64,000 bases of DNA from Thiothrix subterranea (GTDB lineage Bacteria > Pseudomonadota > Gammaproteobacteria > Thiotrichales > Thiotrichaceae): assembly GCF_016772315.1 (NCBI RefSeq), contig NZ_CP053482.1, forward strand, positions 2,046,001 through 2,110,000. Direction: 5' to 3'. Below, in pieces: positions 1-64,000 of the stretch. Both the position numbers and the translations under genes were made by a program. The number at the start of each line of letters is the position of its first letter. Position 1 is the first letter of the stretch. The notes under the pieces are model-generated. The model saw only the letters and a program-made list of their open reading frames with translations. It was not told where the DNA came from and ran no database searches.

Positions 1-2
1 AC

Positions 3-134
3 CGTCCTTACCGCTTTGGTTATGGTATTCTTGATGCTAATCTCAACGGTGTTGCCGATGCCGGTGAGAAGAAAGTTTACTTTGAGTTCAGTGACTATTC
101 GACTTCCTATATTTTCTTTGAGAACCCATCCTGA
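3..134 (+). CDS. C-terminal end of a truncated gene, probably a secreted protein
   Basis: An open frame enters from the left edge and stops with TGA at 132-134, giving 43 residues. It contains DANLNGVADAGE, which resembles a calcium-binding loop of the EF-hand or dockerin type (DxNxxGxxD), and ends in FENPS. The stop lies 8 bases before the next start codon, so the two genes may be cotranscribed. The function cannot be judged from the fragment; secretion is inferred only from the loop-like motif. Confidence 0.55.
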   Translation, partial: RPYRFGYGILDANLNGVADAGEKKVYFEFSDYSTSYIFFENPS

Positions 135-142
135 GAGCAAAC

Positions 143-751
143 ATGCTACGCACCCGCTTAAGTACTGGCTTGTTATTAGTATCCCTGTTGTTGAACGGTT
201 GCGGGTCGGATAATACCGACCCACAAAAACCTGCCAAGCAACAGCAATCTAATGCCCCCGTTACTGAGACATTGCTCGACCATTACCCCGTTACCGACAC
301 CAGTGCCGGTGCTATTCAACTGGGGATGTTGTCCACTGACATTCCGGCAGCGATGCCGGGTGTCAATGCTGCGGTCGAACAAGACGGTGACGGTATCGAG
401 TGGATGACGCTGAAAATGAACGGCGAAGCCCTCATGAATATCATGCTGGATCGCAGTACCCATACCGCCAATTTGATTCGCATCCTCAGCCCGCGTTTCG
501 TTACGGAACAAGGGGTAAAAGTCGGGGAAAATCTGCAAAGCGTGGGTGAAAAGCTCGGTGGTTTGAAAGAAATTCAGTGGACGGAAATCGAATCGCGCGA
601 ATTTGCTACCTTCAATAACGCCCCAATAACCATGGTGTTTCAAGTGATCGCTAACACTGGCACGGCAGGCGTTTACCCTAGCGGTGAAGCGATTACCAAT
701 ATTGCGGCTTCTTCCGCCACTATCCATTCCATTTGGCTGATGGAAGATTAG
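143..751 (+). CDS. Putative lipoprotein of unknown function
   Basis: A 202-residue protein with a short basic N-terminus, a hydrophobic stretch and the lipobox LLNGC, so it should be lipidated and anchored in the cell envelope. A Gln/Asn-rich linker follows, then a compact globular domain beginning near GAIQLGM and containing KVGENLQSVGEKLGG, a pattern seen in small envelope beta-domains. I do not recognise a family with certainty. The gene ends about 20 bases before the right end of the tnpB element, so any longer original operon downstream may have been separated by that insertion. Confidence 0.7.
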   Translation: MLRTRLSTGLLLVSLLLNGCGSDNTDPQKPAKQQQSNAPVTETLLDHYPVTDTSAGAIQLGMLSTDIPAAMPGVNAAVEQDGDGIEWMTLKMNGEALMNIMLDRSTHTANLIRILSPRFVTEQGVKVGENLQSVGEKLGGLKEIQWTEIESREFATFNNAPITMVFQVIANTGTAGVYPSGEAITNIAASSATIHSIWLMED

Positions 752-770
752 CCGTTCCTTTAAACTTATA

Positions 771-794
771 CAAACTTAACCAAGGTCAAGTTTG
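771..794 (-). repeat. Right-end stem-loop of the tnpB element, probable 3' part of the omegaRNA
   Basis: A 7-bp perfect stem (CAAACTT / AAGTTTG) with a 10-base loop overlaps the tnpB stop codon. In this family the 3' end of the tnpB transcript plus the right end forms the guide (omega/reRNA), with the guide lying just beyond the end. Stem and overlap are seen in the sequence; the RNA role is inferred from the family. Confidence 0.5.
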
Positions 795-1984
795 CGGTTA
801 AATTCCTGCTTCATTGGGGCTGGTTTCACCTTCGGTTTGCACCGAGAGCCAGAGCCTTCCCCTCCACAGGCAGACACCGTGGAACTCACGGCATATTTTT
901 TCAAATTTTTGGCGGCATTGATGTCACGGTCATGAACTGCACGACAGTCAGGGCAAGTCCATTCACGCACCGACAGCGGTAGCTTTTCCACTTTATGCCC
1001 ACAGCCAGAAGCAGAACACGTCTTGCTCGAAGCAAAAAACCGATCAGCTACCACGACCAACGCACCGCGCATTTCCGCCTTGTATTCCAGTTGCCGCCGG
1101 AACTCGAAGAATCCCATGTCACTGATGGCACGGGATAAATGACGGTTTTTCACCATGCCCGATACGTTCAAGTTTTCAATGCCGATGATGTGAAAACGGC
1201 GGGTCAAATCCGTGGTGAGTTGGTGCAAACTGTCTTGGCGGATATTGGCGATGCGTGCGTGAAGTTTTGCCAGTTTTTGTTTTGCCTTGTGGCGGTTGGC
1301 ACTGCTTTTGACCTTGCGGGACAGGCTGAGCGAGAGCCGTTTTAGGCGGGAAAGCAAGGCTTTATGCGGCTTCGCCCCGACCACTTTTTCCCCCGTTGAC
1401 AGCGTTGCCAGTGCGGATACACCCAAATCTACCCCCACTGCGCCTTGGTTTTCGGCAGGCAGGAGGTGGTTTGAGATGGTATCCACGGTGATGCTGGCGA
1501 ACCACTGATCAGCGGTGCGGGAAATCGTGGCAGAGAGAATTTTACCGGAAAAGCGTAACGTTTCCCGCATCCGTACTACCCCAAGATTGGGAATGCGGAT
1601 GCGGCAAGCGTCGATGGCAAACTGGTCATTGGTGAGGGTGAAACTGTCGCGGCTTTTGCCTTTCTTTTTGAATTGCGGGTACTGGGTGCGTCCCGCAAAG
1701 AAGTTTTTGAAGGCTGCGCCGAGTTGGATAATTGCCATTTGCGGGGCATTTTTGGTGACTTCCAGCATCCAGGGGAATTGTTCGCGTTTGATGGCGTTCA
1801 ATTGGCGGCGCAAGCGCATTTGGTTGGGTTTTGGCTGGGTGTTGTCTTCCTTCCATGCCGTGTATTGGGTTTGCCATTCCGCTAATGCCCAATTGTAGGC
1901 AAACCGCGCTGTGCCTGCGGCTTTCGCCAAGTACGTCGCTTGCTTATGGTTGGTGTCAAGGCGGATTTTGTGGCTGATGATCAT
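776..1984 (-). CDS. tnpB: RNA-guided endonuclease TnpB (IS200/IS605 OrfB)
   Basis: A 402-residue TnpB, a normal length for the family. It begins with the OrfB helix-turn-helix region (AAGTARFAYNWALAEW). A RuvC-like nuclease core follows: first Asp in GVDLGV (about residue 186), Glu in IGIENLNVSG (about 271) and last Asp in HDRDINAAKNL (about 353). A CxxxxC...CPDC zinc finger lies between the last two. All catalytic residues appear intact. The family cuts DNA under guidance of an RNA from the element's right end and helps retain it at the donor site. It is read opposite to the upstream lipoprotein and has no tnpA neighbour. Confidence 0.93.
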   Translation of the reverse strand: MIISHKIRLDTNHKQATYLAKAAGTARFAYNWALAEWQTQYTAWKEDNTQPKPNQMRLRRQLNAIKREQFPWMLEVTKNAPQMAIIQLGAAFKNFFAGRTQYPQFKKKGKSRDSFTLTNDQFAIDACRIRIPNLGVVRMRETLRFSGKILSATISRTADQWFASITVDTISNHLLPAENQGAVGVDLGVSALATLSTGEKVVGAKPHKALLSRLKRLSLSLSRKVKSSANRHKAKQKLAKLHARIANIRQDSLHQLTTDLTRRFHIIGIENLNVSGMVKNRHLSRAISDMGFFEFRRQLEYKAEMRGALVVVADRFFASSKTCSASGCGHKVEKLPLSVREWTCPDCRAVHDRDINAAKNLKKYAVSSTVSACGGEGSGSRCKPKVKPAPMKQEFNRKLDLG

Positions 1985-2074
1985 GGCAAACAGAATGCAG
2001 CACGGTGTGATAGTTGTCTAGTCATCCGTGCTTTTGCTGCTATCTTTTACGGATAAACGGCACTACGCTTTTAT

Positions 2075-2100
2075 AAACCTAACCAAAATGATAAAGTTTG
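2075..2100 (-). repeat. Left-end stem-loop of the tnpB element
   Basis: This segment matches the right-end hairpin in order and orientation (AAACCTAACCAA, then AAAGTTTG), as expected for the two subterminal hairpins of an IS200/IS605 element. The target-adjacent motif would lie just to the right on the plus strand but cannot be fixed by eye. A separate 6-bp stem (GCACGG / CCGTGC, 2000-2031) lies between this hairpin and tnpB. Confidence 0.45.
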
Positions 2101-2137
2101 AATATATTTAGATAGATTTTATGGTAACTGTTTCAAA

Positions 2138-2157
2138 CCCTTCGACTCCGCTCAGGG
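2138..2157. repeat. Possible dispersed palindromic (REP-like) repeat
   Basis: The 20-base segment starting CCCTTCGACT and ending GCTCAGGG is an imperfect palindrome of a type I recall as a dispersed intergenic repeat in several bacterial genomes. Only one copy was noticed here, so the call rests on resemblance. It lies between the tnpB element and the 3' end of xerC. Confidence 0.3.
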
Positions 2158-2181
2158 TGCTGCAAGGATGTTCAGGGCGCG

Positions 2182-3099
2182 TTACTTTTTCTTGGCGCGT
2201 GGGTGCGCCTTGTCATACACCGCAGCAAGGTGCTGAAAATCCAAATGCGTGTAAATCTGGGTGCTGCTAATGTCAGCATGACCCAGCATTTCTTGCACCG
2301 CGCGTAAATCCCCCGACGATTCCAACACATGACTGGCGAAGGAATGGCGCAATTTGTGCGGGTGGACGTGCTGTTCCAAACCTTGTTGCAAACGCCAGTG
2401 ATTCAACCGAAATTGCACACTGCGTGGGTGTAAGCGCGTGCCGCGTTTGCTGACAAACAAGGCCGGTTCGCCGTGTGCCGCCAATGTAACCCGCTGCTGC
2501 ACCCACTTGGCTACGGCGGTTAATGCCGTGCGCCCAACGGGTATGTAACGTTCTTTATTGCCTTTGCCGATTACGCGCACTTGCTGCTGGCGTTGGTCGA
2601 CATCGTGGACATCCAACCCCACCAGTTCTGCCAAGCGCAACCCAGAGGAATACAGCAATTCCATCAAAGCACTGTCGCGCACGGCTAAAATATCATCCGA
2701 CTCGATGTTCAACAGCCGTTCCAAAGTATCCGCATCCAAGGTATCGGGCAATTTGCGGGCGTGTTTCGGCGATTGCACATCCACGACTGGGTTATTTTCT
2801 ATCAGATTTTCACGCAATAGAAAACGGTAAAAGCGCCGGATGGAAGACAGCTTGCGTTGCAAACTTTTGCCCGACAAGCCTTTGCGGTGCAAGTGACTGA
2901 TCCATTGGCGTACTTGCGCGGTGTGGATGGTTAACGGCGAGGGCGTTTCCGCCGCGCCTGCCTGTTGTTCCAGCCACGCAATGAAATCGTTTAAATCGTG
3001 TTCGTAACTGCTGACGGTGCGCGGCGAATAGCGTTTTTCACTGAACAAATGGTGGTGGTAACGCGCCAGAATCGCATCCACCACTTCATTTAATGCCAC
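2182..3099 (-). CDS. xerC: Site-specific tyrosine recombinase XerC
   Basis: A 305-residue XerC. An N-terminal SAM-like DNA-binding domain precedes the catalytic domain with Arg in SSGLRLAEL (about residue 153), HKLRHSFASH (about 245), LGHADISSTQ and the nucleophile Tyr in IYTHLDF (about 282). With XerD it resolves chromosome dimers at dif during division. The start is GTG, directly after the TAA of the DUF484 gene, so translation is probably coupled. The order dapF-DUF484-xerC is the classic gammaproteobacterial arrangement and favours XerC over XerD. Confidence 0.96.
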   Translation of the reverse strand: MALNEVVDAILARYHHHLFSEKRYSPRTVSSYEHDLNDFIAWLEQQAGAAETPSPLTIHTAQVRQWISHLHRKGLSGKSLQRKLSSIRRFYRFLLRENLIENNPVVDVQSPKHARKLPDTLDADTLERLLNIESDDILAVRDSALMELLYSSGLRLAELVGLDVHDVDQRQQQVRVIGKGNKERYIPVGRTALTAVAKWVQQRVTLAAHGEPALFVSKRGTRLHPRSVQFRLNHWRLQQGLEQHVHPHKLRHSFASHVLESSGDLRAVQEMLGHADISSTQIYTHLDFQHLAAVYDKAHPRAKKK

Positions 3100-3819
3100 T
3101 TAAGACCCCATCTCGACGGTATGCAAGGGTGGTTCCAAATAACGGGCTAAGGCGCGTGCCACCAGCCCGCCGAGTTGCCCGATGAATAATGTACCCATGC
3201 CGGGATAAAAACGGGCTTCGTTTTCGCTACCCAGTGCCAGCACGCCGATTTCACGCGCCTCAAACAACGGAATCAACACCGCTGATTTAATGGATGCGCC
3301 CTCATCGCCAAACAAAAACATTTGCTGGCGCGGGCGCAAACGCCCACACACCGGTTGGCGCTTACGAAACAGCGTGGCCAGTTGCTTGAGGTATTTATCG
3401 TCGGGGTCAATGAAATGCAAGCCATTCCGCGTGCGCCCATGCCCGATTAGGCGTAACACCACATTGTCGGCTTTGAAATCACCGCGCAGCATGTGGTTGC
3501 AAGTTCCGACCACATCATCGAGGCTATCACAGGTCATGAGTTCCAGCGCCAGATGGTGCAAGCGGGCAATCACATGTTCGCTGTCACGCGCCGCTTTCAG
3601 CATGTCACTTTGGCGTTCCTGCAATTCACGGTACTGATCACGCTGGCGTTGCACCAAACGTTCCAGCAGCGACACCGCCCCGCCGGTATGCAAATGCGGA
3701 ATGCTTAAACCATCCAGCACGTCTTCATGCTCACGAAAAAAATTGGGGTGGTGGCGCAACCAAGCCGCTACCTGCTCAGCACTGATGCTGTGATCGTGCT
3801 GTCCATCTGCTGTGTTCAT
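3100..3819 (-). CDS. DUF484 family protein (YigA-like)
   Basis: A 239-residue protein of the DUF484 family, recognised from [19 protein letters not shown] near the N-terminus, a coiled-coil segment ([20 protein letters not shown]) and a GAF-like C-terminal half with [20 protein letters not shown]. Members are always found between dapF and xerC; their biochemical role is not established. The start overlaps the dapF stop as ATGA and the stop abuts the xerC start, so the three genes form one tightly coupled operon. Confidence 0.92.
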
Positions 3820-4655
3820 AGGTTAAGTGTTCCCCTGAATACCGTTACTGCCGGGCCGGTCATTGCTACCGGCTGCCCTGCACCTTGCCACTGAATCCGC
3901 AACTCGCCACCGGGCAAGCTGACGCTAACTTGCTCATCCAATAAGCCTTGCAAGCGCCCGGCTACCACCGCAGCACAAGCACCCGTGCCACACGCCAGCG
4001 TTTCGCCACAGCCGCGCTCGAAAACCCGTAAGCGGATACGGTCACGCGCCACCACTTGCATAAAACCGACATTGACCCGTTTGGGAAACGCCGGATGGCT
4101 TTCCAACAACGCACCTAAGCTTGCTACCGGAGCGCTATCCACCGCCGTCACTTGTAATACAGCATGGGGATTGCCCATCGACACAGCGGCTAACGCAAGG
4201 GTTTCACCACCCACATCCACGGAATAAAGCGTTTGCTGCCTCTCGGCAACGAACGGTATTTGTGCTGGCGCTAATACCGGCACGCCCATGTTCACCATTA
4301 CCTGCCCATCGGTTTGAATGTGTAACACAATACGCCCGCTGGCGGTCATGACCGGGATTGTGGTCTGGCGAGTTAAACCTTGATCATACACGAAACGCGC
4401 AAAACAACGCGCCCCATTCCCACATTGTTCTACCTCACCGCCATCGGCATTGAAAATACGGTAACGGAATTCCGCATCCGCGCCTGCGTAGGCTTCCACC
4501 AGCAATAATTGATCACACCCGACCCCGAAATGGCGGTCAGCAATGTGCTGAATTTGCGCGGTACTTAAATCTACCCGCTGATTAATGCCATCCAACACCA
4601 CAAAATCATTGCCTAAACCGTGCATTTTGGTGAAATGAAGCTCGCCGCCAGCCAT
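3816..4655 (-). CDS. dapF: Diaminopimelate epimerase
   Basis: DapF converts LL- to meso-diaminopimelate for lysine and peptidoglycan synthesis in the cytoplasm. The family signature [14 protein letters not shown] is at the N-terminus. The two catalytic cysteines are in [13 protein letters not shown] (about residue 75) and in [10 protein letters not shown] (about 222). The frame extends upstream, but the ATG at 4655 has AGGA eight bases before it and gives 279 residues, the usual length. It is the first gene of the dapF-DUF484-xerC operon and is divergent from tusA, sharing a roughly 125-bp promoter region. Confidence 0.96.
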
Positions 4656-4781
4656 ACCGAATTTCCTATTAACGAAAGCATTAGTATACAAACATATAGC
4701 GATACAGCAATTTTGATGATATGTTACCTGACTCAATTTTTCGGATCGCATCACATTAATCGCAAGATCAGGAGAGGAACT

Positions 4782-5012
4782 ATGTCTGATTTTAAACAAG
4801 AACTCGACGCGCGCGGCTTAAATTGCCCACTGCCTATTTTACGCACCAAGAAAGCCATTAACGGCTTGGCTGCTGGCGAAATCCTAAAGGTCATCGCGAC
4901 TGACCCAGGCTCTGTCAAAGATATGGAAGCTTTTTGCAAGCAAACTGGCAACGAAATGGTCAGCACCAGCGAATCTGGCGGCGATTACACTTTCATGATC
5001 AAGAAAGGGTAA
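4782..5012 (+). CDS. tusA: Sulfur carrier protein TusA
   Basis: A 76-residue TusA with the active-site cysteine in GLNCPLPIL, which carries a persulfide. TusA delivers sulfur for tRNA 2-thiouridine and molybdenum cofactor synthesis, and in sulfur oxidisers it also shuttles sulfane sulfur to the Dsr or sHdr systems. A strong ribosome site (GGAGAGG) precedes this ATG, so the longer upstream frame is rejected. No tusBCDE, dsr or rhodanese gene is adjacent, so a role in sulfur oxidation is not shown by context. Confidence 0.94.
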
Positions 5013-5065
5013 TGGCATGTGGGGGCGGAAGCTGTTTCGCCCCTGCGTAACGTACTCTCATCACC

Positions 5066-6238
5066 ATGCCTGCTGATTCCAAATTTACCAAACTCCGCTC
5101 AGAACTCGATCTTCGCCGTTCCCGGCACCTTTACCGCAGCACGCGCGTCGCGGACTCTCCGCAACAACCCCAACGCCATATTGATGGCAAACCGTTACTC
5201 ACGTTTTGCAGCAATGATTACCTTGGGCTGGCAAATCACCCCGCCGTCATTCGTGCGTTTCAGCAAGCCGCCAATACTTACGGCGTCGGCAGTGGCGCGG
5301 CACATTTGGTCAATGGGCATTCGCGCCCGCATCAACAATTGGAAGAAGCGTTAGCCGCCTTCACGGGTCGGGAACGTGCCTTGCTATTTTCCACCGGCTA
5401 TATGGCAAATCTGGGCGTAGTCAATGCCCTGCTAACCGGGCGCAACGATGTGGTGTATGCCGACCGTTTGAATCATGCCTCGCTGGTCGATGCAGCCTTA
5501 TTATCGGGCGCAAAACTGATCCGTTACCCGCACAATGACACCACTAGCCTCGGCAAACGTTTGCTGGCACAAGAAGGTGACACACCCACCCAACTGATTC
5601 TCACCGATGGCGTCTTCAGTATGGATGGCGATGTGGCTCCGCTTGCCAAACTCGCGCTGATGGCGCAGCAGCATGAGGCTTGGCTGATGGTGGATGATGC
5701 GCACGGGTTTGGCGTATTGGGCAATACTGGCGCAGGTTTGGTGGAAGCCGCTGGCTTGAATCAAGACGACGTGCCGATTCTCATGGGCACTTTGGGTAAA
5801 GCACTCGGCACCGCAGGCGCATTCATCGCCGGTAGCCATGATTTGATTGAATACCTGATTCAAACCGCGCGCACCTGGATTTATACCACCGCTCAGCCGC
5901 CCGCTGTTGCCGCTGCCACCTTAGTCAGCTTGCAATTGGTAGCAACCGAAAGTTGGCGGCGTGAACATTTACGCAGCCTGATTCAACAGTTTCGCACGGG
6001 CGCGGTGCAATTGGGCTTGCCGCTAATGCCGTCTGACACCGCGATTCAGCCGATGTTGGTGGGCAGCAGTGAACAGGCGCTGAGCATCAGTCGCAAGCTG
6101 GAAGCGTGGGGAATTCTGGTGACAGCGATTCGCCCGCCCACCGTCCCCGTCGAAACCGCACGCTTGCGGGTTACATTGTCGGCGGCACACACAGTGGAAG
6201 ACGTGGAACGTTTGCTGGATGCATTGGGTAAAGCTTAG
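5066..6238 (+). CDS. bioF: 8-amino-7-oxononanoate synthase
   Basis: A 390-residue PLP enzyme of the alpha-oxoamine synthase family. Landmarks: [13 protein letters not shown] near residue 50, [14 protein letters not shown], the PLP-contacting [11 protein letters not shown], and the Schiff-base Lys in [10 protein letters not shown] (about 244). BioF condenses pimeloyl-ACP with alanine in biotin synthesis. Length and motifs fit BioF better than 2-amino-3-ketobutyrate ligase or ALA synthase, though these relatives are hard to separate by eye. No other bio gene is adjacent. Its 3' end overlaps the convergent small gene by a few bases. Confidence 0.88.
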
Positions 6239-6468
6239 CTTTTCATGCCACCAAATTTGCCAAACAGTTCCATCCACTGCTTAAACACATCCGCATTGCC
6301 CGCGACGCCCGGTTTAAAAAACGTTAGTGGGTCGAAACCTTCCGCGCCTTCCTGCATTTTCTTCAGCATTTGTGCCATGACTTCCTGATTGAAGGCTTGC
6401 ACATCGGGCAGGCCCATCACGCGGCGCAATTCTTCGGGCGTCATCTCGACGTTGACGGTAATATTCAT
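6235..6468 (-). CDS. Small DUF6489-like protein
   Basis: A 77-residue acidic, helix-rich protein with [19 protein letters not shown] near the start and a [14 protein letters not shown] tail. This pattern fits a small proteobacterial family annotated DUF6489, with no known function. The ATG at 6468 is preceded by AGGGA; a longer frame upstream lacks a ribosome site. No signal peptide or membrane segment is seen, so it is probably cytoplasmic. It is convergent with bioF and divergent from the TPR gene. Confidence 0.7.
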
Positions 6469-6575
6469 AGCGGGTTCCCTCGTATTGTTGCTATGCACAC
6501 AGTTTGCCACAAATCCGTTAATCGCGTGGATATTGCCTATAATCCTTGAAACCTTTGCAAAGGAAACGGGCCATT

Positions 6576-8390
6576 ATGACTGAACCAGCGAATCCCCCTG
6601 TAGCGGCGTGGCGTGCACGCTTACAAGCTTGGCGCAATGCCACGCAAGCCCTGTTGCTGCGTTCGGTTGATGTCATGCGCTTATTGACCGAACGCATTAT
6701 GGGATTTTTACGCCTGTTTGCGACCTTAGGGCTGCTGTTGATTGTATTGTTGGTGGTCTATCAGGCGTTGCAAAGTGCGCAATTGGTGCTGGTGAAGCCG
6801 TTTGCCGTTCCCAAAAGCATGACCGATCGCCACGCCGATGCCGGACGGGTTATTGCGAATACGCTCAAGCAAGAGCTATTGCTGGCAGAAGCCGATATTT
6901 ACACCACGGTGCAACGCAACAGTCGCAATGGCAAAGTGAATATCGAGGCAGTGACCGGCAAGACCGACGATTACCTGCTCGGTGCGGCGATCAAATTGCC
7001 CGAAACCGGCATTTCCATCAATGATGTGGTGGAATTCATCGCCAGTATCTTTGGGCGGCGCAATATCACCGGCTCGGTTTACCAAGATCAGGGCAAGCTG
7101 TTCCTGCAAGTGGAATTGGAAGGGCGCATGTTCAGTTTTGAGCGTGAGCTTGGCACTCGCGACCCGAATGCACTCAATATGGATTTGCTCCGCGACATGT
7201 TGCGCGAAAGCCGTCACCGCTTGTTAAGCGTCGCCTCGGAAAGCCACAACCTGTATTACTATTGCAGCGGTGAAGCCGAGGCCAACGAACACACCGAGAG
7301 CCAACTCGCTGCGTTATTTGACTACTGTACACGCCTGCAAAGTGCACAACTGACACCGGCAAGCCTTGGCGCATTGTTGGACGAATTGCACGCCACCCGT
7401 ACTCAGCGTTTCACGAGTAACAATGACACCTTGCGCCATATCCTCGCGCAAATTACCGGTAATGCATTGGATAAAACCCGGCTGTTATGCCCGGATTACG
7501 CCAATACCAAGGTATGCCAAGCGCCGGTCGTGCCGGAAGTGGCGAATCTCTCCCTGAGCCTGCCCGCACCCATGCCAGCAGCGGCTGCCGCACCGCTGGC
7601 TTACCCCGCTTTGCCGGATGCTAAGGCGTTTCAAGCGGATAGCTTGACGATGCGCAGCATGATGCGTGTGACTTCAGCAGCGCAAACCCTGACATTACCG
7701 TCGGTCAAAGCCTTGCAAGCCGATTGTGAAGCCCAGCCCGCTGCCAAATCCGAGGCGATATTGACGTCTAACCGCACCGAAGGCGATGCCACCTTGCTCT
7801 ACAACAATAACCGCCCGTTACAGGCGGTGGAAAAGTACGCGCAAGCCATCCAGCAAAACTGCGGCAATGCGTTTGCTTGGGCGAATCTTGGCATATTGCT
7901 GATGAATACCGATCCGCCGTTACGCAGTGTTGAGGAAGCGCAACGGGCGCTGACCCAAGCCGTCAGCCTCAATCCGCGCATTGATTGGATTCAAAATAAC
8001 CTGTGTATTGCACACGCATGGTCTGCCCCGCTGGAAACGCTACCAAGCGCCATCAATCATGCCGCTTGTGACGTTGCCCGCACGCTCAACCCCGCCAATA
8101 AAGTGCTGCTCGACAAGCAATTTTACCTCGCGCTGGCGGATCGTTATTTTGCAGAAGGGGCTTACAGCAAAGCCGCCGACACTTACCAAGCGGCGCTCAG
8201 TGCGGATAGAAAACGCGATTGCAATACCAATAAAGTCATTGAGACATTGGTATTGCTAGAAGCCGAATACGGCATTGTCGGGGGAAAACAGGCCGCTTGT
8301 GCCATTTTGCAAGATGCGTTGCCCTTACCGGGCGGCAAGATCAGCGCGTGTGAAGCGCAGCTTGCCGCCTTTCAGTGTTCAACCGATTAG
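6576..8390 (+). CDS. Membrane-anchored TPR protein of unknown function
   Basis: A 604-residue protein starting at the ATG preceded by AGGAAACGG. Near residues 45-70 is one membrane helix (LLLIVLLVVYQAL), leaving most of the chain on one side, probably the periplasm. The middle has several cysteines and an Ala/Pro-rich hinge. The C-terminal third has TPR-like helices (LLYNNNRPLQAVEKYAQAIQ; YFAEGAYSKAADTYQAALSA). TPRs mediate protein contacts, but nothing names the partner. The 3' end overlaps the convergent lipoprotein gene by three bases. Confidence 0.65.
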   Translation: MTEPANPPVAAWRARLQAWRNATQALLLRSVDVMRLLTERIMGFLRLFATLGLLLIVLLVVYQALQSAQLVLVKPFAVPKSMTDRHADAGRVIANTLKQELLLAEADIYTTVQRNSRNGKVNIEAVTGKTDDYLLGAAIKLPETGISINDVVEFIASIFGRRNITGSVYQDQGKLFLQVELEGRMFSFERELGTRDPNALNMDLLRDMLRESRHRLLSVASESHNLYYYCSGEAEANEHTESQLAALFDYCTRLQSAQLTPASLGALLDELHATRTQRFTSNNDTLRHILAQITGNALDKTRLLCPDYANTKVCQAPVVPEVANLSLSLPAPMPAAAAAPLAYPALPDAKAFQADSLTMRSMMRVTSAAQTLTLPSVKALQADCEAQPAAKSEAILTSNRTEGDATLLYNNNRPLQAVEKYAQAIQQNCGNAFAWANLGILLMNTDPPLRSVEEAQRALTQAVSLNPRIDWIQNNLCIAHAWSAPLETLPSAINHAACDVARTLNPANKVLLDKQFYLALADRYFAEGAYSKAADTYQAALSADRKRDCNTNKVIETLVLLEAEYGIVGGKQAACAILQDALPLPGGKISACEAQLAAFQCSTD

Positions 8391-10696
8391 AATGCCATCA
8401 CGTAACTTTTGCCAGCTTGTTCCAGCACGCTGTAACGTTCCGTGCCTTCGGCATTGAAAAACACAAAGCTCGGTTTGACCATCGCGCTGCTGCCATCAAT
8501 GCTCAAGCCTTGCAGCACTAAGCTATTGTCGAGATTCAGCAAGGGCGTGGTGTACGTCTTTAAGCGGTAGCTGTCAGATGCCGCTTCAATCGCGACAAAT
8601 TTCGCGGCTTTTTGCGAATGGTCGGCGTGCAATAAATACGTGGCCGGTTTGCCATCGTCATCCGCGACGCTCCGTTGGTAATGCATATCCGCTTCGACCT
8701 GCGCCGCTGTTTGGAACAGGCTGCCGCCAGCGGTCAGCAAATACATGCCATCATCCGTGCTCCACAGGTTGCTATTGGCTCCACCCACATCGTGTTGCCC
8801 GTAGTATGGCGAATCATGTAACCACATCGGTTGTGCCGCGCTAGTGTCGTAGCGGTTCAGATCATTTTTCGCGAAATCGGTATCCAAGGTGTAAACCGCT
8901 CTCAAGCTCGGCACGGCTTGCAGGTGTGCGCCACCGAACAAGCGTTGTGTGCCGCCGTCTTCTTGCACGCTGCCGCTGGCAAGATCAATCGCGTACAAAT
9001 AGCTCCATCTCAGGCTGGCTGGCGGAGTGGCATAGGCTTTGCCATTATTGCCTAGCGCAATATCAAACACGTTAATGCCCAAATCTTCGTGGACATCCAA
9101 GATTTCAGCGTGAGCTAAATCGACGTGGGTAATCGCACCGTTATGCCCAACCACGGCGGTTTCACCGTCTGGGCTAATGGCAAGACTGGTGGGTACGAAT
9201 GGCAACGCTACCGTTTGCTGCCTGCCACTGTTGGGGTGAATGATGTTCAATGCATTGCGGGGTTGGCTGCTGACCGTAATCAGTTGATCTAACGCATCGC
9301 TGTAAGCAGCATCGAGTGTATTGCCATTCAAGGGGTTAGCCGCTGCCATCACTGTCAGGTTGCTGCTGGTTACGTGGGTATTGCCAAGTACGTCGGTCGC
9401 TTTCAGGCTAACGGTATACGTGCCTTGTTTGTCGGGTGTAAAACTGGCGGTAATGCTGTCGGCAGCTACCACCACGGCGCTGCTGTCGGTTGGCGCAGCT
9501 TCCAGCGTCCAGTGGTAGGTGAGGAAATCGCCTTCGGGGTCAGTGGTTTTGCTGCCATCTAACATGAGCGTTGCCCCCAGGGTGGTGGCAATTGGCAGGG
9601 TTGCGACGGCGGTGGGGGCAGCATTGGTGTTGACGGGGAAGTTTTTCAGCACGGATTCGTTGCGGATGGAGGGAGATTCGTACACGCCGTCGCCATTGCT
9701 GTCCAGATTAACCTGCAATTTGCGTTGTGGTGGGGTGGCGGTGTCGTAACCTTGCGCAATGACCTGCACGTTGCTGCTGGCTGCACCGGTCAATGCTAGT
9801 TCGCCTGAGAGTGGCACGCCATCGGCGGCAAACATCAACGGTTTAAGCGTGCTGGCGGTGACGCAGCCTTGTACGCCTTCGCAGAATTTGCCGGTGATGT
9901 CGGTGTAGCCGCTGCTGTCCACGTTCATTTTCACCGCTTCGGCCAGTTGTTGTTTTTGATTGCCTTTGCCGAGATTGAGTTGGTATTGATTCATCAGCAA
10001 CGTGCTTTGCCCCGTCGCAAGGTTTAGGTCAGTGCGTAATGTACCGGTTATTGTATAAGGTGCATCATCGACGCGAACGCTTAAGCCTTTCATGCTGACG
10101 GTGTAGGATGTTGGGGTGCGGTAGGCGATATTGAAGGCGTGGATAACCAGCATGGCGCTGCCGTTGGTGACGACATTTTCACTTTTGCATTGGTTATAGA
10201 GCACTTGTAGTGTGCCGGTGAAGGTGGTGTCATCCACATCCCCTGTGACTGTGGCAGTACCACCACCGGGGCAGGTATCACTGCTGTTGACGCCGCGAGC
10301 TTGATAGCCTTGCGCGGTAATTTGTTGTGCTGCCAGTGCCGACAACAGGCGTTGAGATTGCAATAAATTGGCTTGCGCCGTGCTGACAGTGGCGGAACGC
10401 GCGGCAGTTCCGGGCGGGGCGGTGATATTGTCATTGATGTTTTCGGTGCCTAACACCAGATTGACAAATGCCATGCTGTTGACGGTATCCAGCAATGCCA
10501 ACGCCCGGCTGCCGGTGTAAACGCTGCTGGCATCCGCCAGTTTGTTGCTTTCGGTGTTCGGGGTGGTGTTCGCGCCGTTATCGGTAATAATCGGCGTGCT
10601 CGTGCCGCCCGTGGTGGTGGTGGACGTGGTCGTGCCGCCGCACGCGCTTAAAAGTGTGCCTGCCACCAGTGCAGGCAAGATATGTGTGGTTTTCAT
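8387..10696 (-). CDS. Large lipoprotein with PKD-like domain and C-terminal beta-propeller-like domain
   Basis: A 769-residue lipoprotein (lipobox LLSACGG, then a Thr-rich linker). An N-terminal region of about 300 residues is unassigned. A PKD/cadherin-like beta domain follows (DGSKTTDPEGDFLTYHW; DKQGTYTVSLKATDVLGN). The last 300 residues have repeats such as TSLAISPDGETAVVGHN, typical of seven-bladed propellers. That last domain is clearly paralogous to the next gene (DAAYSDAL, YDSPY or HDSPYYG, LLHADHSQ, FVFFN). The job is unknown; surface binding or sensing is a guess. Confidence 0.7.
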   Translation of the reverse strand: MKTTHILPALVAGTLLSACGGTTTSTTTTGGTSTPIITDNGANTTPNTESNKLADASSVYTGSRALALLDTVNSMAFVNLVLGTENINDNITAPPGTAARSATVSTAQANLLQSQRLLSALAAQQITAQGYQARGVNSSDTCPGGGTATVTGDVDDTTFTGTLQVLYNQCKSENVVTNGSAMLVIHAFNIAYRTPTSYTVSMKGLSVRVDDAPYTITGTLRTDLNLATGQSTLLMNQYQLNLGKGNQKQQLAEAVKMNVDSSGYTDITGKFCEGVQGCVTASTLKPLMFAADGVPLSGELALTGAASSNVQVIAQGYDTATPPQRKLQVNLDSNGDGVYESPSIRNESVLKNFPVNTNAAPTAVATLPIATTLGATLMLDGSKTTDPEGDFLTYHWTLEAAPTDSSAVVVAADSITASFTPDKQGTYTVSLKATDVLGNTHVTSSNLTVMAAANPLNGNTLDAAYSDALDQLITVSSQPRNALNIIHPNSGRQQTVALPFVPTSLAISPDGETAVVGHNGAITHVDLAHAEILDVHEDLGINVFDIALGNNGKAYATPPASLRWSYLYAIDLASGSVQEDGGTQRLFGGAHLQAVPSLRAVYTLDTDFAKNDLNRYDTSAAQPMWLHDSPYYGQHDVGGANSNLWSTDDGMYLLTAGGSLFQTAAQVEADMHYQRSVADDDGKPATYLLHADHSQKAAKFVAIEAASDSYRLKTYTTPLLNLDNSLVLQGLSIDGSSAMVKPSFVFFNAEGTERYSVLEQAGKSYVMAF

Positions 10697-10734
10697 GAAT
10701 AGCCCCTATTATTAATGCATACGAAAAACAATCA

Positions 10735-11919
10735 TTAGAATGTGAGTAAGTAAGTTTCCGTGCCTTGTTTCAGCAGCGCATAGCGTTTGCTGCCATCGCT
10801 ATTGAAAAATACAAATTGTGGAATCACGGGATTGCCGCTGTTATTTAAATTCATCGTGCTGAGCTTTTGCTCGTCGCTAACGACCAATTGGGGTGCGGTG
10901 TAGGTTTTCAGACGGTAATCGGTGTTAACACCGGCTATCCCCTTATCCAATATCACCACGAACTTTCCCGCTTCCTGTGAATGATCCGCGTGCAATAGCG
11001 TGGTCGTCGGATCATTATCGTTGTCTGACAGGCTGCGCTGATACAGCATGTCTTGGTCTTGGGTATTAGCGGTGCGGAATAAGGTTTCGCCCGCCGTCAA
11101 AAGGTAAGCATCATCTTCAGTAAGCCACAGCCCTTTGCCAGTGGCACCGCCGATGTCGTGATCGCCGTTATACGGGGAATCGTATAGCCAAGCCGGAGGG
11201 GTAATGCTGGCATCGGCTTTGGCCAAATCCACCGGCTGTGCGCCTTTATCAAGCAGGTAAAGCGCCTTCAGACTGGGCGCAAGTTGCAGGTAAAAACTGC
11301 CCGCTTGCACCAGGGAGAGACTGGCGGTGACTAGCCCTGTGTTTAAATTGATGGATTTTAGTGCGCCCGCTATTTCATTGGTTTTGGGAGTGGCGTAAGC
11401 AATGCCTTGGGCATCCAGCGAGAGATCGAAAACGCTCATATTGAGATTATTGTATAAATTCATCACGCTGGCGGTTTGCAAATTTACCTGCGTTACCGCG
11501 TTATTGTGCCCTACCACGGCGGTTTTTCCATCCGGGCTGATGGCTACGCTGGTCGGGGTAAGTGTCAAGACTACCGCTTGTTGTTCGCCGGTTGCGGGGT
11601 TAATAAGCGTGAGCGCATTATCAGGCAAAGAGCTGACCGTGATTAAGCGTTCCAACGCATCGCTGTAAGCCGCATCCACCACATTGCGGGTTAGCAAACG
11701 TGCGCCACTGGTCGTGGTATTGCCCGTTGCCGTGGATGAACCCCCGGTTGTTGCGGTGGAAGTGCCGGTATTGTTATTCGTTGTGGTATTGCTGTTGCTA
11801 CCCGTTGGGGTGGTGGTCGTCGTTGTGGTCGTTGTGGAAAGCGACGCGCCGGTTCCGCCACCACACGCGACCAGTACGCTAGACATCAGTAGCATTGGAA
11901 TGATCTTGCTTGCAAGCAT
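10735..11919 (-). CDS. Lipoprotein with beta-propeller-like domain, tandem paralogue of its neighbour
   Basis: A 394-residue lipoprotein: lipobox VLVACGG, a long low-complexity Thr/Ser/Asn linker (residues 25-70) and a propeller-like domain with TSVAISPDGKTAVVGHN, YDSPYNGDHDIGGA and LLHADHSQEAGKF. It aligns along its length with the last 300 residues of the downstream 769-residue lipoprotein but lacks that protein's N-terminal and PKD-like parts. The genes are 38 bases apart on one strand and probably form an operon made by duplication. No function is known. Confidence 0.7.
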   Translation of the reverse strand: MLASKIIPMLLMSSVLVACGGGTGASLSTTTTTTTTTPTGSNSNTTTNNNTGTSTATTGGSSTATGNTTTSGARLLTRNVVDAAYSDALERLITVSSLPDNALTLINPATGEQQAVVLTLTPTSVAISPDGKTAVVGHNNAVTQVNLQTASVMNLYNNLNMSVFDLSLDAQGIAYATPKTNEIAGALKSINLNTGLVTASLSLVQAGSFYLQLAPSLKALYLLDKGAQPVDLAKADASITPPAWLYDSPYNGDHDIGGATGKGLWLTEDDAYLLTAGETLFRTANTQDQDMLYQRSLSDNDNDPTTTLLHADHSQEAGKFVVILDKGIAGVNTDYRLKTYTAPQLVVSDEQKLSTMNLNNSGNPVIPQFVFFNSDGSKRYALLKQGTETYLLTF

Positions 11920-12089
11920 GTAAACCCCATCTTTTTATTAGTGATTATCGTCGGTGAAAACGTAGAGCCCATCATAACCTAATTAGCTTGATAAATTAAC
12001 ATCATAAATTAAACTGCTGATCGTGCGATTTCCCACAATCTTTAACGACCCTGCTATAATCGTTTCACCCCACTAGAAGGAAGCGTTAC

Positions 12090-12788
12090 ATGCCTACAAT
12101 TATGATTACAGGTGCCAATCGCGGCATTGGTTTGGAACTGGTTCGTCAATACGCCGCTGATGGCTGGAATGTTTTGGCTTGCTGCCGTTCCCCCGAAAAT
12201 GCACACGATTTGAATAAATTGGCTGCTGCATCTGCGGGTAAAGTCACGGTGTATTTGCTGGATGTCACCAACGCCGCACAGCGCATGGCACTTGCGGCGC
12301 AACTCAAAGGTCAGCCCATCGACATTCTGTTCAACAGTGCGGGCGTATCGGGCAGTTGGAGCACGCAAGGTTTCGGGCAATGCCAAGCCGATGAATGGCT
12401 GGATGTGCTGAACATCAACGTCATCACCCCGATGCTGATGATGCAAGATTTCGCTGCCAATGTTGCCTTAAGCGAGCGCAAAATCATTGCCAATATGAGC
12501 AGCAAAATGGGCAGTATTACCGACAATACCTCTGGCGGCAGTTACGTCTACCGCTCCAGCAAAGCCGCGTTGAATATGGTCAACAAAAGTGCGGCGCACG
12601 ATTTGGCACGTAAAGGCATTAGCGTGGTATTGCTGCATCCGGGTTGGGTACGCACCGACATGGGCGGCCCTAACGGTGAGCTGTCGGTGGAAGAATCTGT
12701 TACCGCGTTGAAACGCAATTTGGCAACCGTGACTTTGGCGGATTCGGGGCGTTTGATTGATATTGATGGCAGTACGATCGCGTGGTAG
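12090..12788 (+). CDS. SDR family oxidoreductase
   Basis: A 232-residue classical short-chain dehydrogenase. TGANRGIGLELVRQY near residue 7 is the Rossmann dinucleotide motif; FNSAGVSG matches the NNAG motif; the Ser (MSSKMGS) and YRSSK (about residue 153) supply the catalytic Ser-Tyr-Lys. It should oxidise or reduce an alcohol/carbonyl with NAD(P); the sequence resembles carbonyl-reductase-like (CsgA/sniffer-type) members, but the substrate cannot be read. A TATAAT lies at 12055-12060. The stop overlaps the next start, suggesting coupling. Confidence 0.88.
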   Translation: MPTIMITGANRGIGLELVRQYAADGWNVLACCRSPENAHDLNKLAAASAGKVTVYLLDVTNAAQRMALAAQLKGQPIDILFNSAGVSGSWSTQGFGQCQADEWLDVLNINVITPMLMMQDFAANVALSERKIIANMSSKMGSITDNTSGGSYVYRSSKAALNMVNKSAAHDLARKGISVVLLHPGWVRTDMGGPNGELSVEESVTALKRNLATVTLADSGRLIDIDGSTIAW

Positions 12789-13321
12789 CAACGTCGGACA
12801 AGCAGCAACGCCTGCTCACCATTTTTGAACGCTTGTTGCCGTTGGTGGATAGCGTGTCTGACAAGGTGCGCTTTGCCGCCTTGTTGGGCGTGGGGCTGGA
12901 TGTGTGGATTTTTATCTGGCTGTTTTTCCTCAAAGGGCTGTCGTTGACCAGTGCGCTGATTGTGGCGGGCGTGGTATTGCTGCCGCTGCTGATTTTGCTG
13001 CGCTTTTGGTGGGCGTTGGAAGAGCTTAAAGATTTACCAAATATCGCCGGGCGCATGATGACCGATGCCAAAGGGGAGATTCAGGAAACGGTGCAAGGCA
13101 TCCGCGCTGGGCAAGTGAAAAAACTGAGCTTTCTTAGTTCCGCAAAGAGTTTGTGGAGCATTGGTTCGCTGGCAACCGAAGCGCGGGAGTTGCTGGGTTC
13201 GTATATCAGCATTGGTACGTTGGTCAACCCGCTATCGCTTATTCTGGGCTTTTTATCGTTGTTATTTGTTTTATTGCTGATCTTGGTCGGTTTGGTGTTG
13301 CTGATCTTGGCATTTTTCTGA
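12782..13321 (+). CDS. Inner-membrane protein of unknown function
   Basis: A 179-residue protein beginning with GTG inside the end of the SDR gene. A first amphipathic segment is followed by two adjacent membrane helices (FAALLGVGLDVWIFIWLFFL; ALIVAGVVLLPLLILLRFWW), a soluble loop of about 60 residues (KGEIQETVQGIRAGQVKKL) and a hydrophobic C-terminus long enough for one or two helices. No family is recognised. The overlap suggests cotranscription with the SDR, but no functional link is evident. Confidence 0.65.
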   Translation: MVATSDKQQRLLTIFERLLPLVDSVSDKVRFAALLGVGLDVWIFIWLFFLKGLSLTSALIVAGVVLLPLLILLRFWWALEELKDLPNIAGRMMTDAKGEIQETVQGIRAGQVKKLSFLSSAKSLWSIGSLATEARELLGSYISIGTLVNPLSLILGFLSLLFVLLLILVGLVLLILAFF

Positions 13322-13429
13322 CATAGGGTGCTTTTTAGCTGACCGTTGGCTATTGACCACAAAAAAACTAATTACAAAAAAGTTTTTATATATTTTTATA
13401 AATAAAAACAAGCTGCTAACATCATTAGC

Positions 13430-14356
13430 ATGAAAGATCACGACTACCTCGCCTTAGATGGCTATTCGATGCATGTTTTCCTGACCGTATTGGAACAGGG
13501 GTCGCTTGCCAGTGCTGCCGATAAGTTGGGGATTACCAAAACGGTTATTGGTAATTGCCTCACCAAATTGCGCTCGGTATTTCATGACCCCTTATTTGTG
13601 CGTACCGGTGGGCAAGAAATTGTCGCTACGGCGCGTGCGGAAAGCCTCGGCGAACGAATGCGCTTGGTGTTGGCGGACATGCAGCAATTGACTGCCGAAC
13701 AGGTGTTCAAACCCAAACAGACGGCGCTGCATTTCACCGTCGGCACGAACGATTTTCAGCGTGATCTGATCCTGCCAGAGCTGTACCGGCAAGTCGCCAG
13801 CGAAACCAAAGAATTTTCGTTGCGCACCCTGATTTCGGAATACCCGTCGCTGGAATTATTGCGCACTGGCAAAGCGGATTTGCTGCTATCGCCGGTTGCG
13901 CCGGAGGGGACAGACATTCTTTATAAACGCCTCTTCATTGATCAGCCGCGTTGTTTCTTTGATGGCAATGCACGTCAAGCCCCGCGCACCTTGGCAGATT
14001 TCCGCAATGCGCGTTACGTTGGCTTGAATTTGGTCGATGGGCAGCGCGTAGTGCCATTGGCGGCACCGATTGCGCGGGAATTGGAACAGCAAGTGGCGAT
14101 TCGTGTCCCTAACTTTTCCGACATGGCGAGTTTTATGCGTGGCAGTGACTTGTTGGCGATTGCGCCGGGAATGTTGCGGATGGGAGCATTATCGGGATTT
14201 TCATCCAGCATTCCACCGTTCAATTTGCCGTCGGTATTTATGTTTATGCTGTGGCACAAGCGTCATCAAGGCGACCCCGCGCACCAGTGGGTACGCAATC
14301 AATTGGAAGCAGCCGTCAGCGGGGTGATGGAGCGGGTCAAGTTGGCAAAAGCTTGA
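13430..14356 (+). CDS. LysR-family transcriptional regulator
   Basis: A 308-residue LysR-type regulator. The winged helix-turn-helix is at the N-terminus (FLTVLEQGSLASAADKLG then DPLFVRTGG), followed by a substrate-binding-like domain (LHFTVGTNDFQRDLILPEL). The type resembles NodD/SyrM or LeuO-like members. Regulators of this family bind a small effector and often control a neighbour. Nearest are the SDR operon upstream and the secreted glycine-rich protein downstream, all on the same strand, so the target is uncertain. The 5' region is very AT-rich. Confidence 0.9.
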   Translation: MKDHDYLALDGYSMHVFLTVLEQGSLASAADKLGITKTVIGNCLTKLRSVFHDPLFVRTGGQEIVATARAESLGERMRLVLADMQQLTAEQVFKPKQTALHFTVGTNDFQRDLILPELYRQVASETKEFSLRTLISEYPSLELLRTGKADLLLSPVAPEGTDILYKRLFIDQPRCFFDGNARQAPRTLADFRNARYVGLNLVDGQRVVPLAAPIARELEQQVAIRVPNFSDMASFMRGSDLLAIAPGMLRMGALSGFSSSIPPFNLPSVFMFMLWHKRHQGDPAHQWVRNQLEAAVSGVMERVKLAKA

Positions 14357-14497
14357 GTGTTTTTCGCCAAGGGTTCACCCTCGGATAAGTGGTCGCTAAA
14401 AGTAGCTAATGGTACTTTACGTTAGAAATTTCTAATATTATAATTCTCTAAATTGAAATTTATCAAAAACGTAAAACTAACGCTAGGAAATACACAC

Positions 14498-14950
14498 ATG
14501 AAATTACACGCTATTGCTTTCGCCGCATTGATCGCTATCTCTGGTGCTGCTTCTGCTGAATTCTTTGACGGTTTCGACAACGGTTCTGCGGCAGGCAATA
14601 CGTCTGGCAATGGCACTGGTTCAACGGCTGCTGACGCGACTGGCTACGGCACTGGTAAGGGTGATCTGAATGGCTGGGGTCGTGGTAAAGGTGATGCCGA
14701 TGGTGAAGTGGATTTCAGCCTGACTTTCAAAGGCAAAGGCAAAACCAATCTGGATACCGACATGGCGGCTAATGGTAAAGGCAACGGTGACTGGTATACT
14801 GCGGGCAATGGTTATGGTTACACTGAACAAAACCGTAACTTCTCTGGCAATGCTTCTAGCAGCAAAGCAGGCAGCACCCCAATGGCTGCACCCATGATGC
14901 CCACTATGCCACAAGCGACTGCACCGGTTGCACCGACTGTAGCAAAGTAA
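14498..14950 (+). CDS. Secreted Gly/Asn-rich protein, candidate sulfur-globule envelope protein
   Basis: A 150-residue protein: signal peptide ending ASA before EFFDGFDNG, then a chain dominated by Gly, Asn, Asp and Thr in irregular repeats (GNTSGNGTGSTAADATGYG; GYGTGKGDLNGWGRGKGD) and a Met/Pro/Ala tail. Small secreted repetitive Gly/Asn-rich proteins coat intracellular sulfur globules in Allochromatium and relatives. Composition, length, signal peptide and probable host fit, but no diagnostic motif is certain. The ATG has AGGAA before it; a longer frame is rejected. A strong terminator follows, so it is monocistronic. Confidence 0.6.
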   Translation: MKLHAIAFAALIAISGAASAEFFDGFDNGSAAGNTSGNGTGSTAADATGYGTGKGDLNGWGRGKGDADGEVDFSLTFKGKGKTNLDTDMAANGKGNGDWYTAGNGYGYTEQNRNFSGNASSSKAGSTPMAAPMMPTMPQATAPVAPTVAK

Positions 14951-14972
14951 TTTTCAGCATTTACGCTGAATG

Positions 14973-14999
14973 AAAAGGCATCCTTCGGGGTGCCTTTTT
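14973..14999 (+). terminator. Intrinsic terminator after the Gly/Asn-rich protein gene
   Basis: A stem AAAAGGCA...TGCCTTTTT with a TTCG-type tetraloop lies 22 bases after the stop codon. The 3' arm runs into five T residues. It separates this gene from mogA. Confidence 0.9.
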
Positions 15000-15033
15000 G
15001 CGTTTTACCCGCCTCAAATTAGGAATGGATACG

Positions 15034-15582
15034 ATGACACAAGCGATTGCCCGCATTGGTATTTTGACGATTTCCGACCGTGCCAGTCGCGGTGAATACG
15101 AAGACAAAGGCGGCCCGGCGATTCATGCGTGGTTTAGCCGCGTGTTGACCAGCCCGTGGGAAGCGGTGGCGCGGGTCATTCCTGATGAACAGCCTGACAT
15201 TGAAGCGGCATTGCGTGAATTGAGTGATGTCGAAGGCTGTGGTTTGATCGTGACGACCGGCGGCACGGGGCCTGCGTTACGTGACGTGACGCCGGAAGCG
15301 ACGGAAGCGGTGTGCAGTAAAATGATGCCCGGTTTCGGCGAGTTAATGCGCACGGCTTCGTTAAAGTTTGTGCCAACCGCCATTCTGTCACGGCAAACGG
15401 CGGGTATTCGCGGGCGCAGTTTGATCGTGAATTTGCCGGGTAAACCGTCGGCGATTGATGATTGCTTGCAAGCGGTATTCCCGGCAATTCCGTATTGCTT
15501 GGATTTGATCGAAGCGGCGTATCTGGAAGCTGACCCGGAACAGTGCAAAGCGTTTCGCCCCGCTCATGCCAAACCGCGTTGA
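15034..15582 (+). CDS. mogA: Molybdopterin adenylyltransferase
   Basis: A 182-residue MogA/MoaB-family protein. Motifs: IGILTISDRASRGEYEDKGG at the N-terminus, TTGGTGPALRDVTPEATEAV, and the C-terminal LPGKPSAIDDCL. MogA adenylates molybdopterin to prepare it for molybdate insertion in cofactor synthesis. AGGA lies at a suitable distance from the ATG at 15034; an earlier ATG is only nine bases upstream. Length and the RTASLKFVPTAILSRQ segment favour MogA over MoaB. Confidence 0.93.
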   Translation: MTQAIARIGILTISDRASRGEYEDKGGPAIHAWFSRVLTSPWEAVARVIPDEQPDIEAALRELSDVEGCGLIVTTGGTGPALRDVTPEATEAVCSKMMPGFGELMRTASLKFVPTAILSRQTAGIRGRSLIVNLPGKPSAIDDCLQAVFPAIPYCLDLIEAAYLEADPEQCKAFRPAHAKPR

Positions 15583-15753
15583 TTAGCCCGCTAATGCCAG
15601 CGTGTATAAACTGGTAATACCGTTCACGATAATCCCCAGCCCGCCTAAAATGGCTAAAGTGCCAACCCATGCAATGATGCCTTTGATGAAGGGTTCAATG
15701 CTAGTGCGGGCCGATTTTTTGCGGCGGCGCGTTGCTCTTTCTGTCTGTGCCAT
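15583..15753 (-). CDS. Small single-pass membrane protein (56 aa)
   Basis: A short frame convergent with mogA, its stop codon directly beside that of mogA. It encodes a very basic N-terminus (ATRRRRKKSART) followed by two hydrophobic stretches (GIIAWVGTLAILGGLGIIV, then SLYTLALAG). This positive-inside arrangement is typical of a small inner-membrane protein. The ribosome site is weak. The charge/hydrophobicity pattern supports a real gene, but no family is recognised. Confidence 0.5.
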   Translation of the reverse strand: MAQTERATRRRKKSARTSIEPFIKGIIAWVGTLAILGGLGIIVNGITSLYTLALAG

Positions 15754-15823
15754 GAGGTGTTGCCTTATTGTTATTATTGATTAAGCCACTATAGCAAAGC
15801 TTGTATGAAGACATCCCAAACAG

Positions 15824-17152
15824 TCACGTCTCACAACCCAGCAACCAAGCCTCCAATTCCCGCACCGAGAAGCCCATTCCCGCAATGCTAAACGGTGCAA
15901 GATTGGCGAGATCCGCGTGCAAATCTGCCGCGAATTTCTCCCGATGTTCGGGCGGAATATGCGTTTCTGTATACGTTTGAATATGCGTTGCCAGCGCATC
16001 ACTGTGCAGGAATTGCTGCACAATCGCGCGAATCAGTTCGCGTCGTGCGGGACGGTATTGCACACGCAACGGGTCGATGCCCATCGCCTCCACGGTGACA
16101 CTGTACAATTTACACGAGCGTAAATACGAACTGACATACAGTTCTGCCAGCGGCGTGACATCATTGCGTTCATACGTCACCAGTACGGCACTGGCGTAAT
16201 CATCCTTATCCATATCGTTAAACGACAGTGGCACAAGGTTGTGGCGTACCAGCGGAATATTGCACGCTAAGCGCGAAGTGCGTTTATTCACATCAATAAA
16301 AGCCTGCAAATAAGCAATGTGAACCAGCAGGAAAAAACTCTGCTCAAACGGGTCATGGATCGCTTGCGCTGTCGTGGTAATCGCGGTGAGTTGTTGTGCT
16401 AAACGGGTTTGATTGTCGATTGGCAGGTAGGTACTGGCAGAAATGCGCACGGAATCTTGCCGTATTTGCCCTGCTGCACCCGTCGTTACCAAACCATCTG
16501 CCAATAGGTAATGCAGGGAACGAATATTATCTTGCGTAATGTCGAGCCGCTGAATACCGTCCACTAAAAAACGGATTGCATCTTTGTGATTCAGCAGCAT
16601 GATTTTTTCTGCATCCAGCTTATTGTCAGCCGCCATGCCTTCCAGTAGCAATTTTTGCGTATCCAGCAGCGAATACGTGTTGCCTTCCAGCCGCGAAGAG
16701 TTGTAGGACAAGTCAATCAATAAACGGTTGAAAATACGCTGGGCATACGTACCCGCCGGTAATTCCACGCGCAGTTGTTGCCCTTGTTGCAGCAAAATCT
16801 CGCGTTGTCTGGCAGTGAGGTAAAACGTTTGGTTGGGTTGGTAAGCCGCCAGCCATTCGGGGCGGTAGGTACAAGGTTCGCGGGTAATCAGCGGTTGCCG
16901 GATTTGGTGCAACAATTGCAGTGCCGTGGCGGAAAAGTACGGGTGAAGGTTGGTTTCAGCCATTTCCGCGACGGTGTAGCGTCGTCCGCGTTTTGTGCCG
17001 CTTGCTTGAACCTGCCCTGACGTAACGGCTTGAGCCAGCCAGCGGTGTAGAGTGCGCTCGGTGATGTCTAAATGCGGCAAAATCTCCGAAATGGCGGCGG
17101 GTTTGTCGAGCTTTTTCAGGATTTTCAGGAGTCTTTCGGTGTTATCGGTCAT
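15824..17152 (-). CDS. Fic-family protein with N-terminal winged helix and non-canonical active site
   Basis: A 442-residue Fic-fold protein. A helix-turn-helix of about 60 residues leads (AAISEILPHLDITERTLHRW). An inhibitory-helix-like motif SSRLEGN, fitting (S/T)xxxE(G/N), lies near residue 154. The Fic loop reads QAFIDVNKRTSR near residue 290, against canonical HPFxDGNGRxxR, so the catalytic His is Gln and AMP transfer is doubtful unless this is a family variant. The N-terminal HTH suggests a DNA-binding regulator, perhaps acting on the repeats beside it. A start at 17164 is also possible; 17152 has a GGCGGA-type site in front. Divergent from rtcB. Confidence 0.85.
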   Translation of the reverse strand: MTDNTERLLKILKKLDKPAAISEILPHLDITERTLHRWLAQAVTSGQVQASGTKRGRRYTVAEMAETNLHPYFSATALQLLHQIRQPLITREPCTYRPEWLAAYQPNQTFYLTARQREILLQQGQQLRVELPAGTYAQRIFNRLLIDLSYNSSRLEGNTYSLLDTQKLLLEGMAADNKLDAEKIMLLNHKDAIRFLVDGIQRLDITQDNIRSLHYLLADGLVTTGAAGQIRQDSVRISASTYLPIDNQTRLAQQLTAITTTAQAIHDPFEQSFFLLVHIAYLQAFIDVNKRTSRLACNIPLVRHNLVPLSFNDMDKDDYASAVLVTYERNDVTPLAELYVSSYLRSCKLYSVTVEAMGIDPLRVQYRPARRELIRAIVQQFLHSDALATHIQTYTETHIPPEHREKFAADLHADLANLAPFSIAGMGFSVRELEAWLLGCET

Positions 17153-17153
17153 A

Positions 17154-17225
17154 TTATCCGCCATTTTTGTCTGATATGTGAGGAATATCCGCCATATTGG
17201 GCTTGGCGGTCAAGTTATCCGCCAT
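17154..17225. promoter_or_regulatory. Three direct 10-bp repeats, candidate operator for the Fic-like regulator
   Basis: TATCCGCCAT occurs at 17155-17164, 17186-17195 and 17216-17225, spaced 31 and 30 bases, about three helical turns, so all face one side of the DNA. A partial inverted copy (TTGGCGGTCAA) lies near 17203. The first copy overlaps the possible upstream start of the Fic-like gene and the last ends 10 bases before the -35 box of the rtcB promoter, so a bound protein could control both directions. Confidence 0.6.
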
Positions 17226-17235
17226 TTATTTTTCC

Positions 17236-17263
17236 TTGACATTTGCAAGCTTACCGCTACACT
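17236..17263 (+). promoter_or_regulatory. Sigma-70-type promoter for the rtcB cluster
   Basis: TTGACA at 17236-17241 and TACACT at 17258-17263 are separated by 16 bases. Transcription would begin near 17270, leaving a leader of about 185 bases before rtcB. The third operator-like repeat is immediately upstream. Confidence 0.65.
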
Positions 17264-17269
17264 TTCTCA

Positions 17270-17457
17270 CCATTATCAACCTTATTTTATGGAGACACCC
17301 AACATGCTGAATGGACATATACGGAGCAATTCAATCAACTAGTGTCTCCCGCGCTTGTGCCGGGGGACTGATGTCAGTCATCCGGTGTAAGAATGCGGTG
17401 CTTCGTGTACAGCATGTCGAAAACCCCGGATGGCCTAAAAACCAACGGGGTTTTTTT
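17270..17457 (+). ncRNA. Structured rtcB leader RNA or separate small RNA
   Basis: Three nested structures are visible. GGAGACAC (17291-17298) can pair with GTGTCTCC (17342-17349), enclosing 43 bases. A hairpin around GACTGA-TG-TCAGTC lies near 17367-17380, flanked by complementary CCGG blocks. An intrinsic terminator stands at 17421-17457. A 12-codon frame (ATG CTG AAT...TAG, from 17304) lies inside the first loop. This could be a cis-regulatory leader controlling rtcB by attenuation, or a stable RNA with rtcB expressed by read-through. No known Rfam class is recognised. Confidence 0.5.
17421..17457 (+). terminator. Intrinsic terminator/attenuator abutting the rtcB start codon
   Basis: An 8-bp perfect stem AAACCCCG / CGGGGTTT is followed by a T run ending one base before the ATG at 17458. 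The GGGG of the 3' arm is the only ribosome-site-like sequence at a suitable distance, so the hairpin could both terminate transcription and hide the ribosome site. Confidence 0.75.
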
Positions 17458-18660
17458 ATGCCTATCAGTTTTATGCTCAATAAGGGCAAGGTTCCGGTCA
17501 AGATTTTTACTGACGACGTGGATAGCGGTTCGCTGACACAATTGGGAAACCTATCGCAACTGCCCTTCATCCACAGCCACATTGCGGCGATGCCAGACGT
17601 GCATCATGGCATTGGTGCGACCGTGGGTTCGGTGATTCCCACCCGTGGCGCGATTATTCCCGCTGCCGTCGGCGTGGATATTGGTTGTGGAATGAACGCG
17701 GTACGTTTATCGCTCAAAGCCCACGACTTGCCGGATAACTTGTACAACATTCGCACGGCGATTGAACAGCGCGTGCCTACCGGTTTCGATGAACACGAGC
17801 GCCCCAGCCTCAACGGTGCGACGCTCAATAATATGGGTAAGCATCTGGATGTGATTACCGACAAGCACCCCGGACTGGTGAAAATGTTGAAAAACTTTCA
17901 CCGCCAATGGGGCAAGCAACTCGGCACACTCGGTGGCGGCAACCATTTTATCGAACTGTGCATCGACGAAAGTGACGACGTGTGGGTGATGCTGCATTCC
18001 GGCAGTCGCGGGGTTGGCAATGCCATCGGGCGTTATTTCATCGAAAAAGCCAAAAAGGATGTGGGGCGGGAACTCGGTCAATTGCCGGACAAAGACCTCG
18101 CCTACTTCACCGAAGGCACACAGCATTTCGATGATTACGTGGAAGCCGTCGGTTGGGCGCAGGATTACGCCATGGTCAATCGCCGCGAAATGATGCGCTT
18201 GGTATTAGATGCGTTGCAACGCAGCAAAGCCTTGCCCGCGTTTACCACCACTCGTGAAGCGATCAACTGCCACCACAATTACGTGCAAAAGGAAACGCAC
18301 TTCGGCGCGGAAGTTTACCTGACTCGCAAGGGCGCAATCAGTGCGCAGTTGGGGCAGCTCGGCATTATTCCCGGCAGCATGGGGGCGAAATCGTACATCG
18401 TGCGCGGCTTAGGCAATGCGCAATCGTTCTGTTCCTGTTCGCACGGCGCAGGGCGACGCATGAGCCGCACCGAAGCCAAACGGCGTTTCAACACCCTCGA
18501 TCTGGAAGCCCAGACCAAGGGCATCGAATGCCGCAAGGATAAAGGCGTGGTTGATGAAATTCCCGGCGCGTACAAGGACATCGACGTGGTGATGCAGAAC
18601 CAAAGCGATCTGGTCGAGGTCGTACATACGTTGAAACAAGTCATTTGCGTGAAAGGTTAG
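17458..18660 (+). CDS. rtcB: RNA-splicing ligase RtcB
   Basis: A 400-residue RtcB, which joins 2',3'-cyclic phosphate (or 3'-phosphate) and 5'-OH RNA ends using GTP and Mn. Landmarks: AMPDVHHGIGATVGSVIPT, metal-binding Cys in VGVDIGCGMN, GTLGGGNHFIEL, HSGSRGVGN and the guanylylated His in SCSHGAGRRMSR. Residues before MPISFMLNKGK in the longer frame come from the leader and are excluded. RtcB repairs or heals tRNA and rRNA after damage. No rtcA, rtcR or Ro/Rsr gene is seen; a Fic-like protein sits in their place and two unrecognised genes follow. Confidence 0.95.
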   Translation: MPISFMLNKGKVPVKIFTDDVDSGSLTQLGNLSQLPFIHSHIAAMPDVHHGIGATVGSVIPTRGAIIPAAVGVDIGCGMNAVRLSLKAHDLPDNLYNIRTAIEQRVPTGFDEHERPSLNGATLNNMGKHLDVITDKHPGLVKMLKNFHRQWGKQLGTLGGGNHFIELCIDESDDVWVMLHSGSRGVGNAIGRYFIEKAKKDVGRELGQLPDKDLAYFTEGTQHFDDYVEAVGWAQDYAMVNRREMMRLVLDALQRSKALPAFTTTREAINCHHNYVQKETHFGAEVYLTRKGAISAQLGQLGIIPGSMGAKSYIVRGLGNAQSFCSCSHGAGRRMSRTEAKRRFNTLDLEAQTKGIECRKDKGVVDEIPGAYKDIDVVMQNQSDLVEVVHTLKQVICVKG

Positions 18661-18699
18661 TAGGGGCGTATTGCATACGCCCTCTTCAAGGAGCAACCA

Positions 18700-19650
18700 A
18701 TGGAAAAAACCCAAGTTGAACTGATCCGCGAATGCTTAAGCGGCAACCGCACGGTGTTCCGCTACGCACCGGACAGCTACGCACTGCAATTGCTCAAGGA
18801 TTATATCGGCAACGGCATGGGGATTGCGGCATTGCGCCGCTCTCCTTATGCCAAATTGCTAACCAAACCGATTGTCACCGAAGCCTTGGCGTTAGCGGGC
18901 AAAGGGCAGCTAGAACCGTGGCATTTGGAAGCGGTTATTGCCCAATACCGCGACCACAAACCGCTGAATTTCATCCTCACATTGGATGAATGGGGTACAG
19001 ACGACAAAACCGACCGCCATTGGAAACAGACCTGCCGCACGGGTTACGACTTGGTACTGCAACTGAATTTTGCCAACGACCACCACCAGCACCTCAAAAC
19101 GCTGGTTGGCGCGGACGATGTTGCCCCGTTTTCCTACCACGGGCATCCGGTGTGCAAGGATGGCACGCTGGAAACACTAGCTTGGGCGCGAATTGATCTG
19201 GATTTTGCCAGCAATCAGGCGCTGATCGAAGAAATCCAGTCCGATTGGGTCAAAGGTGCAGCGGATAGCTACCAAAACTGTCTGTACGGCGAGGACAAGA
19301 TGCAGCAATACCGCGAGGTATTACGTCCTTACGCCAAGGTGTGGGATGAAGCGATGTTGACGGCGGCACTGTGCTTCATTCGCCGCGAACTGGGTATCCG
19401 CGACGTGTTTTACCACAGTTATGACACGGGTAATCGCCTCAAAGGTATCGAGCGTTACTACCACCTCGGCAAGCCGCCGCGTTATTTGTACACCGAATTG
19501 CCGAAAAAGTTTTGCTTCGTCCCAACCAGCGAAGCGCCGGACTTCCTTAAACCTGTCCGTTATCTGCATTACCTGCAACGCCACGGTAAAGCACAATGGT
19601 TCAAACTGCCAACACAGGAGCAATCTCATGGCAAAAAAGCAGCCGCGTAA
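18700..19650 (+). CDS. Unrecognised RtcB-cluster protein with an IEEIQSDW motif
   Basis: A 316-residue soluble protein with an excellent ribosome site (AAGGAG). A helical N-terminal half leads to ALIEEIQSDWVKG, then ALCFIRRELGIRDVFYHSYDTGNRLKGI and PPRYLYTELPKKFCFVPT. The order IEEIQSDW, a helical spacer with a conserved Trp, then a strand with Asp and aromatic residues recalls domains in large polyvalent phage and plasmid proteins; this is a motif-level resemblance only. It lies 39 bases after rtcB, with a 7-bp hairpin at 18664-18682 between them, and overlaps the next small gene. An RNA-repair partner role is plausible but unproven. Confidence 0.7.
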   Translation: MEKTQVELIRECLSGNRTVFRYAPDSYALQLLKDYIGNGMGIAALRRSPYAKLLTKPIVTEALALAGKGQLEPWHLEAVIAQYRDHKPLNFILTLDEWGTDDKTDRHWKQTCRTGYDLVLQLNFANDHHQHLKTLVGADDVAPFSYHGHPVCKDGTLETLAWARIDLDFASNQALIEEIQSDWVKGAADSYQNCLYGEDKMQQYREVLRPYAKVWDEAMLTAALCFIRRELGIRDVFYHSYDTGNRLKGIERYYHLGKPPRYLYTELPKKFCFVPTSEAPDFLKPVRYLHYLQRHGKAQWFKLPTQEQSHGKKAAA

Positions 19651-19801
19651 GCGCAATCCCGTCGCCCACCACTTATTCGTCAATCGGGGTGGGGTTCACG
19701 AAAAAAGCCAGTCTGCCAAACGGCAGGAAGACAAACGCCAGTTGCGTAAACTGGTCAACAAGGTAGGCACTGAAAGTGCCTACCTTGAGCAAGCCGCATA
19801 G
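19628..19801 (+). CDS. Small basic protein (57 aa), DUF7230-like
   Basis: A short, strongly basic protein: MAKKQPRKRNPVAHHLFVNR, then GGVHEKSQSAKRQEDKRQLR. The ATG has AGGAG at a good distance and lies inside the end of the preceding gene in another frame, suggesting translational coupling. The RNPVA...KGGVHEK-type pattern fits a small family labelled DUF7230 in proteobacteria, of unknown role. Its charge suggests RNA or DNA contact. A perfect 12-bp hairpin is embedded in its last codons. Confidence 0.7.
   Translation: MAKKQPRKRNPVAHHLFVNRGGVHEKSQSAKRQEDKRQLRKLVNKVGTESAYLEQAA
19760..19786 (+). repeat. Perfect 12-bp hairpin inside the end of the small basic gene
   Basis: AAGGTAGGCACT and AGTGCCTACCTT flank a 3-base loop (GAA). 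No T run follows, so it is not a standard intrinsic terminator; it may stabilise the 3' end of the rtcB-cluster mRNA or be a remnant of an insertion. Confidence 0.6.
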
Positions 19802-19813
19802 TGGCTCAAAACA

Positions 19814-21478
19814 TCACATATTTAGTGCGATAATGTTGCTATAGGCGGAATAAGTGCCGTTGGTCTGGTAAGCCCGCACGCGATAACGGTAGCTCTCGCC
19901 ACTCTCCAGTGTGGAGTCACTATCGGTAAAGCTCACTGCATTTGCCGCGACGCTACCTAAAAATTCAAAGCTGGTGCAACCCGCTTTTAGGCAACGTTCC
20001 ACCTTGAACCCTGTTTCATTGTTGCTGGCATCTATCCAATTTAAACGCACCTTATTGCCAGCAAGTACCGTTGCAGTCAAATTGGCAGGTGCAGCAATCG
20101 CGGTTGAGGGTGTGGATACGGTTATATCTACCGTATTGGAATAATCAGAATAAACGGTTCCTCGGTAAGCACGAATTCGATAACGGTAGTTTTTATTTGC
20201 CTGTAAATTGGTATTGGTAAACTGGACAATATTCGCCCCCGTCGTTTTGATCACTGTAAAGTTAGTACAAGCCGCATTGAGGCAGCGCTCAATCTTAAAG
20301 CCGGTTTCATTGCTGCTGGTATCTACCCAATTTAGGCGTACTTGGCTGCTGGAGAGGGCGGTTGCTGTCAGGCTAGTTGGGGCAGCCAACAAAGACGGTG
20401 CAGCTAGTGTCGCAGTGGTCACAGTGCTGGAATAGCCGGAGTGATTCGTTCCTCGGTAGGCGCGTATCCGGTAACGGTAGCTGGTGTTACTCACAAGATT
20501 ACTGTCACTAAAGGTAATGCCATTGGCAGAAACCGTGCCGACCTCAGCAAAGCCAGTACAGGTTGCACCTTGGCAGCGTTCAATCTTGAAGCCCGTTTCA
20601 TCACTACTGGCATCCACCCAGTTTAGGCGTACTTGACTGTTGGAGAGGGCAGTTGCTGTCAGACTAGTCGGAGCAAGCGGGGGCGTAATGACGCCATTGG
20701 TAAGATCATAAGCTTCCTTAAACGTATAAAACTTCAACCCTAAACCTTTTGCAATATCAATAATTTGATTCAGTTTGCTGGCACGAATCGCATACTGGGA
20801 ATCTGCATCCGGTGAGGTATCGTCAAAGATATAATGACCATACAAGGTAATAATTTCATTGTTATTTTTTGCACGAATCAGTGCTTGTTCTATTTCTGCC
20901 ACAGTGCGTCCATAGCGATTATCAAGGCTTTCCCCTTCCAGAACGCCATAGGTTTTGTCGCTGTTATGGTAGATTTCATCCATTTGCGCCAGTTGTTTGC
21001 CCGCATCGTAAAAAGTTGTGCGCAAATAAGGAAGGTACTGTCTGATAGCCGCGTCATAGTTTTCGTCGCGCTCACCGGATGGGTATGAAAAACTAACCGG
21101 ATCGAAGCCATCAGCTTGCATATTTTGTATGGCGGGGATGACTTGAGTATTCACGTATTCCTGCGTCCGACTAGGATTAAACAAAAACTCACCCACGCCG
21201 GTATGGTCATAACTGTGGCAACCTATTTCATGCCCCTTGTTTTGCAAATCCCGTAGTTGGTCGATCTGGGTAGGACGGGATAACTCATGCCACTTGGTTA
21301 CAAAGAACGTGGCGCGTACATTATCAGTCCTGTTTGCAAAAAAATTATGCCAAAGCCCCGTACTGGTGTCATCAAAGGTTAATACGACGCCCGGTTGATT
21401 GGTTGCTGCTTGGACACTGGTGCCAAATACAACAGCTAACCAATAGATTACGATCCATTTTTTGAAAAAATTTCTCAT
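19814..21478 (-). CDS. Secreted polysaccharide deacetylase with three fibronectin type III repeats
   Basis: A 554-residue exported protein (signal peptide ending SVQA). The NodB domain covers about residues 25-270: catalytic Asp and metal site in LTFDD, metal His in HSYDH, SYPSGERDENYD for the third motif, and LYGHYIFDD near the end. Three Fn3-like repeats of about 90 residues follow, each with TSLTATAL, LNWVDASS, ETGFKIERC and YRYRIRAYRG-like steps. It should remove N- or O-acetyl groups from an extracellular polysaccharide. It lies next to a shorter paralogue and the exopolysaccharide locus. The Fn3 repeats carry paired cysteines (ERCxxxxC). Confidence 0.9.
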   Translation of the reverse strand: MRNFFKKWIVIYWLAVVFGTSVQAATNQPGVVLTFDDTSTGLWHNFFANRTDNVRATFFVTKWHELSRPTQIDQLRDLQNKGHEIGCHSYDHTGVGEFLFNPSRTQEYVNTQVIPAIQNMQADGFDPVSFSYPSGERDENYDAAIRQYLPYLRTTFYDAGKQLAQMDEIYHNSDKTYGVLEGESLDNRYGRTVAEIEQALIRAKNNNEIITLYGHYIFDDTSPDADSQYAIRASKLNQIIDIAKGLGLKFYTFKEAYDLTNGVITPPLAPTSLTATALSNSQVRLNWVDASSDETGFKIERCQGATCTGFAEVGTVSANGITFSDSNLVSNTSYRYRIRAYRGTNHSGYSSTVTTATLAAPSLLAAPTSLTATALSSSQVRLNWVDTSSNETGFKIERCLNAACTNFTVIKTTGANIVQFTNTNLQANKNYRYRIRAYRGTVYSDYSNTVDITVSTPSTAIAAPANLTATVLAGNKVRLNWIDASNNETGFKVERCLKAGCTSFEFLGSVAANAVSFTDSDSTLESGESYRYRVRAYQTNGTYSAYSNIIALNM

Positions 21479-21623
21479 AGCTTAGTACCTTACATTGATA
21501 GAAAATTTGGAATCATCATTAAATAAGCAATAGATAAAAATAATGATCTTTCCATGAAGATAAGCGTAGATTCTGCTTATCTACTCTCCGAGAGACAGGA
21601 CGTAGCGATCTGCCGTTAAGTGG

Positions 21624-22604
21624 TTATGGTTTTGCTCTAAATGACTGACGAAGCATTAAGACAAAAGTAAGCATTAGATAACTGAGAGGGAAACTGCCAC
21701 CGCCGCCACCGTTATTATTGGTTTGTGGAATGACTTCAGGTGGTACGCTAGAAAGACTATTTGAAGGAGTCGTGCCAGTATTATTACTGCTATTTAATGG
21801 AGAAACCGAGGGGGACGGTGGTTGGTTAGGAATTTCAAAAGCTTCATGAAACGTGTAAAACTTCAGTCCCAATCGTTGGGCTATCGCAATGATCTGGTTC
21901 AACTTGCTGGCACGTATCGCATAGGTAGAATCTGCATCCAACGATCTATCATCAAATATATAATGCCCGTATAAAGTAATGACTTCATTATTATTTTTTG
22001 CGCGAATTAGCGCTTGCTCAATTTCTGCGATCGTAACACCATAGCGGTTATCAAGGCTCGCCCCAGCAAGGACAGCGTATACCTTATCACTGTTGTGGTA
22101 GATTTGCTCAGTTTGGGCAAATGATCGACTTGAGTCATAATAAGTTGTGCGTAAATAAGGCAAATAAGGTCTGATAACAGCGTCGTAATTTTCATTCCGT
22201 TCCCCAGAAGGATAGGAAAAGCTCATCGGATAGAATCCATCGTTATTCATGTTACGTATTGCTGGAATCACTTCGGTATTGACATATTCCAACGTTCGAT
22301 TGGGATCGAAAAGATACTGCCCCACCCCTATATGGTTACGGCTGTGGCAACCTATTTCATGTCCTCGGTTTTGCAAATCCCGTAGTTGCTGTATCTGTGC
22401 CGTGGACAAGGTATGCCATTGACTGACGAAGAATGTGGCACGCACATTATCCGTCCTGCCTGCAAAAAAATTATGCCAAAGAGCCGCACTGGTGTCATCG
22501 AAGGTCAAAACAATGCCCGGCTGATTGGTTGCTGCTTGGCTATTAACCGATAAAAGCATAGCTGACAAACAGATTACTGCTAGTTTGTTAAAAAGACCCT
22601 TCAC
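21624..22604 (-). CDS. Secreted polysaccharide deacetylase with GlyGly-CTERM-like tail
   Basis: A 326-residue paralogue of the next deacetylase, with LTFDD, HSRNH, SYPSGERNENYD and LYGHYIFDD in the same order. Instead of Fn3 repeats it has a Ser/Asn/Pro linker, then GGGGGS, a hydrophobic helix (LSYLMLTFVLML) and a basic end (RQSFRAKP). This tripartite tail matches GlyGly-CTERM signals processed by rhombosortase. The best start is the GTG at 22604, with GGAGA in front; an upstream frame extension is excluded. Probable substrate: the polysaccharide made by the adjoining genes. Confidence 0.87.
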   Translation of the reverse strand: MKGLFNKLAVICLSAMLLSVNSQAATNQPGIVLTFDDTSAALWHNFFAGRTDNVRATFFVSQWHTLSTAQIQQLRDLQNRGHEIGCHSRNHIGVGQYLFDPNRTLEYVNTEVIPAIRNMNNDGFYPMSFSYPSGERNENYDAVIRPYLPYLRTTYYDSSRSFAQTEQIYHNSDKVYAVLAGASLDNRYGVTIAEIEQALIRAKNNNEVITLYGHYIFDDRSLDADSTYAIRASKLNQIIAIAQRLGLKFYTFHEAFEIPNQPPSPSVSPLNSSNNTGTTPSNSLSSVPPEVIPQTNNNGGGGGSFPLSYLMLTFVLMLRQSFRAKP

Positions 22605-22879
22605 ATTGTTTCTCCAGCTAAAATTATTATACAAACGCTTGTAAAACCAAAATCACATTACGTGTAAGTGAAGATAGGGTATTAGTAATATTCAGGGGTT
22701 ACTGTATTGATGAAGTGAGTGATTTTGGTGATATTTGGATATAAACACTATTTAGTGCAAATTATATTCATCCTCACACTAGTCGTCTCACGTAGTCGTC
22801 GCCTTGTCGAAAAAACATGGTGATTGCACACAAAAGAATTTATATAGAATAAAATTGAAACCCAGAGGGAGAAATAACC

Positions 22880-24112
22880 TTGCGCACGCTTATCTTATGG
22901 CTATTTTGCCTGCATTTTATCTTTTTGGCTTACCTGAACAATGTTTATCTGGCAGGCTTGCCAGTTAGGTCGTTTCTGATTTTGTTGACCGGTGGATTGG
23001 TGTTGTTATTAGACAGCAGCGTGGTTGCTCGCTTGCGACCGGTGAATGTGATCTACGTTTTGCTGGCATTGCTGGGCTTGGTGGTGTCGCTAACCAACAA
23101 TGTGGGTATGGGCAGTATCATTAGCGGTGAAATGCGAGTGTTGCAATCCTATTTGTTGCTCATGGTCGCTTATTTTATTCTGGAGCAGTACGGTTTTCGG
23201 GTGCTGGCGTTTGTCCTGCTGGGTTTGGCATTGCCTTCAGCATTGATTGGCATTTTGCAAGGATTTGATGTGCACGTTGCTTGGGAGTTTCATGCAATTC
23301 TTCAGGAAATGCAGAATAAGGAAATCAGTGATGAAATGCGCACCCAAATGGCGGAAGTACTGGATCGTCCCCCCGGACTAACACTGTATGCGATTCCCCA
23401 GACGTATATGCTGTTAAGTGCGATGGCACTGACGCTTTACTGGGTTATCAAGAATCCTGCTGATCAGCGTATTCAGTGGTTGGGGGGATTCGGGTGCATC
23501 ATACTGGCAGGCGGGATTTTTGCCTCAGAAACCCGTTCTGCCATGGGGGCTGCCTTAATAATGCCTGCATTAGTCTATTTGCGGCTATTCCCGGCACGGG
23601 TGATTCCGTTAGCGGGGGTAGCCGTGTTACTCGGCGCAATGGCTTACCTGTTGCTACCGGGTAATGCCGATGTGGATTCGCGCTTGATCAATTTGGATGA
23701 TGCTTCCGCAGCGGGGCGTTCCACACTTTATAAATACGGTATTGAGTTGTTTTGGCAGAAGCCGTGGGGTTACGGTTTTGAGTTTAATACGGTGGAGTAC
23801 GCCGTCGAGTATTTTGTGAACGAACGCAATTTATTCGATTACGGGCCGTTGGAAAAAGCCCAATACATTGTACCAGTACACAATTCCATTTTGAATTTGA
23901 TGCACACGTATGGATTTGCTGGACTATTGTTGTTGGTTTATTACCTTTACCGTCTCATGAAAGGAAGCTGGTATCGGTTAGCGATTATTGTCGCTACGTT
24001 AGTGAATTCTGTGTTTCATAACGCTGGTATTCTGAGTAATGATTTGTTTATGGATATGGTGATTGCGGTCATGCTGTACGAGATTTACCGGGAACAGCCC
24101 ACCACCGCCTGA
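22880..24112 (+). CDS. O-antigen ligase/polymerase-family membrane protein
   Basis: A 410-residue protein with about ten membrane helices. A long periplasmic loop between the later helices carries the Wzy/WaaL-type signature: TRSAMGAAL before it and VPVHNSILNLMHTYGFAG after it. Such enzymes polymerise undecaprenyl-linked repeat units or ligate glycan to an acceptor. The start is TTG with GAGGGAG upstream. It is divergent from the deacetylase and convergent with the GT4-Wzc fusion, within a wzy-type exopolysaccharide locus. Polymerase is favoured by context; ligase is not excluded. Confidence 0.85.
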   Translation: MRTLILWLFCLHFIFLAYLNNVYLAGLPVRSFLILLTGGLVLLLDSSVVARLRPVNVIYVLLALLGLVVSLTNNVGMGSIISGEMRVLQSYLLLMVAYFILEQYGFRVLAFVLLGLALPSALIGILQGFDVHVAWEFHAILQEMQNKEISDEMRTQMAEVLDRPPGLTLYAIPQTYMLLSAMALTLYWVIKNPADQRIQWLGGFGCIILAGGIFASETRSAMGAALIMPALVYLRLFPARVIPLAGVAVLLGAMAYLLLPGNADVDSRLINLDDASAAGRSTLYKYGIELFWQKPWGYGFEFNTVEYAVEYFVNERNLFDYGPLEKAQYIVPVHNSILNLMHTYGFAGLLLLVYYLYRLMKGSWYRLAIIVATLVNSVFHNAGILSNDLFMDMVIAVMLYEIYREQPTTA

Positions 24113-24133
24113 GGCAGGTGGCAGTGGCTATGT

Positions 24134-27100
24134 TTAAGCAGGGATGAGCATATTACGCCCATCAGAATAGTTGGATGCCTTGCTAATGTGTCGCAGGGGA
24201 ACCATATTTTGTACCAAACCGAGCAATTTGCCATGGCTTTTCTCTAGGCATTCAATCGAGGTACGGACTTCCTGTTTGGTAGAGGTGTTGTTCGCAACGA
24301 TTAAGAGCGTGCCATCTGCACGGTTGGAGAGCAGTAAGGAATCTGCCATACCCAATACGGGTGGCGCATCAATAATCACGTAGTCAAACAGTTCACGTGC
24401 CTTGTCGAGCAGCGATTGCATCCGTGTGCTAGACAGGGCTTCGACCGGATCGAGGATGGCAGGTCCTGCACAAACAGCAAACAGCAAACGTGTGCTTTTT
24501 ATCCGATGCAATGGGCTTTGATCGAGGTTGCCACTCAGGTAGTTCGTCAAGCCACTGCTATTATCCAAGTTTAGGTGCTTATGGACGGTAGGTTTGCGTA
24601 AATCGGCATCTATCAACAGAACTTTATGACCGGAACTAGCTAAGAGGGTTGCAAGGTTGACAGCTACTGTGCTTTTGCCTTCACCCGGTAGCGGGCTGGT
24701 AATGTGCAACACTTGTGGAAATTTCCCATAGTTTGCCAGCACTAGCGATGTGCGCAGATAACGTAAGGCATCTAACCAAATAGCGGCAGCGTTGGGTTTG
24801 AAAATGACCGTAGACCCCTCACTCACGGCTTTATTGTAAGGCAGGGCGTGCAAGATTTGATATTTACCGCCCGCTTCTTGCAGATCGGCTGAGACACGCA
24901 CTTTGGGTTGCATGATTTCACGCATGAGGATCAACAATGAACTCAGCAAGAACCCAGAGAGCAACCCTAGCAGCAGGTATTTTGAGTAGCTGGGGCCATC
25001 CTTACGCGATGGTGCAACGGCAGTATCGACAACACTCACGTTGTCACTTTGCACGGTTTCGACCACACTGACTTCTTTCAAGCGCTGCAATAGCCCTTCG
25101 TATAAGCTCCGAAAACTGTCCACATCGCGCTTTAGATTGGCATAGCCAATATTGTCGCTGCGAAACGTTAAGAGTTCCTTTTCTAATAGCTTGATTTCTT
25201 TGGCTAACTTCTGCTCTTCATCGGCTGCGGCATCAAAGGAGGCGCGGAGGTTATTGGTGGTATTTTTACGGATCAGCGTAGTTGCTTCAGCAATTAAGCG
25301 TTCACGGCTGTGAATTTGTTCCTGTAACGACAACATGGCGGGGTAATTGGGTTTGAATAATTCCAAGTTGGACAGGTAAGCACCTTGTAGTTTGCCGAGT
25401 TCTTGCTGGTGTTCTTGAACAACAGGGTCATCCGCCGCATTCAAAATACCGGAAAGTTCGCCCTTATTATTGAATTGGCTTTGGGTGCGAATGCGATTTT
25501 CTTTGGCTGTCATGTAAGCTTTGCTGAGGGCTTCCAGCTTTTGGGCGATGAGTGGTTCATCGGCATTGGTATCCACGATATTTTTGGTTCTGGCGTAACG
25601 GATCAGTGCGGCTTCAGCGGCTTGTAGTTTTTCACGCGCTGAATAGATTTGCTCGTTCAGGAAACGCTTACCGCCTTCTGCGACTTCGCGGCGATCTTCG
25701 TATTGTTGCTCGACAAATGTTTCTGTTAGGGTTTGTACCACATTGCGGGCTTGTTCAGGATTTTGCCCTGTGTATTGGATGTCGATAATCCGTGAACTTT
25801 TGACAGGTTTGATACTGAGGTTGTTAAGAAAGATTTCTTCTGCGGTGACTTGCTCAATAGCGTTGCTTGCGTTGTCATCAGTAGGGAGCAGACCACGCAT
25901 AAATTTAACCAAGTCCTTGAATGGGTCAGTCAAAGCATACAAGGTCGGGTTGAAGGGGCGTTCTGCCAGCAGGCTGTCCCGCATTGCCAGTTTGTCGATC
26001 ACACGACTGGCGAGATCACGGCTGCGTAGCATCTTAAATTGCGTGTTGTAAAAAACCGTTTCATCAATATAGGAAGGCGGTCGAGCCGTATCGACATCAT
26101 AATCCAGCAACATGGGGCTACGTGTATCCACTTTGATACTGCTTTTAGCCGTATACGTGGGGCTGGTCAGAGCGGCAAGTCCTAACATCAGTAATGCTCC
26201 CCCCAAAGTGGAGAGCATGATAGGTATCATGTTATGGCGCAATGCTCCCCAGTATTGCCGGAGTGGGATCTGCTGTGGCGGTGGCGCGTAGTAGCCACGA
26301 TTTTCTTCTGGCAGCATGATGCTTGCCACATTGCTTGTTTCGGCAATATCAGCGGCTTTGTTAATAGGGTGATTTATAGACATGGTGTGCTTGCCTTGCA
26401 TGGTCAATAGGTTTGCAGGCTGCCCTGAAACTGGCAGCATGACTTTCTGGTAAAAACGGATAAATTGTTCGGTAATCAGTGTCCAGGTGTAATTACTCAA
26501 CACATGCTGATGCAAAATACTGCCGATGTGTTTTACCTTGGCAGGGTTTGTCATCGCCTGTTGTAACTGTGTGCTTAGGGCGTTGACATCACCCATAGGA
26601 AATAAAATGCCTTTGTTACTGAGTGCTTCCGCATTGGCCTCAATATTGCTTGCGATACAGCAACGCCCTAGGCTCATGGCTTCCAATAAGGTAATGGGCA
26701 GCCCTTCTGTTTCAGACGGTAATACATACACGTAGGCATTGCTGTACCACTCAATCAGCTCATCGCCATAGACAGCACCCGTAAAGACTATGCGGCTGTC
26801 ATTGCTTGCGAGAGCACGTAATTCGTCACCGTAAGTGTCGCCTGCCCGTGCATTGCCCACAATTACCAGCTTAAGTGGCGGGTTTTGCAGCCGTTGATAG
26901 GCTCGCATCAGGTCGTGTACCCGTTTTTCCTTGGATAGCCTGCCAACAAACAGGATGTAGCCATCTGGCTTAATGCCGTGACGGGAAATGGTCTGGCAGG
27001 GAATGGCTTGGCGCGGGGTGATGCCCGACGGAATGTAGGTAACATCACGTTTGTATTTTTTCTGGTAGTAATGGCGCAGCGAACGTGACACGGCGATGGA

Positions 27101-27532
27101 GTCGTGAGCGAACCAAAAACTGAGTTTTTCAGACATCAGAAAGACCATACGCGCCAGACCGTTCCATGCGTGCGCCCATTCATGCCCATGACTTTGGAAA
27201 ATGGTACGCCGCCCTGCTAGTCGAGGGATGAAGGAAAACAGGCTGGGACCAATCGCTTGGTAATGCACAATATCCAGATGTTTAATGCTGAATTGATGAA
27301 AACTCGCCAGAGCAACCAGCAGCATTTTTTCAAAATACACATGCTTTAATGTCGGCAACGGAATAATCCACATGCCTTCATGAAAAAATGGGCGAGAATA
27401 TTGGGGAGTTTTAATGGTATAAACAACAACCTGATGGCCTGCATCAACCAAGCGCTTGCCCAGTTCAAGTGTGTAGGTTTCGACCCCACCAATGCGGTCA
27501 ATACCTTTAATGGCAATAAATGCGATTTTCAC
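24134..27532 (-). CDS. Fusion of a GT4 glycosyltransferase with a Wzc-type chain-length regulator/BY-kinase
   Basis: An uninterrupted 1132-residue frame. Residues 1-370 are a GT-B GT4 enzyme (GGVETYTLELGKRL; FVGRLSKEKRVHDL; ETEGLPITLLEAMSLG near 274). Residues 384-1132 are a full Wzc-type protein: Wzz domain with helices near 440 and 856, long coiled coils between them, then a kinase with Walker A GEGKST (about 947), LLIDADLRKP and YVIIDAPP. The C-terminus has only one nearby Tyr (SNYSDGRN). Met384 (at 26383) has AAGG upstream and could start the Wzc part separately. It would couple sugar addition with export control. The two parts lie in one frame with an 18-residue linker. Confidence 0.88.
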   Translation of the reverse strand: MKIAFIAIKGIDRIGGVETYTLELGKRLVDAGHQVVVYTIKTPQYSRPFFHEGMWIIPLPTLKHVYFEKMLLVALASFHQFSIKHLDIVHYQAIGPSLFSFIPRLAGRRTIFQSHGHEWAHAWNGLARMVFLMSEKLSFWFAHDSIAVSRSLRHYYQKKYKRDVTYIPSGITPRQAIPCQTISRHGIKPDGYILFVGRLSKEKRVHDLMRAYQRLQNPPLKLVIVGNARAGDTYGDELRALASNDSRIVFTGAVYGDELIEWYSNAYVYVLPSETEGLPITLLEAMSLGRCCIASNIEANAEALSNKGILFPMGDVNALSTQLQQAMTNPAKVKHIGSILHQHVLSNYTWTLITEQFIRFYQKVMLPVSGQPANLLTMQGKHTMSINHPINKAADIAETSNVASIMLPEENRGYYAPPPQQIPLRQYWGALRHNMIPIMLSTLGGALLMLGLAALTSPTYTAKSSIKVDTRSPMLLDYDVDTARPPSYIDETVFYNTQFKMLRSRDLASRVIDKLAMRDSLLAERPFNPTLYALTDPFKDLVKFMRGLLPTDDNASNAIEQVTAEEIFLNNLSIKPVKSSRIIDIQYTGQNPEQARNVVQTLTETFVEQQYEDRREVAEGGKRFLNEQIYSAREKLQAAEAALIRYARTKNIVDTNADEPLIAQKLEALSKAYMTAKENRIRTQSQFNNKGELSGILNAADDPVVQEHQQELGKLQGAYLSNLELFKPNYPAMLSLQEQIHSRERLIAEATTLIRKNTTNNLRASFDAAADEEQKLAKEIKLLEKELLTFRSDNIGYANLKRDVDSFRSLYEGLLQRLKEVSVVETVQSDNVSVVDTAVAPSRKDGPSYSKYLLLGLLSGFLLSSLLILMREIMQPKVRVSADLQEAGGKYQILHALPYNKAVSEGSTVIFKPNAAAIWLDALRYLRTSLVLANYGKFPQVLHITSPLPGEGKSTVAVNLATLLASSGHKVLLIDADLRKPTVHKHLNLDNSSGLTNYLSGNLDQSPLHRIKSTRLLFAVCAGPAILDPVEALSSTRMQSLLDKARELFDYVIIDAPPVLGMADSLLLSNRADGTLLIVANNTSTKQEVRTSIECLEKSHGKLLGLVQNMVPLRHISKASNYSDGRNMLIPA

Positions 27533-27578
27533 AGTGTGTCCCTAACCGTTACTCAGGTGATTTTTACAATAGATAAGA

Positions 27579-28568
27579 TTAATGGTTATTGCCATGAGGC
27601 TTGGGACAGGTGGTGAAAATCAGCAGATGATTTGGTAAGTAGCGTTTTTTCAAGATCATTAAAAATAGCAGGGCTTCCAGCATCAATATCAGGCTGAGCA
27701 ACACCCAATTATGTAAACCAGCACGAATGGCTAAGAGGGTTAAGCCCCACAAGCCCAGCACCAGTAGCGCGGCGGGCAGAATTTTACAAGTCACCAGACG
27801 CCACAGGCGTGCTGAACTTATCGCAAGGGTCGCGGCAAGGCTATTCATGCGTAACACTGTTGCCAAGAATGTGGCTAACACGCTGGCATAAATAACCCCA
27901 TCAGCAGTGAACAGAATACTAAAAGGCCAGAGTAATGCTAATTTAATGCCCATTTCAGAGATGCCCAGCAACGCATTGGCTTTCTGTTGACCAACAGCAT
28001 TGAAATACGGCGTAGTTGCCAATTGCACCGCCAACCCTAGCAAGGTAAGGGTGAAAATCGTCAGCGGTAGGGCGAGGTATGCGTAAAACTGACCCACCCA
28101 TAGGGTTAGAAAAGTTTCACCCACCAGCCATGTATTAAAAATAGCCAATAGTGCCAACCCTACCCCAATTTGCAGTGACGTTAACAGGGTATCTAAAGCA
28201 CTGGCGAGGCGTCGCTCTCCAACCTGGCGCATGATAATGGTGTCCCAGTAGCTTTGAAAGCGCATCAGAACTTGTGTCAGCATGTCTATCAGCACGATCA
28301 TAATGGCGTAAGGTGCAACGGCCTGCATACCAATCAACACCCCGACCAATACATTGTCGGTGCGGTATTTGAAAAAATCAGCCGTTTGACTCAATGCCGT
28401 GTATTTGCTGAAACGCAATAACGCTTTCAAGTGCTGCCAGTCTACGGCTTGCCATTGCAGATACACCGTATGGTCGCGTCGGTACACGCTGATCAGCATG
28501 AAGGCAAAAAACAGTACATTGACAACAGAGGCGTATAACAGAATGGCTATCAATTCCCCCCTAGCCAC
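27579..28568 (-). pseudogene. C-terminal two-thirds of a frameshifted Wzx-type flippase
   Basis: A 329-residue frame, opened by GTG, with about eight membrane helices, continuing the MATE/Wzx-type flippase begun at 29071. It contains KYRTDNVLVGVLIGMQAVAPYA, typical of polysaccharide flippases. The join lies in the run of six G (minus strand) at 28556-28561: one added G gives the continuous reading LILWLGGELIAILL. The GTG start has no convincing ribosome site. The break may be a real mutation, a phase-variable tract or a sequencing error. Confidence 0.75.
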
Positions 28569-29071
28569 AAGATCAGGGGTATGCCTAGCAAGCGTAGGCT
28601 GATACGTACTGTTTCAAACCAACCAATTTCCAAATAGCGGACTTCTGCTCGCAAAACACTTTGGTAAAGCCGCAATGGTACAGATAGGGCGACTTCCACT
28701 AGCAAAATCGTGATCACGTCCCACAGTGCCTGTTGGGTGGTGGCGAGTGGTGGGATGCTGAATTGCACCAATACCGCAACGAGTAATAATAACCCCGTCA
28801 ATAGCAGGGATAGGAACATCGAGGTACTCAGGGTCATTTGCCAAGCGTGTTTATCATCGCCGTGTAAGGCAAGGTAGCGCGTACAAGCGTAAGCAATCCC
28901 GAAATCCAACAACAACAAATAACCGACAATCGCATTCGCCATCGACCACAAGCCAAAAGCGTTTTCACCCAGTGACTGGAGGATAAAAGGTAACAGTATT
29001 ACCGCACCTAAGGCATTGAGACCGATAGCAAACAGGCGAATCAAAGTCGAATTAGTGTAGTTCTTGCTCAT
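28550..29071 (-). pseudogene. N-terminal third of a frameshifted Wzx-type flippase
   Basis: A 173-residue fragment starting at the ATG at 29071, which overlaps the stop of the GT4 gene as ATGA. It has the first helices of a lipid-linked oligosaccharide flippase (LIRLFAIGLNALGAVILLPF; AFGLWSMANAIVGYLLLLDFG) and stops in LWLGGN just after the six-G run. The intact protein would be about 497 residues, normal for Wzx. Such flippases move undecaprenyl-linked repeat units across the inner membrane, so loss would block a wzy-dependent pathway. Confidence 0.78.
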
Positions 29072-30192
29072 CAGGTACGCACAGCCGCCGCCGCAACCAA
29101 ATCCACAATGCGTTGATTCCAGTCGAAGCGATAACGTGCCTGACAAGCGGCAGTTTTGCTGCTGAGCACGGTGGCATAGCCCGGTAATTGCAGGAATTTA
29201 TCCAGTTTGTTGATCAATACCGCGTGCTGGTCGGGGGGAAACAGCAATTCGTGGTCAGGCAGCACCTCACGTATTTCGGGAATATCACTGGCGAGGCAAG
29301 GCAGACCATAGCCCATGGCTTCCAACAAGGCGTTGGGGGAACCTTCATGCAGGGTAGGAAAGACAAACAGATGGCAGGTTTGCAAAATAGATGCAATATC
29401 GCTTTGCCAGCCGAGGAAAGAGACTTTATCGGCAATACCTGCTGTGTCGATGAAGGCTTGCAGTTGTGCCTGATAGCCCACGCCGCTGGTGTCATCACCT
29501 ATCACAAGGTATTCCCAATTGGTGTTACGCACTTTGCTAAGGGCTTCCAGCATAAACAAGATGTTTTTGCGTGGCGTTACCACCGATACTGTTACCATAC
29601 GTAGGGTATCGCGGCGAATGTCGGGGCGTGGTAATGCCAGTGGCTGTGTGACGATATGGTTAGGCAGGCAACGTGTTTTGGTGTTTCCGCCGGAACGTTG
29701 GTTAATGATCGCCCGCATCGTTTCGCTGGTGGTAATCACTTGATGGGAATAGCGCATTCCCAATTTTTCCAACACACGATGAAAGGCAATACGCAACCCT
29801 GCAAAGCGTTTTTTGCGCGAGTCAAACACATCATCGCCGCGTATAAAGGTTAGGGTGCGTACCCCTAGCCCCTTACCCGCGAAAATGGAGAGGGTTGCGT
29901 AAAAAAATGAAAAAATGAAATGTTGCGTAATCTGATGTTCACGGGTCAAGCGCCGCATCTCGCGTACTGCCCGCCAGCAAAATTCCGGCCAATACCACAG
30001 CGAAGTCGGGCGGGAACGCATCGGCAAAATGACCGGCTGGATACGTTCACCTTCCACCGGCAACGTTTCAGTTGCAATATAGATCACCCGATAGCCCGCT
30101 GCATCCAAGGCGCGGTAAGCGCGGTACAGGCGCGTGGTAAACCCGCCGGGTTTGTGCCGGTAGTACGCAGACAAAATAACAGTGGCATTCAT
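29071..30192 (-). CDS. GT4-family glycosyltransferase
   Basis: A 373-residue GT-B-fold enzyme. Motifs: HKPGGFTTRLYRAYRAL at the N-terminus (acceptor side), VVTPRKNILFMLEAL at the hinge, and the nucleotide-sugar Glu motif HEGSPNALLEAMGYGLP near residue 290. It should transfer a sugar from a nucleotide donor to the lipid-linked repeat unit at the cytoplasmic face of the membrane. It is the first gene of the leftward operon with the broken flippase and GT4-Wzc fusion. The donor cannot be predicted. Confidence 0.9.
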   Translation of the reverse strand: MNATVILSAYYRHKPGGFTTRLYRAYRALDAAGYRVIYIATETLPVEGERIQPVILPMRSRPTSLWYWPEFCWRAVREMRRLTREHQITQHFIFSFFYATLSIFAGKGLGVRTLTFIRGDDVFDSRKKRFAGLRIAFHRVLEKLGMRYSHQVITTSETMRAIINQRSGGNTKTRCLPNHIVTQPLALPRPDIRRDTLRMVTVSVVTPRKNILFMLEALSKVRNTNWEYLVIGDDTSGVGYQAQLQAFIDTAGIADKVSFLGWQSDIASILQTCHLFVFPTLHEGSPNALLEAMGYGLPCLASDIPEIREVLPDHELLFPPDQHAVLINKLDKFLQLPGYATVLSSKTAACQARYRFDWNQRIVDLVAAAAVRT

Positions 30193-30348
30193 GCGATGAA
30201 CTCAAGCGTAGACATAAATGCACCCTATCATTGTATCGAATCGCTGTTGAGTGCGGCTGCGAACAGTGGTAGCAGTCGCAGGAAGACTGGCACAAGCGAC
30301 CGGCGCATAGCGTATACTTAGCCTCAACCCAACCAGTTAGTGAGCCTA

Positions 30349-31389
30349 ATGACCCGACAATACCGCGCTGTTTCCCTGCTTTCCGGTGGCCTTGATTCCA
30401 TGCTTGCCACCAAAGCGGTGTTGGAACAAGGCATTCATGTGGAAGGCATCAACTTCTACACCGGCTTTTGCGTAGAAGGCCATACGCACGCCATCCGCAA
30501 ACACCACAGCGATAAAATCAAACGCAACAATGCCCTCTGGGTAGCCGAACAACTCGGCATCAAACTGCACATTGTGGATATTGTGGAAGCCTACAAAGAT
30601 GTCGTGCTCAACCCCAAATACGGCTACGGCGCACACCTAAACCCTTGCCTTGACTGCAAGATTTTCATGGTAAAAAAAGCGCACGAATGGATTCAGCAAA
30701 AAGGTTTCGATTTCATCATTACCGGCGAAGTGGTGGGGCAACGCCCCATGTCGCAACGCCCGGACACCATGCCGATTATTGCCGCCGAATCGGGTGCGGA
30801 AGAACTGCTGTTACGCCCACTGTCTGCGCACAATTTACCCCCCAGCAAACCCGAACGCGAAGGCTGGGTTGATCGTGACCAGTTGTTTGGTTTCCGAGGG
30901 CGCAACCGCAAACCGCAGATAGCCCTTGCTGCCCAGTGGGGAATCACGGATTACGCACAACCGGCGGGCGGCTGTTGCTTCCTGACGGATGCTAATTACA
31001 CCGACAAACTGCAAGATTTGTGGGCGCATCGCCCTAACCGCGCTTATGAACTCGATGACATTATGTTGCTGAAAATCGGGCGGCATTTACGCCCGCGACC
31101 GCATTTTAAAATGATTGTGTCACGCGAGGAGGGTGAAACCCATTTCCTCGAAGGCTACAAAAACCAATTCCTCTGGATCAAAACCGCCAGTCATTCCGGC
31201 CCGTTAACCTTGCTGGATGGCGATACGCTTACCGATGACGATGTGCACCTTGCCGCGCAAATTTCAGCCCGCTACAGCCAAGGCAAGCACGCGGCGGAAG
31301 TCGTCTGCCAGTTCGCTCGTCCGGGTGCTGCGCTTCAGGAAATCAGCGTTACGCCCTTGCGCGACTTGCCGGATACTTGGCTACTTTGA
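30349..31389 (+). CDS. PP-loop ATPase, tRNA-thiolation-like
   Basis: A 346-residue protein with an N-terminal PP-loop (LLSGGLDSMLATKA), NPCLDCKIF, and PAGGCCFLTD with paired cysteines. The C-terminal region, about 130 residues, has HFKMIVSREEGETHFLEGY, possibly an RNA-binding add-on. The family is often labelled tRNA (5-methylaminomethyl-2-thiouridylate) methyltransferase-like or ThiI/MnmA-like; the exact modification is uncertain. The cysteines suit persulfide chemistry. A GTG at 30340 is an alternative start. It lies convergent with rnd, their stops two bases apart. Confidence 0.75.
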   Translation: MTRQYRAVSLLSGGLDSMLATKAVLEQGIHVEGINFYTGFCVEGHTHAIRKHHSDKIKRNNALWVAEQLGIKLHIVDIVEAYKDVVLNPKYGYGAHLNPCLDCKIFMVKKAHEWIQQKGFDFIITGEVVGQRPMSQRPDTMPIIAAESGAEELLLRPLSAHNLPPSKPEREGWVDRDQLFGFRGRNRKPQIALAAQWGITDYAQPAGGCCFLTDANYTDKLQDLWAHRPNRAYELDDIMLLKIGRHLRPRPHFKMIVSREEGETHFLEGYKNQFLWIKTASHSGPLTLLDGDTLTDDDVHLAAQISARYSQGKHAAEVVCQFARPGAALQEISVTPLRDLPDTWLL

Positions 31390-31390
31390 A

Positions 31391-32533
31391 TCACGCTTCC
31401 ATGACCAATTGCTGATCCCGCACGCGAATGCTGGCCTTACCTGCCAATACCGCCGTAAACAAATCATTCACCAACGCGCCACGCCAATCGTCAGACAGGG
31501 TGGTGCGCCCTTCTTCCAGCATTTTTTCAAGCTGTTGGCGGGTGGCAATCATTTGCGCCGAAATGCCGTTTTCATGCGCGACTTGATTGAGCAGGGCGGT
31601 CAGCACGTCCGCCACCACGCTCATGGACGCATCCAGTTTGCGGCGACGCGGTAAGGATGGGCATTCACTTTTCGGCACTGCTTGTCCACGAGCAATGCAA
31701 GCCAGCCATTCGCCCGCACCGCGTTCAATTTGTTCATCGCTCAAGCCACGAATCTGGCGCAATGCCGCTGGGCTGTCCGGTTGCATCCGTGCCATGTCTA
31801 GCAAGATTTCATCGGATAAAATCCAGCGTCGGGGAATGTCTTTGAGCAAGGCACGCTGTTCACGCCATGCCGCTAATTCGCGCAAAATTGCCAATTGCTG
31901 CGGCTTGAGGATTTGCAAGCCTTTCACCCGTTCCCACACGGTTTGCGGGTCAACGGTGTAAGTCGCGGGATCGGCGAGTTTTTGGAACGGTTTTTCCAAC
32001 CAATGCATCCGCCCCAATTGTTCCAGTTGTTCGCGCAAGCGCAAATAAACATCGCGCAAATGGCGTACATCGTCAATGGCGTATTCCAGTTGCGCCCTCG
32101 TCAAAGGGCGGCGTGACCAATCGGTACGTGACTGCGATTTATCCAGCGCTATGCCCAGCAAGGCTTCCACCAAACGCGCATACCCCAATTGGTCGCCCAT
32201 GCCCAACACGGCAGCGGCAACTTGGGTATCAAACAGCGGGGCGGGTACGTTGCCATTGCCTAAATGGTGGAAGATTTCCAGATCTTGCCAAGCGGCGTGC
32301 AAGACTTTCAGGCGCTGTGGCTGATTGAGCCACTTCAGAAACGGTTGCAAATCACTAATCGCGATGGGGTCAATGCACGCCAAGGTGTCAGCACTGGCAA
32401 TTTGGATCAAACACAATCGCGGGTAATAGGTTTTTTCGCGGATGAATTCCGTATCCAAGGTAATCCATTCGGCAGCATCGAGCCGAGCCATGAGGTCGGT
32501 TAACTTTTCGGCATTATCAATATAATCAAACAT
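31391..32533 (-). CDS. rnd: Ribonuclease D
   Basis: A 380-residue 3'-5' exoribonuclease for tRNA and small-RNA 3' ends. The DEDD core begins with WITLDTEFIREKTYYPRL, continues with KVLHAAWQDLEIF, and has YAIDDVRHLRDVY (DEDDy type). HRDC-like helices (RALLKDIPRRWILSDEILLD) follow. I prefer the ATG at 32533; an upstream TTG would add six residues, and neither has a strong ribosome site. Confidence 0.95.
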   Translation of the reverse strand: MFDYIDNAEKLTDLMARLDAAEWITLDTEFIREKTYYPRLCLIQIASADTLACIDPIAISDLQPFLKWLNQPQRLKVLHAAWQDLEIFHHLGNGNVPAPLFDTQVAAAVLGMGDQLGYARLVEALLGIALDKSQSRTDWSRRPLTRAQLEYAIDDVRHLRDVYLRLREQLEQLGRMHWLEKPFQKLADPATYTVDPQTVWERVKGLQILKPQQLAILRELAAWREQRALLKDIPRRWILSDEILLDMARMQPDSPAALRQIRGLSDEQIERGAGEWLACIARGQAVPKSECPSLPRRRKLDASMSVVADVLTALLNQVAHENGISAQMIATRQQLEKMLEEGRTTLSDDWRGALVNDLFTAVLAGKASIRVRDQQLVMEA

Positions 32534-32693
32534 AGACGTGGTGCGCTTCAACTAGAACAGCAACGATTGTACGGCAAACAGGGGTGTAACCATACCTTGG
32601 AACACCCGCATACCCATAAAAACACAGCAATCCTCATGGCTTTGGTGCACTGCAACGTTAGTGTTTAAGAATATTTGAAATATCAACTGTTTG

Positions 32694-32850
32694 TTGACAT
32701 TGCTCACGTTTTTCTGCACATTGAGAAATATCAAATTTCCTGAACAGTAACGCTTTTGAAACCGCTAGTGAGGGTAGTTGCCATGCACAGTATTGCTAGG
32801 TTGTGTATGGTCTGAGCGGTCAACCCGGTCAACACGACCGGGTTTTTTTT
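32694..32850 (+). ncRNA. Candidate small RNA in the rnd/protease intergenic region
   Basis: The 307-bp space between rnd and the protease gene (both leftward) contains no convincing gene. It ends in a strong rightward terminator, so something is transcribed rightward. TTGACA at 32694-32699 could be the -35 box; the -10 box is poor (CACATT with a 17-base spacer). The transcript would be about 120-130 bases and untranslated. No known small-RNA class is recognised. Confidence 0.4.
32822..32850 (+). terminator. Strong intrinsic terminator, rightward
   Basis: A 9-bp perfect stem AACCCGGTC / GACCGGGTT with a 5-base loop runs into eight T residues. In the leftward direction there is no T run, so it does not serve the protease gene. 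Confidence 0.9.
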
Positions 32851-32858
32851 CGGGTTCG

Positions 32859-34598
32859 CTAAACCGGATTCAACAACGCTTCCAAGTACGTGGTGATGCT
32901 ACTCGCCGTTTTCCGTTCCGAGCTACTCAATGTTATCCCCTGAATCAGCGCGGCATTGCGCAAACCCAGCAAATAACGTATCAACAAAATCGCATCTTTA
33001 TCAGCCTGCTGCTGTCCATCCGCGTCAATGTCCATCACCTGCTGCACGGCGGCTAATTGCGTTTCCAGTGTCGCAAGATTGAACGTATGCTGGGTAACAC
33101 CTTCCACCAACGCGGCTCCGCGTGTCCCTTGCAAATAACGGGCGATGAGCACTCCTTCCACCAAGCCCGTGGGCGGAATGTTGCTACCGCGCAGGCGCAA
33201 TGACGGCGGCGTGCCGGTTGCCCCCAACCAACTGCTAATCAGCGGCCAAGTGCGCTCGAAACGGCTGTATTCATCCGGCGCAGCGGGATTGGCACAATCC
33301 GACGAACCGCCCAGCAAAGAACCGTTGAGGTAATGTTTGCCGCCCTGTTCCACCCAAATGCCCGAACCGCTGCTCCCCGGTGCGGTAATGCCGGTATGCC
33401 ACTGCACGCTGGAAAAATCACCGTTAGTATCGGGGATGACAGAATAGCCCCCGTTGAGGGTTTCCATCCGCATGTGCGCTTGAAAATTACCCATTGCGTA
33501 CTTTTTCGGGCTGCCCAAACCGTGATGGATGCCGGTCACGGCTTGATTGCTGGTCAGGGGCGTATTCGTCCACCCCGACATCAATACGCCAGTGGGCGGA
33601 TTTTTATTCAGACGCACAAAGGTTGTGTCTAACGCCGTTTTGCTCATCAATAATTGTGCGCCGCCGGTGGTTTGCGTAAAGCTGCTGTTAGTGCCGCCAC
33701 AGGTGGCATTTGCATACAACCAGAACAAATCCATGGTGCTGGCGGCTTGCTGATTGTTAACACAATGCGCGGCGGTGAAAAAATACGGTACTTGCGTGTA
33801 CACATCGTTATCTGCCAGCACCGTTCCCGAACACAAATAACTCAAACCATCCGCTTCGGTAAACACATAACGCGCCACCGCTTTGCCGGTTTCCTGCCAA
33901 GCAGGGCTGGCACAGGCGATGTCTTGCTGGCAACTGGCGTATTCTTCTTTGACAATACTGCTTTTGAGCTGACTACTGGCGGGGTCAACCACCAAATGCG
34001 AAAGCTGCGGCAGTGCCAATTCCACCTGTTGAGGCGTTACCCCGGTGGGCAGAAACACCTCCATGCCCAAGGTATCGCCTTCCACCGTCGGCGACCAAGT
34101 AAGGCTATGGGCGGCGGCATCCGCCGCAAACACTTGGGCCGGGTTCGTGGGGGAATAAAAGCGCAGCTCTGCGCCTGCGGGGAAATTGCCGATCTGCACC
34201 TGCGCCCGCACCCGCACCGCGCCAGTGGAGGTCACACTGAAATGCGCCACTTTGCCGCCGCTAACCGTTGTCCATTGCCACGCATTCAAATCCATGGTGT
34301 CACTGACGCTGCTGGGCAATGCCCGCCCGACGCCGACGCGATACGCCTTCGCCCCTTGCCCGTTTTGCAATAACTGAAGCTCAACGTCTTGCAATGCCGG
34401 TAAACTCACCGCATTAGCCGTTGCCGTAGTGTTGCGCGTGGTTGCACCCCGTGCTGCCGCCTTGGGCAATACCGGCAAGCGCAATGCCACCGTTTCAGTG
34501 GCGGTTTCGCCTTGAAAAACTTCCGGTTCAGCGCGGCTATTTGCCTGTACCGGGTGCGCCAAGGCCAGTAATAAACACGTCAGGGTTAGCATTTTCAT
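32859..34598 (-). CDS. Secreted trypsin-like serine protease with dockerin-like C-terminal repeats
   Basis: A 579-residue exported protein (signal peptide ending VQA). A beta-rich prodomain covers about 40-220. The protease domain has the triad His in FTAAHC (about 278), Asp in LDTTFVRL (about 324) and Ser in PGSSGSGIW (about 408), resembling lysyl-endopeptidase types. The end has two similar 30-residue segments: VEGVLIARYLQGTRGAALVE, and IDADGQQQADKDAILLIRYL followed by LGLRNAALIQG. The second has a dockerin/EF-hand-like Ca loop. The adjacent upstream gene is cohesin-like, so attachment between the two is plausible. Confidence 0.85.
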   Translation of the reverse strand: MKMLTLTCLLLALAHPVQANSRAEPEVFQGETATETVALRLPVLPKAAARGATTRNTTATANAVSLPALQDVELQLLQNGQGAKAYRVGVGRALPSSVSDTMDLNAWQWTTVSGGKVAHFSVTSTGAVRVRAQVQIGNFPAGAELRFYSPTNPAQVFAADAAAHSLTWSPTVEGDTLGMEVFLPTGVTPQQVELALPQLSHLVVDPASSQLKSSIVKEEYASCQQDIACASPAWQETGKAVARYVFTEADGLSYLCSGTVLADNDVYTQVPYFFTAAHCVNNQQAASTMDLFWLYANATCGGTNSSFTQTTGGAQLLMSKTALDTTFVRLNKNPPTGVLMSGWTNTPLTSNQAVTGIHHGLGSPKKYAMGNFQAHMRMETLNGGYSVIPDTNGDFSSVQWHTGITAPGSSGSGIWVEQGGKHYLNGSLLGGSSDCANPAAPDEYSRFERTWPLISSWLGATGTPPSLRLRGSNIPPTGLVEGVLIARYLQGTRGAALVEGVTQHTFNLATLETQLAAVQQVMDIDADGQQQADKDAILLIRYLLGLRNAALIQGITLSSSERKTASSITTYLEALLNPV

Positions 34599-34609
34599 CG
34601 TGAATGACC

Positions 34610-35224
34610 TTATTGCGGCAAGCTGCTGGGCAGAATGTAATTGGTGCTGTTAGTGCTATTGCCCGGTGCTAATAAAATATTGCCTAATAAGGCATTGACG
34701 TCATTATCCGGGCCGACGTAGAGGGTTTTACCGTCCAGATTCATATCGGTTGTTCGATAGCCCGGTAACTGAAAGTTGGTATGCGCTCCAGTATTTTCCG
34801 GGCTGGCGAGGATGACGCCCAGCACCGTGTTTTTGTCGTTACCGGGGCCATCGGAAATCAATTTGAAATCCGCATTGGCATCGCCCGTCGGCAACAGTCG
34901 CACCGCGCTTTGTGAAATCCGCACCTCATTGCCGTAAATCGGCGTGGTACTTTGGGTGAAATCCAGCGTGCTGGCATTGGCGGTCAGTTTGAGTGGGGCA
35001 GCACTCATTACCGCCAAATGATTACGGTGACGCAAAGCCACATAATAATCCCCCGGCGCAACCTTAAAGCTCAGAGCGGTGCTTCCCGTCATGGCATCAA
35101 CGACATCGCCATCACGTTGCAATAAGGCGGCTTGGCTGGCAACGCGCGTTTGCGGCTGTTGTTGCGGGCGTAATTCCACCAATACCCAATCGACGATTGC
35201 ATCATTACCCGTGGTTGCCAGCAA
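34610..35224 (-). pseudogene. C-terminal half of a frameshifted cohesin-like secreted protein
   Basis: A 204-residue frame holding the rest of the protein begun at 35868. It starts within the block LLATTGNDAIVDWVLVELR, whose upstream part (LTQPYA, then EATTTT in this frame) shows the two frames belong together. Farther on are Ca-loop-like DANADFKLISDGPGNDKN and MNLDGKTLYVGPDNDVN. It ends 11 bases before the protease gene, so the two are an operon. The frame change lies near 35239-35246. Confidence 0.72.
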
Positions 35225-35868
35225 GGTGGTGGTCGTGGCTTCACTGCATACGGCTGTGTCAATGGAAGCGAATTAGTGGTACGCAAACTATCCCGCATCT
35301 GCGCATCCGCACTCACGTAAGCGCCTTGTAGCATTCCGCGCAACTTGAGCGTTACCGATTCTGCGACGGTTTCCGCCGTCACTTTCATTGGCGTTGTTTG
35401 CAAGGCCACGCCATCCGCCGTGTCACTGGCGCTGGTGCGGATGTGGGTCGTGCCGATAAACCCTGGCAACACGTCAAACGCCACTTCACCCAAGGTTAGT
35501 GGCAATCCGTCAGCACCCGGCCATTGCGCGGTCACATCCACCCATGCCAGCGTGAGGTAGCTGTCGGTACTGGCATCCGCATCCCCATTGGCGCTATCCA
35601 CGCTCACTTCCCCAACCGGCTGGAGACCGTAAGCGAAAGCCTTACTCACACCCTTGAATTGCAAGGCATTGGCATTGAAATGCACCCGCAAACCCAGTCC
35701 GGTTTCTGCGCCATTATCCGGGGTTGCCACGGTGTAAACGGGCTTAAAAACGATTACACTACCGCCGCTAACCGTGGTAGCCGCTGTCGAAGGCTGGATG
35801 ATTTGAGTGGCGTGAACCGGCAATGCTATGCACACCAACAGACACGCCAAACCGATGGAATACTTCAT
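35089..35868 (-). pseudogene. N-terminal half of a frameshifted cohesin-like secreted protein
   Basis: A signal peptide (ending VHA) is followed by a domain of about 140 residues with cohesin-like features: GLRVHFNANALQFKGVS, then LTLGEVAFDVLPGFIGTTHI. The frame is meaningful as far as RTTNSLPLTQPYA (near 35243) and then runs into unrelated Pro/Arg/Trp-rich residues to 35089. One added base near 35240 would join it to the downstream half as a single protein of about 419 residues. The break is either a recent mutation or a read error. Confidence 0.7.
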
Positions 35869-35974
35869 GCTTGATGGCTATCCATGTTATTTTTTATGAT
35901 TAGTGATAAATTTAGCAGAACTCTCTTTACAAATAAAACTCCAATGATCTAAACGGTCTATCAAAGGGCAAACA

Positions 35975-36322
35975 ATGAACGATTATTCTCTCACTACCGC
36001 GCCAAGCACTGACATTCTCTCCTCCGCTTTCCTGTTGGGGAACGTGGGCGCACCTTTTGTCATCGGTCTGGCGGTCGGCTATTTCGCCAAAAAAATGTTG
36101 CGGCTTGCCTTGTTTCTTGGCGGCGCGGCAATTGTGTTGTTGTTCGTCACCGAGTATTACGGGATTACCGAAATGACTGATGAAAAACTGCAAAGTGCTG
36201 CCAATGCCGCTACCGGCATGGTCAAACAATCGGGGGGTTTTCTGGTCGAACGCCTCTCGTACATCACCAGCAAGGGCGTGAGTGCAGTTGCTGGATTTTT
36301 TGTCGGACTGAAAATCGGCTAA
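35975..36322 (+). CDS. FUN14-family small membrane protein
   Basis: A 115-residue protein with two to three hydrophobic segments: FVIGLAVGYFAKKMLRLALF, LGGAAIVLLFVTEYYGI and a Gly-rich C-terminal helix (GVSAVAGFFVGLKIG). Length and pattern (GxxxGYxxKK, then a final FxxGxxxG) fit bacterial FUN14 proteins, whose function is unknown. An AT-rich promoter region divides it from the divergent cohesin-like gene. A short spacer separates it from the HMA gene. Confidence 0.75.
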   Translation: MNDYSLTTAPSTDILSSAFLLGNVGAPFVIGLAVGYFAKKMLRLALFLGGAAIVLLFVTEYYGITEMTDEKLQSAANAATGMVKQSGGFLVERLSYITSKGVSAVAGFFVGLKIG

Positions 36323-36394
36323 ACCTTGTGTTTTTTGGCTATTGACGCCATATTAATATCCCTAGATTAATCACCAGTCAGGGAGATGAGTGTC

Positions 36395-36682
36395 ATGGAA
36401 ACCCGTATCGAAGTTGAAAATATCCGCTGTGGTGGTTGTGCGAATACCATTTCCAAAAAACTAATGGAAAATGAACAAATCCAAGCGGTGGATGTCGATA
36501 TAGAGCATCAGGTTGTCACCTTGCATAGCAGCGAAGCCGTGCGTGACGCTGCCGTGCAAACCCTGTTTGGCCTTGGCTACCCCGAACGCGGTTCCGTCGA
36601 AGGCTTGGCATCCCTGAAAGAAAAAGCCCGTTCAGTCGTCAGTTGCGCGATTGGGCGGATTGACATGCCTAAAAAAGGTTAA
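36395..36682 (+). CDS. Heavy-metal-associated (HMA) domain protein
   Basis: A 95-residue cytoplasmic protein with an HMA fold and the metal-binding motif RCGGCANT (GxxCxxC-like: C-G-G-C) near residue 11. Such domains bind Cu(I) or similar ions and pass them to transporters. The ATG at 36395 has GGGAG nine bases upstream; the ATG at 36386 is too close to it. A C-terminal tail of about 30 residues has an extra Cys. No metal ATPase lies nearby. It ends four bases before the next gene. Confidence 0.85.
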   Translation: METRIEVENIRCGGCANTISKKLMENEQIQAVDVDIEHQVVTLHSSEAVRDAAVQTLFGLGYPERGSVEGLASLKEKARSVVSCAIGRIDMPKKG

Positions 36683-36686
36683 CCCC

Positions 36687-37046
36687 ATGAAATACCCTCT
36701 CATCCTGCTGACCCTGCTCGGCATCAGCACCAGTGCTACCCTCCATGCAGAAGACAGTGCCGCTGAAAACAACAATGCGGCACTCACTGAACTGTGTAAC
36801 ACCTATGCTGAAGAAGACGGCATTAGTGACGGTAAAAAATCAGCATACTTGCAAGAATGCTTGAGTAATATGACCGATTTAACCGAAAGCATACAGGAAG
36901 ATTTGCCCCTCGCGGCGGCGGAAGAAACCCCAGAACTCACTGAGTCAGCGACCAAGCCGGTCAATAATACTCCAGAGAAATTGGTGCAAAATGAGCTGGT
37001 TGAAACCCCGGATCCTTCCGCCGAACAACTGAGTGCTGGAAAATAG
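36687..37046 (+). CDS. Small secreted acidic protein
   Basis: A 119-residue protein with a signal peptide (LILLTLLGISTSATLHA) and a very acidic mature chain rich in Glu, Ala, Thr and Asn. Two cysteines (LCNTYAEEDGISDG...LQEC) could form a disulfide in a small helical N-terminal domain; the tail is probably disordered. No family recognised. It directly follows the HMA gene and may be cotranscribed. Confidence 0.65.
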   Translation: MKYPLILLTLLGISTSATLHAEDSAAENNNAALTELCNTYAEEDGISDGKKSAYLQECLSNMTDLTESIQEDLPLAAAEETPELTESATKPVNNTPEKLVQNELVETPDPSAEQLSAGK

Positions 37047-37155
37047 AACGCTTATATGCCATAAATCTATTTTAATTAAAAAAATCTATTTTACTTGATA
37101 AGCTGATTAGCTAATAAATAACAATATTCGACCTATTTATCAGGTGGGCAACAAT

Positions 37156-38769
37156 ATGATCGGGGTATTTGTCACCTTTTGGCGGCATCAACAAGGGCAA
37201 CACGCCGTTGCCAACGTACTGGATAGCGCCCAAGGATTCGTCGCCCGTGAGCGCGAACTCTTGGCATTGGATCACGCTTGGCACGATGAAGCCACCGGCT
37301 TTTTTCTACTCAATGCACTCGGCGGCACGGGGAAAACGTCCTTGCTGCAAGCGTGGTTAAGCAGGTTGGAAGCCGCTGATTGGTTGGGGGCTGACAAAGT
37401 GTATGCGTGGTCATTCCCCGACAGCACTGACGCGGCGGATGTGCCAGCATTGGTTGACGAATTCGTTCAACACGCGCTGCAATGGTTTGGCAATCACCTG
37501 ATTTTGCCCGAACACCCCCTTGAGCGCGTCAACCTGTTAGCCAAACTGATTCAACGCACGCGCACGCTCTTAGTGTTGGATAATTTCCCCAGTGTCAGTT
37601 TTGATGCTGATGAAATAACCGATGAATCACCCGCCCCGCAGACGCAGGCACTGGGTGTTCTCATTAATTTACTGGCAGCGTATAACCCCGGCTTATGCGT
37701 GATTGCGTCTCGCCAGCCATTGCCAAGCTGCGAAGTATTTCAACAACATATCACCCAATACACCTTGCCCGATTTGAGTGAAGACGAAGGTGCGGAATTA
37801 TTGCGTCAACGCGGGGTGCTCTTATTACCCGATACCTTGCGAAGACTTTCACATGACTTTTGCGGTCATGCGCTTACCCTCAATTTATTGGGGTCACACC
37901 TTGCTAACGGTGGGCGTGTCGAAGAAGCACACAGCATTCTGGCATGGCGCGATAAAGAGCGCGAAGGCTTACAAACACGGCGCGTACTCGCCTTAATCGA
38001 ACAATGGCTGTGGAAAACCCCAGAGCTATTATTGCTCTACCTCATCACTTTATTGGATCGCCCGGTGACGCAAAAAGAATTATTCTTGCTGCTGCACAGT
38101 CAGCGACAAGCGTGGTTTCAGCGTTGGTTGAAGCCCGATGAAACCCTGCAAGCGCTGGTGCCGCTGAGCAAACTCAGTATTCGCGAATTTTCCAGAGTGC
38201 AACGCCGCTTGTATCACCTTCAATTGATTACCGCCGCTCCCGACACCGGCGCATTGGATGTGCATAGCCTGTTACGCACCTATTTCCGCGAACGGGTACG
38301 CGCCAGATTCCCCGGCATTCCCGAACGCCTGCAAAGTTTATTGGAAAAATGCACGCAAACGCTCGCCACCGTGCTTCCCCCTAATACCGCGACCTTGCCC
38401 GGTAGTCAGATCAAATATTTGGCATTGGGGCATTCCGACTTGCAAGCAACCGTCACAGCGACTCGCTCGCTCGGCGTCAAACTGGAAAAATCCGCCCTAC
38501 AAAAACATTGGTATCGCGCTTCGATCATTGCGAATCACTTGTGTGAACACCATTTGATTCTCGGTAATCTCGCGGCGGCGATGTATTGCGCCCGACGCGG
38601 GGTGGCGTATGCGGAACTCAGCCACGACCAACCCAGCATGGCGCAAAACATGAAGCTGTTGACGCGCTTATTGCGTTTAACCGGCGGCGTTCGCGAAGCC
38701 GCATTCCTGTTGCAACGCGCTCGTAATATGGCGGGCAGCCAACCCACGGTTAAACGCCTCAGTGCCTGA
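37156..38769 (+). CDS. STAND/NB-ARC-like NTPase, first of a paralogous pair
   Basis: A 537-residue protein. An REREL...LDHAW lead-in is followed by Walker A in GGTGKTSLL, VYAWSFPDS, FVQHALQWFG, Walker B TLLVLDNF, sensor ASRQPLP and the GHALTLNLLGSHLA winged-helix region, all typical of bacterial STAND NTPases. After it come helical segments with TPR-like character (AAMYCARRGVAYAELSH). Many relatives carry an N-terminal TIR, CHAT or nuclease effector; none is present here. The start ATG has AGGTGG in front. A regulatory or defence role is inferred. Confidence 0.82.
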   Translation: MIGVFVTFWRHQQGQHAVANVLDSAQGFVARERELLALDHAWHDEATGFFLLNALGGTGKTSLLQAWLSRLEAADWLGADKVYAWSFPDSTDAADVPALVDEFVQHALQWFGNHLILPEHPLERVNLLAKLIQRTRTLLVLDNFPSVSFDADEITDESPAPQTQALGVLINLLAAYNPGLCVIASRQPLPSCEVFQQHITQYTLPDLSEDEGAELLRQRGVLLLPDTLRRLSHDFCGHALTLNLLGSHLANGGRVEEAHSILAWRDKEREGLQTRRVLALIEQWLWKTPELLLLYLITLLDRPVTQKELFLLLHSQRQAWFQRWLKPDETLQALVPLSKLSIREFSRVQRRLYHLQLITAAPDTGALDVHSLLRTYFRERVRARFPGIPERLQSLLEKCTQTLATVLPPNTATLPGSQIKYLALGHSDLQATVTATRSLGVKLEKSALQKHWYRASIIANHLCEHHLILGNLAAAMYCARRGVAYAELSHDQPSMAQNMKLLTRLLRLTGGVREAAFLLQRARNMAGSQPTVKRLSA

Positions 38770-38882
38770 CTGAACTTTCTGCCAGAAAGGGGGACTGAAT
38801 GGCAGATGGGTTGCTTGACAAGTGCGGATGATTTGCTACCGTGTAGCCCATAAAAACGTTTTACAGGCATTGGGGAATGCAA

Positions 38883-40559
38883 ATGACCAGGATCTTTATC
38901 CGGGACGAATACCATTGTGGGCAGCGCGATACCGAGGCGGAAGACTACGTTAAGCAGTTTGAAACCCCCGTATTATTTGGGCGTACTCACGAAATCGGTT
39001 TACTCAATCAAGCTTGGGTTGATAGCCAGTCACGCTTATTTTTGTTGCATGGGGAGGCGGGGATAGGCAAAACCGCCCTAATACATAAATGGCTGCATAC
39101 CCTGCAAAAAAAGCACTGGCATGACGCCGAAACGGTATTCCTCTGGTCATTTTACCCACCCGATCTTACTCAGCCCCTGCAAGACCCGGTAGAAGAATTT
39201 TTCCGCTATGCGCTGCATTGGTTTGGTGGAGAAGTCGCCACCTGCTGCCCCAATTTATTACAGGGTGAATATTTAGCCAAATTGGTGAGTGCGCACCATA
39301 CTTTATTGATTTTGGACGGTGTAGAAACCTTACAATACACCAAAGGCAGCAGCGAGAACCAAGTCGGCGACCCGCGTCTGAATGTGTTATTGGAACGCCT
39401 TGCTGCTCAAAATCCAGGTCTGTGCGTTGTCATTGGGCGCAAATCCTTAGCAGGCAACTTCCCCGACGCCGGAGTCAAACGCCATGCACTGGAAAAATTA
39501 TCCGTCGATGCCGCTGCCGAATGCTTAACCCACAAAGGCGTGCAAGCCGATAGCGACAAATTGCGTCAAATGGCGGTCGATTACGGGCAAAATCCTCTGA
39601 CCATGCATTTGCTGGGTGGCTACCTGAGCGTGTGGCACGCGGGCGATTGGCAACGCATGGATCGAATCCCTGTGTTGATGGATCAGCAAGCCGACGGTCG
39701 CCAAGCCCGCCGCATTCTGGTCGCCAACGCCACCGAATTGCACGGCAAACCCAGCGAAGCCATCCTCTATCTCTTGAGTTTGTTGTACCGCCCAGTGCAC
39801 TGGGACACGTTGGAAGCCTTACTCAGTCGAGAGCGTGGCTGGTCGCTGCCCCCGATTTTCAAGCGTCCGCCGCAAGACAATTACGCCAGCCTGATCGCAG
39901 GCTTCTTACGCCTAAGCCAACGCAAGCGTTACCAAGCCATCCTGCAATTGCGTGAATTGGGTTTGCTGGAACTCTCCGGGCGGTGTTTCTGGCTGCCGCT
40001 GTGGGTGCGGGAAGCTTACCAACGGCAATTCAAATACGATTGGCCGGTGGCGTGGAAACAAACCAATGCGCACCTGATGCAATACCACGCGGCGCTGCCG
40101 CCTGTTACCGACACGCTGGCAAATATCGTCCCGCTGACGGTCACACAAAAATCGGTCAAAGTAACCGGACCGTTCGGCAAATTAATTACCCCGACGCCCA
40201 CCACCGTCGCCGAACCTGTCATGGTCGCTGAAACGGTAACACCACCACCTGAGTTCACCGAAGCCAGCGTGTATACACCGAACATTGATTTGGCATGGCT
40301 CAGCAGCATAACGCCCGCGCTCACCGCAGCCTTGCCACCTGCTGCAATCATCAGTAGCGCGGAAATCAATCCGGTGATTGAGGTATCGGCAGAGCCACCC
40401 GCGCTGCAACGCACTGACCTCGACAAGATGATTGAGCTAATGACCCAGCTCAAACGCTATCAGAACACCTTACACACCTTGCAAATTCGTACCAAAAAAT
40501 ACCAAAAACAAGTCCGCCAATTGGATAAAGAGGTGCAAGCGTGTGCCGTCCGCGCTTGA
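38883..40559 (+). CDS. STAND/NB-ARC-like NTPase, second of a paralogous pair
   Basis: A 558-residue paralogue of the previous gene: FGRTHEIGLLNQAW, Walker A GEAGIGKTALI, FLWSFYPPD, FFRYALHWFGGE, Walker B TLLILDGVE, IGRKSLAG and GQNPLTMHLLGGYL. The C-terminal third is different: a Pro/Thr-rich linker and a final coiled coil (MTQLKRYQNTLHTLQ, KKYQKQVRQLDKEV), suited to self-assembly or partner binding. No effector domain is evident. The two genes are 113 bases apart on one strand. Confidence 0.82.
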   Translation: MTRIFIRDEYHCGQRDTEAEDYVKQFETPVLFGRTHEIGLLNQAWVDSQSRLFLLHGEAGIGKTALIHKWLHTLQKKHWHDAETVFLWSFYPPDLTQPLQDPVEEFFRYALHWFGGEVATCCPNLLQGEYLAKLVSAHHTLLILDGVETLQYTKGSSENQVGDPRLNVLLERLAAQNPGLCVVIGRKSLAGNFPDAGVKRHALEKLSVDAAAECLTHKGVQADSDKLRQMAVDYGQNPLTMHLLGGYLSVWHAGDWQRMDRIPVLMDQQADGRQARRILVANATELHGKPSEAILYLLSLLYRPVHWDTLEALLSRERGWSLPPIFKRPPQDNYASLIAGFLRLSQRKRYQAILQLRELGLLELSGRCFWLPLWVREAYQRQFKYDWPVAWKQTNAHLMQYHAALPPVTDTLANIVPLTVTQKSVKVTGPFGKLITPTPTTVAEPVMVAETVTPPPEFTEASVYTPNIDLAWLSSITPALTAALPPAAIISSAEINPVIEVSAEPPALQRTDLDKMIELMTQLKRYQNTLHTLQIRTKKYQKQVRQLDKEVQACAVRA

Positions 40560-40636
40560 CGGATAATAACGAAGGCAGTTACCGATTGTTGTGAGAACTG
40601 CTATGTTAAGTCACGTTATTGAAAGGGATGCCCGCC

Positions 40637-41479
40637 ATGTCGACCAATGTGATTAATGTTTTTTGCCAATTAAATTACACCATCGTCGAACCCACGAGTT
40701 TTGTGTTCAGCATTGCACCCGCGAAAACAGATTTCCAACAGCTACAGCAAGAAGCGTTAACGGTGACGCCTTATACGCCGGTGGAGTGGGTGGACATTGG
40801 CGACTACGGCAGTCGTTTGATACGTTTTCAAGCACAACCGGGGACGTTAACGGTAGAATACCGTGCCAGCGTGCAGTTAATGCCAGTGTTGATGCCTGCC
40901 GCACCCTTAGAGGAAATTCAATTTAGCGCCTTATCCGCTGATATTTTACCTTATTTAAACCCCAGCCGTTATTGTGAATCGGATCGCTTAGGCCGTTTTG
41001 CTTTTAAGGAATTTGGTCAGTTACCCATGGGGTATGCACGGGTGCAGGCTGTCGCTGATTGGGTCTATCACAATATTGATTACCTGCCCGGCAGCACCGA
41101 TGCTTCATCCGGTGCTTGCGATGTATTGATTCAGCGGGCGGGTGTGTGCCGCGATTTTGCGCATTTAAGCATTGCGTTTTGTCGCGCTCTGGGCATTCCG
41201 GCACGCTACGTCGCGGGGTATGCACCTGAATTGAATCCCCCGGATTTCCACGGCTTTTTCGAGGCGTATTTGGGCGACAAGTGGTATTTATTTGATGCGA
41301 CGAAACTTGCCCCAGTGAGTGGTTTTGTGCGCATTGGCACGGGTCGTGATGCTGCTGATGCGTCTTTCGCGACGCTTGTCGGTGAAGCCGCAATGGATAG
41401 CATGGTGGTGGCAGCGGTAACAGCTTCTGGTGAAAGTCTTCCCGATAACGGGGGCGCGGTGTCTAGCGCCACGCAATGA
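40637..41479 (+). CDS. Transglutaminase-like protein
   Basis: A 280-residue cytoplasmic protein. A beta-rich N-terminal domain is followed by a transglutaminase/protease-like core with Cys in AGVCRDFAHL (about 171), His in DFHGFFEAYL (about 204) and Asp in LFDATK (about 220). Such proteins cleave or crosslink peptides in bacteria; many sit with ATP-grasp/alpha-E genes, but these are absent here. The ATG at 40637 has GGGATG-type sequence nine bases upstream. The substrate is unknown. Confidence 0.87.
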   Translation: MSTNVINVFCQLNYTIVEPTSFVFSIAPAKTDFQQLQQEALTVTPYTPVEWVDIGDYGSRLIRFQAQPGTLTVEYRASVQLMPVLMPAAPLEEIQFSALSADILPYLNPSRYCESDRLGRFAFKEFGQLPMGYARVQAVADWVYHNIDYLPGSTDASSGACDVLIQRAGVCRDFAHLSIAFCRALGIPARYVAGYAPELNPPDFHGFFEAYLGDKWYLFDATKLAPVSGFVRIGTGRDAADASFATLVGEAAMDSMVVAAVTASGESLPDNGGAVSSATQ

Positions 41480-41577
41480 GTGACGCTTTGTACAACGTGA
41501 CGGATGACTGACAGACAGAACCCTTTTTCCCGTATCTGCGCTATACTGCCCGCCTGTTCAACACCTTGCTGGCACTC

Positions 41578-43380
41578 ATGGCTTTACTTCACTTACGCAA
41601 TATCCACCTCGAAAACGGCGACAATCGCCTGTTTGACGGCATCGACCTCACCATTGAACCGAACGAACGCTTGTGTTTGTTAGGGCGCAACGGTACGGGC
41701 AAATCCACCCTCATGAAGCTGTTGTGCCGCGACATCCTGCCGGATGATGGCGAAATGATTCACCAGCCCGAACTCAAAATCGCCCGCCTGCAACAAGACG
41801 TGCCGCATGACCTTTCTGCCCGCATTTTCGACATTGTGGCAGAAGGCTTAGGCGAAGTAGCCCCCGAAGACGACTGGCAAATCCAGTGGAAAGTCGACAC
41901 CGTGCTTTCCCGCATCCAGCTTGACCCTGATACCTTGTTTGAAAGCCTCTCCGGTGGCTGGAAACGTCGCGCATTGCTGGCTCGCGCCCTCGTTGCCGAA
42001 CCCGATTTGCTGTTGCTGGACGAACCGACCAACCACCTCGACATCCCCGCGATTGAATGGTTGGAAAACTTCCTGATGGGCTTCAAAAGCACGCTGTTGT
42101 TTGTCAGCCATGACCGCTCCTTCGTGCAAAAATTGGCGACGCGCATTATTGAACTCGACCGGGGCAAGCTCACCAGTTGGCCGGGCAATTTTCAAAAATA
42201 CCAAGAAAACAAACAAGCCGCGCTCGATGCCGAAGCCCAACAAGCCGCGCTGTTCGACAAGCGCTTAGCCGACGAAGAAGTGTGGATACGCCAAGGTGTC
42301 AAAGCCCGTCGCACCCGTAACGAAGGCCGCGTGCGCCGCTTGGAAGCGATGCGCGAAGAATTCAAGCAACGCCGCAACCTGCAAGGCAAAGTCACCGCGC
42401 AAATCGGGCAAGGCGACAATTCCGGCAAAATCGTGGTCGAAGCCGAACACTTGGATTACGGCTGGGATGGCAAGTTGTTGATTCAAGACTTCAACACCAC
42501 CGTCTTGCGTGGTGACAAGATCGGCATTATTGGCCCCAACGGTGTCGGCAAAACCACTCTGATCAAACTGTTATTAGGGCAATTACAGCCCACGGCGGGT
42601 ACGGTCAAGCTCGGCACACGCTTGCAAGTCGCCTATTTCGACCAACACCGTTCGCAATTTGATGGCGAAAAAAACCTGCGCGATAATATCGCCAGCGGTT
42701 CCGATTTTGTGGAAATCAACGGGCAAAAGCGCCATATCATCAGCTATTTGCAGGATTTCCTGTTCACCCCGCTGCAAATCCAAAAGCCGGTGAAAGTGCT
42801 GTCCGGCGGCGAACGTAACCGTTTATTGCTGGCGCGATTGTTCTCGCAACCTTCCAATTTACTGGTGCTCGACGAACCGACCAACGACCTCGATGCCGAA
42901 ACCCTCGAATTGTTGGAAGAATTGCTGATCGACTACCAAGGCACGTTATTGCTGATTTCGCATGACAGAAGTTTCCTCAACTCAGTGGTCACGCGCACCA
43001 TCGTGTTTGATAACGACACGATTGGCGAATACGCGGGCGGTTACGACGACTGGCTGTTACAACGCCCGCAGCCGGTGTCAGAGAAAGACAAATCTGCCGC
43101 CAAAACCGAAAAACCGGCGGAAAAACCCGTCGTGGTCGCCGCTAAACCCGCTCCCAAAAAAAAGCTCAGTTTCAAGGATCAGCGCGAACTTGAACAATTG
43201 CCTGCCCGCATTGAGCAACTGGAATTGGCGATTGCCGCCCTCCACGAGCTGATGAGCCAGCCCGATTTTTTCCAACAAAGTGCCGCTCAAGTGGCAGCAC
43301 GTCAGGATGAATTGCAAACGCTGGAGGCGGAAATGGAAACCACGTTCGCCCGTTGGGAAGCGCTGGAACAACAAGCTTAA
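41578..43380 (+). CDS. uup: ABC-F ATPase Uup
   Basis: A 600-residue protein with two ABC domains and no membrane helices. Domain 1: GRNGTGKSTL, LSGGWKRRALLARAL, LLLDEPTNHLDIPAIEW. Domain 2: GPNGVGKTTL, LSGGERNRLLLARLF, LLVLDEPTNDLDAETLE. The Lys/Pro-rich linker and C-terminal coiled coil (LPARIEQLELAIAALHELM) identify Uup rather than EttA or YheS. Uup acts on ribosomes and suppresses transposon excision and replication defects. Start chosen at the ATG (41578); a TTG just upstream is less likely. Confidence 0.94.
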   Translation: MALLHLRNIHLENGDNRLFDGIDLTIEPNERLCLLGRNGTGKSTLMKLLCRDILPDDGEMIHQPELKIARLQQDVPHDLSARIFDIVAEGLGEVAPEDDWQIQWKVDTVLSRIQLDPDTLFESLSGGWKRRALLARALVAEPDLLLLDEPTNHLDIPAIEWLENFLMGFKSTLLFVSHDRSFVQKLATRIIELDRGKLTSWPGNFQKYQENKQAALDAEAQQAALFDKRLADEEVWIRQGVKARRTRNEGRVRRLEAMREEFKQRRNLQGKVTAQIGQGDNSGKIVVEAEHLDYGWDGKLLIQDFNTTVLRGDKIGIIGPNGVGKTTLIKLLLGQLQPTAGTVKLGTRLQVAYFDQHRSQFDGEKNLRDNIASGSDFVEINGQKRHIISYLQDFLFTPLQIQKPVKVLSGGERNRLLLARLFSQPSNLLVLDEPTNDLDAETLELLEELLIDYQGTLLLISHDRSFLNSVVTRTIVFDNDTIGEYAGGYDDWLLQRPQPVSEKDKSAAKTEKPAEKPVVVAAKPAPKKKLSFKDQRELEQLPARIEQLELAIAALHELMSQPDFFQQSAAQVAARQDELQTLEAEMETTFARWEALEQQA

Positions 43381-43390
43381 GCTTGCGGGC

Positions 43391-43425
43391 ATAAAAAAAC
43401 CGGCGTCCACAAGTGTCGGCCGGTT
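43391..43425 (-). terminator. Intrinsic terminator, leftward
   Basis: The stem AACCGGC / GCCGGTT (43398-43404 with 43419-43425), read on the minus strand, is followed by a run of seven T. On the plus strand no T run follows, so it is not suited to end uup. Confidence 0.7.
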
Positions 43426-43560
43426 GAAATATGTGCCAGATGATATGGTCAGTTGAGGGGTCTCTGGCACACCAAGTTGATTAGAAAGAGTCCTTACAAC
43501 TTGAAATCAGCATAGCAAACAAAAAGTTAATGCCGGTTTACACGTCAAGTCTTTTTCCAT
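43391..43560 (-). ncRNA. Candidate small RNA downstream of uup, leftward
   Basis: The 234-bp gap between uup and cmoM has a leftward terminator but no leftward gene. Upstream of it in that direction is a perfect 8-bp stem (GTGCCAGA, 43433-43440, with TCTGGCAC, 43463-43470). A TATGCT box is visible near 43510 but without a consensus -35, so the 5' end is uncertain. The RNA would be about 110-130 bases. No known class is recognised. Confidence 0.4.
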
Positions 43561-43614
43561 GATCTTTGTCAAAAATTGTGGGAATTTTCCTAGTAATCAC
43601 CATAGGTTTCCGCC

Positions 43615-44397
43615 ATGCAACACGACCGCATCTTTGATGGTTTGGCTCAACGCTTCCAGCGCAGCATCTACGATGACCCGCGTGGCGCGATTCGCTTGGC
43701 TATTCTGCAAGATGATTTGCAAGCCTTGGTGGTCAATACCCGTCCGTTGCGGATTCTGGATGCCGGTGGCGGCTTGGGGCAAATGGCGATTTGGTTAGCA
43801 GAGCAAGGCCACCGTGTGGTGTTGGCGGAACCGTCCGGCGAAATGTTGCAACGCGCTGCCGCCACCATTGTCGACGCTGGGGTGCAAGATTCCATCCAAT
43901 TATTGCCGCTGAGTGTGCAAGAACTCGCCGCCAACGACTGTGGCAGTTTTGACCTGATTACGTTTCACGCGGTATTGGAATGGATGGCGCAACCACGCGC
44001 GGGCTTAGCCGAGTTGTTGTCCCATTTGAAACCCGGTGGCTGGTTGTCGCTGATGTTTTTCAACCACCATTCCACCGTGATGCGGCGGCTGATTGCCGGT
44101 GATTTGGAAACCGTGCGCCAAGGCAATATTGCCAGTGATGGGCAACGCGGCTTAGCACCGATTTCCCCGCTGAAACCCGATGAAGTCTTAAGCTGGCTGG
44201 CTCCCATGGGTTTGGAATTGCATACCTGGTCGGGGGTGCGCTGCTTTTACGATTACATGTACCGCGATGTGCGCAAAGCCGCCAAATTGGAAGAAGTGTT
44301 GCCACTGGAACGCCAGTATTCGCAACAAGAACCTTGGCGTTCGCTGGCGCGTTACCAGCACATGCTGTGCCGCAAACTCACAACCACCGGCGAATAG
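43615..44397 (+). CDS. cmoM: tRNA 5-carboxymethoxyuridine methyltransferase CmoM
   Basis: A 260-residue class I SAM methyltransferase that makes the methyl ester of cmo5U at tRNA position 34. It closely parallels E. coli CmoM (SmtA): FDGLAQRFQRSIYDDPRGAI, LDAGGGLGQMAIWLA as SAM motif I, LITFHAVLEWMAQPRAGL, HLKPGGWLSLMFFNHH, and FYDYMYRDVRKAAKLEEV. It overlaps the convergent SCO1 gene by about 20 bases. No cmoA or cmoB is in the window. Confidence 0.94.
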   Translation: MQHDRIFDGLAQRFQRSIYDDPRGAIRLAILQDDLQALVVNTRPLRILDAGGGLGQMAIWLAEQGHRVVLAEPSGEMLQRAAATIVDAGVQDSIQLLPLSVQELAANDCGSFDLITFHAVLEWMAQPRAGLAELLSHLKPGGWLSLMFFNHHSTVMRRLIAGDLETVRQGNIASDGQRGLAPISPLKPDEVLSWLAPMGLELHTWSGVRCFYDYMYRDVRKAAKLEEVLPLERQYSQQEPWRSLARYQHMLCRKLTTTGE

Positions 44398-44974
44398 CAG
44401 CGGCTAATTCAGCGGGGGGCACCGCGTGTTGCACTTGTTCGCGCACTTGCCCTTGCTTATCAATCACGTACAAAATCGCGGAATGGTCGATGGTGTACGC
44501 CATGGCTGACCCCGGCACTTCCACCTTGCGGTAAAATGCATTGTAACGGCGGGTAATTTCCTGCAATTGTGCTTGTTCGCCGCTCACGCCCACCAGATTG
44601 GGGTGAAAATAACCGACGTAACGCTGGATGTGCGCCAAGGTGTCGCGTTCCGGGTCAACCGATACGAATAACCCTTGCACTTGCTGCAATTCGGCAGCAT
44701 TCAACTGCCCCAGCGCGGCTTTCAATGTCGCCATTGAGGTGGGGCAAATATCCGGGCAGGCGGTGTAGCCAAAATACAGCACCACGGTTTTGCCACGAAA
44801 ATCACGCAGATTGACCGCGCCATTGACGCCTTGCAAGGTAAAATCCCCACCTTGCGGTAAGGGTAAAGCGGCATCGCTGACTACCGCATCCGGGCTGAAA
44901 AATCCGGCGGCGATCCACGCACCACCCGCGCCTAAGGCCATGGCTAATACGACCCCAATGATTTGTTTCAACAT
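44378..44974 (-). CDS. SCO1/SenC family copper/thiol protein
   Basis: A 198-residue membrane-anchored thioredoxin-fold protein: N-terminal helix (IIGVVLAMALGAGGAWIA), FGYTACPDICPTSM with the CxxxC copper site, FVSVDPERDTL, and the third ligand His in YTIDHSAILYV. SCO proteins deliver copper to the CuA site of cytochrome oxidase or keep its thiols reduced. Its 3' end overlaps cmoM. No oxidase genes are near. Confidence 0.93.
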   Translation of the reverse strand: MLKQIIGVVLAMALGAGGAWIAAGFFSPDAVVSDAALPLPQGGDFTLQGVNGAVNLRDFRGKTVVLYFGYTACPDICPTSMATLKAALGQLNAAELQQVQGLFVSVDPERDTLAHIQRYVGYFHPNLVGVSGEQAQLQEITRRYNAFYRKVEVPGSAMAYTIDHSAILYVIDKQGQVREQVQHAVPPAELAAAIRRWL

Positions 44975-45108
44975 CAAACTCTACTCAAGCGGTTATCAAT
45001 AATGCTAAGATAAGCCCAATCAAAGGGGCATACCTTGAAAAAAAGCAAGCAGGATCATATTAACAACAATATCCTGTCCGTGGGACACGTTATCTGCGTA
45101 CTATAACA

Positions 45109-45981
45109 ATGCATGTATTGCCAATGAACCTAGCTGACGAACCGTTAGCCAAAACTTTTCCCATTGCCGCGCTGTTGCATCTAGCACTGATTTTCGGCGT
45201 GGGCTTTCTCCCAGAAATTAACCAGAATACTCGCCTTGCACCTGTATTGGACATTACCCTCGTGCAAACGCATTCGGCAGAAGCGCCCGATGTGGTGGAT
45301 TTCATCGCGCAAGCCAACCAGCAAGCCAGTGGCAGCAGCGATGAAGCCAACCGCCCGCAAAGCCCGCTGTCTTCGCTTTTGCCGATCGAAACCAGTGGCG
45401 AATCGCCGGTGCAATCCGAAGCCGGTTCCCCCGACACGCCGCTGAAATTGACCCCGCAAATCCTCACCACCAAGGGCGAAACCTTCAAGCGCGTCGAGAA
45501 AACCCCGGAACAGCCGGTAGAGGAAGAAGACGTGCCGGTGGCGGATGAACGCACCGATGCCACCGAAGAAATTGCCCAATTACTCGCCGAAATGGATGAA
45601 GACGAAGCGCGTTACGCCCGCCGCCCGCGCATCCATTTCATTGATGCCGTGAGTGCTAAAAGTGCGGTGGAAGCGGAATACATTGATGCCTGGGTGAAAA
45701 AAATTGAGCGCATCGGCAATATCAATTTCCCCGAAGAAGCCATTATGCGCAACCTCAGTGGCAAACTTATCCTCAATGCCACGCTGGATCATGGCGGGCG
45801 TGTCGTTGACGCGCAAATTAGTCTATCATCAGGGTATGACGTGCTGGACAAAGCCGCGCTGCGCATTATTAAACTCGCAGGTCCTTACCCCGCATTGCCT
45901 GATGAAATTCGCCGCAAGTGGGATCAATTAAACATCACTCGCACGTGGATTTTCCACAGCGGAACCCTGAATACCCAATAG
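45109..45981 (+). CDS. tonB: TonB-family energy transducer
   Basis: A 290-residue protein with an N-terminal membrane helix (FPIAALLHLALIFGVGFLP), a Pro/Glu-rich periplasmic spacer of about 130 residues and a C-terminal TonB domain (INFPEEAIMRNLSGKLILN, VSLSSGYDVLDKAALRII-like). TonB links the ExbBD proton channel to outer-membrane receptors. The order tonB-yqgE-ruvX-pyrR is the conserved gammaproteobacterial cluster; exbBD are not here. The first ATG is used; one 15 bases later is possible. Confidence 0.87.
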   Translation: MHVLPMNLADEPLAKTFPIAALLHLALIFGVGFLPEINQNTRLAPVLDITLVQTHSAEAPDVVDFIAQANQQASGSSDEANRPQSPLSSLLPIETSGESPVQSEAGSPDTPLKLTPQILTTKGETFKRVEKTPEQPVEEEDVPVADERTDATEEIAQLLAEMDEDEARYARRPRIHFIDAVSAKSAVEAEYIDAWVKKIERIGNINFPEEAIMRNLSGKLILNATLDHGGRVVDAQISLSSGYDVLDKAALRIIKLAGPYPALPDEIRRKWDQLNITRTWIFHSGTLNTQ

Positions 45982-45988
45982 CCAGAGC

Positions 45989-46570
45989 GTGATCGAAACA
46001 ACCGTGACTCAAGATACCTTCAACTTGCGTAATCATCTGCTGATTGCAATGCCGAGCATGGGCGACCCCAACTTCGAGCACACGGTCAGCCTGATCTGCC
46101 AACACGATGAATTCGGCGCGTTTGGTGTGACCATTAATCGCCCGCTGGATATGACCGTGGGCGAGTTATTTGAGCAACTCGACATTGTGATTGACGACCC
46201 GCACATTGCCGGGCAATACGCGCTCAGTGGCGGCCCGGTGCAAGCCGAACAAGGTTTTGTCTTGCATGACGGCGACCGTAACTGGGATAGCACCTTGCGC
46301 ATCAGTGACGATTTAGCGCTCACTTCATCACGCGATATTTTGCAAGACATTGCACACGATCGCGGCCCTGCACACTTTTTGCTGTTGCTGGGCTGTGCGG
46401 GTTGGAGTCCGGGGCAACTCGAACACGAAATCAAAGAAAATGCTTGGTTAACCTGCGCTTCCACTGCGCCGATTTTATTCGAGATGCCGTATCAGGAACG
46501 CTGGCGCGGTGCGGCACGTACTCTTGGTGTGGATTTGAACTTATTAGGGGTTATGGCGGGTCACGCATGA
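45989..46570 (+). CDS. yqgE: YqgE/AlgH family protein (UPF0301)
   Basis: A 193-residue cytoplasmic protein with family blocks LRNHLLIAMPSMGDPNFEHTV, GAFGVTINRPLDMTVGELF, LSGGPVQAEQGFVLH and LLGCAGWSPGQLEHEIKEN. AlgH/YqgE affects alginate and other regulation, but no biochemical activity is agreed. A GTG start is used. The stop overlaps the ruvX start as ATGA, so translation is coupled. Confidence 0.93.
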   Translation: MIETTVTQDTFNLRNHLLIAMPSMGDPNFEHTVSLICQHDEFGAFGVTINRPLDMTVGELFEQLDIVIDDPHIAGQYALSGGPVQAEQGFVLHDGDRNWDSTLRISDDLALTSSRDILQDIAHDRGPAHFLLLLGCAGWSPGQLEHEIKENAWLTCASTAPILFEMPYQERWRGAARTLGVDLNLLGVMAGHA

Positions 46571-47013
46571 GTCACATGACGGTGCTAGGCTTTGATTACG
46601 GCAAGGCAAGAATTGGCGTGGCGATTACCAATACCGTCACCGGGATTGCTACCCCGCAGTCGACCATTCAAGCGCACGACGGTGTACCCGATTGGAATGC
46701 GATTAGCCGTTGCCTGCAAGAATGGCAGCCGAAGCGCTTGGTGGTGGGAATGCCACGCAAACTGGATGGTTCGGACAGCGCCATGCAAGAGCCGATTTTA
46801 CGCTTTATCCGCCAATTGGAAGGGCGTTATCACCTGCCAGTTGACGTGGTAAGCGAACAACTCTCATCACTGGAAGCGGAACAACGCTTGAAACAAGCCC
46901 GCCAAGCCGGACGCAAGCGCAAAGTGCGTAAAGAAGAAATTGACCAAATAGCAGCGACGATCATTCTCGAAAGCTGGATGCAGGAATACACCCATGGACA
47001 ACAAGAACTATAA
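46567..47013 (+). CDS. ruvX: Putative pre-16S rRNA nuclease / Holliday junction resolvase RuvX
   Basis: A 148-residue YqgF-fold protein. The first catalytic Asp is in LGFDYGKARIGVAI, the second acidic group in SEQLSSLEAE and the last Asp in IDQIAATIILESW. YqgF processes the 5' end of pre-16S rRNA and has been proposed as a resolvase. The usual DER(L/F)TT motif reads SEQLSSL, so one conserved Asp/Arg pair is changed while the Glu is kept. The start is the ATG overlapping the yqgE stop. Confidence 0.92.
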   Translation: MSHMTVLGFDYGKARIGVAITNTVTGIATPQSTIQAHDGVPDWNAISRCLQEWQPKRLVVGMPRKLDGSDSAMQEPILRFIRQLEGRYHLPVDVVSEQLSSLEAEQRLKQARQAGRKRKVRKEEIDQIAATIILESWMQEYTHGQQEL

Positions 47014-47500
47014 TATCAACGAATTACTCGACCAGCTCGAACAACAAACTCGCGCATGGATGCAAGTCCACCAGATTACCAATCCGGTAATGGTCGGCTT
47101 ACACACCGCAGGCGTTTGGGTCGCCCAAGCCCTACACCAACGCTTAGCAATTAGCGAAGCACTCGGCGAACTCAGTGCTACTTTCTACCGCGATGATTTC
47201 AATCGGGTCGGTTTGCATCGCCAACAAAAACCGTCGCATTTGCCGTTTGAGATTGAAGGTCGCCATGTATTGCTGGTGGATGATGTGGTCTACACGGGGC
47301 GTACTTTACGGGGCGCAATGAACGAATTGTTTGATTTTGGTCGCCCTGCCAGCATTACTGTGATTGCGCTGATTGCGCGTGAAGGGCGTGAGTTACCGAT
47401 TGAACCGCAAATCAATGCGTTGCGTGAAGAACCGGGCAGTGGTTTCCGTTATCAAGTCAGTGGCCCCGAGCCACTGAGTCTGCAATTGGTTAAAATATGA
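46994..47500 (+). CDS. pyrR: Bifunctional pyr-operon regulator / uracil phosphoribosyltransferase PyrR
   Basis: A 168-residue PRTase-fold protein with the PRPP loop LLVDDVVYTGRTLRGAM, the flexible-loop region LSATFYRDDFNRVGLH and the PyrR-specific LVGLHTAGVWVAQAL-like N-terminal block. It attenuates or activates pyrimidine genes and has weak uracil phosphoribosyltransferase activity. It overlaps ruvX by 20 bases. pyrB, normally next, is replaced by a histidine phosphatase gene. Confidence 0.93.
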   Translation: MDNKNYNINELLDQLEQQTRAWMQVHQITNPVMVGLHTAGVWVAQALHQRLAISEALGELSATFYRDDFNRVGLHRQQKPSHLPFEIEGRHVLLVDDVVYTGRTLRGAMNELFDFGRPASITVIALIAREGRELPIEPQINALREEPGSGFRYQVSGPEPLSLQLVKI

Positions 47501-47507
47501 ACGAGTC

Positions 47508-48140
47508 ATGACAGAAATTCCAGAAACCCCATCCCCTGACACAGTTACTACGCCGACAACGGTTGACTTATTACGCCACGGGCAAGTTGTGACCCCTGAT
47601 TTGTTTTGCGCGCCTAGTAACGAACCGCTTGGCAATCATGGCTGGAAACAACTTGCCATCGCCACCAATCCGGGGAAGTGGGACATCGTAATCAGCTCCC
47701 CCAGCCGCCGTTGCCACGATTTTGCCCGCTTATTGGCGCAGCGCCTCGATTGTCCGTTTGTGGTCGATGCGCGGTTTGGGGAAATGGATTTCGGCGATTG
47801 GATCGGCAAAACCCACACCGCCATCTGGGAACAAGACCCAGAACTCATGCAACACTTGTGGTATCAGCCGCGCCGCTTTATTGCCCCCAATGGCGAAGCG
47901 ATGGAAGATTTCATCGACCGCGTGCAAGCAGGCTGGCAGGATTTGCAGAACATTTACGCGGGGCAAAACGTGTTACTGCTGACTCATGCGGGCGTGATTC
48001 GGGTGGTGTTGGCAAAAGTGCTCGACATCCTTTACCAGCGTAGCTTGCGCTTTGAAGTGGGCTACGCGCAGATTACGCGGGTGCGCACTTACCCTGACGG
48101 GGAAACCTCATTGGTCGGGCACGGTTTGCCACACGCCTGA
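47508..48140 (+). CDS. Histidine phosphatase family protein
   Basis: A 210-residue enzyme of the phosphoglycerate-mutase-like superfamily: catalytic His in DLLRHGQV, Arg in ISSPSRRCHDFA, acidic residues in RFGEMDFGDWIGKT and second His in LLLTHAGVIRVV. The EMDFGDWEG-type motif is common in alpha-ribazole phosphatase (CobC) and PhoE-like enzymes, but no cobalamin genes are adjacent and the substrate is unknown. It follows pyrR by seven bases and is the last gene of the operon. Confidence 0.87.
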   Translation: MTEIPETPSPDTVTTPTTVDLLRHGQVVTPDLFCAPSNEPLGNHGWKQLAIATNPGKWDIVISSPSRRCHDFARLLAQRLDCPFVVDARFGEMDFGDWIGKTHTAIWEQDPELMQHLWYQPRRFIAPNGEAMEDFIDRVQAGWQDLQNIYAGQNVLLLTHAGVIRVVLAKVLDILYQRSLRFEVGYAQITRVRTYPDGETSLVGHGLPHA

Positions 48141-48146
48141 CACGTT

Positions 48147-48626
48147 TTAAACCGGCAATACCCCTTTCTGAAACACCAACGCGCCGGTTTCTGTCCGCAA
48201 TTTGCCGTGCAACACACCTTTAGCGGCAAAGTGGTAATCGCCCGCCTTGAGGTGCAAGTCCCCCAACCACATTTCGCCTTCGAGCATAATGCACTCTTCA
48301 TCGTAGGGGTGCGGATGCCCTGGCATTTCAAACCCCGGTTCCAACCGTGCCAAATACGTGACCACCGGGGAATGCGCACTTTGGTGCAAGATTTTGATTG
48401 CTGCACCGGGGACAGCGTGTATCCATTCCCCTTCCGCCGCGCGAATGGTTTGGAAACCCGGTGTCAGGCACGCGCTTTCTGCCGCCACTTTTTCCAGCAT
48501 AGCGGTGCGCATCCGCAGTTTCAGCGCGGCTGGCACTGTCGCACTGGCGTGGTGTTCTGCCAATAATGCTACTACGTCCGCGTCCAATGCGTCTGTCATT
48601 ACGTTGTTGTCGTCATTGCTGTTCAT
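48147..48626 (-). CDS. ChrR-like cupin protein, probable anti-sigma partner
   Basis: A 159-residue protein with an N-terminal helical segment (ALDADVVALLAEHHA) and a C-terminal cupin with metal ligands in GHPHPYDEECIMLEGEMW, then GDYHFAAKGVLHG. It resembles the ChrR anti-sigma family, which senses singlet oxygen and holds its ECF sigma factor. The N-terminal zinc motif HxxxCxxC of classical ChrR is absent, so the binding mode may differ. Its ATG overlaps the sigma stop codon. Confidence 0.8.
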   Translation of the reverse strand: MNSNDDNNVMTDALDADVVALLAEHHASATVPAALKLRMRTAMLEKVAAESACLTPGFQTIRAAEGEWIHAVPGAAIKILHQSAHSPVVTYLARLEPGFEMPGHPHPYDEECIMLEGEMWLGDLHLKAGDYHFAAKGVLHGKLRTETGALVFQKGVLPV

Positions 48627-49204
48627 GACACACCTCTGTCTGGAAAAGAATCCGCCAAGGCGGCGCGTAAAATCGCTTGCGCCCGCCGTAACTGTGTTTT
48701 GATTGTCCCTAACGGTTCGCCGGTATGCGCGGCGATTTCCTGATGGCTCAAGCCTCGATAGAACGCCAATGCAATCAATTGGCGTTGCGGCGCATCCAAT
48801 AATTGCAAGGCAGTTTGCAAGGCACTGTCCGCTTCCACCGTCAAGGTTAACTCGAGCGGGTTGGGCGTAGCGGTATCGGCTGCCTCGAAATCATCGCTCA
48901 ATTCCACTTGCTGTTTGGTGGTGGCAGACTCTTTGCGCAGTGCATCAATTGCACGGCTGTGTGCCATCATCAACAACCATGCCAGCGGGGTAGCACGTTC
49001 GGCGCTGTAACTGCCCGCTGCCCGCCACACTTGTAAATACACATCGCTGACAATCTCTTCCGCCAACGCCGGATTCGCGGTGACTTTGAGCGCAACGGCG
49101 TACACCCTGCCCACGGTTGCATCGTAAAAACTGCCCAATGCCTGTTGATCACCCCGCTGTACTTGTGCCAGCAAAGGGTAAAGTTCGGCCTGATCGTGTG
49201 CCAT
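48623..49204 (-). CDS. ECF-type RNA polymerase sigma factor
   Basis: A 193-residue sigma factor with region 2 (YAVALKVTANPALAEEIVSD, VYLQVWRAAGSY) and region 4 helix-turn-helix (QLIALAFYRGLSHQEIAAHT, GEPLGTIKTQLRRA). Together with the overlapping ChrR-like cupin gene it forms a sigma/anti-sigma pair, probably answering oxidative or photo-oxidative stress. The order sigma then cupin matches rpoE-chrR loci (ECF11-like), but the group is inferred. The target promoter is not evident here. Confidence 0.92.
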   Translation of the reverse strand: MAHDQAELYPLLAQVQRGDQQALGSFYDATVGRVYAVALKVTANPALAEEIVSDVYLQVWRAAGSYSAERATPLAWLLMMAHSRAIDALRKESATTKQQVELSDDFEAADTATPNPLELTLTVEADSALQTALQLLDAPQRQLIALAFYRGLSHQEIAAHTGEPLGTIKTQLRRAQAILRAALADSFPDRGVS

Positions 49205-49260
49205 TCATGCTCTCCCGCAAAATGATTTTGTGAGTCTAGCACAGGGGCATTGCATCCCGA

Positions 49261-49307
49261 ATTTTAAAAAATAAGCCTGACGGATGAGGGGGAATCCTGT
49301 CAGGCTT
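49261..49307 (-). terminator. Intrinsic terminator for the diheme cytochrome gene
   Basis: AAGCCTGAC (49273-49281) pairs with GTCAGGCTT (49299-49307); read leftward the stem is followed by a T-rich run (TATTTTTTAAAA). It lies 44 bases after the end of the leftward cytochrome gene. Confidence 0.85.
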
Positions 49308-49350
49308 TAAAACCCCAGCCCTAGAGCCAGGGGAGTGTGTTGCGGAACGC

Positions 49351-51228
49351 TTATTGTTGAGTGGTACGGCTACGCAAGTATTCGGTCAACGCTTCACGCC
49401 CGGCACTGCCATCACCATCGCCCAGATACGGCCCCACTTGCGGCTCACCCGTGGCACTCAAGCCCGGAAAGTAAAACGGATGCGGTGATTCTGTGCCGCG
49501 TGCGGGGTCAAGCAGTTTGTTCAAACCGGCAGCAGCAGTTGCCCCGCCAACGGAACCGTCATGCAGGAAATCATCCTTGGCATTCAAGTCCAGCAACAAC
49601 GGTTTGGCGTAACCCGGTTTTGACCCCGGCGCACTGACGGGTTCACCGCGAATACTCGCATCCAACACCACCAGTGACAGGTCGTAATTCGGGTCAGCAC
49701 CTGCCAGCGTTTTCTGGATATTGGTAATGCCTTTGTCCGAACGATCCAGCAAGGTCAGCAGATTATTGCTGTAAGGGCGGTACAATTGTTCGAGTGGGCG
49801 CACAAAACTTTCCACCGCCTTATCCGGTGCAGTATGGCAGGCAATGCAATTTGCCCCACCCGCAGCGCGTGGCATCATGAAAATCTGTTCGCCCAATGCC
49901 ACTTTTTCAGGATTCAAACCCGCCGGAGCAGCAGGCGATTGCAATTGATCGGTGTATGCCCGCAATGCTTGCAATTTGTTCTCATCCACCCGCAAACCCA
50001 CCGGGCCAGTCGGCGAACCTGCCGCCATGCCGGTAGTATTCGCGGTCACAAACGGCTTGATGGCGTCGGAAGTCGTGGCATCGGGTATCACATGGGTTGC
50101 CCGCAACACCGTTTCATAACGTTCGGCAATTTCATCCCCCACCGGCCCTGCGAGGAAGTTCAGGAAAGCACGCCCGTCTTTGGTCAGTAAGCTGGTCGGG
50201 TCGAGTGCCACGGTGTATACCAGATTGTTGAAATCATCCAGTTTCTCAAACGCGCCACTGCTACCCCACGGCGCAGCAAGGTCGGTACGGAAAAACGGCG
50301 GGATGTACGTGGCATTGCCGATACCATCCGGGGTCGCGTCAAACGAGCTAATCGGGTAATGGCGCAAGCCTTCAGCGGTCATGCCTGTCAGGTATTCGCG
50401 GGCAGCGGCGGTTTGATCTGCAATCGAATCGCTGCTTTTAATACCGGCGAAACTGCCACGCCCTAGGGTTGCATCGCCCAGCGCGTCATACGACAGTTGC
50501 AGGAACGGCAAATACGCCAGCGGGTTTTCTGCCGCTGCAAAAATTGCCCCAACATCCAGCTTTTCCGCAATCACGCCATCGACTTGTTTGCCGACCGAAC
50601 CGGGGCCTGCAAACCCCGCAGGCACGATGGAATTATCGGTAGCCGCATGGCACAAGGAGCACGATACCCCGATGCGGTCGCCCACCAGCGGGTTGAAAAC
50701 GCTATCATTTTTGAACGCGGGATCACTGCCCAAGGGTTTGCGCTGACCTGCCGCATCGAAGGGTACAACCCCGATGACTGCGCCTTCGTTGATCAAGGCA
50801 AGGGTCACTTCCGGCTTGGCCAGCACGGTGTCGCTGGGGGATGTGCCTGCCTTGATTTGATCTAACGCGCCCACTAAGGCGGTGGCTGTCCCCGGCGATA
50901 GGGCTTCGACATTCACGTTCAGCCCCAGATTCAGGGCATCCAGCGGGGTGACGCCTGCGCCCGCCAAGCCTTGCGGCAAGCGCATGGCATCTGTCCAGAA
51001 ACGTTCGTTGCCGAAGGTTTCGTAGCTGAATACGCTTTTGCCCAAAGCGACGGGGGAAACGGCTGGCGGGGCAGGTGTCACAGGCGTCACGGGTGTGGGG
51101 TTCGGGTCGGGGGTGACAGTCGCGTTATTGCTGCTGCCGCCATTGCAGCCACTCAGTAAGGCTGCCAGTAATACGCTGGCACCGCCCACACGCGGATAGG
51201 TGAGATTACGTCGGCTAAAGTTGTTCAT
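49351..51228 (-). CDS. Diheme cytochrome c peroxidase-like lipoprotein
   Basis: A 625-residue lipoprotein (lipobox LLSGCNGG, then a Pro/Val/Thr linker). Two CxxCH heme sites are visible: CSLCHAATD near 191 and CIACHTAPD near 461, with a downstream FLHDGSVGG block as in the diheme cytochrome c peroxidase family (MauG/CcpA-like). It is about twice the normal CcpA length. It probably reduces peroxides or moves electrons at the envelope. The second of two ATGs (51228) is best placed relative to GGAGAG. The N-terminal SRRNLT looks Tat-like, unusual for a Sec-dependent c-type protein. Confidence 0.85.
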   Translation of the reverse strand: MNNFSRRNLTYPRVGGASVLLAALLSGCNGGSSNNATVTPDPNPTPVTPVTPAPPAVSPVALGKSVFSYETFGNERFWTDAMRLPQGLAGAGVTPLDALNLGLNVNVEALSPGTATALVGALDQIKAGTSPSDTVLAKPEVTLALINEGAVIGVVPFDAAGQRKPLGSDPAFKNDSVFNPLVGDRIGVSCSLCHAATDNSIVPAGFAGPGSVGKQVDGVIAEKLDVGAIFAAAENPLAYLPFLQLSYDALGDATLGRGSFAGIKSSDSIADQTAAAREYLTGMTAEGLRHYPISSFDATPDGIGNATYIPPFFRTDLAAPWGSSGAFEKLDDFNNLVYTVALDPTSLLTKDGRAFLNFLAGPVGDEIAERYETVLRATHVIPDATTSDAIKPFVTANTTGMAAGSPTGPVGLRVDENKLQALRAYTDQLQSPAAPAGLNPEKVALGEQIFMMPRAAGGANCIACHTAPDKAVESFVRPLEQLYRPYSNNLLTLLDRSDKGITNIQKTLAGADPNYDLSLVVLDASIRGEPVSAPGSKPGYAKPLLLDLNAKDDFLHDGSVGGATAAAGLNKLLDPARGTESPHPFYFPGLSATGEPQVGPYLGDGDGSAGREALTEYLRSRTTQQ

Positions 51229-51413
51229 CATGGCTCTCCAATCGTTCGTTATCAGGATTCGGGCAGCGCTGGTATCGACATGTCTTGAGGTATTACGCAA
51301 GCGCGTGACAACTGGATTGGTGTTTGTGCCATTTTGTGCAGAAAAAAGTGAAACGGCTCACTATTTAGGGAATACTGCTGGCTTAGTGTCTCGGTAAGTA
51401 TTAGGGAAAAATC

Positions 51414-53312
51414 ATGGCATACGCATTGAAGCATTTATCATCAAGCACGGACAAACCTCGCCCCTTACTCAAGTGGGTCGGTGGCAAGTCGCAGTTGCTC
51501 GATGAATTATTCAACAAAATGCCAAAACGCTATGGTCGTTACATCGAACCCTTCATCGGCGGAGGGGCATTATTTTTTGCGTCTCAACCCCAAAACGGCT
51601 TAATCGCTGATAGCAATCCCGAACTCATCAATTTGTATCAGGCGGTCGCTGACGATGTGGAAGCGGTGATTAAGCATCTGGCGCAATTTCGCTACGATAA
51701 AGAGCAATTTTACGCCGTCCGCGCTTGGGATTGGCACAGCCTCGAACCGAGTTTAGCTGCGGCTCGCACCATTTACTTAAACCGTACCTGTTTTAACGGC
51801 TTGTATCGGGTGAATAAGCAAGGGCAATTTAATGTGCCATTTGGTCGTTACACCAACCCCACGATTTTGGATGCTGATAACCTGCGGAATGCGGCGACTT
51901 TGCTGCAACATACCCAGATTGTGTGCGCGGATTACAAAACCGTTTTGCGCGAACATACCCAACCCGGCGATTTTGTATTTCTCGATCCGCCTTATTTGCC
52001 GGTATCCACTTACGCCGATTTTAAACGCTATACCAAAGAACAATTTCACGAAGAAGATCATATCGAATTATCCAGCGAAGTCATGCGCCTGCATGAATTG
52101 GGTTGCCATGTGGTCTTAACCAATGCGAATCATCCATTGGTGCATGAGTTGTACGGCGCTTTTACCTTGGATGTCTTGCAAACCAAGCGTTATATTTCCT
52201 GCCAAGGTAAAAAGCGCGAAGGGCAGGATGTGATCGTCAGCGTTCCCCCGAAAAAACAGTTTCAGCTCAAACTCGTTACCGCCTTGCCGATACAAATGAG
52301 TAAATACCCCTCTACCCGTTACATGGGATCGAAAAATAAATTGTTGGATGCGATTTGGAGTGTGGCTTCGCAGTTTGAATTTGACACCGTACACGATTTA
52401 TTTGCCGGTTCTGGCGTGGTGAGTTACTTGTTTAAAACGCAAGGTAAACAAGTGGTTAGCAATGACTATATGGCAATGTCTCACACCATTAGCAAGGCCC
52501 TGATTGAAAATAACGATGTCACTTTGAGCAGTGCTGCCGCGCAAGCGTTATTGGATACACCAACGCTCGGTGATGGTTTTGTGGAGACGACCTTTCAAGG
52601 TTTGTATTTCAACGATGACGACAACCGTTTAATTGACCGTTTGCGGGCGAATATCAAGCTGATGGCTGATCCGTATCAACAAGCGATTGCGCGTGCTGCG
52701 TTGATCCGGGCTTGTGTTAAAAAACGCCCGCGCGGTATTTTTACGTATACGGGGGAACGTTACGACGATGGGCGTAAAGATTTAAAACTCACGTTTGCCA
52801 CACAATTTTTAGAAGCAGTTACCACGTTGAATGCGGCGGTTTTTGATAACGGTAAACAAAACCGCTCATTGCATAAAGACGCGCTGGAAGTTTCCTCGAA
52901 AGGTTGCGATTTGGTGTATCTTGACCCACCTTATTATTCGCCTTACTCCGACAATGAATACGTGCGGCGTTACCATTTCGTCGAAGGCATTGCCCGCGAT
53001 TGGCAAGGTGTGGAAATTCAACAACACACCCAAACCAAAAAGTTTAAGTCTTACCCAACGCCATTTTCTTCACGCCAAGGCGCGACAGCCGCATTTGATA
53101 CCTTGTTTAAGCGTTTTAAAGACAGCATTTTATTGGTTTCCTACTCGTCCAATAGTCAGCCCACGCAAGAAGAAATGTTAGCCTTAATGGGTAAATACAA
53201 AACGCATGTGCAAGCCATTCCGGTCAACTACCGCTACTCAATGGGCAATCAACAGCACAAAGTCGGGGATAACAAGAATCAGGTCACAGAATACCTGTTC
53301 GTGGGGTATTAA
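51414..53312 (+). CDS. Two-domain DNA adenine N6-methyltransferase (M.FokI-like fusion)
   Basis: A 632-residue protein with two complete D12-class methyltransferase units. Unit 1: LKWVGGKSQLLDELF, FIGGGALFF, FNGLYRVNKQGQFNVPFG and FLDPPYLPV (about 190). Unit 2, after about residue 298: TRYMGSKNKLLDAIW, DLFAGSGVVSYLF, YLDPPYYSPYSD (about 504). Such fusions, like M.FokI, methylate both strands of an asymmetric site, each unit taking one strand. AGGGAAA precedes the start. No nuclease is recognised beside it, so it may be solitary or paired with an unknown protein in the AT-rich operon. Confidence 0.9.
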   Translation: MAYALKHLSSSTDKPRPLLKWVGGKSQLLDELFNKMPKRYGRYIEPFIGGGALFFASQPQNGLIADSNPELINLYQAVADDVEAVIKHLAQFRYDKEQFYAVRAWDWHSLEPSLAAARTIYLNRTCFNGLYRVNKQGQFNVPFGRYTNPTILDADNLRNAATLLQHTQIVCADYKTVLREHTQPGDFVFLDPPYLPVSTYADFKRYTKEQFHEEDHIELSSEVMRLHELGCHVVLTNANHPLVHELYGAFTLDVLQTKRYISCQGKKREGQDVIVSVPPKKQFQLKLVTALPIQMSKYPSTRYMGSKNKLLDAIWSVASQFEFDTVHDLFAGSGVVSYLFKTQGKQVVSNDYMAMSHTISKALIENNDVTLSSAAAQALLDTPTLGDGFVETTFQGLYFNDDDNRLIDRLRANIKLMADPYQQAIARAALIRACVKKRPRGIFTYTGERYDDGRKDLKLTFATQFLEAVTTLNAAVFDNGKQNRSLHKDALEVSSKGCDLVYLDPPYYSPYSDNEYVRRYHFVEGIARDWQGVEIQQHTQTKKFKSYPTPFSSRQGATAAFDTLFKRFKDSILLVSYSSNSQPTQEEMLALMGKYKTHVQAIPVNYRYSMGNQQHKVGDNKNQVTEYLFVGY

Positions 53313-53370
53313 TGAAACCATGGTTATTTGGTAATACCCCTATGTGTCAAGCTACCTAACCGAATTTAAA

Positions 53371-54843
53371 CTAAAATTCATCATAAGTATTATCTTTATC
53401 CATAATTGAGAAGTTTTTAACTCGGCGACCTATTTCTTCAAAAGTTGCTTTTGCCAATGTAAAAATAACATCATCTTGTTCAACCTCACTATTTAACATT
53501 TCTTTTTTATCTTCTTGTGTCAGAAATCCTTGGTTCTCTATCTTGTAAGAAACTTTCTCTTTATATTTCAACCAATCACTCAAGCCATTACTGACATCTT
53601 TATCAGGAAGAACACATTTATAAGAAGAGCCACTAGAAAAGGAAAAAGAAATTGCTTTTGTTTGCTTTTCATATATATTTTGAATCAGGTTTTCTGGAAT
53701 ATTTAAATTTTCAATTAAGGGATCAGTCATCATATAGGATAAATCTTCTTCATTATATGAGTAATGAGAAATATGATTATATGGAAAACCCTCATTTCTT
53801 ACATCAAATTTTTCTTTTGTAATAAAGTCATAATACAAAGATATAACTCGAAGATTTCTCTCCTCAAAAAATAAGAATTGTATGTAGCAAATACGATAAA
53901 AAGACTTTCCTGATGATGTATTCCTCCATGTAGCAATTTTATCACCAATCTTCCGATGAAATGTATATAAGCCTGTTCTCCTAGAATTATTAATTCCACC
54001 AATATAAGACTGCTGTAGCATTCCCCAACTCGGAACTAATGGAAACACAGGCAAATCTATTTTATTTTTCAAAAAAACATCATTGGCAACTTTATTATCA
54101 TAATATTTTCTTGTTTTTTCTTTAACAGAATAAAAATCTTCATTCAAAATTGTTTCAATAAAATATTTTTCCAAACTTACCATGTCATTCCAAAACATTT
54201 TTTCAATATCATTGGAAGATAATCTATTATATAAAATATTTTTTTGCTGCTCCACAAGAAAAGCGACTTCATAATTTAATTCTCGTATACCTTCTTTGAA
54301 AGAAGATAGTTCATCTTCAGTAACTCCATGAGCAAAAATAAAATAGACTATCACCATGAAGCAAGCAAGAAGCAAAAAAATAGATGAACTCACTGAATAA
54401 TCATTATTTGCATATGCATTATAAATAGCAAAAAAAGAAATTAATGTAAGAACGATAATTGTAATTCTAAATATTTTTAATTGATTTGTTTTTTCAATAA
54501 TGGCAATCTCCATATCTCTAATTCTTCTCCTTTGATTTCCTCCTATATTATAGCCATAATTGTATGGTCTATAAAAATAATACCAAAGCTTTTTGGTATT
54601 TTCACTCCATGAAGGATTGTCTAATATTTCCCTTCCATCTATAAAGTCTAGGTTTGATTTATCATCAAAGCATTTATAGTCTTCAATTAAAGAAGACTCG
54701 CCACTATATTCGAAGGTGTTGAGTTTTTTTGAGTTTGCCGACTTACTTCCATTATTAATAGCCAAAGATAAAATCTTATCAAGGATGGTTGATAAAAACT
54801 TCAAGATGAATTTGATTGTTTTAAAAATCTTACTAATAAACAT
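53371..54843 (-). CDS. Membrane protein of unknown function in the SMEK operon, candidate effector
   Basis: A 490-residue protein, much more AT-rich than the flanking chromosome, pointing to recent transfer. After an N-terminal amphipathic/hydrophobic segment (ISKIFKTIKFILKFLSTILD) a soluble region leads to two adjacent helices near residues 125-175 (IFRITIIVLTLISFFAIYNA; IFLLLACFMVIVYFIFAHG). A cytoplasmic domain of about 300 residues follows, starting with a coiled coil. No known family is recognised. It follows the SMEK gene by 11 bases. Membrane insertion beside a sensor-like partner is typical of abortive-infection effectors, but this is inference. Confidence 0.6.
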   Translation of the reverse strand: MFISKIFKTIKFILKFLSTILDKILSLAINNGSKSANSKKLNTFEYSGESSLIEDYKCFDDKSNLDFIDGREILDNPSWSENTKKLWYYFYRPYNYGYNIGGNQRRRIRDMEIAIIEKTNQLKIFRITIIVLTLISFFAIYNAYANNDYSVSSSIFLLLACFMVIVYFIFAHGVTEDELSSFKEGIRELNYEVAFLVEQQKNILYNRLSSNDIEKMFWNDMVSLEKYFIETILNEDFYSVKEKTRKYYDNKVANDVFLKNKIDLPVFPLVPSWGMLQQSYIGGINNSRRTGLYTFHRKIGDKIATWRNTSSGKSFYRICYIQFLFFEERNLRVISLYYDFITKEKFDVRNEGFPYNHISHYSYNEEDLSYMMTDPLIENLNIPENLIQNIYEKQTKAISFSFSSGSSYKCVLPDKDVSNGLSDWLKYKEKVSYKIENQGFLTQEDKKEMLNSEVEQDDVIFTLAKATFEEIGRRVKNFSIMDKDNTYDEF

Positions 54844-54854
54844 AATTATTCGAC

Positions 54855-55532
54855 CTATTGCAAAAGTATTGATGCTTTCTTTGAACTAATTTTCAACCCA
54901 CTCAGCAGTTTTTTTTCTTGATCACTGATTGTAAAGCATGAACCTGATTGCATCTCTTTGAGTAAATTATATTTCTTATCTCCTAATCCATTAACATCAC
55001 TGTGTTCATAGAAAACTATAAGCCACAACAGCTTAAAAAAATCATCATCCCGGAATCTTTCAATCATTGCATACATGCGACTGACGTTAGAATCACTTAA
55101 ACTCCTTATATTAATATCGGATAGACTTGATAGTAGGTAATACATACAAACTTCTTTATCTTCTGGATTCATCGCTACTATTTTTCTAAATTTTTCTTTG
55201 GCTACGGGAAACATACCAATATCAAATAGTTTTTTCGCTTCACTTATTCCTATAGTTTCATTGCTTTGCGTGATATTTTGAGTAATGTTTTGTATTCCGC
55301 TGCCTGCATTAATATTTGGATTTTGATTTGAATTATTGAAATTAAAGTTTTGTGTTGTGCTCATATCTTCACCTATATCTTTAAAGTTTAAATTCTTCTC
55401 AAGAAAACTTAAGAGTTTTTGTAGTTCATCTAGATTCTTACTGTCTATTTTTGTTAGTATTTTTCCATCAATATCCCAGACACTTTCTCTCACATCAAAA
55501 TAAAAATTAGACATTATTCCAAAATCTCGCAC
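54855..55532 (-). pseudogene. C-terminal part of a SMEK-domain protein, cut off by an IS5-type element
   Basis: The frame of 225 residues begins in the IS terminal repeat; the native part starts at NFYFDVRESVWDIDGKILT (just below 55509). This is the second half of a SMEK domain, followed by LDELQKLLSFLEKNLNF, an Asn-rich linker (FNFNNSNQNPNINAGSG, NITQNITQ) and a helical, TPR-like domain (EAKKLFDIGMFPVAKEKFRK). Removing the IS with one TA copy joins it in frame to the 56541-56951 fragment. The ATG at the IS border could still permit separate translation. AT-rich like its neighbour. Confidence 0.75.
55508..55528 (+). repeat. Left terminal inverted repeat of the IS5-type element
   Basis: The 21 bases starting TAGACATTATTCC match the reverse complement of 56551-56571 exactly; the first TA is probably the target duplication. 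Confidence 0.85.
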
Positions 55533-55620
55533 TTGTCCCTAGTCAACAAATCATGTGAAAAATCAACGGGAATGCGCTACAACCTATGATCATCATTTTC
55601 ACCAAGGGAACGGAACACCC

Positions 55621-56527
55621 ATGACAGAGTACAGCTACCATGCGCTCAAAGGCAAGAGCAAAACCTTCCGCGCCATGACAGGCATAGATCTGGGTGAATT
55701 CACCAAACTGTTGCCCCATTTTCAACGGGCATACACGGCGCAGTTGATTGTTGATGGTCATGAGAGTGAAACGAAGCGAGGTCGCCCCGGCAACCTGACA
55801 ACGATCGAAGATAAGTTGTTCTTTATTCTGTATTATTTGAAGACTTACCCACTGCAAGAAGTGTTGGGCTACTCCTTCAATATGTCCCAAGGGTTAGCCA
55901 ATCGGTGGATACATCGCCTGTGTCCCGTTTTGCAGTCGAGCTTAAAAAGCATGGGACATTCCCCGGCCAGACTCCCCGAAGAGGTATTGGAACGCCTTTC
56001 GCATGAAATGCCGCAAGCGCTGGGCTTGGATGCGACAGAACGCCGTATCCAACGTCCGACTGACTTTGGGGTTCAGGAGGAATACTACAGTGGAAAAAAA
56101 ATTCCATTCGGTGAAGAATAACATAATAGCAGGCTTAGAAGATCGTGAAATCAAATACTTGGGAGAAACACGACGCGGCAAAGACCATGACAAACGCATC
56201 GCGGATGAGGAAGGCGTGAAAGTGCCAGAAGGGTATGAGATTTACCGGGATTTGGGCTATCTGGGGCATAATTCGGGTGACGGGGCAGTTGTCCACCAAC
56301 CCAAGAAAAAGCCACGAGGTAAACCCTTGAGTGATAAGGATAAAGCGCATAATCGTGCCATTTCTAGCATTCGGGTGGTCATTGAACATGTGAACAGCGG
56401 TATCAAACGGTGTCGGTGCGTCAAAGATATTTTCCGCAACTACGTGGAAGATTTTGATGATTTAGTGATGGAAATCGCTTGTGGTTTGCACAATTTACGC
56501 ACTGCCATGCGAATCAAAAACTACTGA
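55621..56527 (+). CDS. IS5-family transposase, two overlapping frames joined at an A8 run
   Basis: The first frame (55621-56121, 166 residues) has the N-terminal helix-turn-helix and first catalytic Asp (LGLDATERRIQRP). The second, ending at 56527, continues with FHSVKNNIIAG, the second Asp in YRDLGYLGHN and the Glu in VVIEHVNSGIKRCR, completing a DDE domain. They overlap at eight A residues (56094-56101); a +1 shift or transcriptional slippage gives YYSGKKFHSVKN. It may be a programmed shift as in some IS5 groups, or an inactivating mutation. Confidence 0.82.
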
Positions 56528-56540
56528 ATTCATTTAACCA

Positions 56541-56951
56541 TCAATAAGTTGAGATTTTGGAATAATGTCTATTATTTATCTCAATAATATTGATGTTATG
56601 TTTTCTCTTTTTTCTTGTTATAAGAAGAACTATGAGTGTTGGATATTTTTTATAAAGTTCGGCAGCAACAAATTTCTCAACAGTTTCTCTGTATTTACTA
56701 ATTTCAGCCTCAGAAGTAACTTGTATTGAAATACCATTTTTTTCATCATATAAATCAATGGCAGTAGCATTTTTTTCAATATCATTAAGATTTTTCAGTT
56801 CATAACCAAAAACAATATTTAAGAAATCAGCATAGAAGTGTTCGGCTCTCCTATTTACATCGAAGAAACCTAATGAATTATGCATTTCAATCTTCCGACT
56901 CAAGATACTTAAGTAATCTATTATTTTACAAACTAAATCTTGTGACTGCAT
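56541..56951 (-). pseudogene. N-terminal part of the interrupted SMEK-domain protein
   Basis: A 136-residue fragment with the SMEK pattern: YLSILSRKIEMHNSLGFFDV, NRRAEHFYADFLNIVFG, KNATAIDLYDEKNGISIQVT and KYPTLIVLLITRKK. The Ile-Gln-Val-Thr strand with nearby acidic residues recalls a restriction-endonuclease-like fold, though activity is not established for the family. The last residues (RHYSKISTY) come from the IS end. The gene continues at 55509 after the IS. SMEK domains are common in defence-type multidomain proteins. AT-rich, unlike the flanking chromosome. Confidence 0.72.
56551..56571 (-). repeat. Right terminal inverted repeat of the IS5-type element
   Basis: Exact reverse complement of the left repeat at 55508-55528; the outer TA is the probable target duplication. 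Confidence 0.85.
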
Positions 56952-57058
56952 AAATTTAGTGACACCCTAGTTTAAAACCAATATTGATTGACTATTGTAC
57001 AGCAATGTCTCAGAAAAACATCAATATAACAGCTAATCAAGGTAATTATTCTTTGCCA

Positions 57059-58297
57059 TTAACTACCCCACAAACTCGACAACGGCACTGCCATGAGCTT
57101 TTCACCTAATGGCAGTGCTTCCGTCCCATCGTACAGAATCACACCTAACTTCATGGCATCGCCTGCCAAACTCACCAGCCGTTTCAGCCCGCGCAGGTCT
57201 TTTTCGGTGAGCGTGGCGGAGGCTTTAACTTCCACGCCGATCAGTTCGCCCGCTCTGTTTTCCACCACAAAATCGACCTCATACTGATCAGTATCGCGGT
57301 AATAGAGTATTTGGTAATCCGCTTGCGCCCAGGTACTGTGCTTGAGCAATTCGGCATACACAAAAGTTTCCAGCAATGCCCCGAACAAAGTACGATCACG
57401 TTTAAGGGTCTCCACCGTCAAACCCCGCACGGAAGCCAGCAAACCGGAATCTATAAATTGCAGTTTGGGGGATTTGAGGACGCGCTTGAGACGGTTATTC
57501 GCCCACACCGGAATACGTTTCAGCACATACATCTGCTCGAAAATGCCCATGTATTTGTTGGCTGTTTTGGCATCCATCCCCATTTGCGCCCCTAACTGGC
57601 TGTAATTGCAGAGTTGCCCTGCCATTTCTGCTAATGCGTTTAGGAAAAGGGGGAGTTGCCCCAATTTGTCGATGGTGGCAATGTCCTGCACGTCGCGTTG
57701 GATGAGTGCATCAAGATACTGGCGATGCCATGTCTGACGGCGACGTGGATTCGGGCGGGTTAAGGCTTCAGGGTAGCCACCGCGCAAAACGGCTTCTATC
57801 AGGTCATCACCCAGCAGGGGTTGAGTGGTCACAGGGATGTTTCCCGCAAAGATGGCATCTAGCCAACAGCTTGTTTGGTAATGGGTTTCTACCTGAGCAA
57901 ACGGGTACAAGGGAAGGGTTTCCATGCGTCCTGCCAATGAATCCGCCACCAGGGGTAACGTCATTAAATTGGCAGAACCCGTTAGCAGGAAACGCCCCGG
58001 TCGGCGGTCTTCATCCACGGTCTTTTTGATAGCCAGCAACAGTTGCGGCGCACGCTGGATTTCGTCAATCACTGCCCGATCAAGAGTACGGATGAAACCG
58101 ACCGGATCTTGTTGCGCCGCCAACAGGGTAAGGTTATCGTCCAGTGTCAGGTAGCGCATCCCAGTGCCTGCTAATTGGCGTACCAGCGTGGTTTTACCAG
58201 CCTGCCGTGGGCCAGTAATCAATACCACTGGAGTATCAGCGAGTGCTTCTTGTAGGTGTTTTAGGAGTAGTCTGGGGTATAATGAGGCGTTATTCAT
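57059..58297 (-). CDS. AAA_14/DUF4143 ATPase
   Basis: A 412-residue protein of the AAA_14-DUF4143 family: Walker A in GPRQAGKTTLVRQL (about 30), YLTLDD, Walker B in VIDEIQRAP, LLTGSANLM, a winged-helix segment and the C-terminal DUF4143 domain with YYRDTDQYEVDFVVEN and IGVEVKASATL. The last part resembles a restriction-endonuclease-like (D...ExK) core. These solitary, widely transferred genes have no settled role. Its base composition is like the chromosome, so the AT-rich island ends before it. Confidence 0.9.
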   Translation of the reverse strand: MNNASLYPRLLLKHLQEALADTPVVLITGPRQAGKTTLVRQLAGTGMRYLTLDDNLTLLAAQQDPVGFIRTLDRAVIDEIQRAPQLLLAIKKTVDEDRRPGRFLLTGSANLMTLPLVADSLAGRMETLPLYPFAQVETHYQTSCWLDAIFAGNIPVTTQPLLGDDLIEAVLRGGYPEALTRPNPRRRQTWHRQYLDALIQRDVQDIATIDKLGQLPLFLNALAEMAGQLCNYSQLGAQMGMDAKTANKYMGIFEQMYVLKRIPVWANNRLKRVLKSPKLQFIDSGLLASVRGLTVETLKRDRTLFGALLETFVYAELLKHSTWAQADYQILYYRDTDQYEVDFVVENRAGELIGVEVKASATLTEKDLRGLKRLVSLAGDAMKLGVILYDGTEALPLGEKLMAVPLSSLWGS

Positions 58298-58386
58298 GCG
58301 ATACCTACGTCGTAAGATTGGGATTAGTATAGCGTGAAATCAGGATTATGTTATCCTACGATCAGGAATGAAATGGATGTTTTTTG

Positions 58387-58851
58387 ATGTTTGATATTGC
58401 GCTTTACCAACCCGAAATCCCGCCAAATACTGGCAATATCATGCGCCTGTGTGCTAACACTGGCTGCCGGTTGCACCTGATCCACCCCCTAGGTTTTTCG
58501 CTGGATGAGAAGCAAGTTAAGCGAGCAGGCATGGATTACCGTGATTTGGCGGTGGTGCAGGAACACGACAATTTTGCCGCGTTCAACTTAGCAATGCAGG
58601 GCAAGCGCGTGTTTGCGTTGAGTACCAAGGTGAGTACGCGCTACAGTGATGCCGATTTTCAGCCGGGAGACGTGTTACTGTTTGGCCCCGAAACGCGCGG
58701 TTTGCCAGAAGCCTTGCTGTTGAGCCTGCCGGATGAGCTGAAATTGCGCGTGCCGATGTTGGCGGATAGCCGCAGCATGAACCTGTCGAATACTGTCGCG
58801 GTGGTGGTGTATGAGGCATTGCGCCAGCATGATTTTGCCGATTTGAGGTAA
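58387..58851 (+). CDS. trmL: tRNA (cytidine/uridine-34 2'-O)-methyltransferase TrmL
   Basis: A 154-residue SPOUT enzyme that methylates the wobble ribose of tRNA-Leu isoacceptors. Motifs: [20 protein letters not shown] at the N-terminus, [15 protein letters not shown], and the SAM-knot region [20 protein letters not shown]. The ATG at 58387 is preferred over a TTG three bases earlier. It is followed 9 bases later by ribF. Confidence 0.95.
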
Positions 58852-58860
58852 ACTTAGCGC

Positions 58861-59778
58861 ATGAAACTACTACGCCGCATCCTCCCCGCTCCCGCCCACG
58901 ATCTGGGTTGTGTCGCCACCATCGGCAACTTCGATGGCTTGCACAAAGGGCATCAAGCCGTGATCCAACACGTCGAATGGAAGGCGCAAGCCCTCGGTTT
59001 ACCCGCGACGGTGATCAGCTTCGAGCCGCTACCGATTGAGTTTTTCCGCGCCCCGCCACCACCGCGCATTTACGCCTTGCGCGACAAACTGCGCTTGCTG
59101 GAAGCGATGAACGTAGAACGTTTTGCCTGCCTCCGCTTTAACAAGCAACTGGCGAGCATGGAGGCGGAAGATTTCGTGCAACACATCCTGCTGGATGGTT
59201 TAAAGGTGCGCTATTTGGTGGTGGGTGATGATTTCCGCTTCGGCAAAGGGCGACGCGGCGATTACCACTTACTGCAAACCATGGGCGCGGCAGCGGGAAT
59301 GCAGGTAGTGGATACGCCGACATTCTTGCACGCCGATGAGCGTGTCAGCAGCACCCGCATTCGCCTTGCGTTGAGCACCGCAGAACTGGAGCAAGCCGCA
59401 GAATTGCTGGGCAAGCCTTACCGCATTTCGGGGCGCGTCCGCCACGGCGACAAGCGCGGGCGTACCATCGGCTTTCCGACCCTGAACATGCGCGTGCCGC
59501 AACACATCGCGCTACGTCGCGGTGTGTATGCAGTAAAAGTATACGGATTAGGCGAGGAAACCATCAACGGCGTGGCAAATCTAGGCACACGTCCGTCGGT
59601 ACATGGCGTGGAAAATCGGCTGGAAGTTCACCTGTTCGACTTTGCGCAACAGGTGTACGGCAAACACATTTGCGTCGAACCCGTGGCATTCATCCGTGAC
59701 GAAATGAAATTTGCGTCACTGGACGAATTGAAGGCACAGATTGCGCGGGATGCCGTGCAAGCCAGAGCGCTGTTTTAA
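58861..59778 (+). CDS. ribF: Bifunctional riboflavin kinase / FAD synthetase
   Basis: A 305-residue RibF making FMN and FAD. The N-terminal nucleotidyltransferase has ATIGNFDGLHKGHQAVIQ, VGDDFRFGKGRRGDY and SSTRIRLAL; the C-terminal kinase has GRVRHGDKRGRTIGFPTLN and GVANLGTRPSV. It follows trmL with its ribosome site inside the trmL end. ileS and lspA, often next to it, are absent. The stop overlaps that of the convergent PfkB gene. Confidence 0.95.
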   Translation: MKLLRRILPAPAHDLGCVATIGNFDGLHKGHQAVIQHVEWKAQALGLPATVISFEPLPIEFFRAPPPPRIYALRDKLRLLEAMNVERFACLRFNKQLASMEAEDFVQHILLDGLKVRYLVVGDDFRFGKGRRGDYHLLQTMGAAAGMQVVDTPTFLHADERVSSTRIRLALSTAELEQAAELLGKPYRISGRVRHGDKRGRTIGFPTLNMRVPQHIALRRGVYAVKVYGLGEETINGVANLGTRPSVHGVENRLEVHLFDFAQQVYGKHICVEPVAFIRDEMKFASLDELKAQIARDAVQARALF

Positions 59779-60770
59779 ACAGCAGCCAACACCGCCTGAT
59801 GCGCATCTTTATCCAAGCGTGCGCCAAACACCGTCACCACCCGTGATGCCGCCATGCTCGCCAATTTGCCCGCTTGCGCATTATCCATGCCCTGCGTAAT
59901 CCCATACAGGAATGCGCCAGCAAACATATCGCCCGCGCCATTGGTATCCACCGCTTTGGCGGGATGCGCGGCAATTTCAGTACGCCCGTCATCATCCACC
60001 ACCAGCGCACCCTTGCTGCCCAGCGTGATCACCAGCTTGCCCGCATACGGCTTGATGGCGGCAATCGCCTCTTCCAGATCCTCTTTGCCAGTAAACACGC
60101 TGACTTCCTCATGGTTACAGAACAAAATATCCGCGCCATCCCCCAGCATTTCATTCACACCACTGCGGAAGAAACGCACCATCGCGGGGTCGGAGAAGGT
60201 CATCGCGGTTTTCACGCCATGCTCTTTCGCCACTTGTCGCGCTTTCAAGGCTGCCGCCCGCGAAATATCCGACGTGACCAAATAGCCTTCGATATACAAA
60301 TATTGCGCTTGCTTCAGCTCATCCAAATGCAATTCGGCTTCGGAAAAGTCAGCAGTAATACCCAAAAACGTGTTCATGGTGCGCTCCGCATCCGGCGTGA
60401 CCATGACCATGCACTTGCCGGTGACACCTTCCGAGCTGCAACGCACCTGATCCAGCTTGGTCGCCACACCCGCCGCGTGCAAATCGTTCATGTAAAACTC
60501 GCCGGTTTCGTCATTCGCAACTTTGCAGGCGTAAAACGTTTTGCCGCCAAACTGACTTACTGCCACGATGCTATTCGCGGCAGAACCGCCGCTGGCACGC
60601 TTTTTCATGCCGAAGGTTGCGCTTAAACCCGCGAGTAATTGCTGCTGTTTTGCCTCATCAATCAGGGTCATCATGCCTTTTTGGATGCCGTGTGCCGCCA
60701 AAAAGTCTTCTGTGACCTCGAATTCCTTGTCTACCAGCGCGTTGCCAATACCGAATACGTCGTACTTCAT
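59775..60770 (-). CDS. PfkB-family kinase, probable adenosine kinase
   Basis: A 331-residue ribokinase-fold enzyme. GIGNALVDKEFEV opens it, SGGSAANSIVAVSQFGG binds the sugar, and DTNGAGDMFAGAFLYG near the end is the ATP/catalytic signature. The N-terminal block fits the adenosine-kinase-like branch, common in proteobacteria; guanosine or inosine kinase activity cannot be excluded. The start has GGGGA upstream. Its promoter lies in the DnaA-box-bearing intergenic region. Confidence 0.87.
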   Translation of the reverse strand: MKYDVFGIGNALVDKEFEVTEDFLAAHGIQKGMMTLIDEAKQQQLLAGLSATFGMKKRASGGSAANSIVAVSQFGGKTFYACKVANDETGEFYMNDLHAAGVATKLDQVRCSSEGVTGKCMVMVTPDAERTMNTFLGITADFSEAELHLDELKQAQYLYIEGYLVTSDISRAAALKARQVAKEHGVKTAMTFSDPAMVRFFRSGVNEMLGDGADILFCNHEEVSVFTGKEDLEEAIAAIKPYAGKLVITLGSKGALVVDDDGRTEIAAHPAKAVDTNGAGDMFAGAFLYGITQGMDNAQAGKLASMAASRVVTVFGARLDKDAHQAVLAAV

Positions 60771-60839
60771 CGTGTCCCCGTCAGATAATTGTGTGAAAAC
60801 GCCTTGTACCCTATCCAGCGTTTCTTTTCCAGCATTTGC

Positions 60840-61146
60840 AGTTGAAGTTATCCACGAAGTTATCCACAGGCAAACCGTTTGTCACCGTGTGGCTGCTGTG
60901 CATAAAGATACTGATGGATAGTATGGTTAAAATCTGCAAATGGGCGGCTATGCACGTCATTGGTCGGCTAAATCAAGCCTTTTATCTAAAAAATCGGTTT
61001 TTTAATTCTGGGTTCAGGAATTGGCTAGAAAAAACTGAGCAGGCTTTTACCACACAAAGTCCTCGGATTCCGCAGCGGATTGGAAGACTTATCCACAGTC
61101 CTTGTCAATAAGTTATTAACCAATCCGCAATGTTTCACGTGGAGCT
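60840..61146. other. Origin-like region: DnaA boxes and a parS-like site
   Basis: The 414-bp gap between two leftward genes has DnaA-box sequences: TTATCCACG at 60848-60856, TTATCCACA at 60860-60868 and 61089-61097, and TTATGCACA (complement) at 60897-60905. TGTTTCACGTGGAGCT at 61131-61146 matches the ParB site consensus at about 13-14 of 16 positions. AT-rich stretches lie between them. This combination is what a chromosomal origin shows, but dnaA, parAB and mnmG are not in the window, so a DnaA-regulated or titration site is also possible. Confidence 0.5.
61131..61146. promoter_or_regulatory. parS-like ParB binding site
   Basis: TGTTTCACGTG is a full half of the conserved parS palindrome; the other half (GAGCT) deviates at two or three positions. 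parS sites cluster around oriC. Confidence 0.5.
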
Positions 61147-61184
61147 TGCCTGATGACAATAGCCAACAAGCCTGTGTTTAGCGG

Positions 61185-62345
61185 CTATGCTTCCAACTCA
61201 GCGCGTAAGCGGGCTTCTTCCCGATTGAGTGCGCGTCGTTGGGAAATAGAGCGCCACAGCAGTGCTAAAATAAACATCAATGAAATCAACGCAACGACCA
61301 ACGATACCCGTGTGGGTGTCGGAAATTTACTGCCTTCCGTGCCGGTGATTTGCTGCTCTAGGATGTTTTGCAATGGCATGGCGGGTTTGTCGCGACTGTC
61401 TACTGTGGTTGTCGCTGGTGGCGTTACTTGGTCGATAAAGACAGGTGTGGATTCAGGTGGAGCACTTGGGGTTTGCTCGGTTGCTGGATCGGTAGCCAAA
61501 GTCAGGCTGGGGGGCGGAGTGCTACCCGGTTCAGCCGGTGGTGGCGGCGCAGCAGCAGTATTACCGGGTTCCAATTCCTTAAGGCGGGCGTGCAGGGTTT
61601 GGCTTTCCGCATATTGGCGTTTGATGGAAATGCTGGCTTCGCGCAATGAGGCTTGCAAGTTCTGAATGTGCGTATCGCGTTGTTCCAACAGTTGTTTCAG
61701 TTCGGTCAGTTCGGCTTGCACGGCGGCGTCGGCTTGCTGGGTTTGTTCGGGTGTTGCATTGGTGGTCGGTAAAGCGGCAACTTGCGCCGAAGCGGTTTCC
61801 AGTTCTGCGATGCGGGCGTCTTTGGCTTGCAGTTGTTGCTTCAGTTCAGTCAATTCTGTTTGTAATTTGATCATTAGAGCGTTTTGCAATTGTGCAACTT
61901 GCGCCTGATCTTGTGTCGGTTCAGCCGTGGTCGCCGCTTGGTTGGCTTGTAAGCTTGCCAATTGCTTGCTTAAGTCAGCGCTGCGTTGTTGTTCGGTGCT
62001 GAGCTGTTCTCGCAAGCGCGTCATTTCAGCGTGTAAGCTGTCTTGCGAAGCTTGTTTATTGGCATTTTGTTGAACGTCAGGAATGACAGGGATCTGGAGG
62101 TGAATCCCTTTTTTGAGTTTATTAATGTCACCGTTAATAAAAGCATCAGGATTTTTTGCCCGGATAGCCGCCATCATTTGCGGCACACTAATGGCGTAAG
62201 AAGGCCGTTGCCGACTGGCAATATCCCACAAAGTGTCATTGTTTTTGACCGGCCCATAATTGGCGTCAGCGAAGGCGGGTGGCAAGCTGGTGAGTGATGC
62301 TGCCAACAACAGCCCCGTGGCAACAGCAAGTATTTTATATTTCAT
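61185..62345 (-). CDS. FimV-like LysM-domain protein
   Basis: A 386-residue protein with a signal peptide (ending AFA), a FimV-type N-terminal domain carrying YGPVKNNDTLWDIASRQRP, AAIRAKNPDAFINGDINKLK and GIHLQIP, a long coiled coil (about residues 100-250), a Pro-rich stretch, and one membrane helix (LVVALISLMFILALLW) near the C-terminus with a short basic cytoplasmic tail. FimV proteins bind peptidoglycan and organise polar complexes such as type IV pili; this one is short and lacks the large cytoplasmic TPR part. Confidence 0.82.
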   Translation of the reverse strand: MKYKILAVATGLLLAASLTSLPPAFADANYGPVKNNDTLWDIASRQRPSYAISVPQMMAAIRAKNPDAFINGDINKLKKGIHLQIPVIPDVQQNANKQASQDSLHAEMTRLREQLSTEQQRSADLSKQLASLQANQAATTAEPTQDQAQVAQLQNALMIKLQTELTELKQQLQAKDARIAELETASAQVAALPTTNATPEQTQQADAAVQAELTELKQLLEQRDTHIQNLQASLREASISIKRQYAESQTLHARLKELEPGNTAAAPPPPAEPGSTPPPSLTLATDPATEQTPSAPPESTPVFIDQVTPPATTTVDSRDKPAMPLQNILEQQITGTEGSKFPTPTRVSLVVALISLMFILALLWRSISQRRALNREEARLRAELEA

Positions 62346-62461
62346 GGCAATTCCGCACAGACATCTAAGTTAATCTTTTATATAGACGATCCGCGCTCGA
62401 AATGCAGCCGGATCGTCATAGCCCATATAATCATAACCCGATGTTAGCCGCTCTGCACGGT

Positions 62462-63913
62462 TTACCGGACGGCTTGCCCCGCCATCGGGATTTCCGGTGC
62501 AGGCCGGTTTGCCCAGCGGCTTGCCAGCAGGTACTTAGGCTTTCCGACACCTTGTTGCGGGTTCAGTTCCAGCACTGTTTCACGTTCCAGTTTTTCGAGG
62601 ATTTTTTCCGCAATTTTCTGGCGTTCGGGTTTACCGATCAGGGACGGTTGCAAGCCCAATGCCTTGGTGTGATGGCGAATCACATCGGTGACAGCATCGG
62701 TCGCTGGGCGTACCGTGGGTTTGACATCACCGTTGAGAATCCGCGAACGCACTTCCGTGTAAATCAGCTTGAAAAAGCGTTCACGGGTCAGGTCGCGCAC
62801 CTTGGCTTCCGGCGGATCTGGGCGTGACGTTTCCGGCGCATCGGCTTCAGCATGGATACGCACATTGCCTACTTCGGTCAATTCGGTGCGTTCCGGGGTG
62901 ATTTGGTTCAGGTATTGATCGCGTTCGGCATTACCGAAATCCCTCGGAATGCCGTTGAAGTTTGCCTCGGCTAATTCACTGTTTGCGGCTAACCCGTCAG
63001 GATTCGCGTGGATCAGTTCACCGTGCGTATCGCGCCCCATCACTAGCAAGGCGCGTTTGTGGTCTGCCACGTAGCTGCCCACAAAGTGAAAAGCGTATTC
63101 AAACGTGCCAATAATAATGATCGAAAACAAAAACGATGCCCAAATGCCGCCAACATTAAACAAATCTTTGAGCAAGCGGATCATGGCGTAGTGTTTGTCT
63201 TCGTCGTATTCCAGCGTTTTGGCTTGGATAATCGCGGCACTCAGCGCGGAACCGACCATGTTGGCAGAACTACCGGCGGTTGCTTCTGCCGCTGCGAGTG
63301 CACCGCGTGCTTGTGCAATTTTGTCGTGTTCGTAACGTTCGCATTGTTGAACGCGCGTATCGGTACGGTATTTAGCCCGACACGCCGCCAGTTCCGCTTC
63401 GTGCCTTGCCAATTGACCGCGTGCGGCTGCCAATTGTGCGGTAGCACCCGAAGGCGCAGCCGCTTGCACGCTCAAATTCTGAATGCTGCCGAGCGTGGCT
63501 TGAAACACCGGCGAGTCTTCAGAGCGCTGGCGCACGGTGGCATCTTCACGTTCCATTGACTGCGAGACTTCTGAAAATAAGCCAAAAAATACCACAATCA
63601 CTGTCGCAACGATGGCTGCCGGGCCTTTATAGCCACTGGCGTACAAAAAAGCTTGAGCGGCAGTGATCACGGCAGTAATGCCTAAACCGAGCATGGCATT
63701 TGCCCATTGTTCGCCGCTCCAATTGGGGGGATCCATTTCCTCGCCCACGAAATATTTCACCACAAAAAAAGCCGAGGCAAGGAACGCCGCGAACGCTGCC
63801 ATCAGCAGCCAAGCTTCGGCTTTGCGCAAATCGCTCAAGATGTCGCGCAGTGATTTGGTGGCGACCAGGTGCGCTGGTCGGTCTACGTTGGTATTTGTAC
63901 TGGAATCCGTCAT
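62462..63913 (-). CDS. Membrane protein of unknown function
   Basis: A 483-residue protein. Three helices near residues 33-120 (LLMAAFAAFLASAFFVVKYF; LGLGITAVITAAQAFLYASG; AAIVATVIVVFFGLFSEVSQ) precede a soluble coiled-coil segment with two Cys (AELAACRAK, QQCERYEHD), a fourth helix near 260 (WASFLFSIIIIGTFEYAF) and a soluble C-terminal 200 residues with helical KLIYTEVRSRIL and IAEKILEKLERE. The topology is like membrane components of mobile-element or conjugation loci, but no family is recognised. It closely follows a gene truncated at the window edge. Confidence 0.6.
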   Translation of the reverse strand: MTDSSTNTNVDRPAHLVATKSLRDILSDLRKAEAWLLMAAFAAFLASAFFVVKYFVGEEMDPPNWSGEQWANAMLGLGITAVITAAQAFLYASGYKGPAAIVATVIVVFFGLFSEVSQSMEREDATVRQRSEDSPVFQATLGSIQNLSVQAAAPSGATAQLAAARGQLARHEAELAACRAKYRTDTRVQQCERYEHDKIAQARGALAAAEATAGSSANMVGSALSAAIIQAKTLEYDEDKHYAMIRLLKDLFNVGGIWASFLFSIIIIGTFEYAFHFVGSYVADHKRALLVMGRDTHGELIHANPDGLAANSELAEANFNGIPRDFGNAERDQYLNQITPERTELTEVGNVRIHAEADAPETSRPDPPEAKVRDLTRERFFKLIYTEVRSRILNGDVKPTVRPATDAVTDVIRHHTKALGLQPSLIGKPERQKIAEKILEKLERETVLELNPQQGVGKPKYLLASRWANRPAPEIPMAGQAVR

Positions 63914-63936
63914 AATGAATGTTCCTGTCTTAAACT

Positions 63937-64000
63937 TTACGGAGTGATAGCGGGAATTTCGGGCGTGTTGGAAGCGGCAACTTTCATCACGCCATTTTTA
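63937..64000 (-). CDS. C-terminal end of a gene running off the right edge
   Basis: Twenty residues (ending KVAASNTPEIPAITP) precede a TAA at 63937-63939 on the minus strand. Only this fragment is visible, so its identity is unknown. The stop lies 23 bases before the start of the membrane protein, suggesting one operon. Confidence 0.4.
   Translation of the reverse strand, partial: KNGVMKVAASNTPEIPAITP

Follow-up and report, generated by a model that had tools for sequence, protein, structure and literature searches.

A gene on the minus strand of the window, i.e. the 64-kb stretch of the 4.08-Mb genome of Thiothrix subterranea that was analysed, encodes a GT4 glycosyltransferase and a Wzc-type protein as one chain of 1132 amino acids (24134..27532). 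Its frame starts with GTG at 27530-27532, ends with a stop codon at 24134-24136 and comprises 1132 codons with no interruption. That this fusion is one translated and selected frame is near certain. Two known families are joined here in a new way, and the fusion probably tethers a repeat-unit GT4 to the Wzc complex, where assembly of the unit, its polymerisation and its export would share one place and one ratio. The first-pass annotation, which described a complete GT4 enzyme running into a complete Wzc-type protein with a short linker and no stop, was borne out by Pfam, by the single frame and by ten orthologs. Its coordinates for an uninterrupted frame were also right, although the frame has to be read on the minus strand; the plus strand of 24134-27532, in the frame given, contains many stops.

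Domain architecture of the fused protein

In Pfam, residues 14-336 matched GT4 domains, 421-515 Wzz, 799-872 GNVR and 940-1112 P-loop domains, with every score exceeding the curated cut-off of its family. The protein could be divided into three parts, namely the GT4 part (1-365), a linker predicted to be disordered (366-421) and the Wzc-type part (422-1132), in which the kinase motifs are intact. All parts of the gene are given below with their coordinates on the minus strand.

The GT4 part (26438..27532) was defined by Pfam, the ortholog alignment, AlphaFold2 and Foldseek, with scores of 100.5 bits for PF00534 (cut-off 26.4) and 70.8 bits for PF13439 (cut-off 28.5). In the alignment, all ten orthologs share R198, K203 and the two glutamates of the EX7E motif, E276 and E284; EX7E and the donor-site Arg and Lys are motifs of GT4 enzymes. 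AlphaFold2 modelling of residues 1-465 from 38 sequences gave a mean pLDDT of 83.5, with values mostly >90 in the GT4 part and <50 at 370-421, and with a helix at 424-455. A model of the whole protein (1132 aa, 10 sequences) was poor (pLDDT 46, pTM 0.25) and was kept out of the fold searches. The best solved matches of the modelled GT4 part in Foldseek were GT-B enzymes, e.g. sucrose-phosphate synthase 6kih, BshA and PglA. Based on profile and predicted GT-B fold, the N-terminal half appears to be a GT4 glycosyltransferase, which would transfer a sugar.

In the C-terminal half, both the Wzz and the GNVR domain that mark PCP-2a proteins were found (PF02706, 35.1 bits, cut-off 25.5; PF13807, 41.8 bits, cut-off 27.7). 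Of the two transmembrane helices that flank the periplasmic part in PCP-2a proteins, the first is predicted at residues 424-455 (26168..26263), inside the Wzz domain, by Pfam and a model of moderate confidence. The second is predicted at residues ~849-874 (24911..24988), where the GNVR match ends in hydrophobic sequence, and in a low-confidence model. The BY-kinase-type domain (residues 920-1115; 24188..24775) contains Walker A (946-955), Walker A' (972-981) and Walker B (1051-1059), and the core residues GEGKST, DADLRKP and DAPP are invariant in all ten orthologs. The NCBIfam model TIGR01007 (polysaccharide biosynthesis tyrosine autokinase domain) scored 135.3 bits against a cut-off of 108.05, and the fused protein matched Wzc 7nhr at profile positions 764-1127 (E 4.6e-53).

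The C-terminal tail (24137..24187) carries one tyrosine, Y1122 in NYSDGR. Among the fused orthologs, whose tails show a YSDGR-type motif, the last 40 residues hold one tyrosine in six and two in four proteins, compared to 2-4 in three separate relatives. A tyrosine-rich C-terminal tail, stated to be a BY-kinase feature in PMC8285477 and PMC12004946, was found in none of these ten. In E. coli Wzc, as described in PMC8285477, the Tyr-rich tail binds the active site of the neighbouring subunit and stepwise phosphorylation disassembles the octamer. With one or two tyrosines the fused tail is too poor in this residue for the scheme as described there; the protein was therefore filed as Wzc-like, and the label of a canonical Tyr-rich autokinase was rejected.

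The linker (26270..26437) is variable in sequence and length. It is in frame in 10/10 orthologs, all length changes among them preserving the frame, and of its 55 ungapped alignment columns only P367, M378 and Y414 are invariant.

Conservation and origin of the fusion

Of the 16 genomes searched in the genus, ten, including that of the window, have the fused gene as a single open frame, as established by translation of each locus. The nine other orthologs show 62-92% identity to that of the window and include those of T. caldifontis (G002), T. lacustris (G005) and T. fructosivorans (G004). Genus and family are used here as grouped in the genome collection, and four of the genus relatives are recorded as Thiothrix. 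No split ortholog was found among the 16 genomes; in the remaining six, all GT4 matches are distant (best E 1.6e-30, versus <=8.5e-198 in the ten). A stop codon at the junction, which in the first-pass annotation would count against the fusion, is present in none of the ten orthologs of the genus; stops were read in the separate forms outside it.

All parts of the fused gene are under purifying selection, with dN/dS below 0.4 in every part that was computed. In nine pairs the ratio was 0.04-0.09 for the GT4 part, 0.05-0.12 for the Wzc part and 0.12-0.28 for the linker after Met378, while the linker before Met378 gave 0-0.35 in eight computable pairs of 13-33 codons each; many of the underlying dS values exceed 1 and are unreliable.

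Close relatives of the GT4 part (E <=1.8e-187) were detected in 15 of 63 genomes of the family. Ten of these are fused, all in this genus, and five are separate, four of them in one other genus and one in another. Among named genomes, a scan detected 13 loci, of which 11 are close: five fused forms and five separate forms already counted, and one new separate form, L065. One separate form (L062, identical to G058) belongs to another genus in the grouping used, though deposited as Thiothrix sp. The GT4 is thus a separate gene in six relatives outside the genus, i.e. five genomes of other genera of the same family and L065, and Wzc follows directly in the five junctions that were read. GT4 and Wzc are parted by a WecA-like gene (PF00953) in the third genus (G031).

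The adjacent separate genes (G058, G059, G061, G062 and L065) have the same order and direction as the two halves of the fusion, and their GT4 proteins are 57-62% identical to the fused GT4; they differ from it in that the GT4 ends in a stop codon, with Wzc starting 8-35 bases further on. In the four genomes of one other genus, the distance from GT4 stop to Wzc start is 8 bases in L028, 20 in L030 and L031 and 35 in L029, out of frame in each. In L065 (3881-7345) the gap is 18 bases and both genes share one frame, parted by one TAA and six codons, which makes it a natural pair one stop codon short of fusion.

In a GT4 tree of 15 rows without outgroup, fused and separate forms were split at 100/100. 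After addition of a distant outgroup (16 rows) the fused forms were united at 74/73, which supports one origin of the fusion weakly; L085 and L086 are absent from the GT4 tree. A Wzc tree of 18 rows, rooted on paralogs of the genus, united the fused forms at 100/99 with only two separate forms included, namely L028 and a cut L031, as the motif filters removed the separate forms L029, L030, L032 and L065 and the outgroups L003 and L033.

No second GT4-Wzc fusion was found among the matches listed for 369 genomes of the class and 299 of the phylum, which were partly overlapping draws. Two candidates per genome were scored in these searches, the best matches were listed and some long frames were opened, in the class those longer than 963 aa and in the phylum G434. 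As reported open-frame lengths may cross a stop (G008, G434), the ten fused frames rest on their own translations. The longest Wzc frames elsewhere, L123 (1088 aa) and L126 (1060 aa), lack a GT4 and are extended at the N terminus by other sequence, and L109 (1024 aa, cut by the locus end) has a longer coiled coil and no GT4. Twelve more distant GT4 homologs of the class were also opened, none of them fused to Wzc, and among 1069 matching plasmid records none covered 80% of the query. In the literature, no paper on a GT4-Wzc fusion was found among the matches listed, judged by title and the start of the abstract; subscription papers were largely, and protein databases wholly, outside this scope, so a record of the architecture may exist there.

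These results can be accommodated in the following scheme. The product would be one inner-membrane protein of ~125 kDa. Its N-terminal GT4 half would add one sugar to the undecaprenyl-linked repeat unit at the cytoplasmic face, and its C-terminal half would be an oligomerising PCP-2a (Wzc-type) co-polymerase that carries a kinase domain and organises Wzy polymerisation and export. As the Wzc N terminus is cytoplasmic, the GT4 is expected to hang beside the kinase ring on a flexible linker of ~55 residues. The fusion may have arisen in a single event, in which the stop codon and the short spacer between two co-directional neighbour genes were lost in frame, and may have been retained since the GT4 is then fixed at the export complex in a 1:1 ratio with Wzc. 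We infer this tethering, which we regard as probable, from topology, gene order and precedent. It agrees with the coupling of glycan assembly to export proposed in the first-pass annotation, and such coupling would be the most economical reading, although the fusion could also be neutral.

Such a neutral fusion, in which two operon neighbours were joined and both domains work as before while the link has no function, is somewhat unlikely. The free divergence of the linker is in line with it, as is a fusion of adjacent genes elsewhere in the cluster (second GT4, GT4b, and methyltransferase in G007, versus a separate gene in G011). However, none of the ten orthologs in the genus has been split again even though dS exceeds 1 in many pairs, and the linker has kept its frame through its changes of length.

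Met378 as a possible internal start

Rereading of the junction near 26383-26440 agreed with the first-pass annotation, Met384 (26381..26383) being present there, yet the internal initiation proposed at this codon was not upheld. Met384 occurs in 4/10 orthologs and was rejected as a start because it is missing in the other six, whereas Met378 (26399..26401) is invariant in 10/10 and aligns with the codon at which the stand-alone Wzc genes of related genomes begin. In L030, L031 and L065 the separate GT4 protein terminates in KGTVA or KGTTA ahead of the Wzc start, and the fused L012 and L013 read KGTVTIM at this place. Judged by this match, the Met of KGTVTIM, which is Met378 in the window, is most likely the ancestral Wzc start codon.

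A second, Wzc-only product from Met378 is possible on sequence grounds. One gene would then give two products, the full fusion and a Wzc-only protein from the retained ancestral start, and the rings would be mixed, with fewer GT4 units than Wzc units. We consider this unlikely. Besides being one of the three invariant linker columns and aligning with separate Wzc starts, Met378 lies in a region of high synonymous identity, where 12-codon windows reach the 83rd-98th percentile of the gene (95th at the true 5' end). Few places in the mRNA of the gene are less structured than codons 378-385, with a mean rank of 23 among 1106 columns for codon 378 and the first rank for codon 384. In 9/10 orthologs the mRNA at Met378 belongs to the most open 16% when all windows of the respective gene are compared; against GC-matched windows the value is <=0.14 in six of the ten and 0.20-0.54 in the other four.

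Against two products speaks that the Met378 region of the window's own gene is ordinary, 0.44 of all windows and 0.54 of the GC-matched ones being more open. Furthermore, no Shine-Dalgarno match is present at Met378 in the window or its nearest relatives: anti-Shine-Dalgarno pairing 5' of this codon is absent in L001, L009 and L010 (+2.2 kcal/mol), about zero in L011 (0.1) and modest in the remaining six orthologs (-3.2 to -3.9), where the spacing is long. This test has little power in view of the control values (mean -1.23 for 211 other in-frame ATGs; +2.1 to -7.7 for 15 putative starts in the window). The signals at Met378 may also be relics of the ancestral start.

A further reading, by which the kinase half regulates the GT4 half of the same chain in cis and the Wzc-only subunit from Met378 sets the number of GT4 units per ring, is improbable. 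If true, the synthesis of repeat units would be gated by the assembly state of the export machine.

Gene neighbourhood and comparison with known systems

The convergent neighbour of the fused gene encodes a Wzy_C-family protein, polymerase or ligase (22880..24112, plus strand), followed by two polysaccharide deacetylases on the minus strand (19814-21478 and 21624-22634), all assigned by Pfam. On the other side, a Wzx-type flippase (27579..29146) and the second GT4 of the cluster, GT4b (29071..30192), both on the minus strand, were recognised by Pfam and by comparison with relatives. In the nine loci of genus relatives, compared by tracing GT4, Wzx, Wzy and the flanking genes, GT4b is present in 9/9, Wzx in 8/9 and Wzy in 7/9. 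Outside the genus, GT4b and Wzx likewise lie 5' of a separate GT4 at three loci, and in L065 two frames at the place of GT4b and Wzx look alike, judged by eye. Within the 64-kb window, OPX (Poly_export) and PF02397-type priming (Bac_transf) genes gave no match; the rest of the genome has two Poly_export and five Bac_transf matches.

Some variation was observed in this cluster. In G007 (L053:6725-8800) the second GT4 continues into a C-terminal methyltransferase domain, giving a fusion of 692 aa, while G011 has a separate methyltransferase gene (L052:10092-11000). When 19814-34598 was compared with L049 and L051 (G013, G014), the flanks were 94-99.7% identical, whereas identity fell to 57-83% for GT4b, Wzx, the fused GT4 and Wzy, which suggests that the cluster is exchanged at a fixed site.

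The flippase of the window consists of two overlapping frames (28550-29146 and 27579-28568), broken near 28562 at a G run; it is a single frame in all eight genus relatives with Wzx beside the fusion. The break may be due to sequencing error, to decay or to slippage (phase variation). Although this break next door makes errors or decay in the region conceivable, it is highly improbable that the fusion itself stems from a stop codon lost by sequencing error or mutation in the strain of the window, as the first-pass annotation had considered, since the same fusion is conserved in nine other genomes, the three species named above among them, with 10/10 orthologs fused and dN/dS low throughout.

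Several points weigh against the tethering of the GT4 at the Wzc complex as well. Cleavage after translation or a second start is possible, six of the 16 genomes of the genus manage without the gene, the adjoining flippase frame is broken in this genome, no OPX or PF02397-type priming match lies in the window, and the tail is poor in tyrosines. Findings in S. aureus (PMC6441080) point both ways: CapAB phosphorylates CapM and raises its activity, which is a precedent in favour of a kinase of this type acting on a glycosyltransferase, but it leaves CapL, also a glycosyltransferase, and several further Cap proteins unphosphorylated, which counts against the reading.

In our view, it is hard to test whether the cytoplasmic glycosyltransferases of Wzx/Wzy systems belong physically to the Wzc complex if the contacts between them are weak. 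In Thiothrix, a GT4 and Wzc are naturally joined and kept so while relatives keep both apart, and this offers a ready-made pair for testing contact against chain length and flux. The fusion could also be a means to hold a glycosyltransferase on the Wzc ring for structure work.

In comparison with known systems, the GT4 half resembles stand-alone GT4 enzymes in its modelled GT-B fold (target-normalised TM-scores in Foldseek of 0.82 to BshA 5d01_B and 0.79 to PglA 8dvz), but differs from BshA, PglA and others by being covalently joined to a co-polymerase. With PCP-2a proteins such as Wzc (solved chains 7nhr and 9r62) the fused protein shares Wzz, GNVR and the Walker motifs A, A' and B on a single polypeptide, but it has a whole GT4 enzyme ahead of the first transmembrane helix. 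The Wzc paralogs of the genus have seven (four paralogs) or three (two of the six) tyrosines in the last 40 residues, versus the one or two of the fused form. CapM of S. aureus is a priming enzyme and is not known as a GT4. The CapA-CapB/CapM system is comparable in that the BY-kinase complex targets a glycosyltransferase from its own pathway (PMC6441080), but there the partners are separate proteins.
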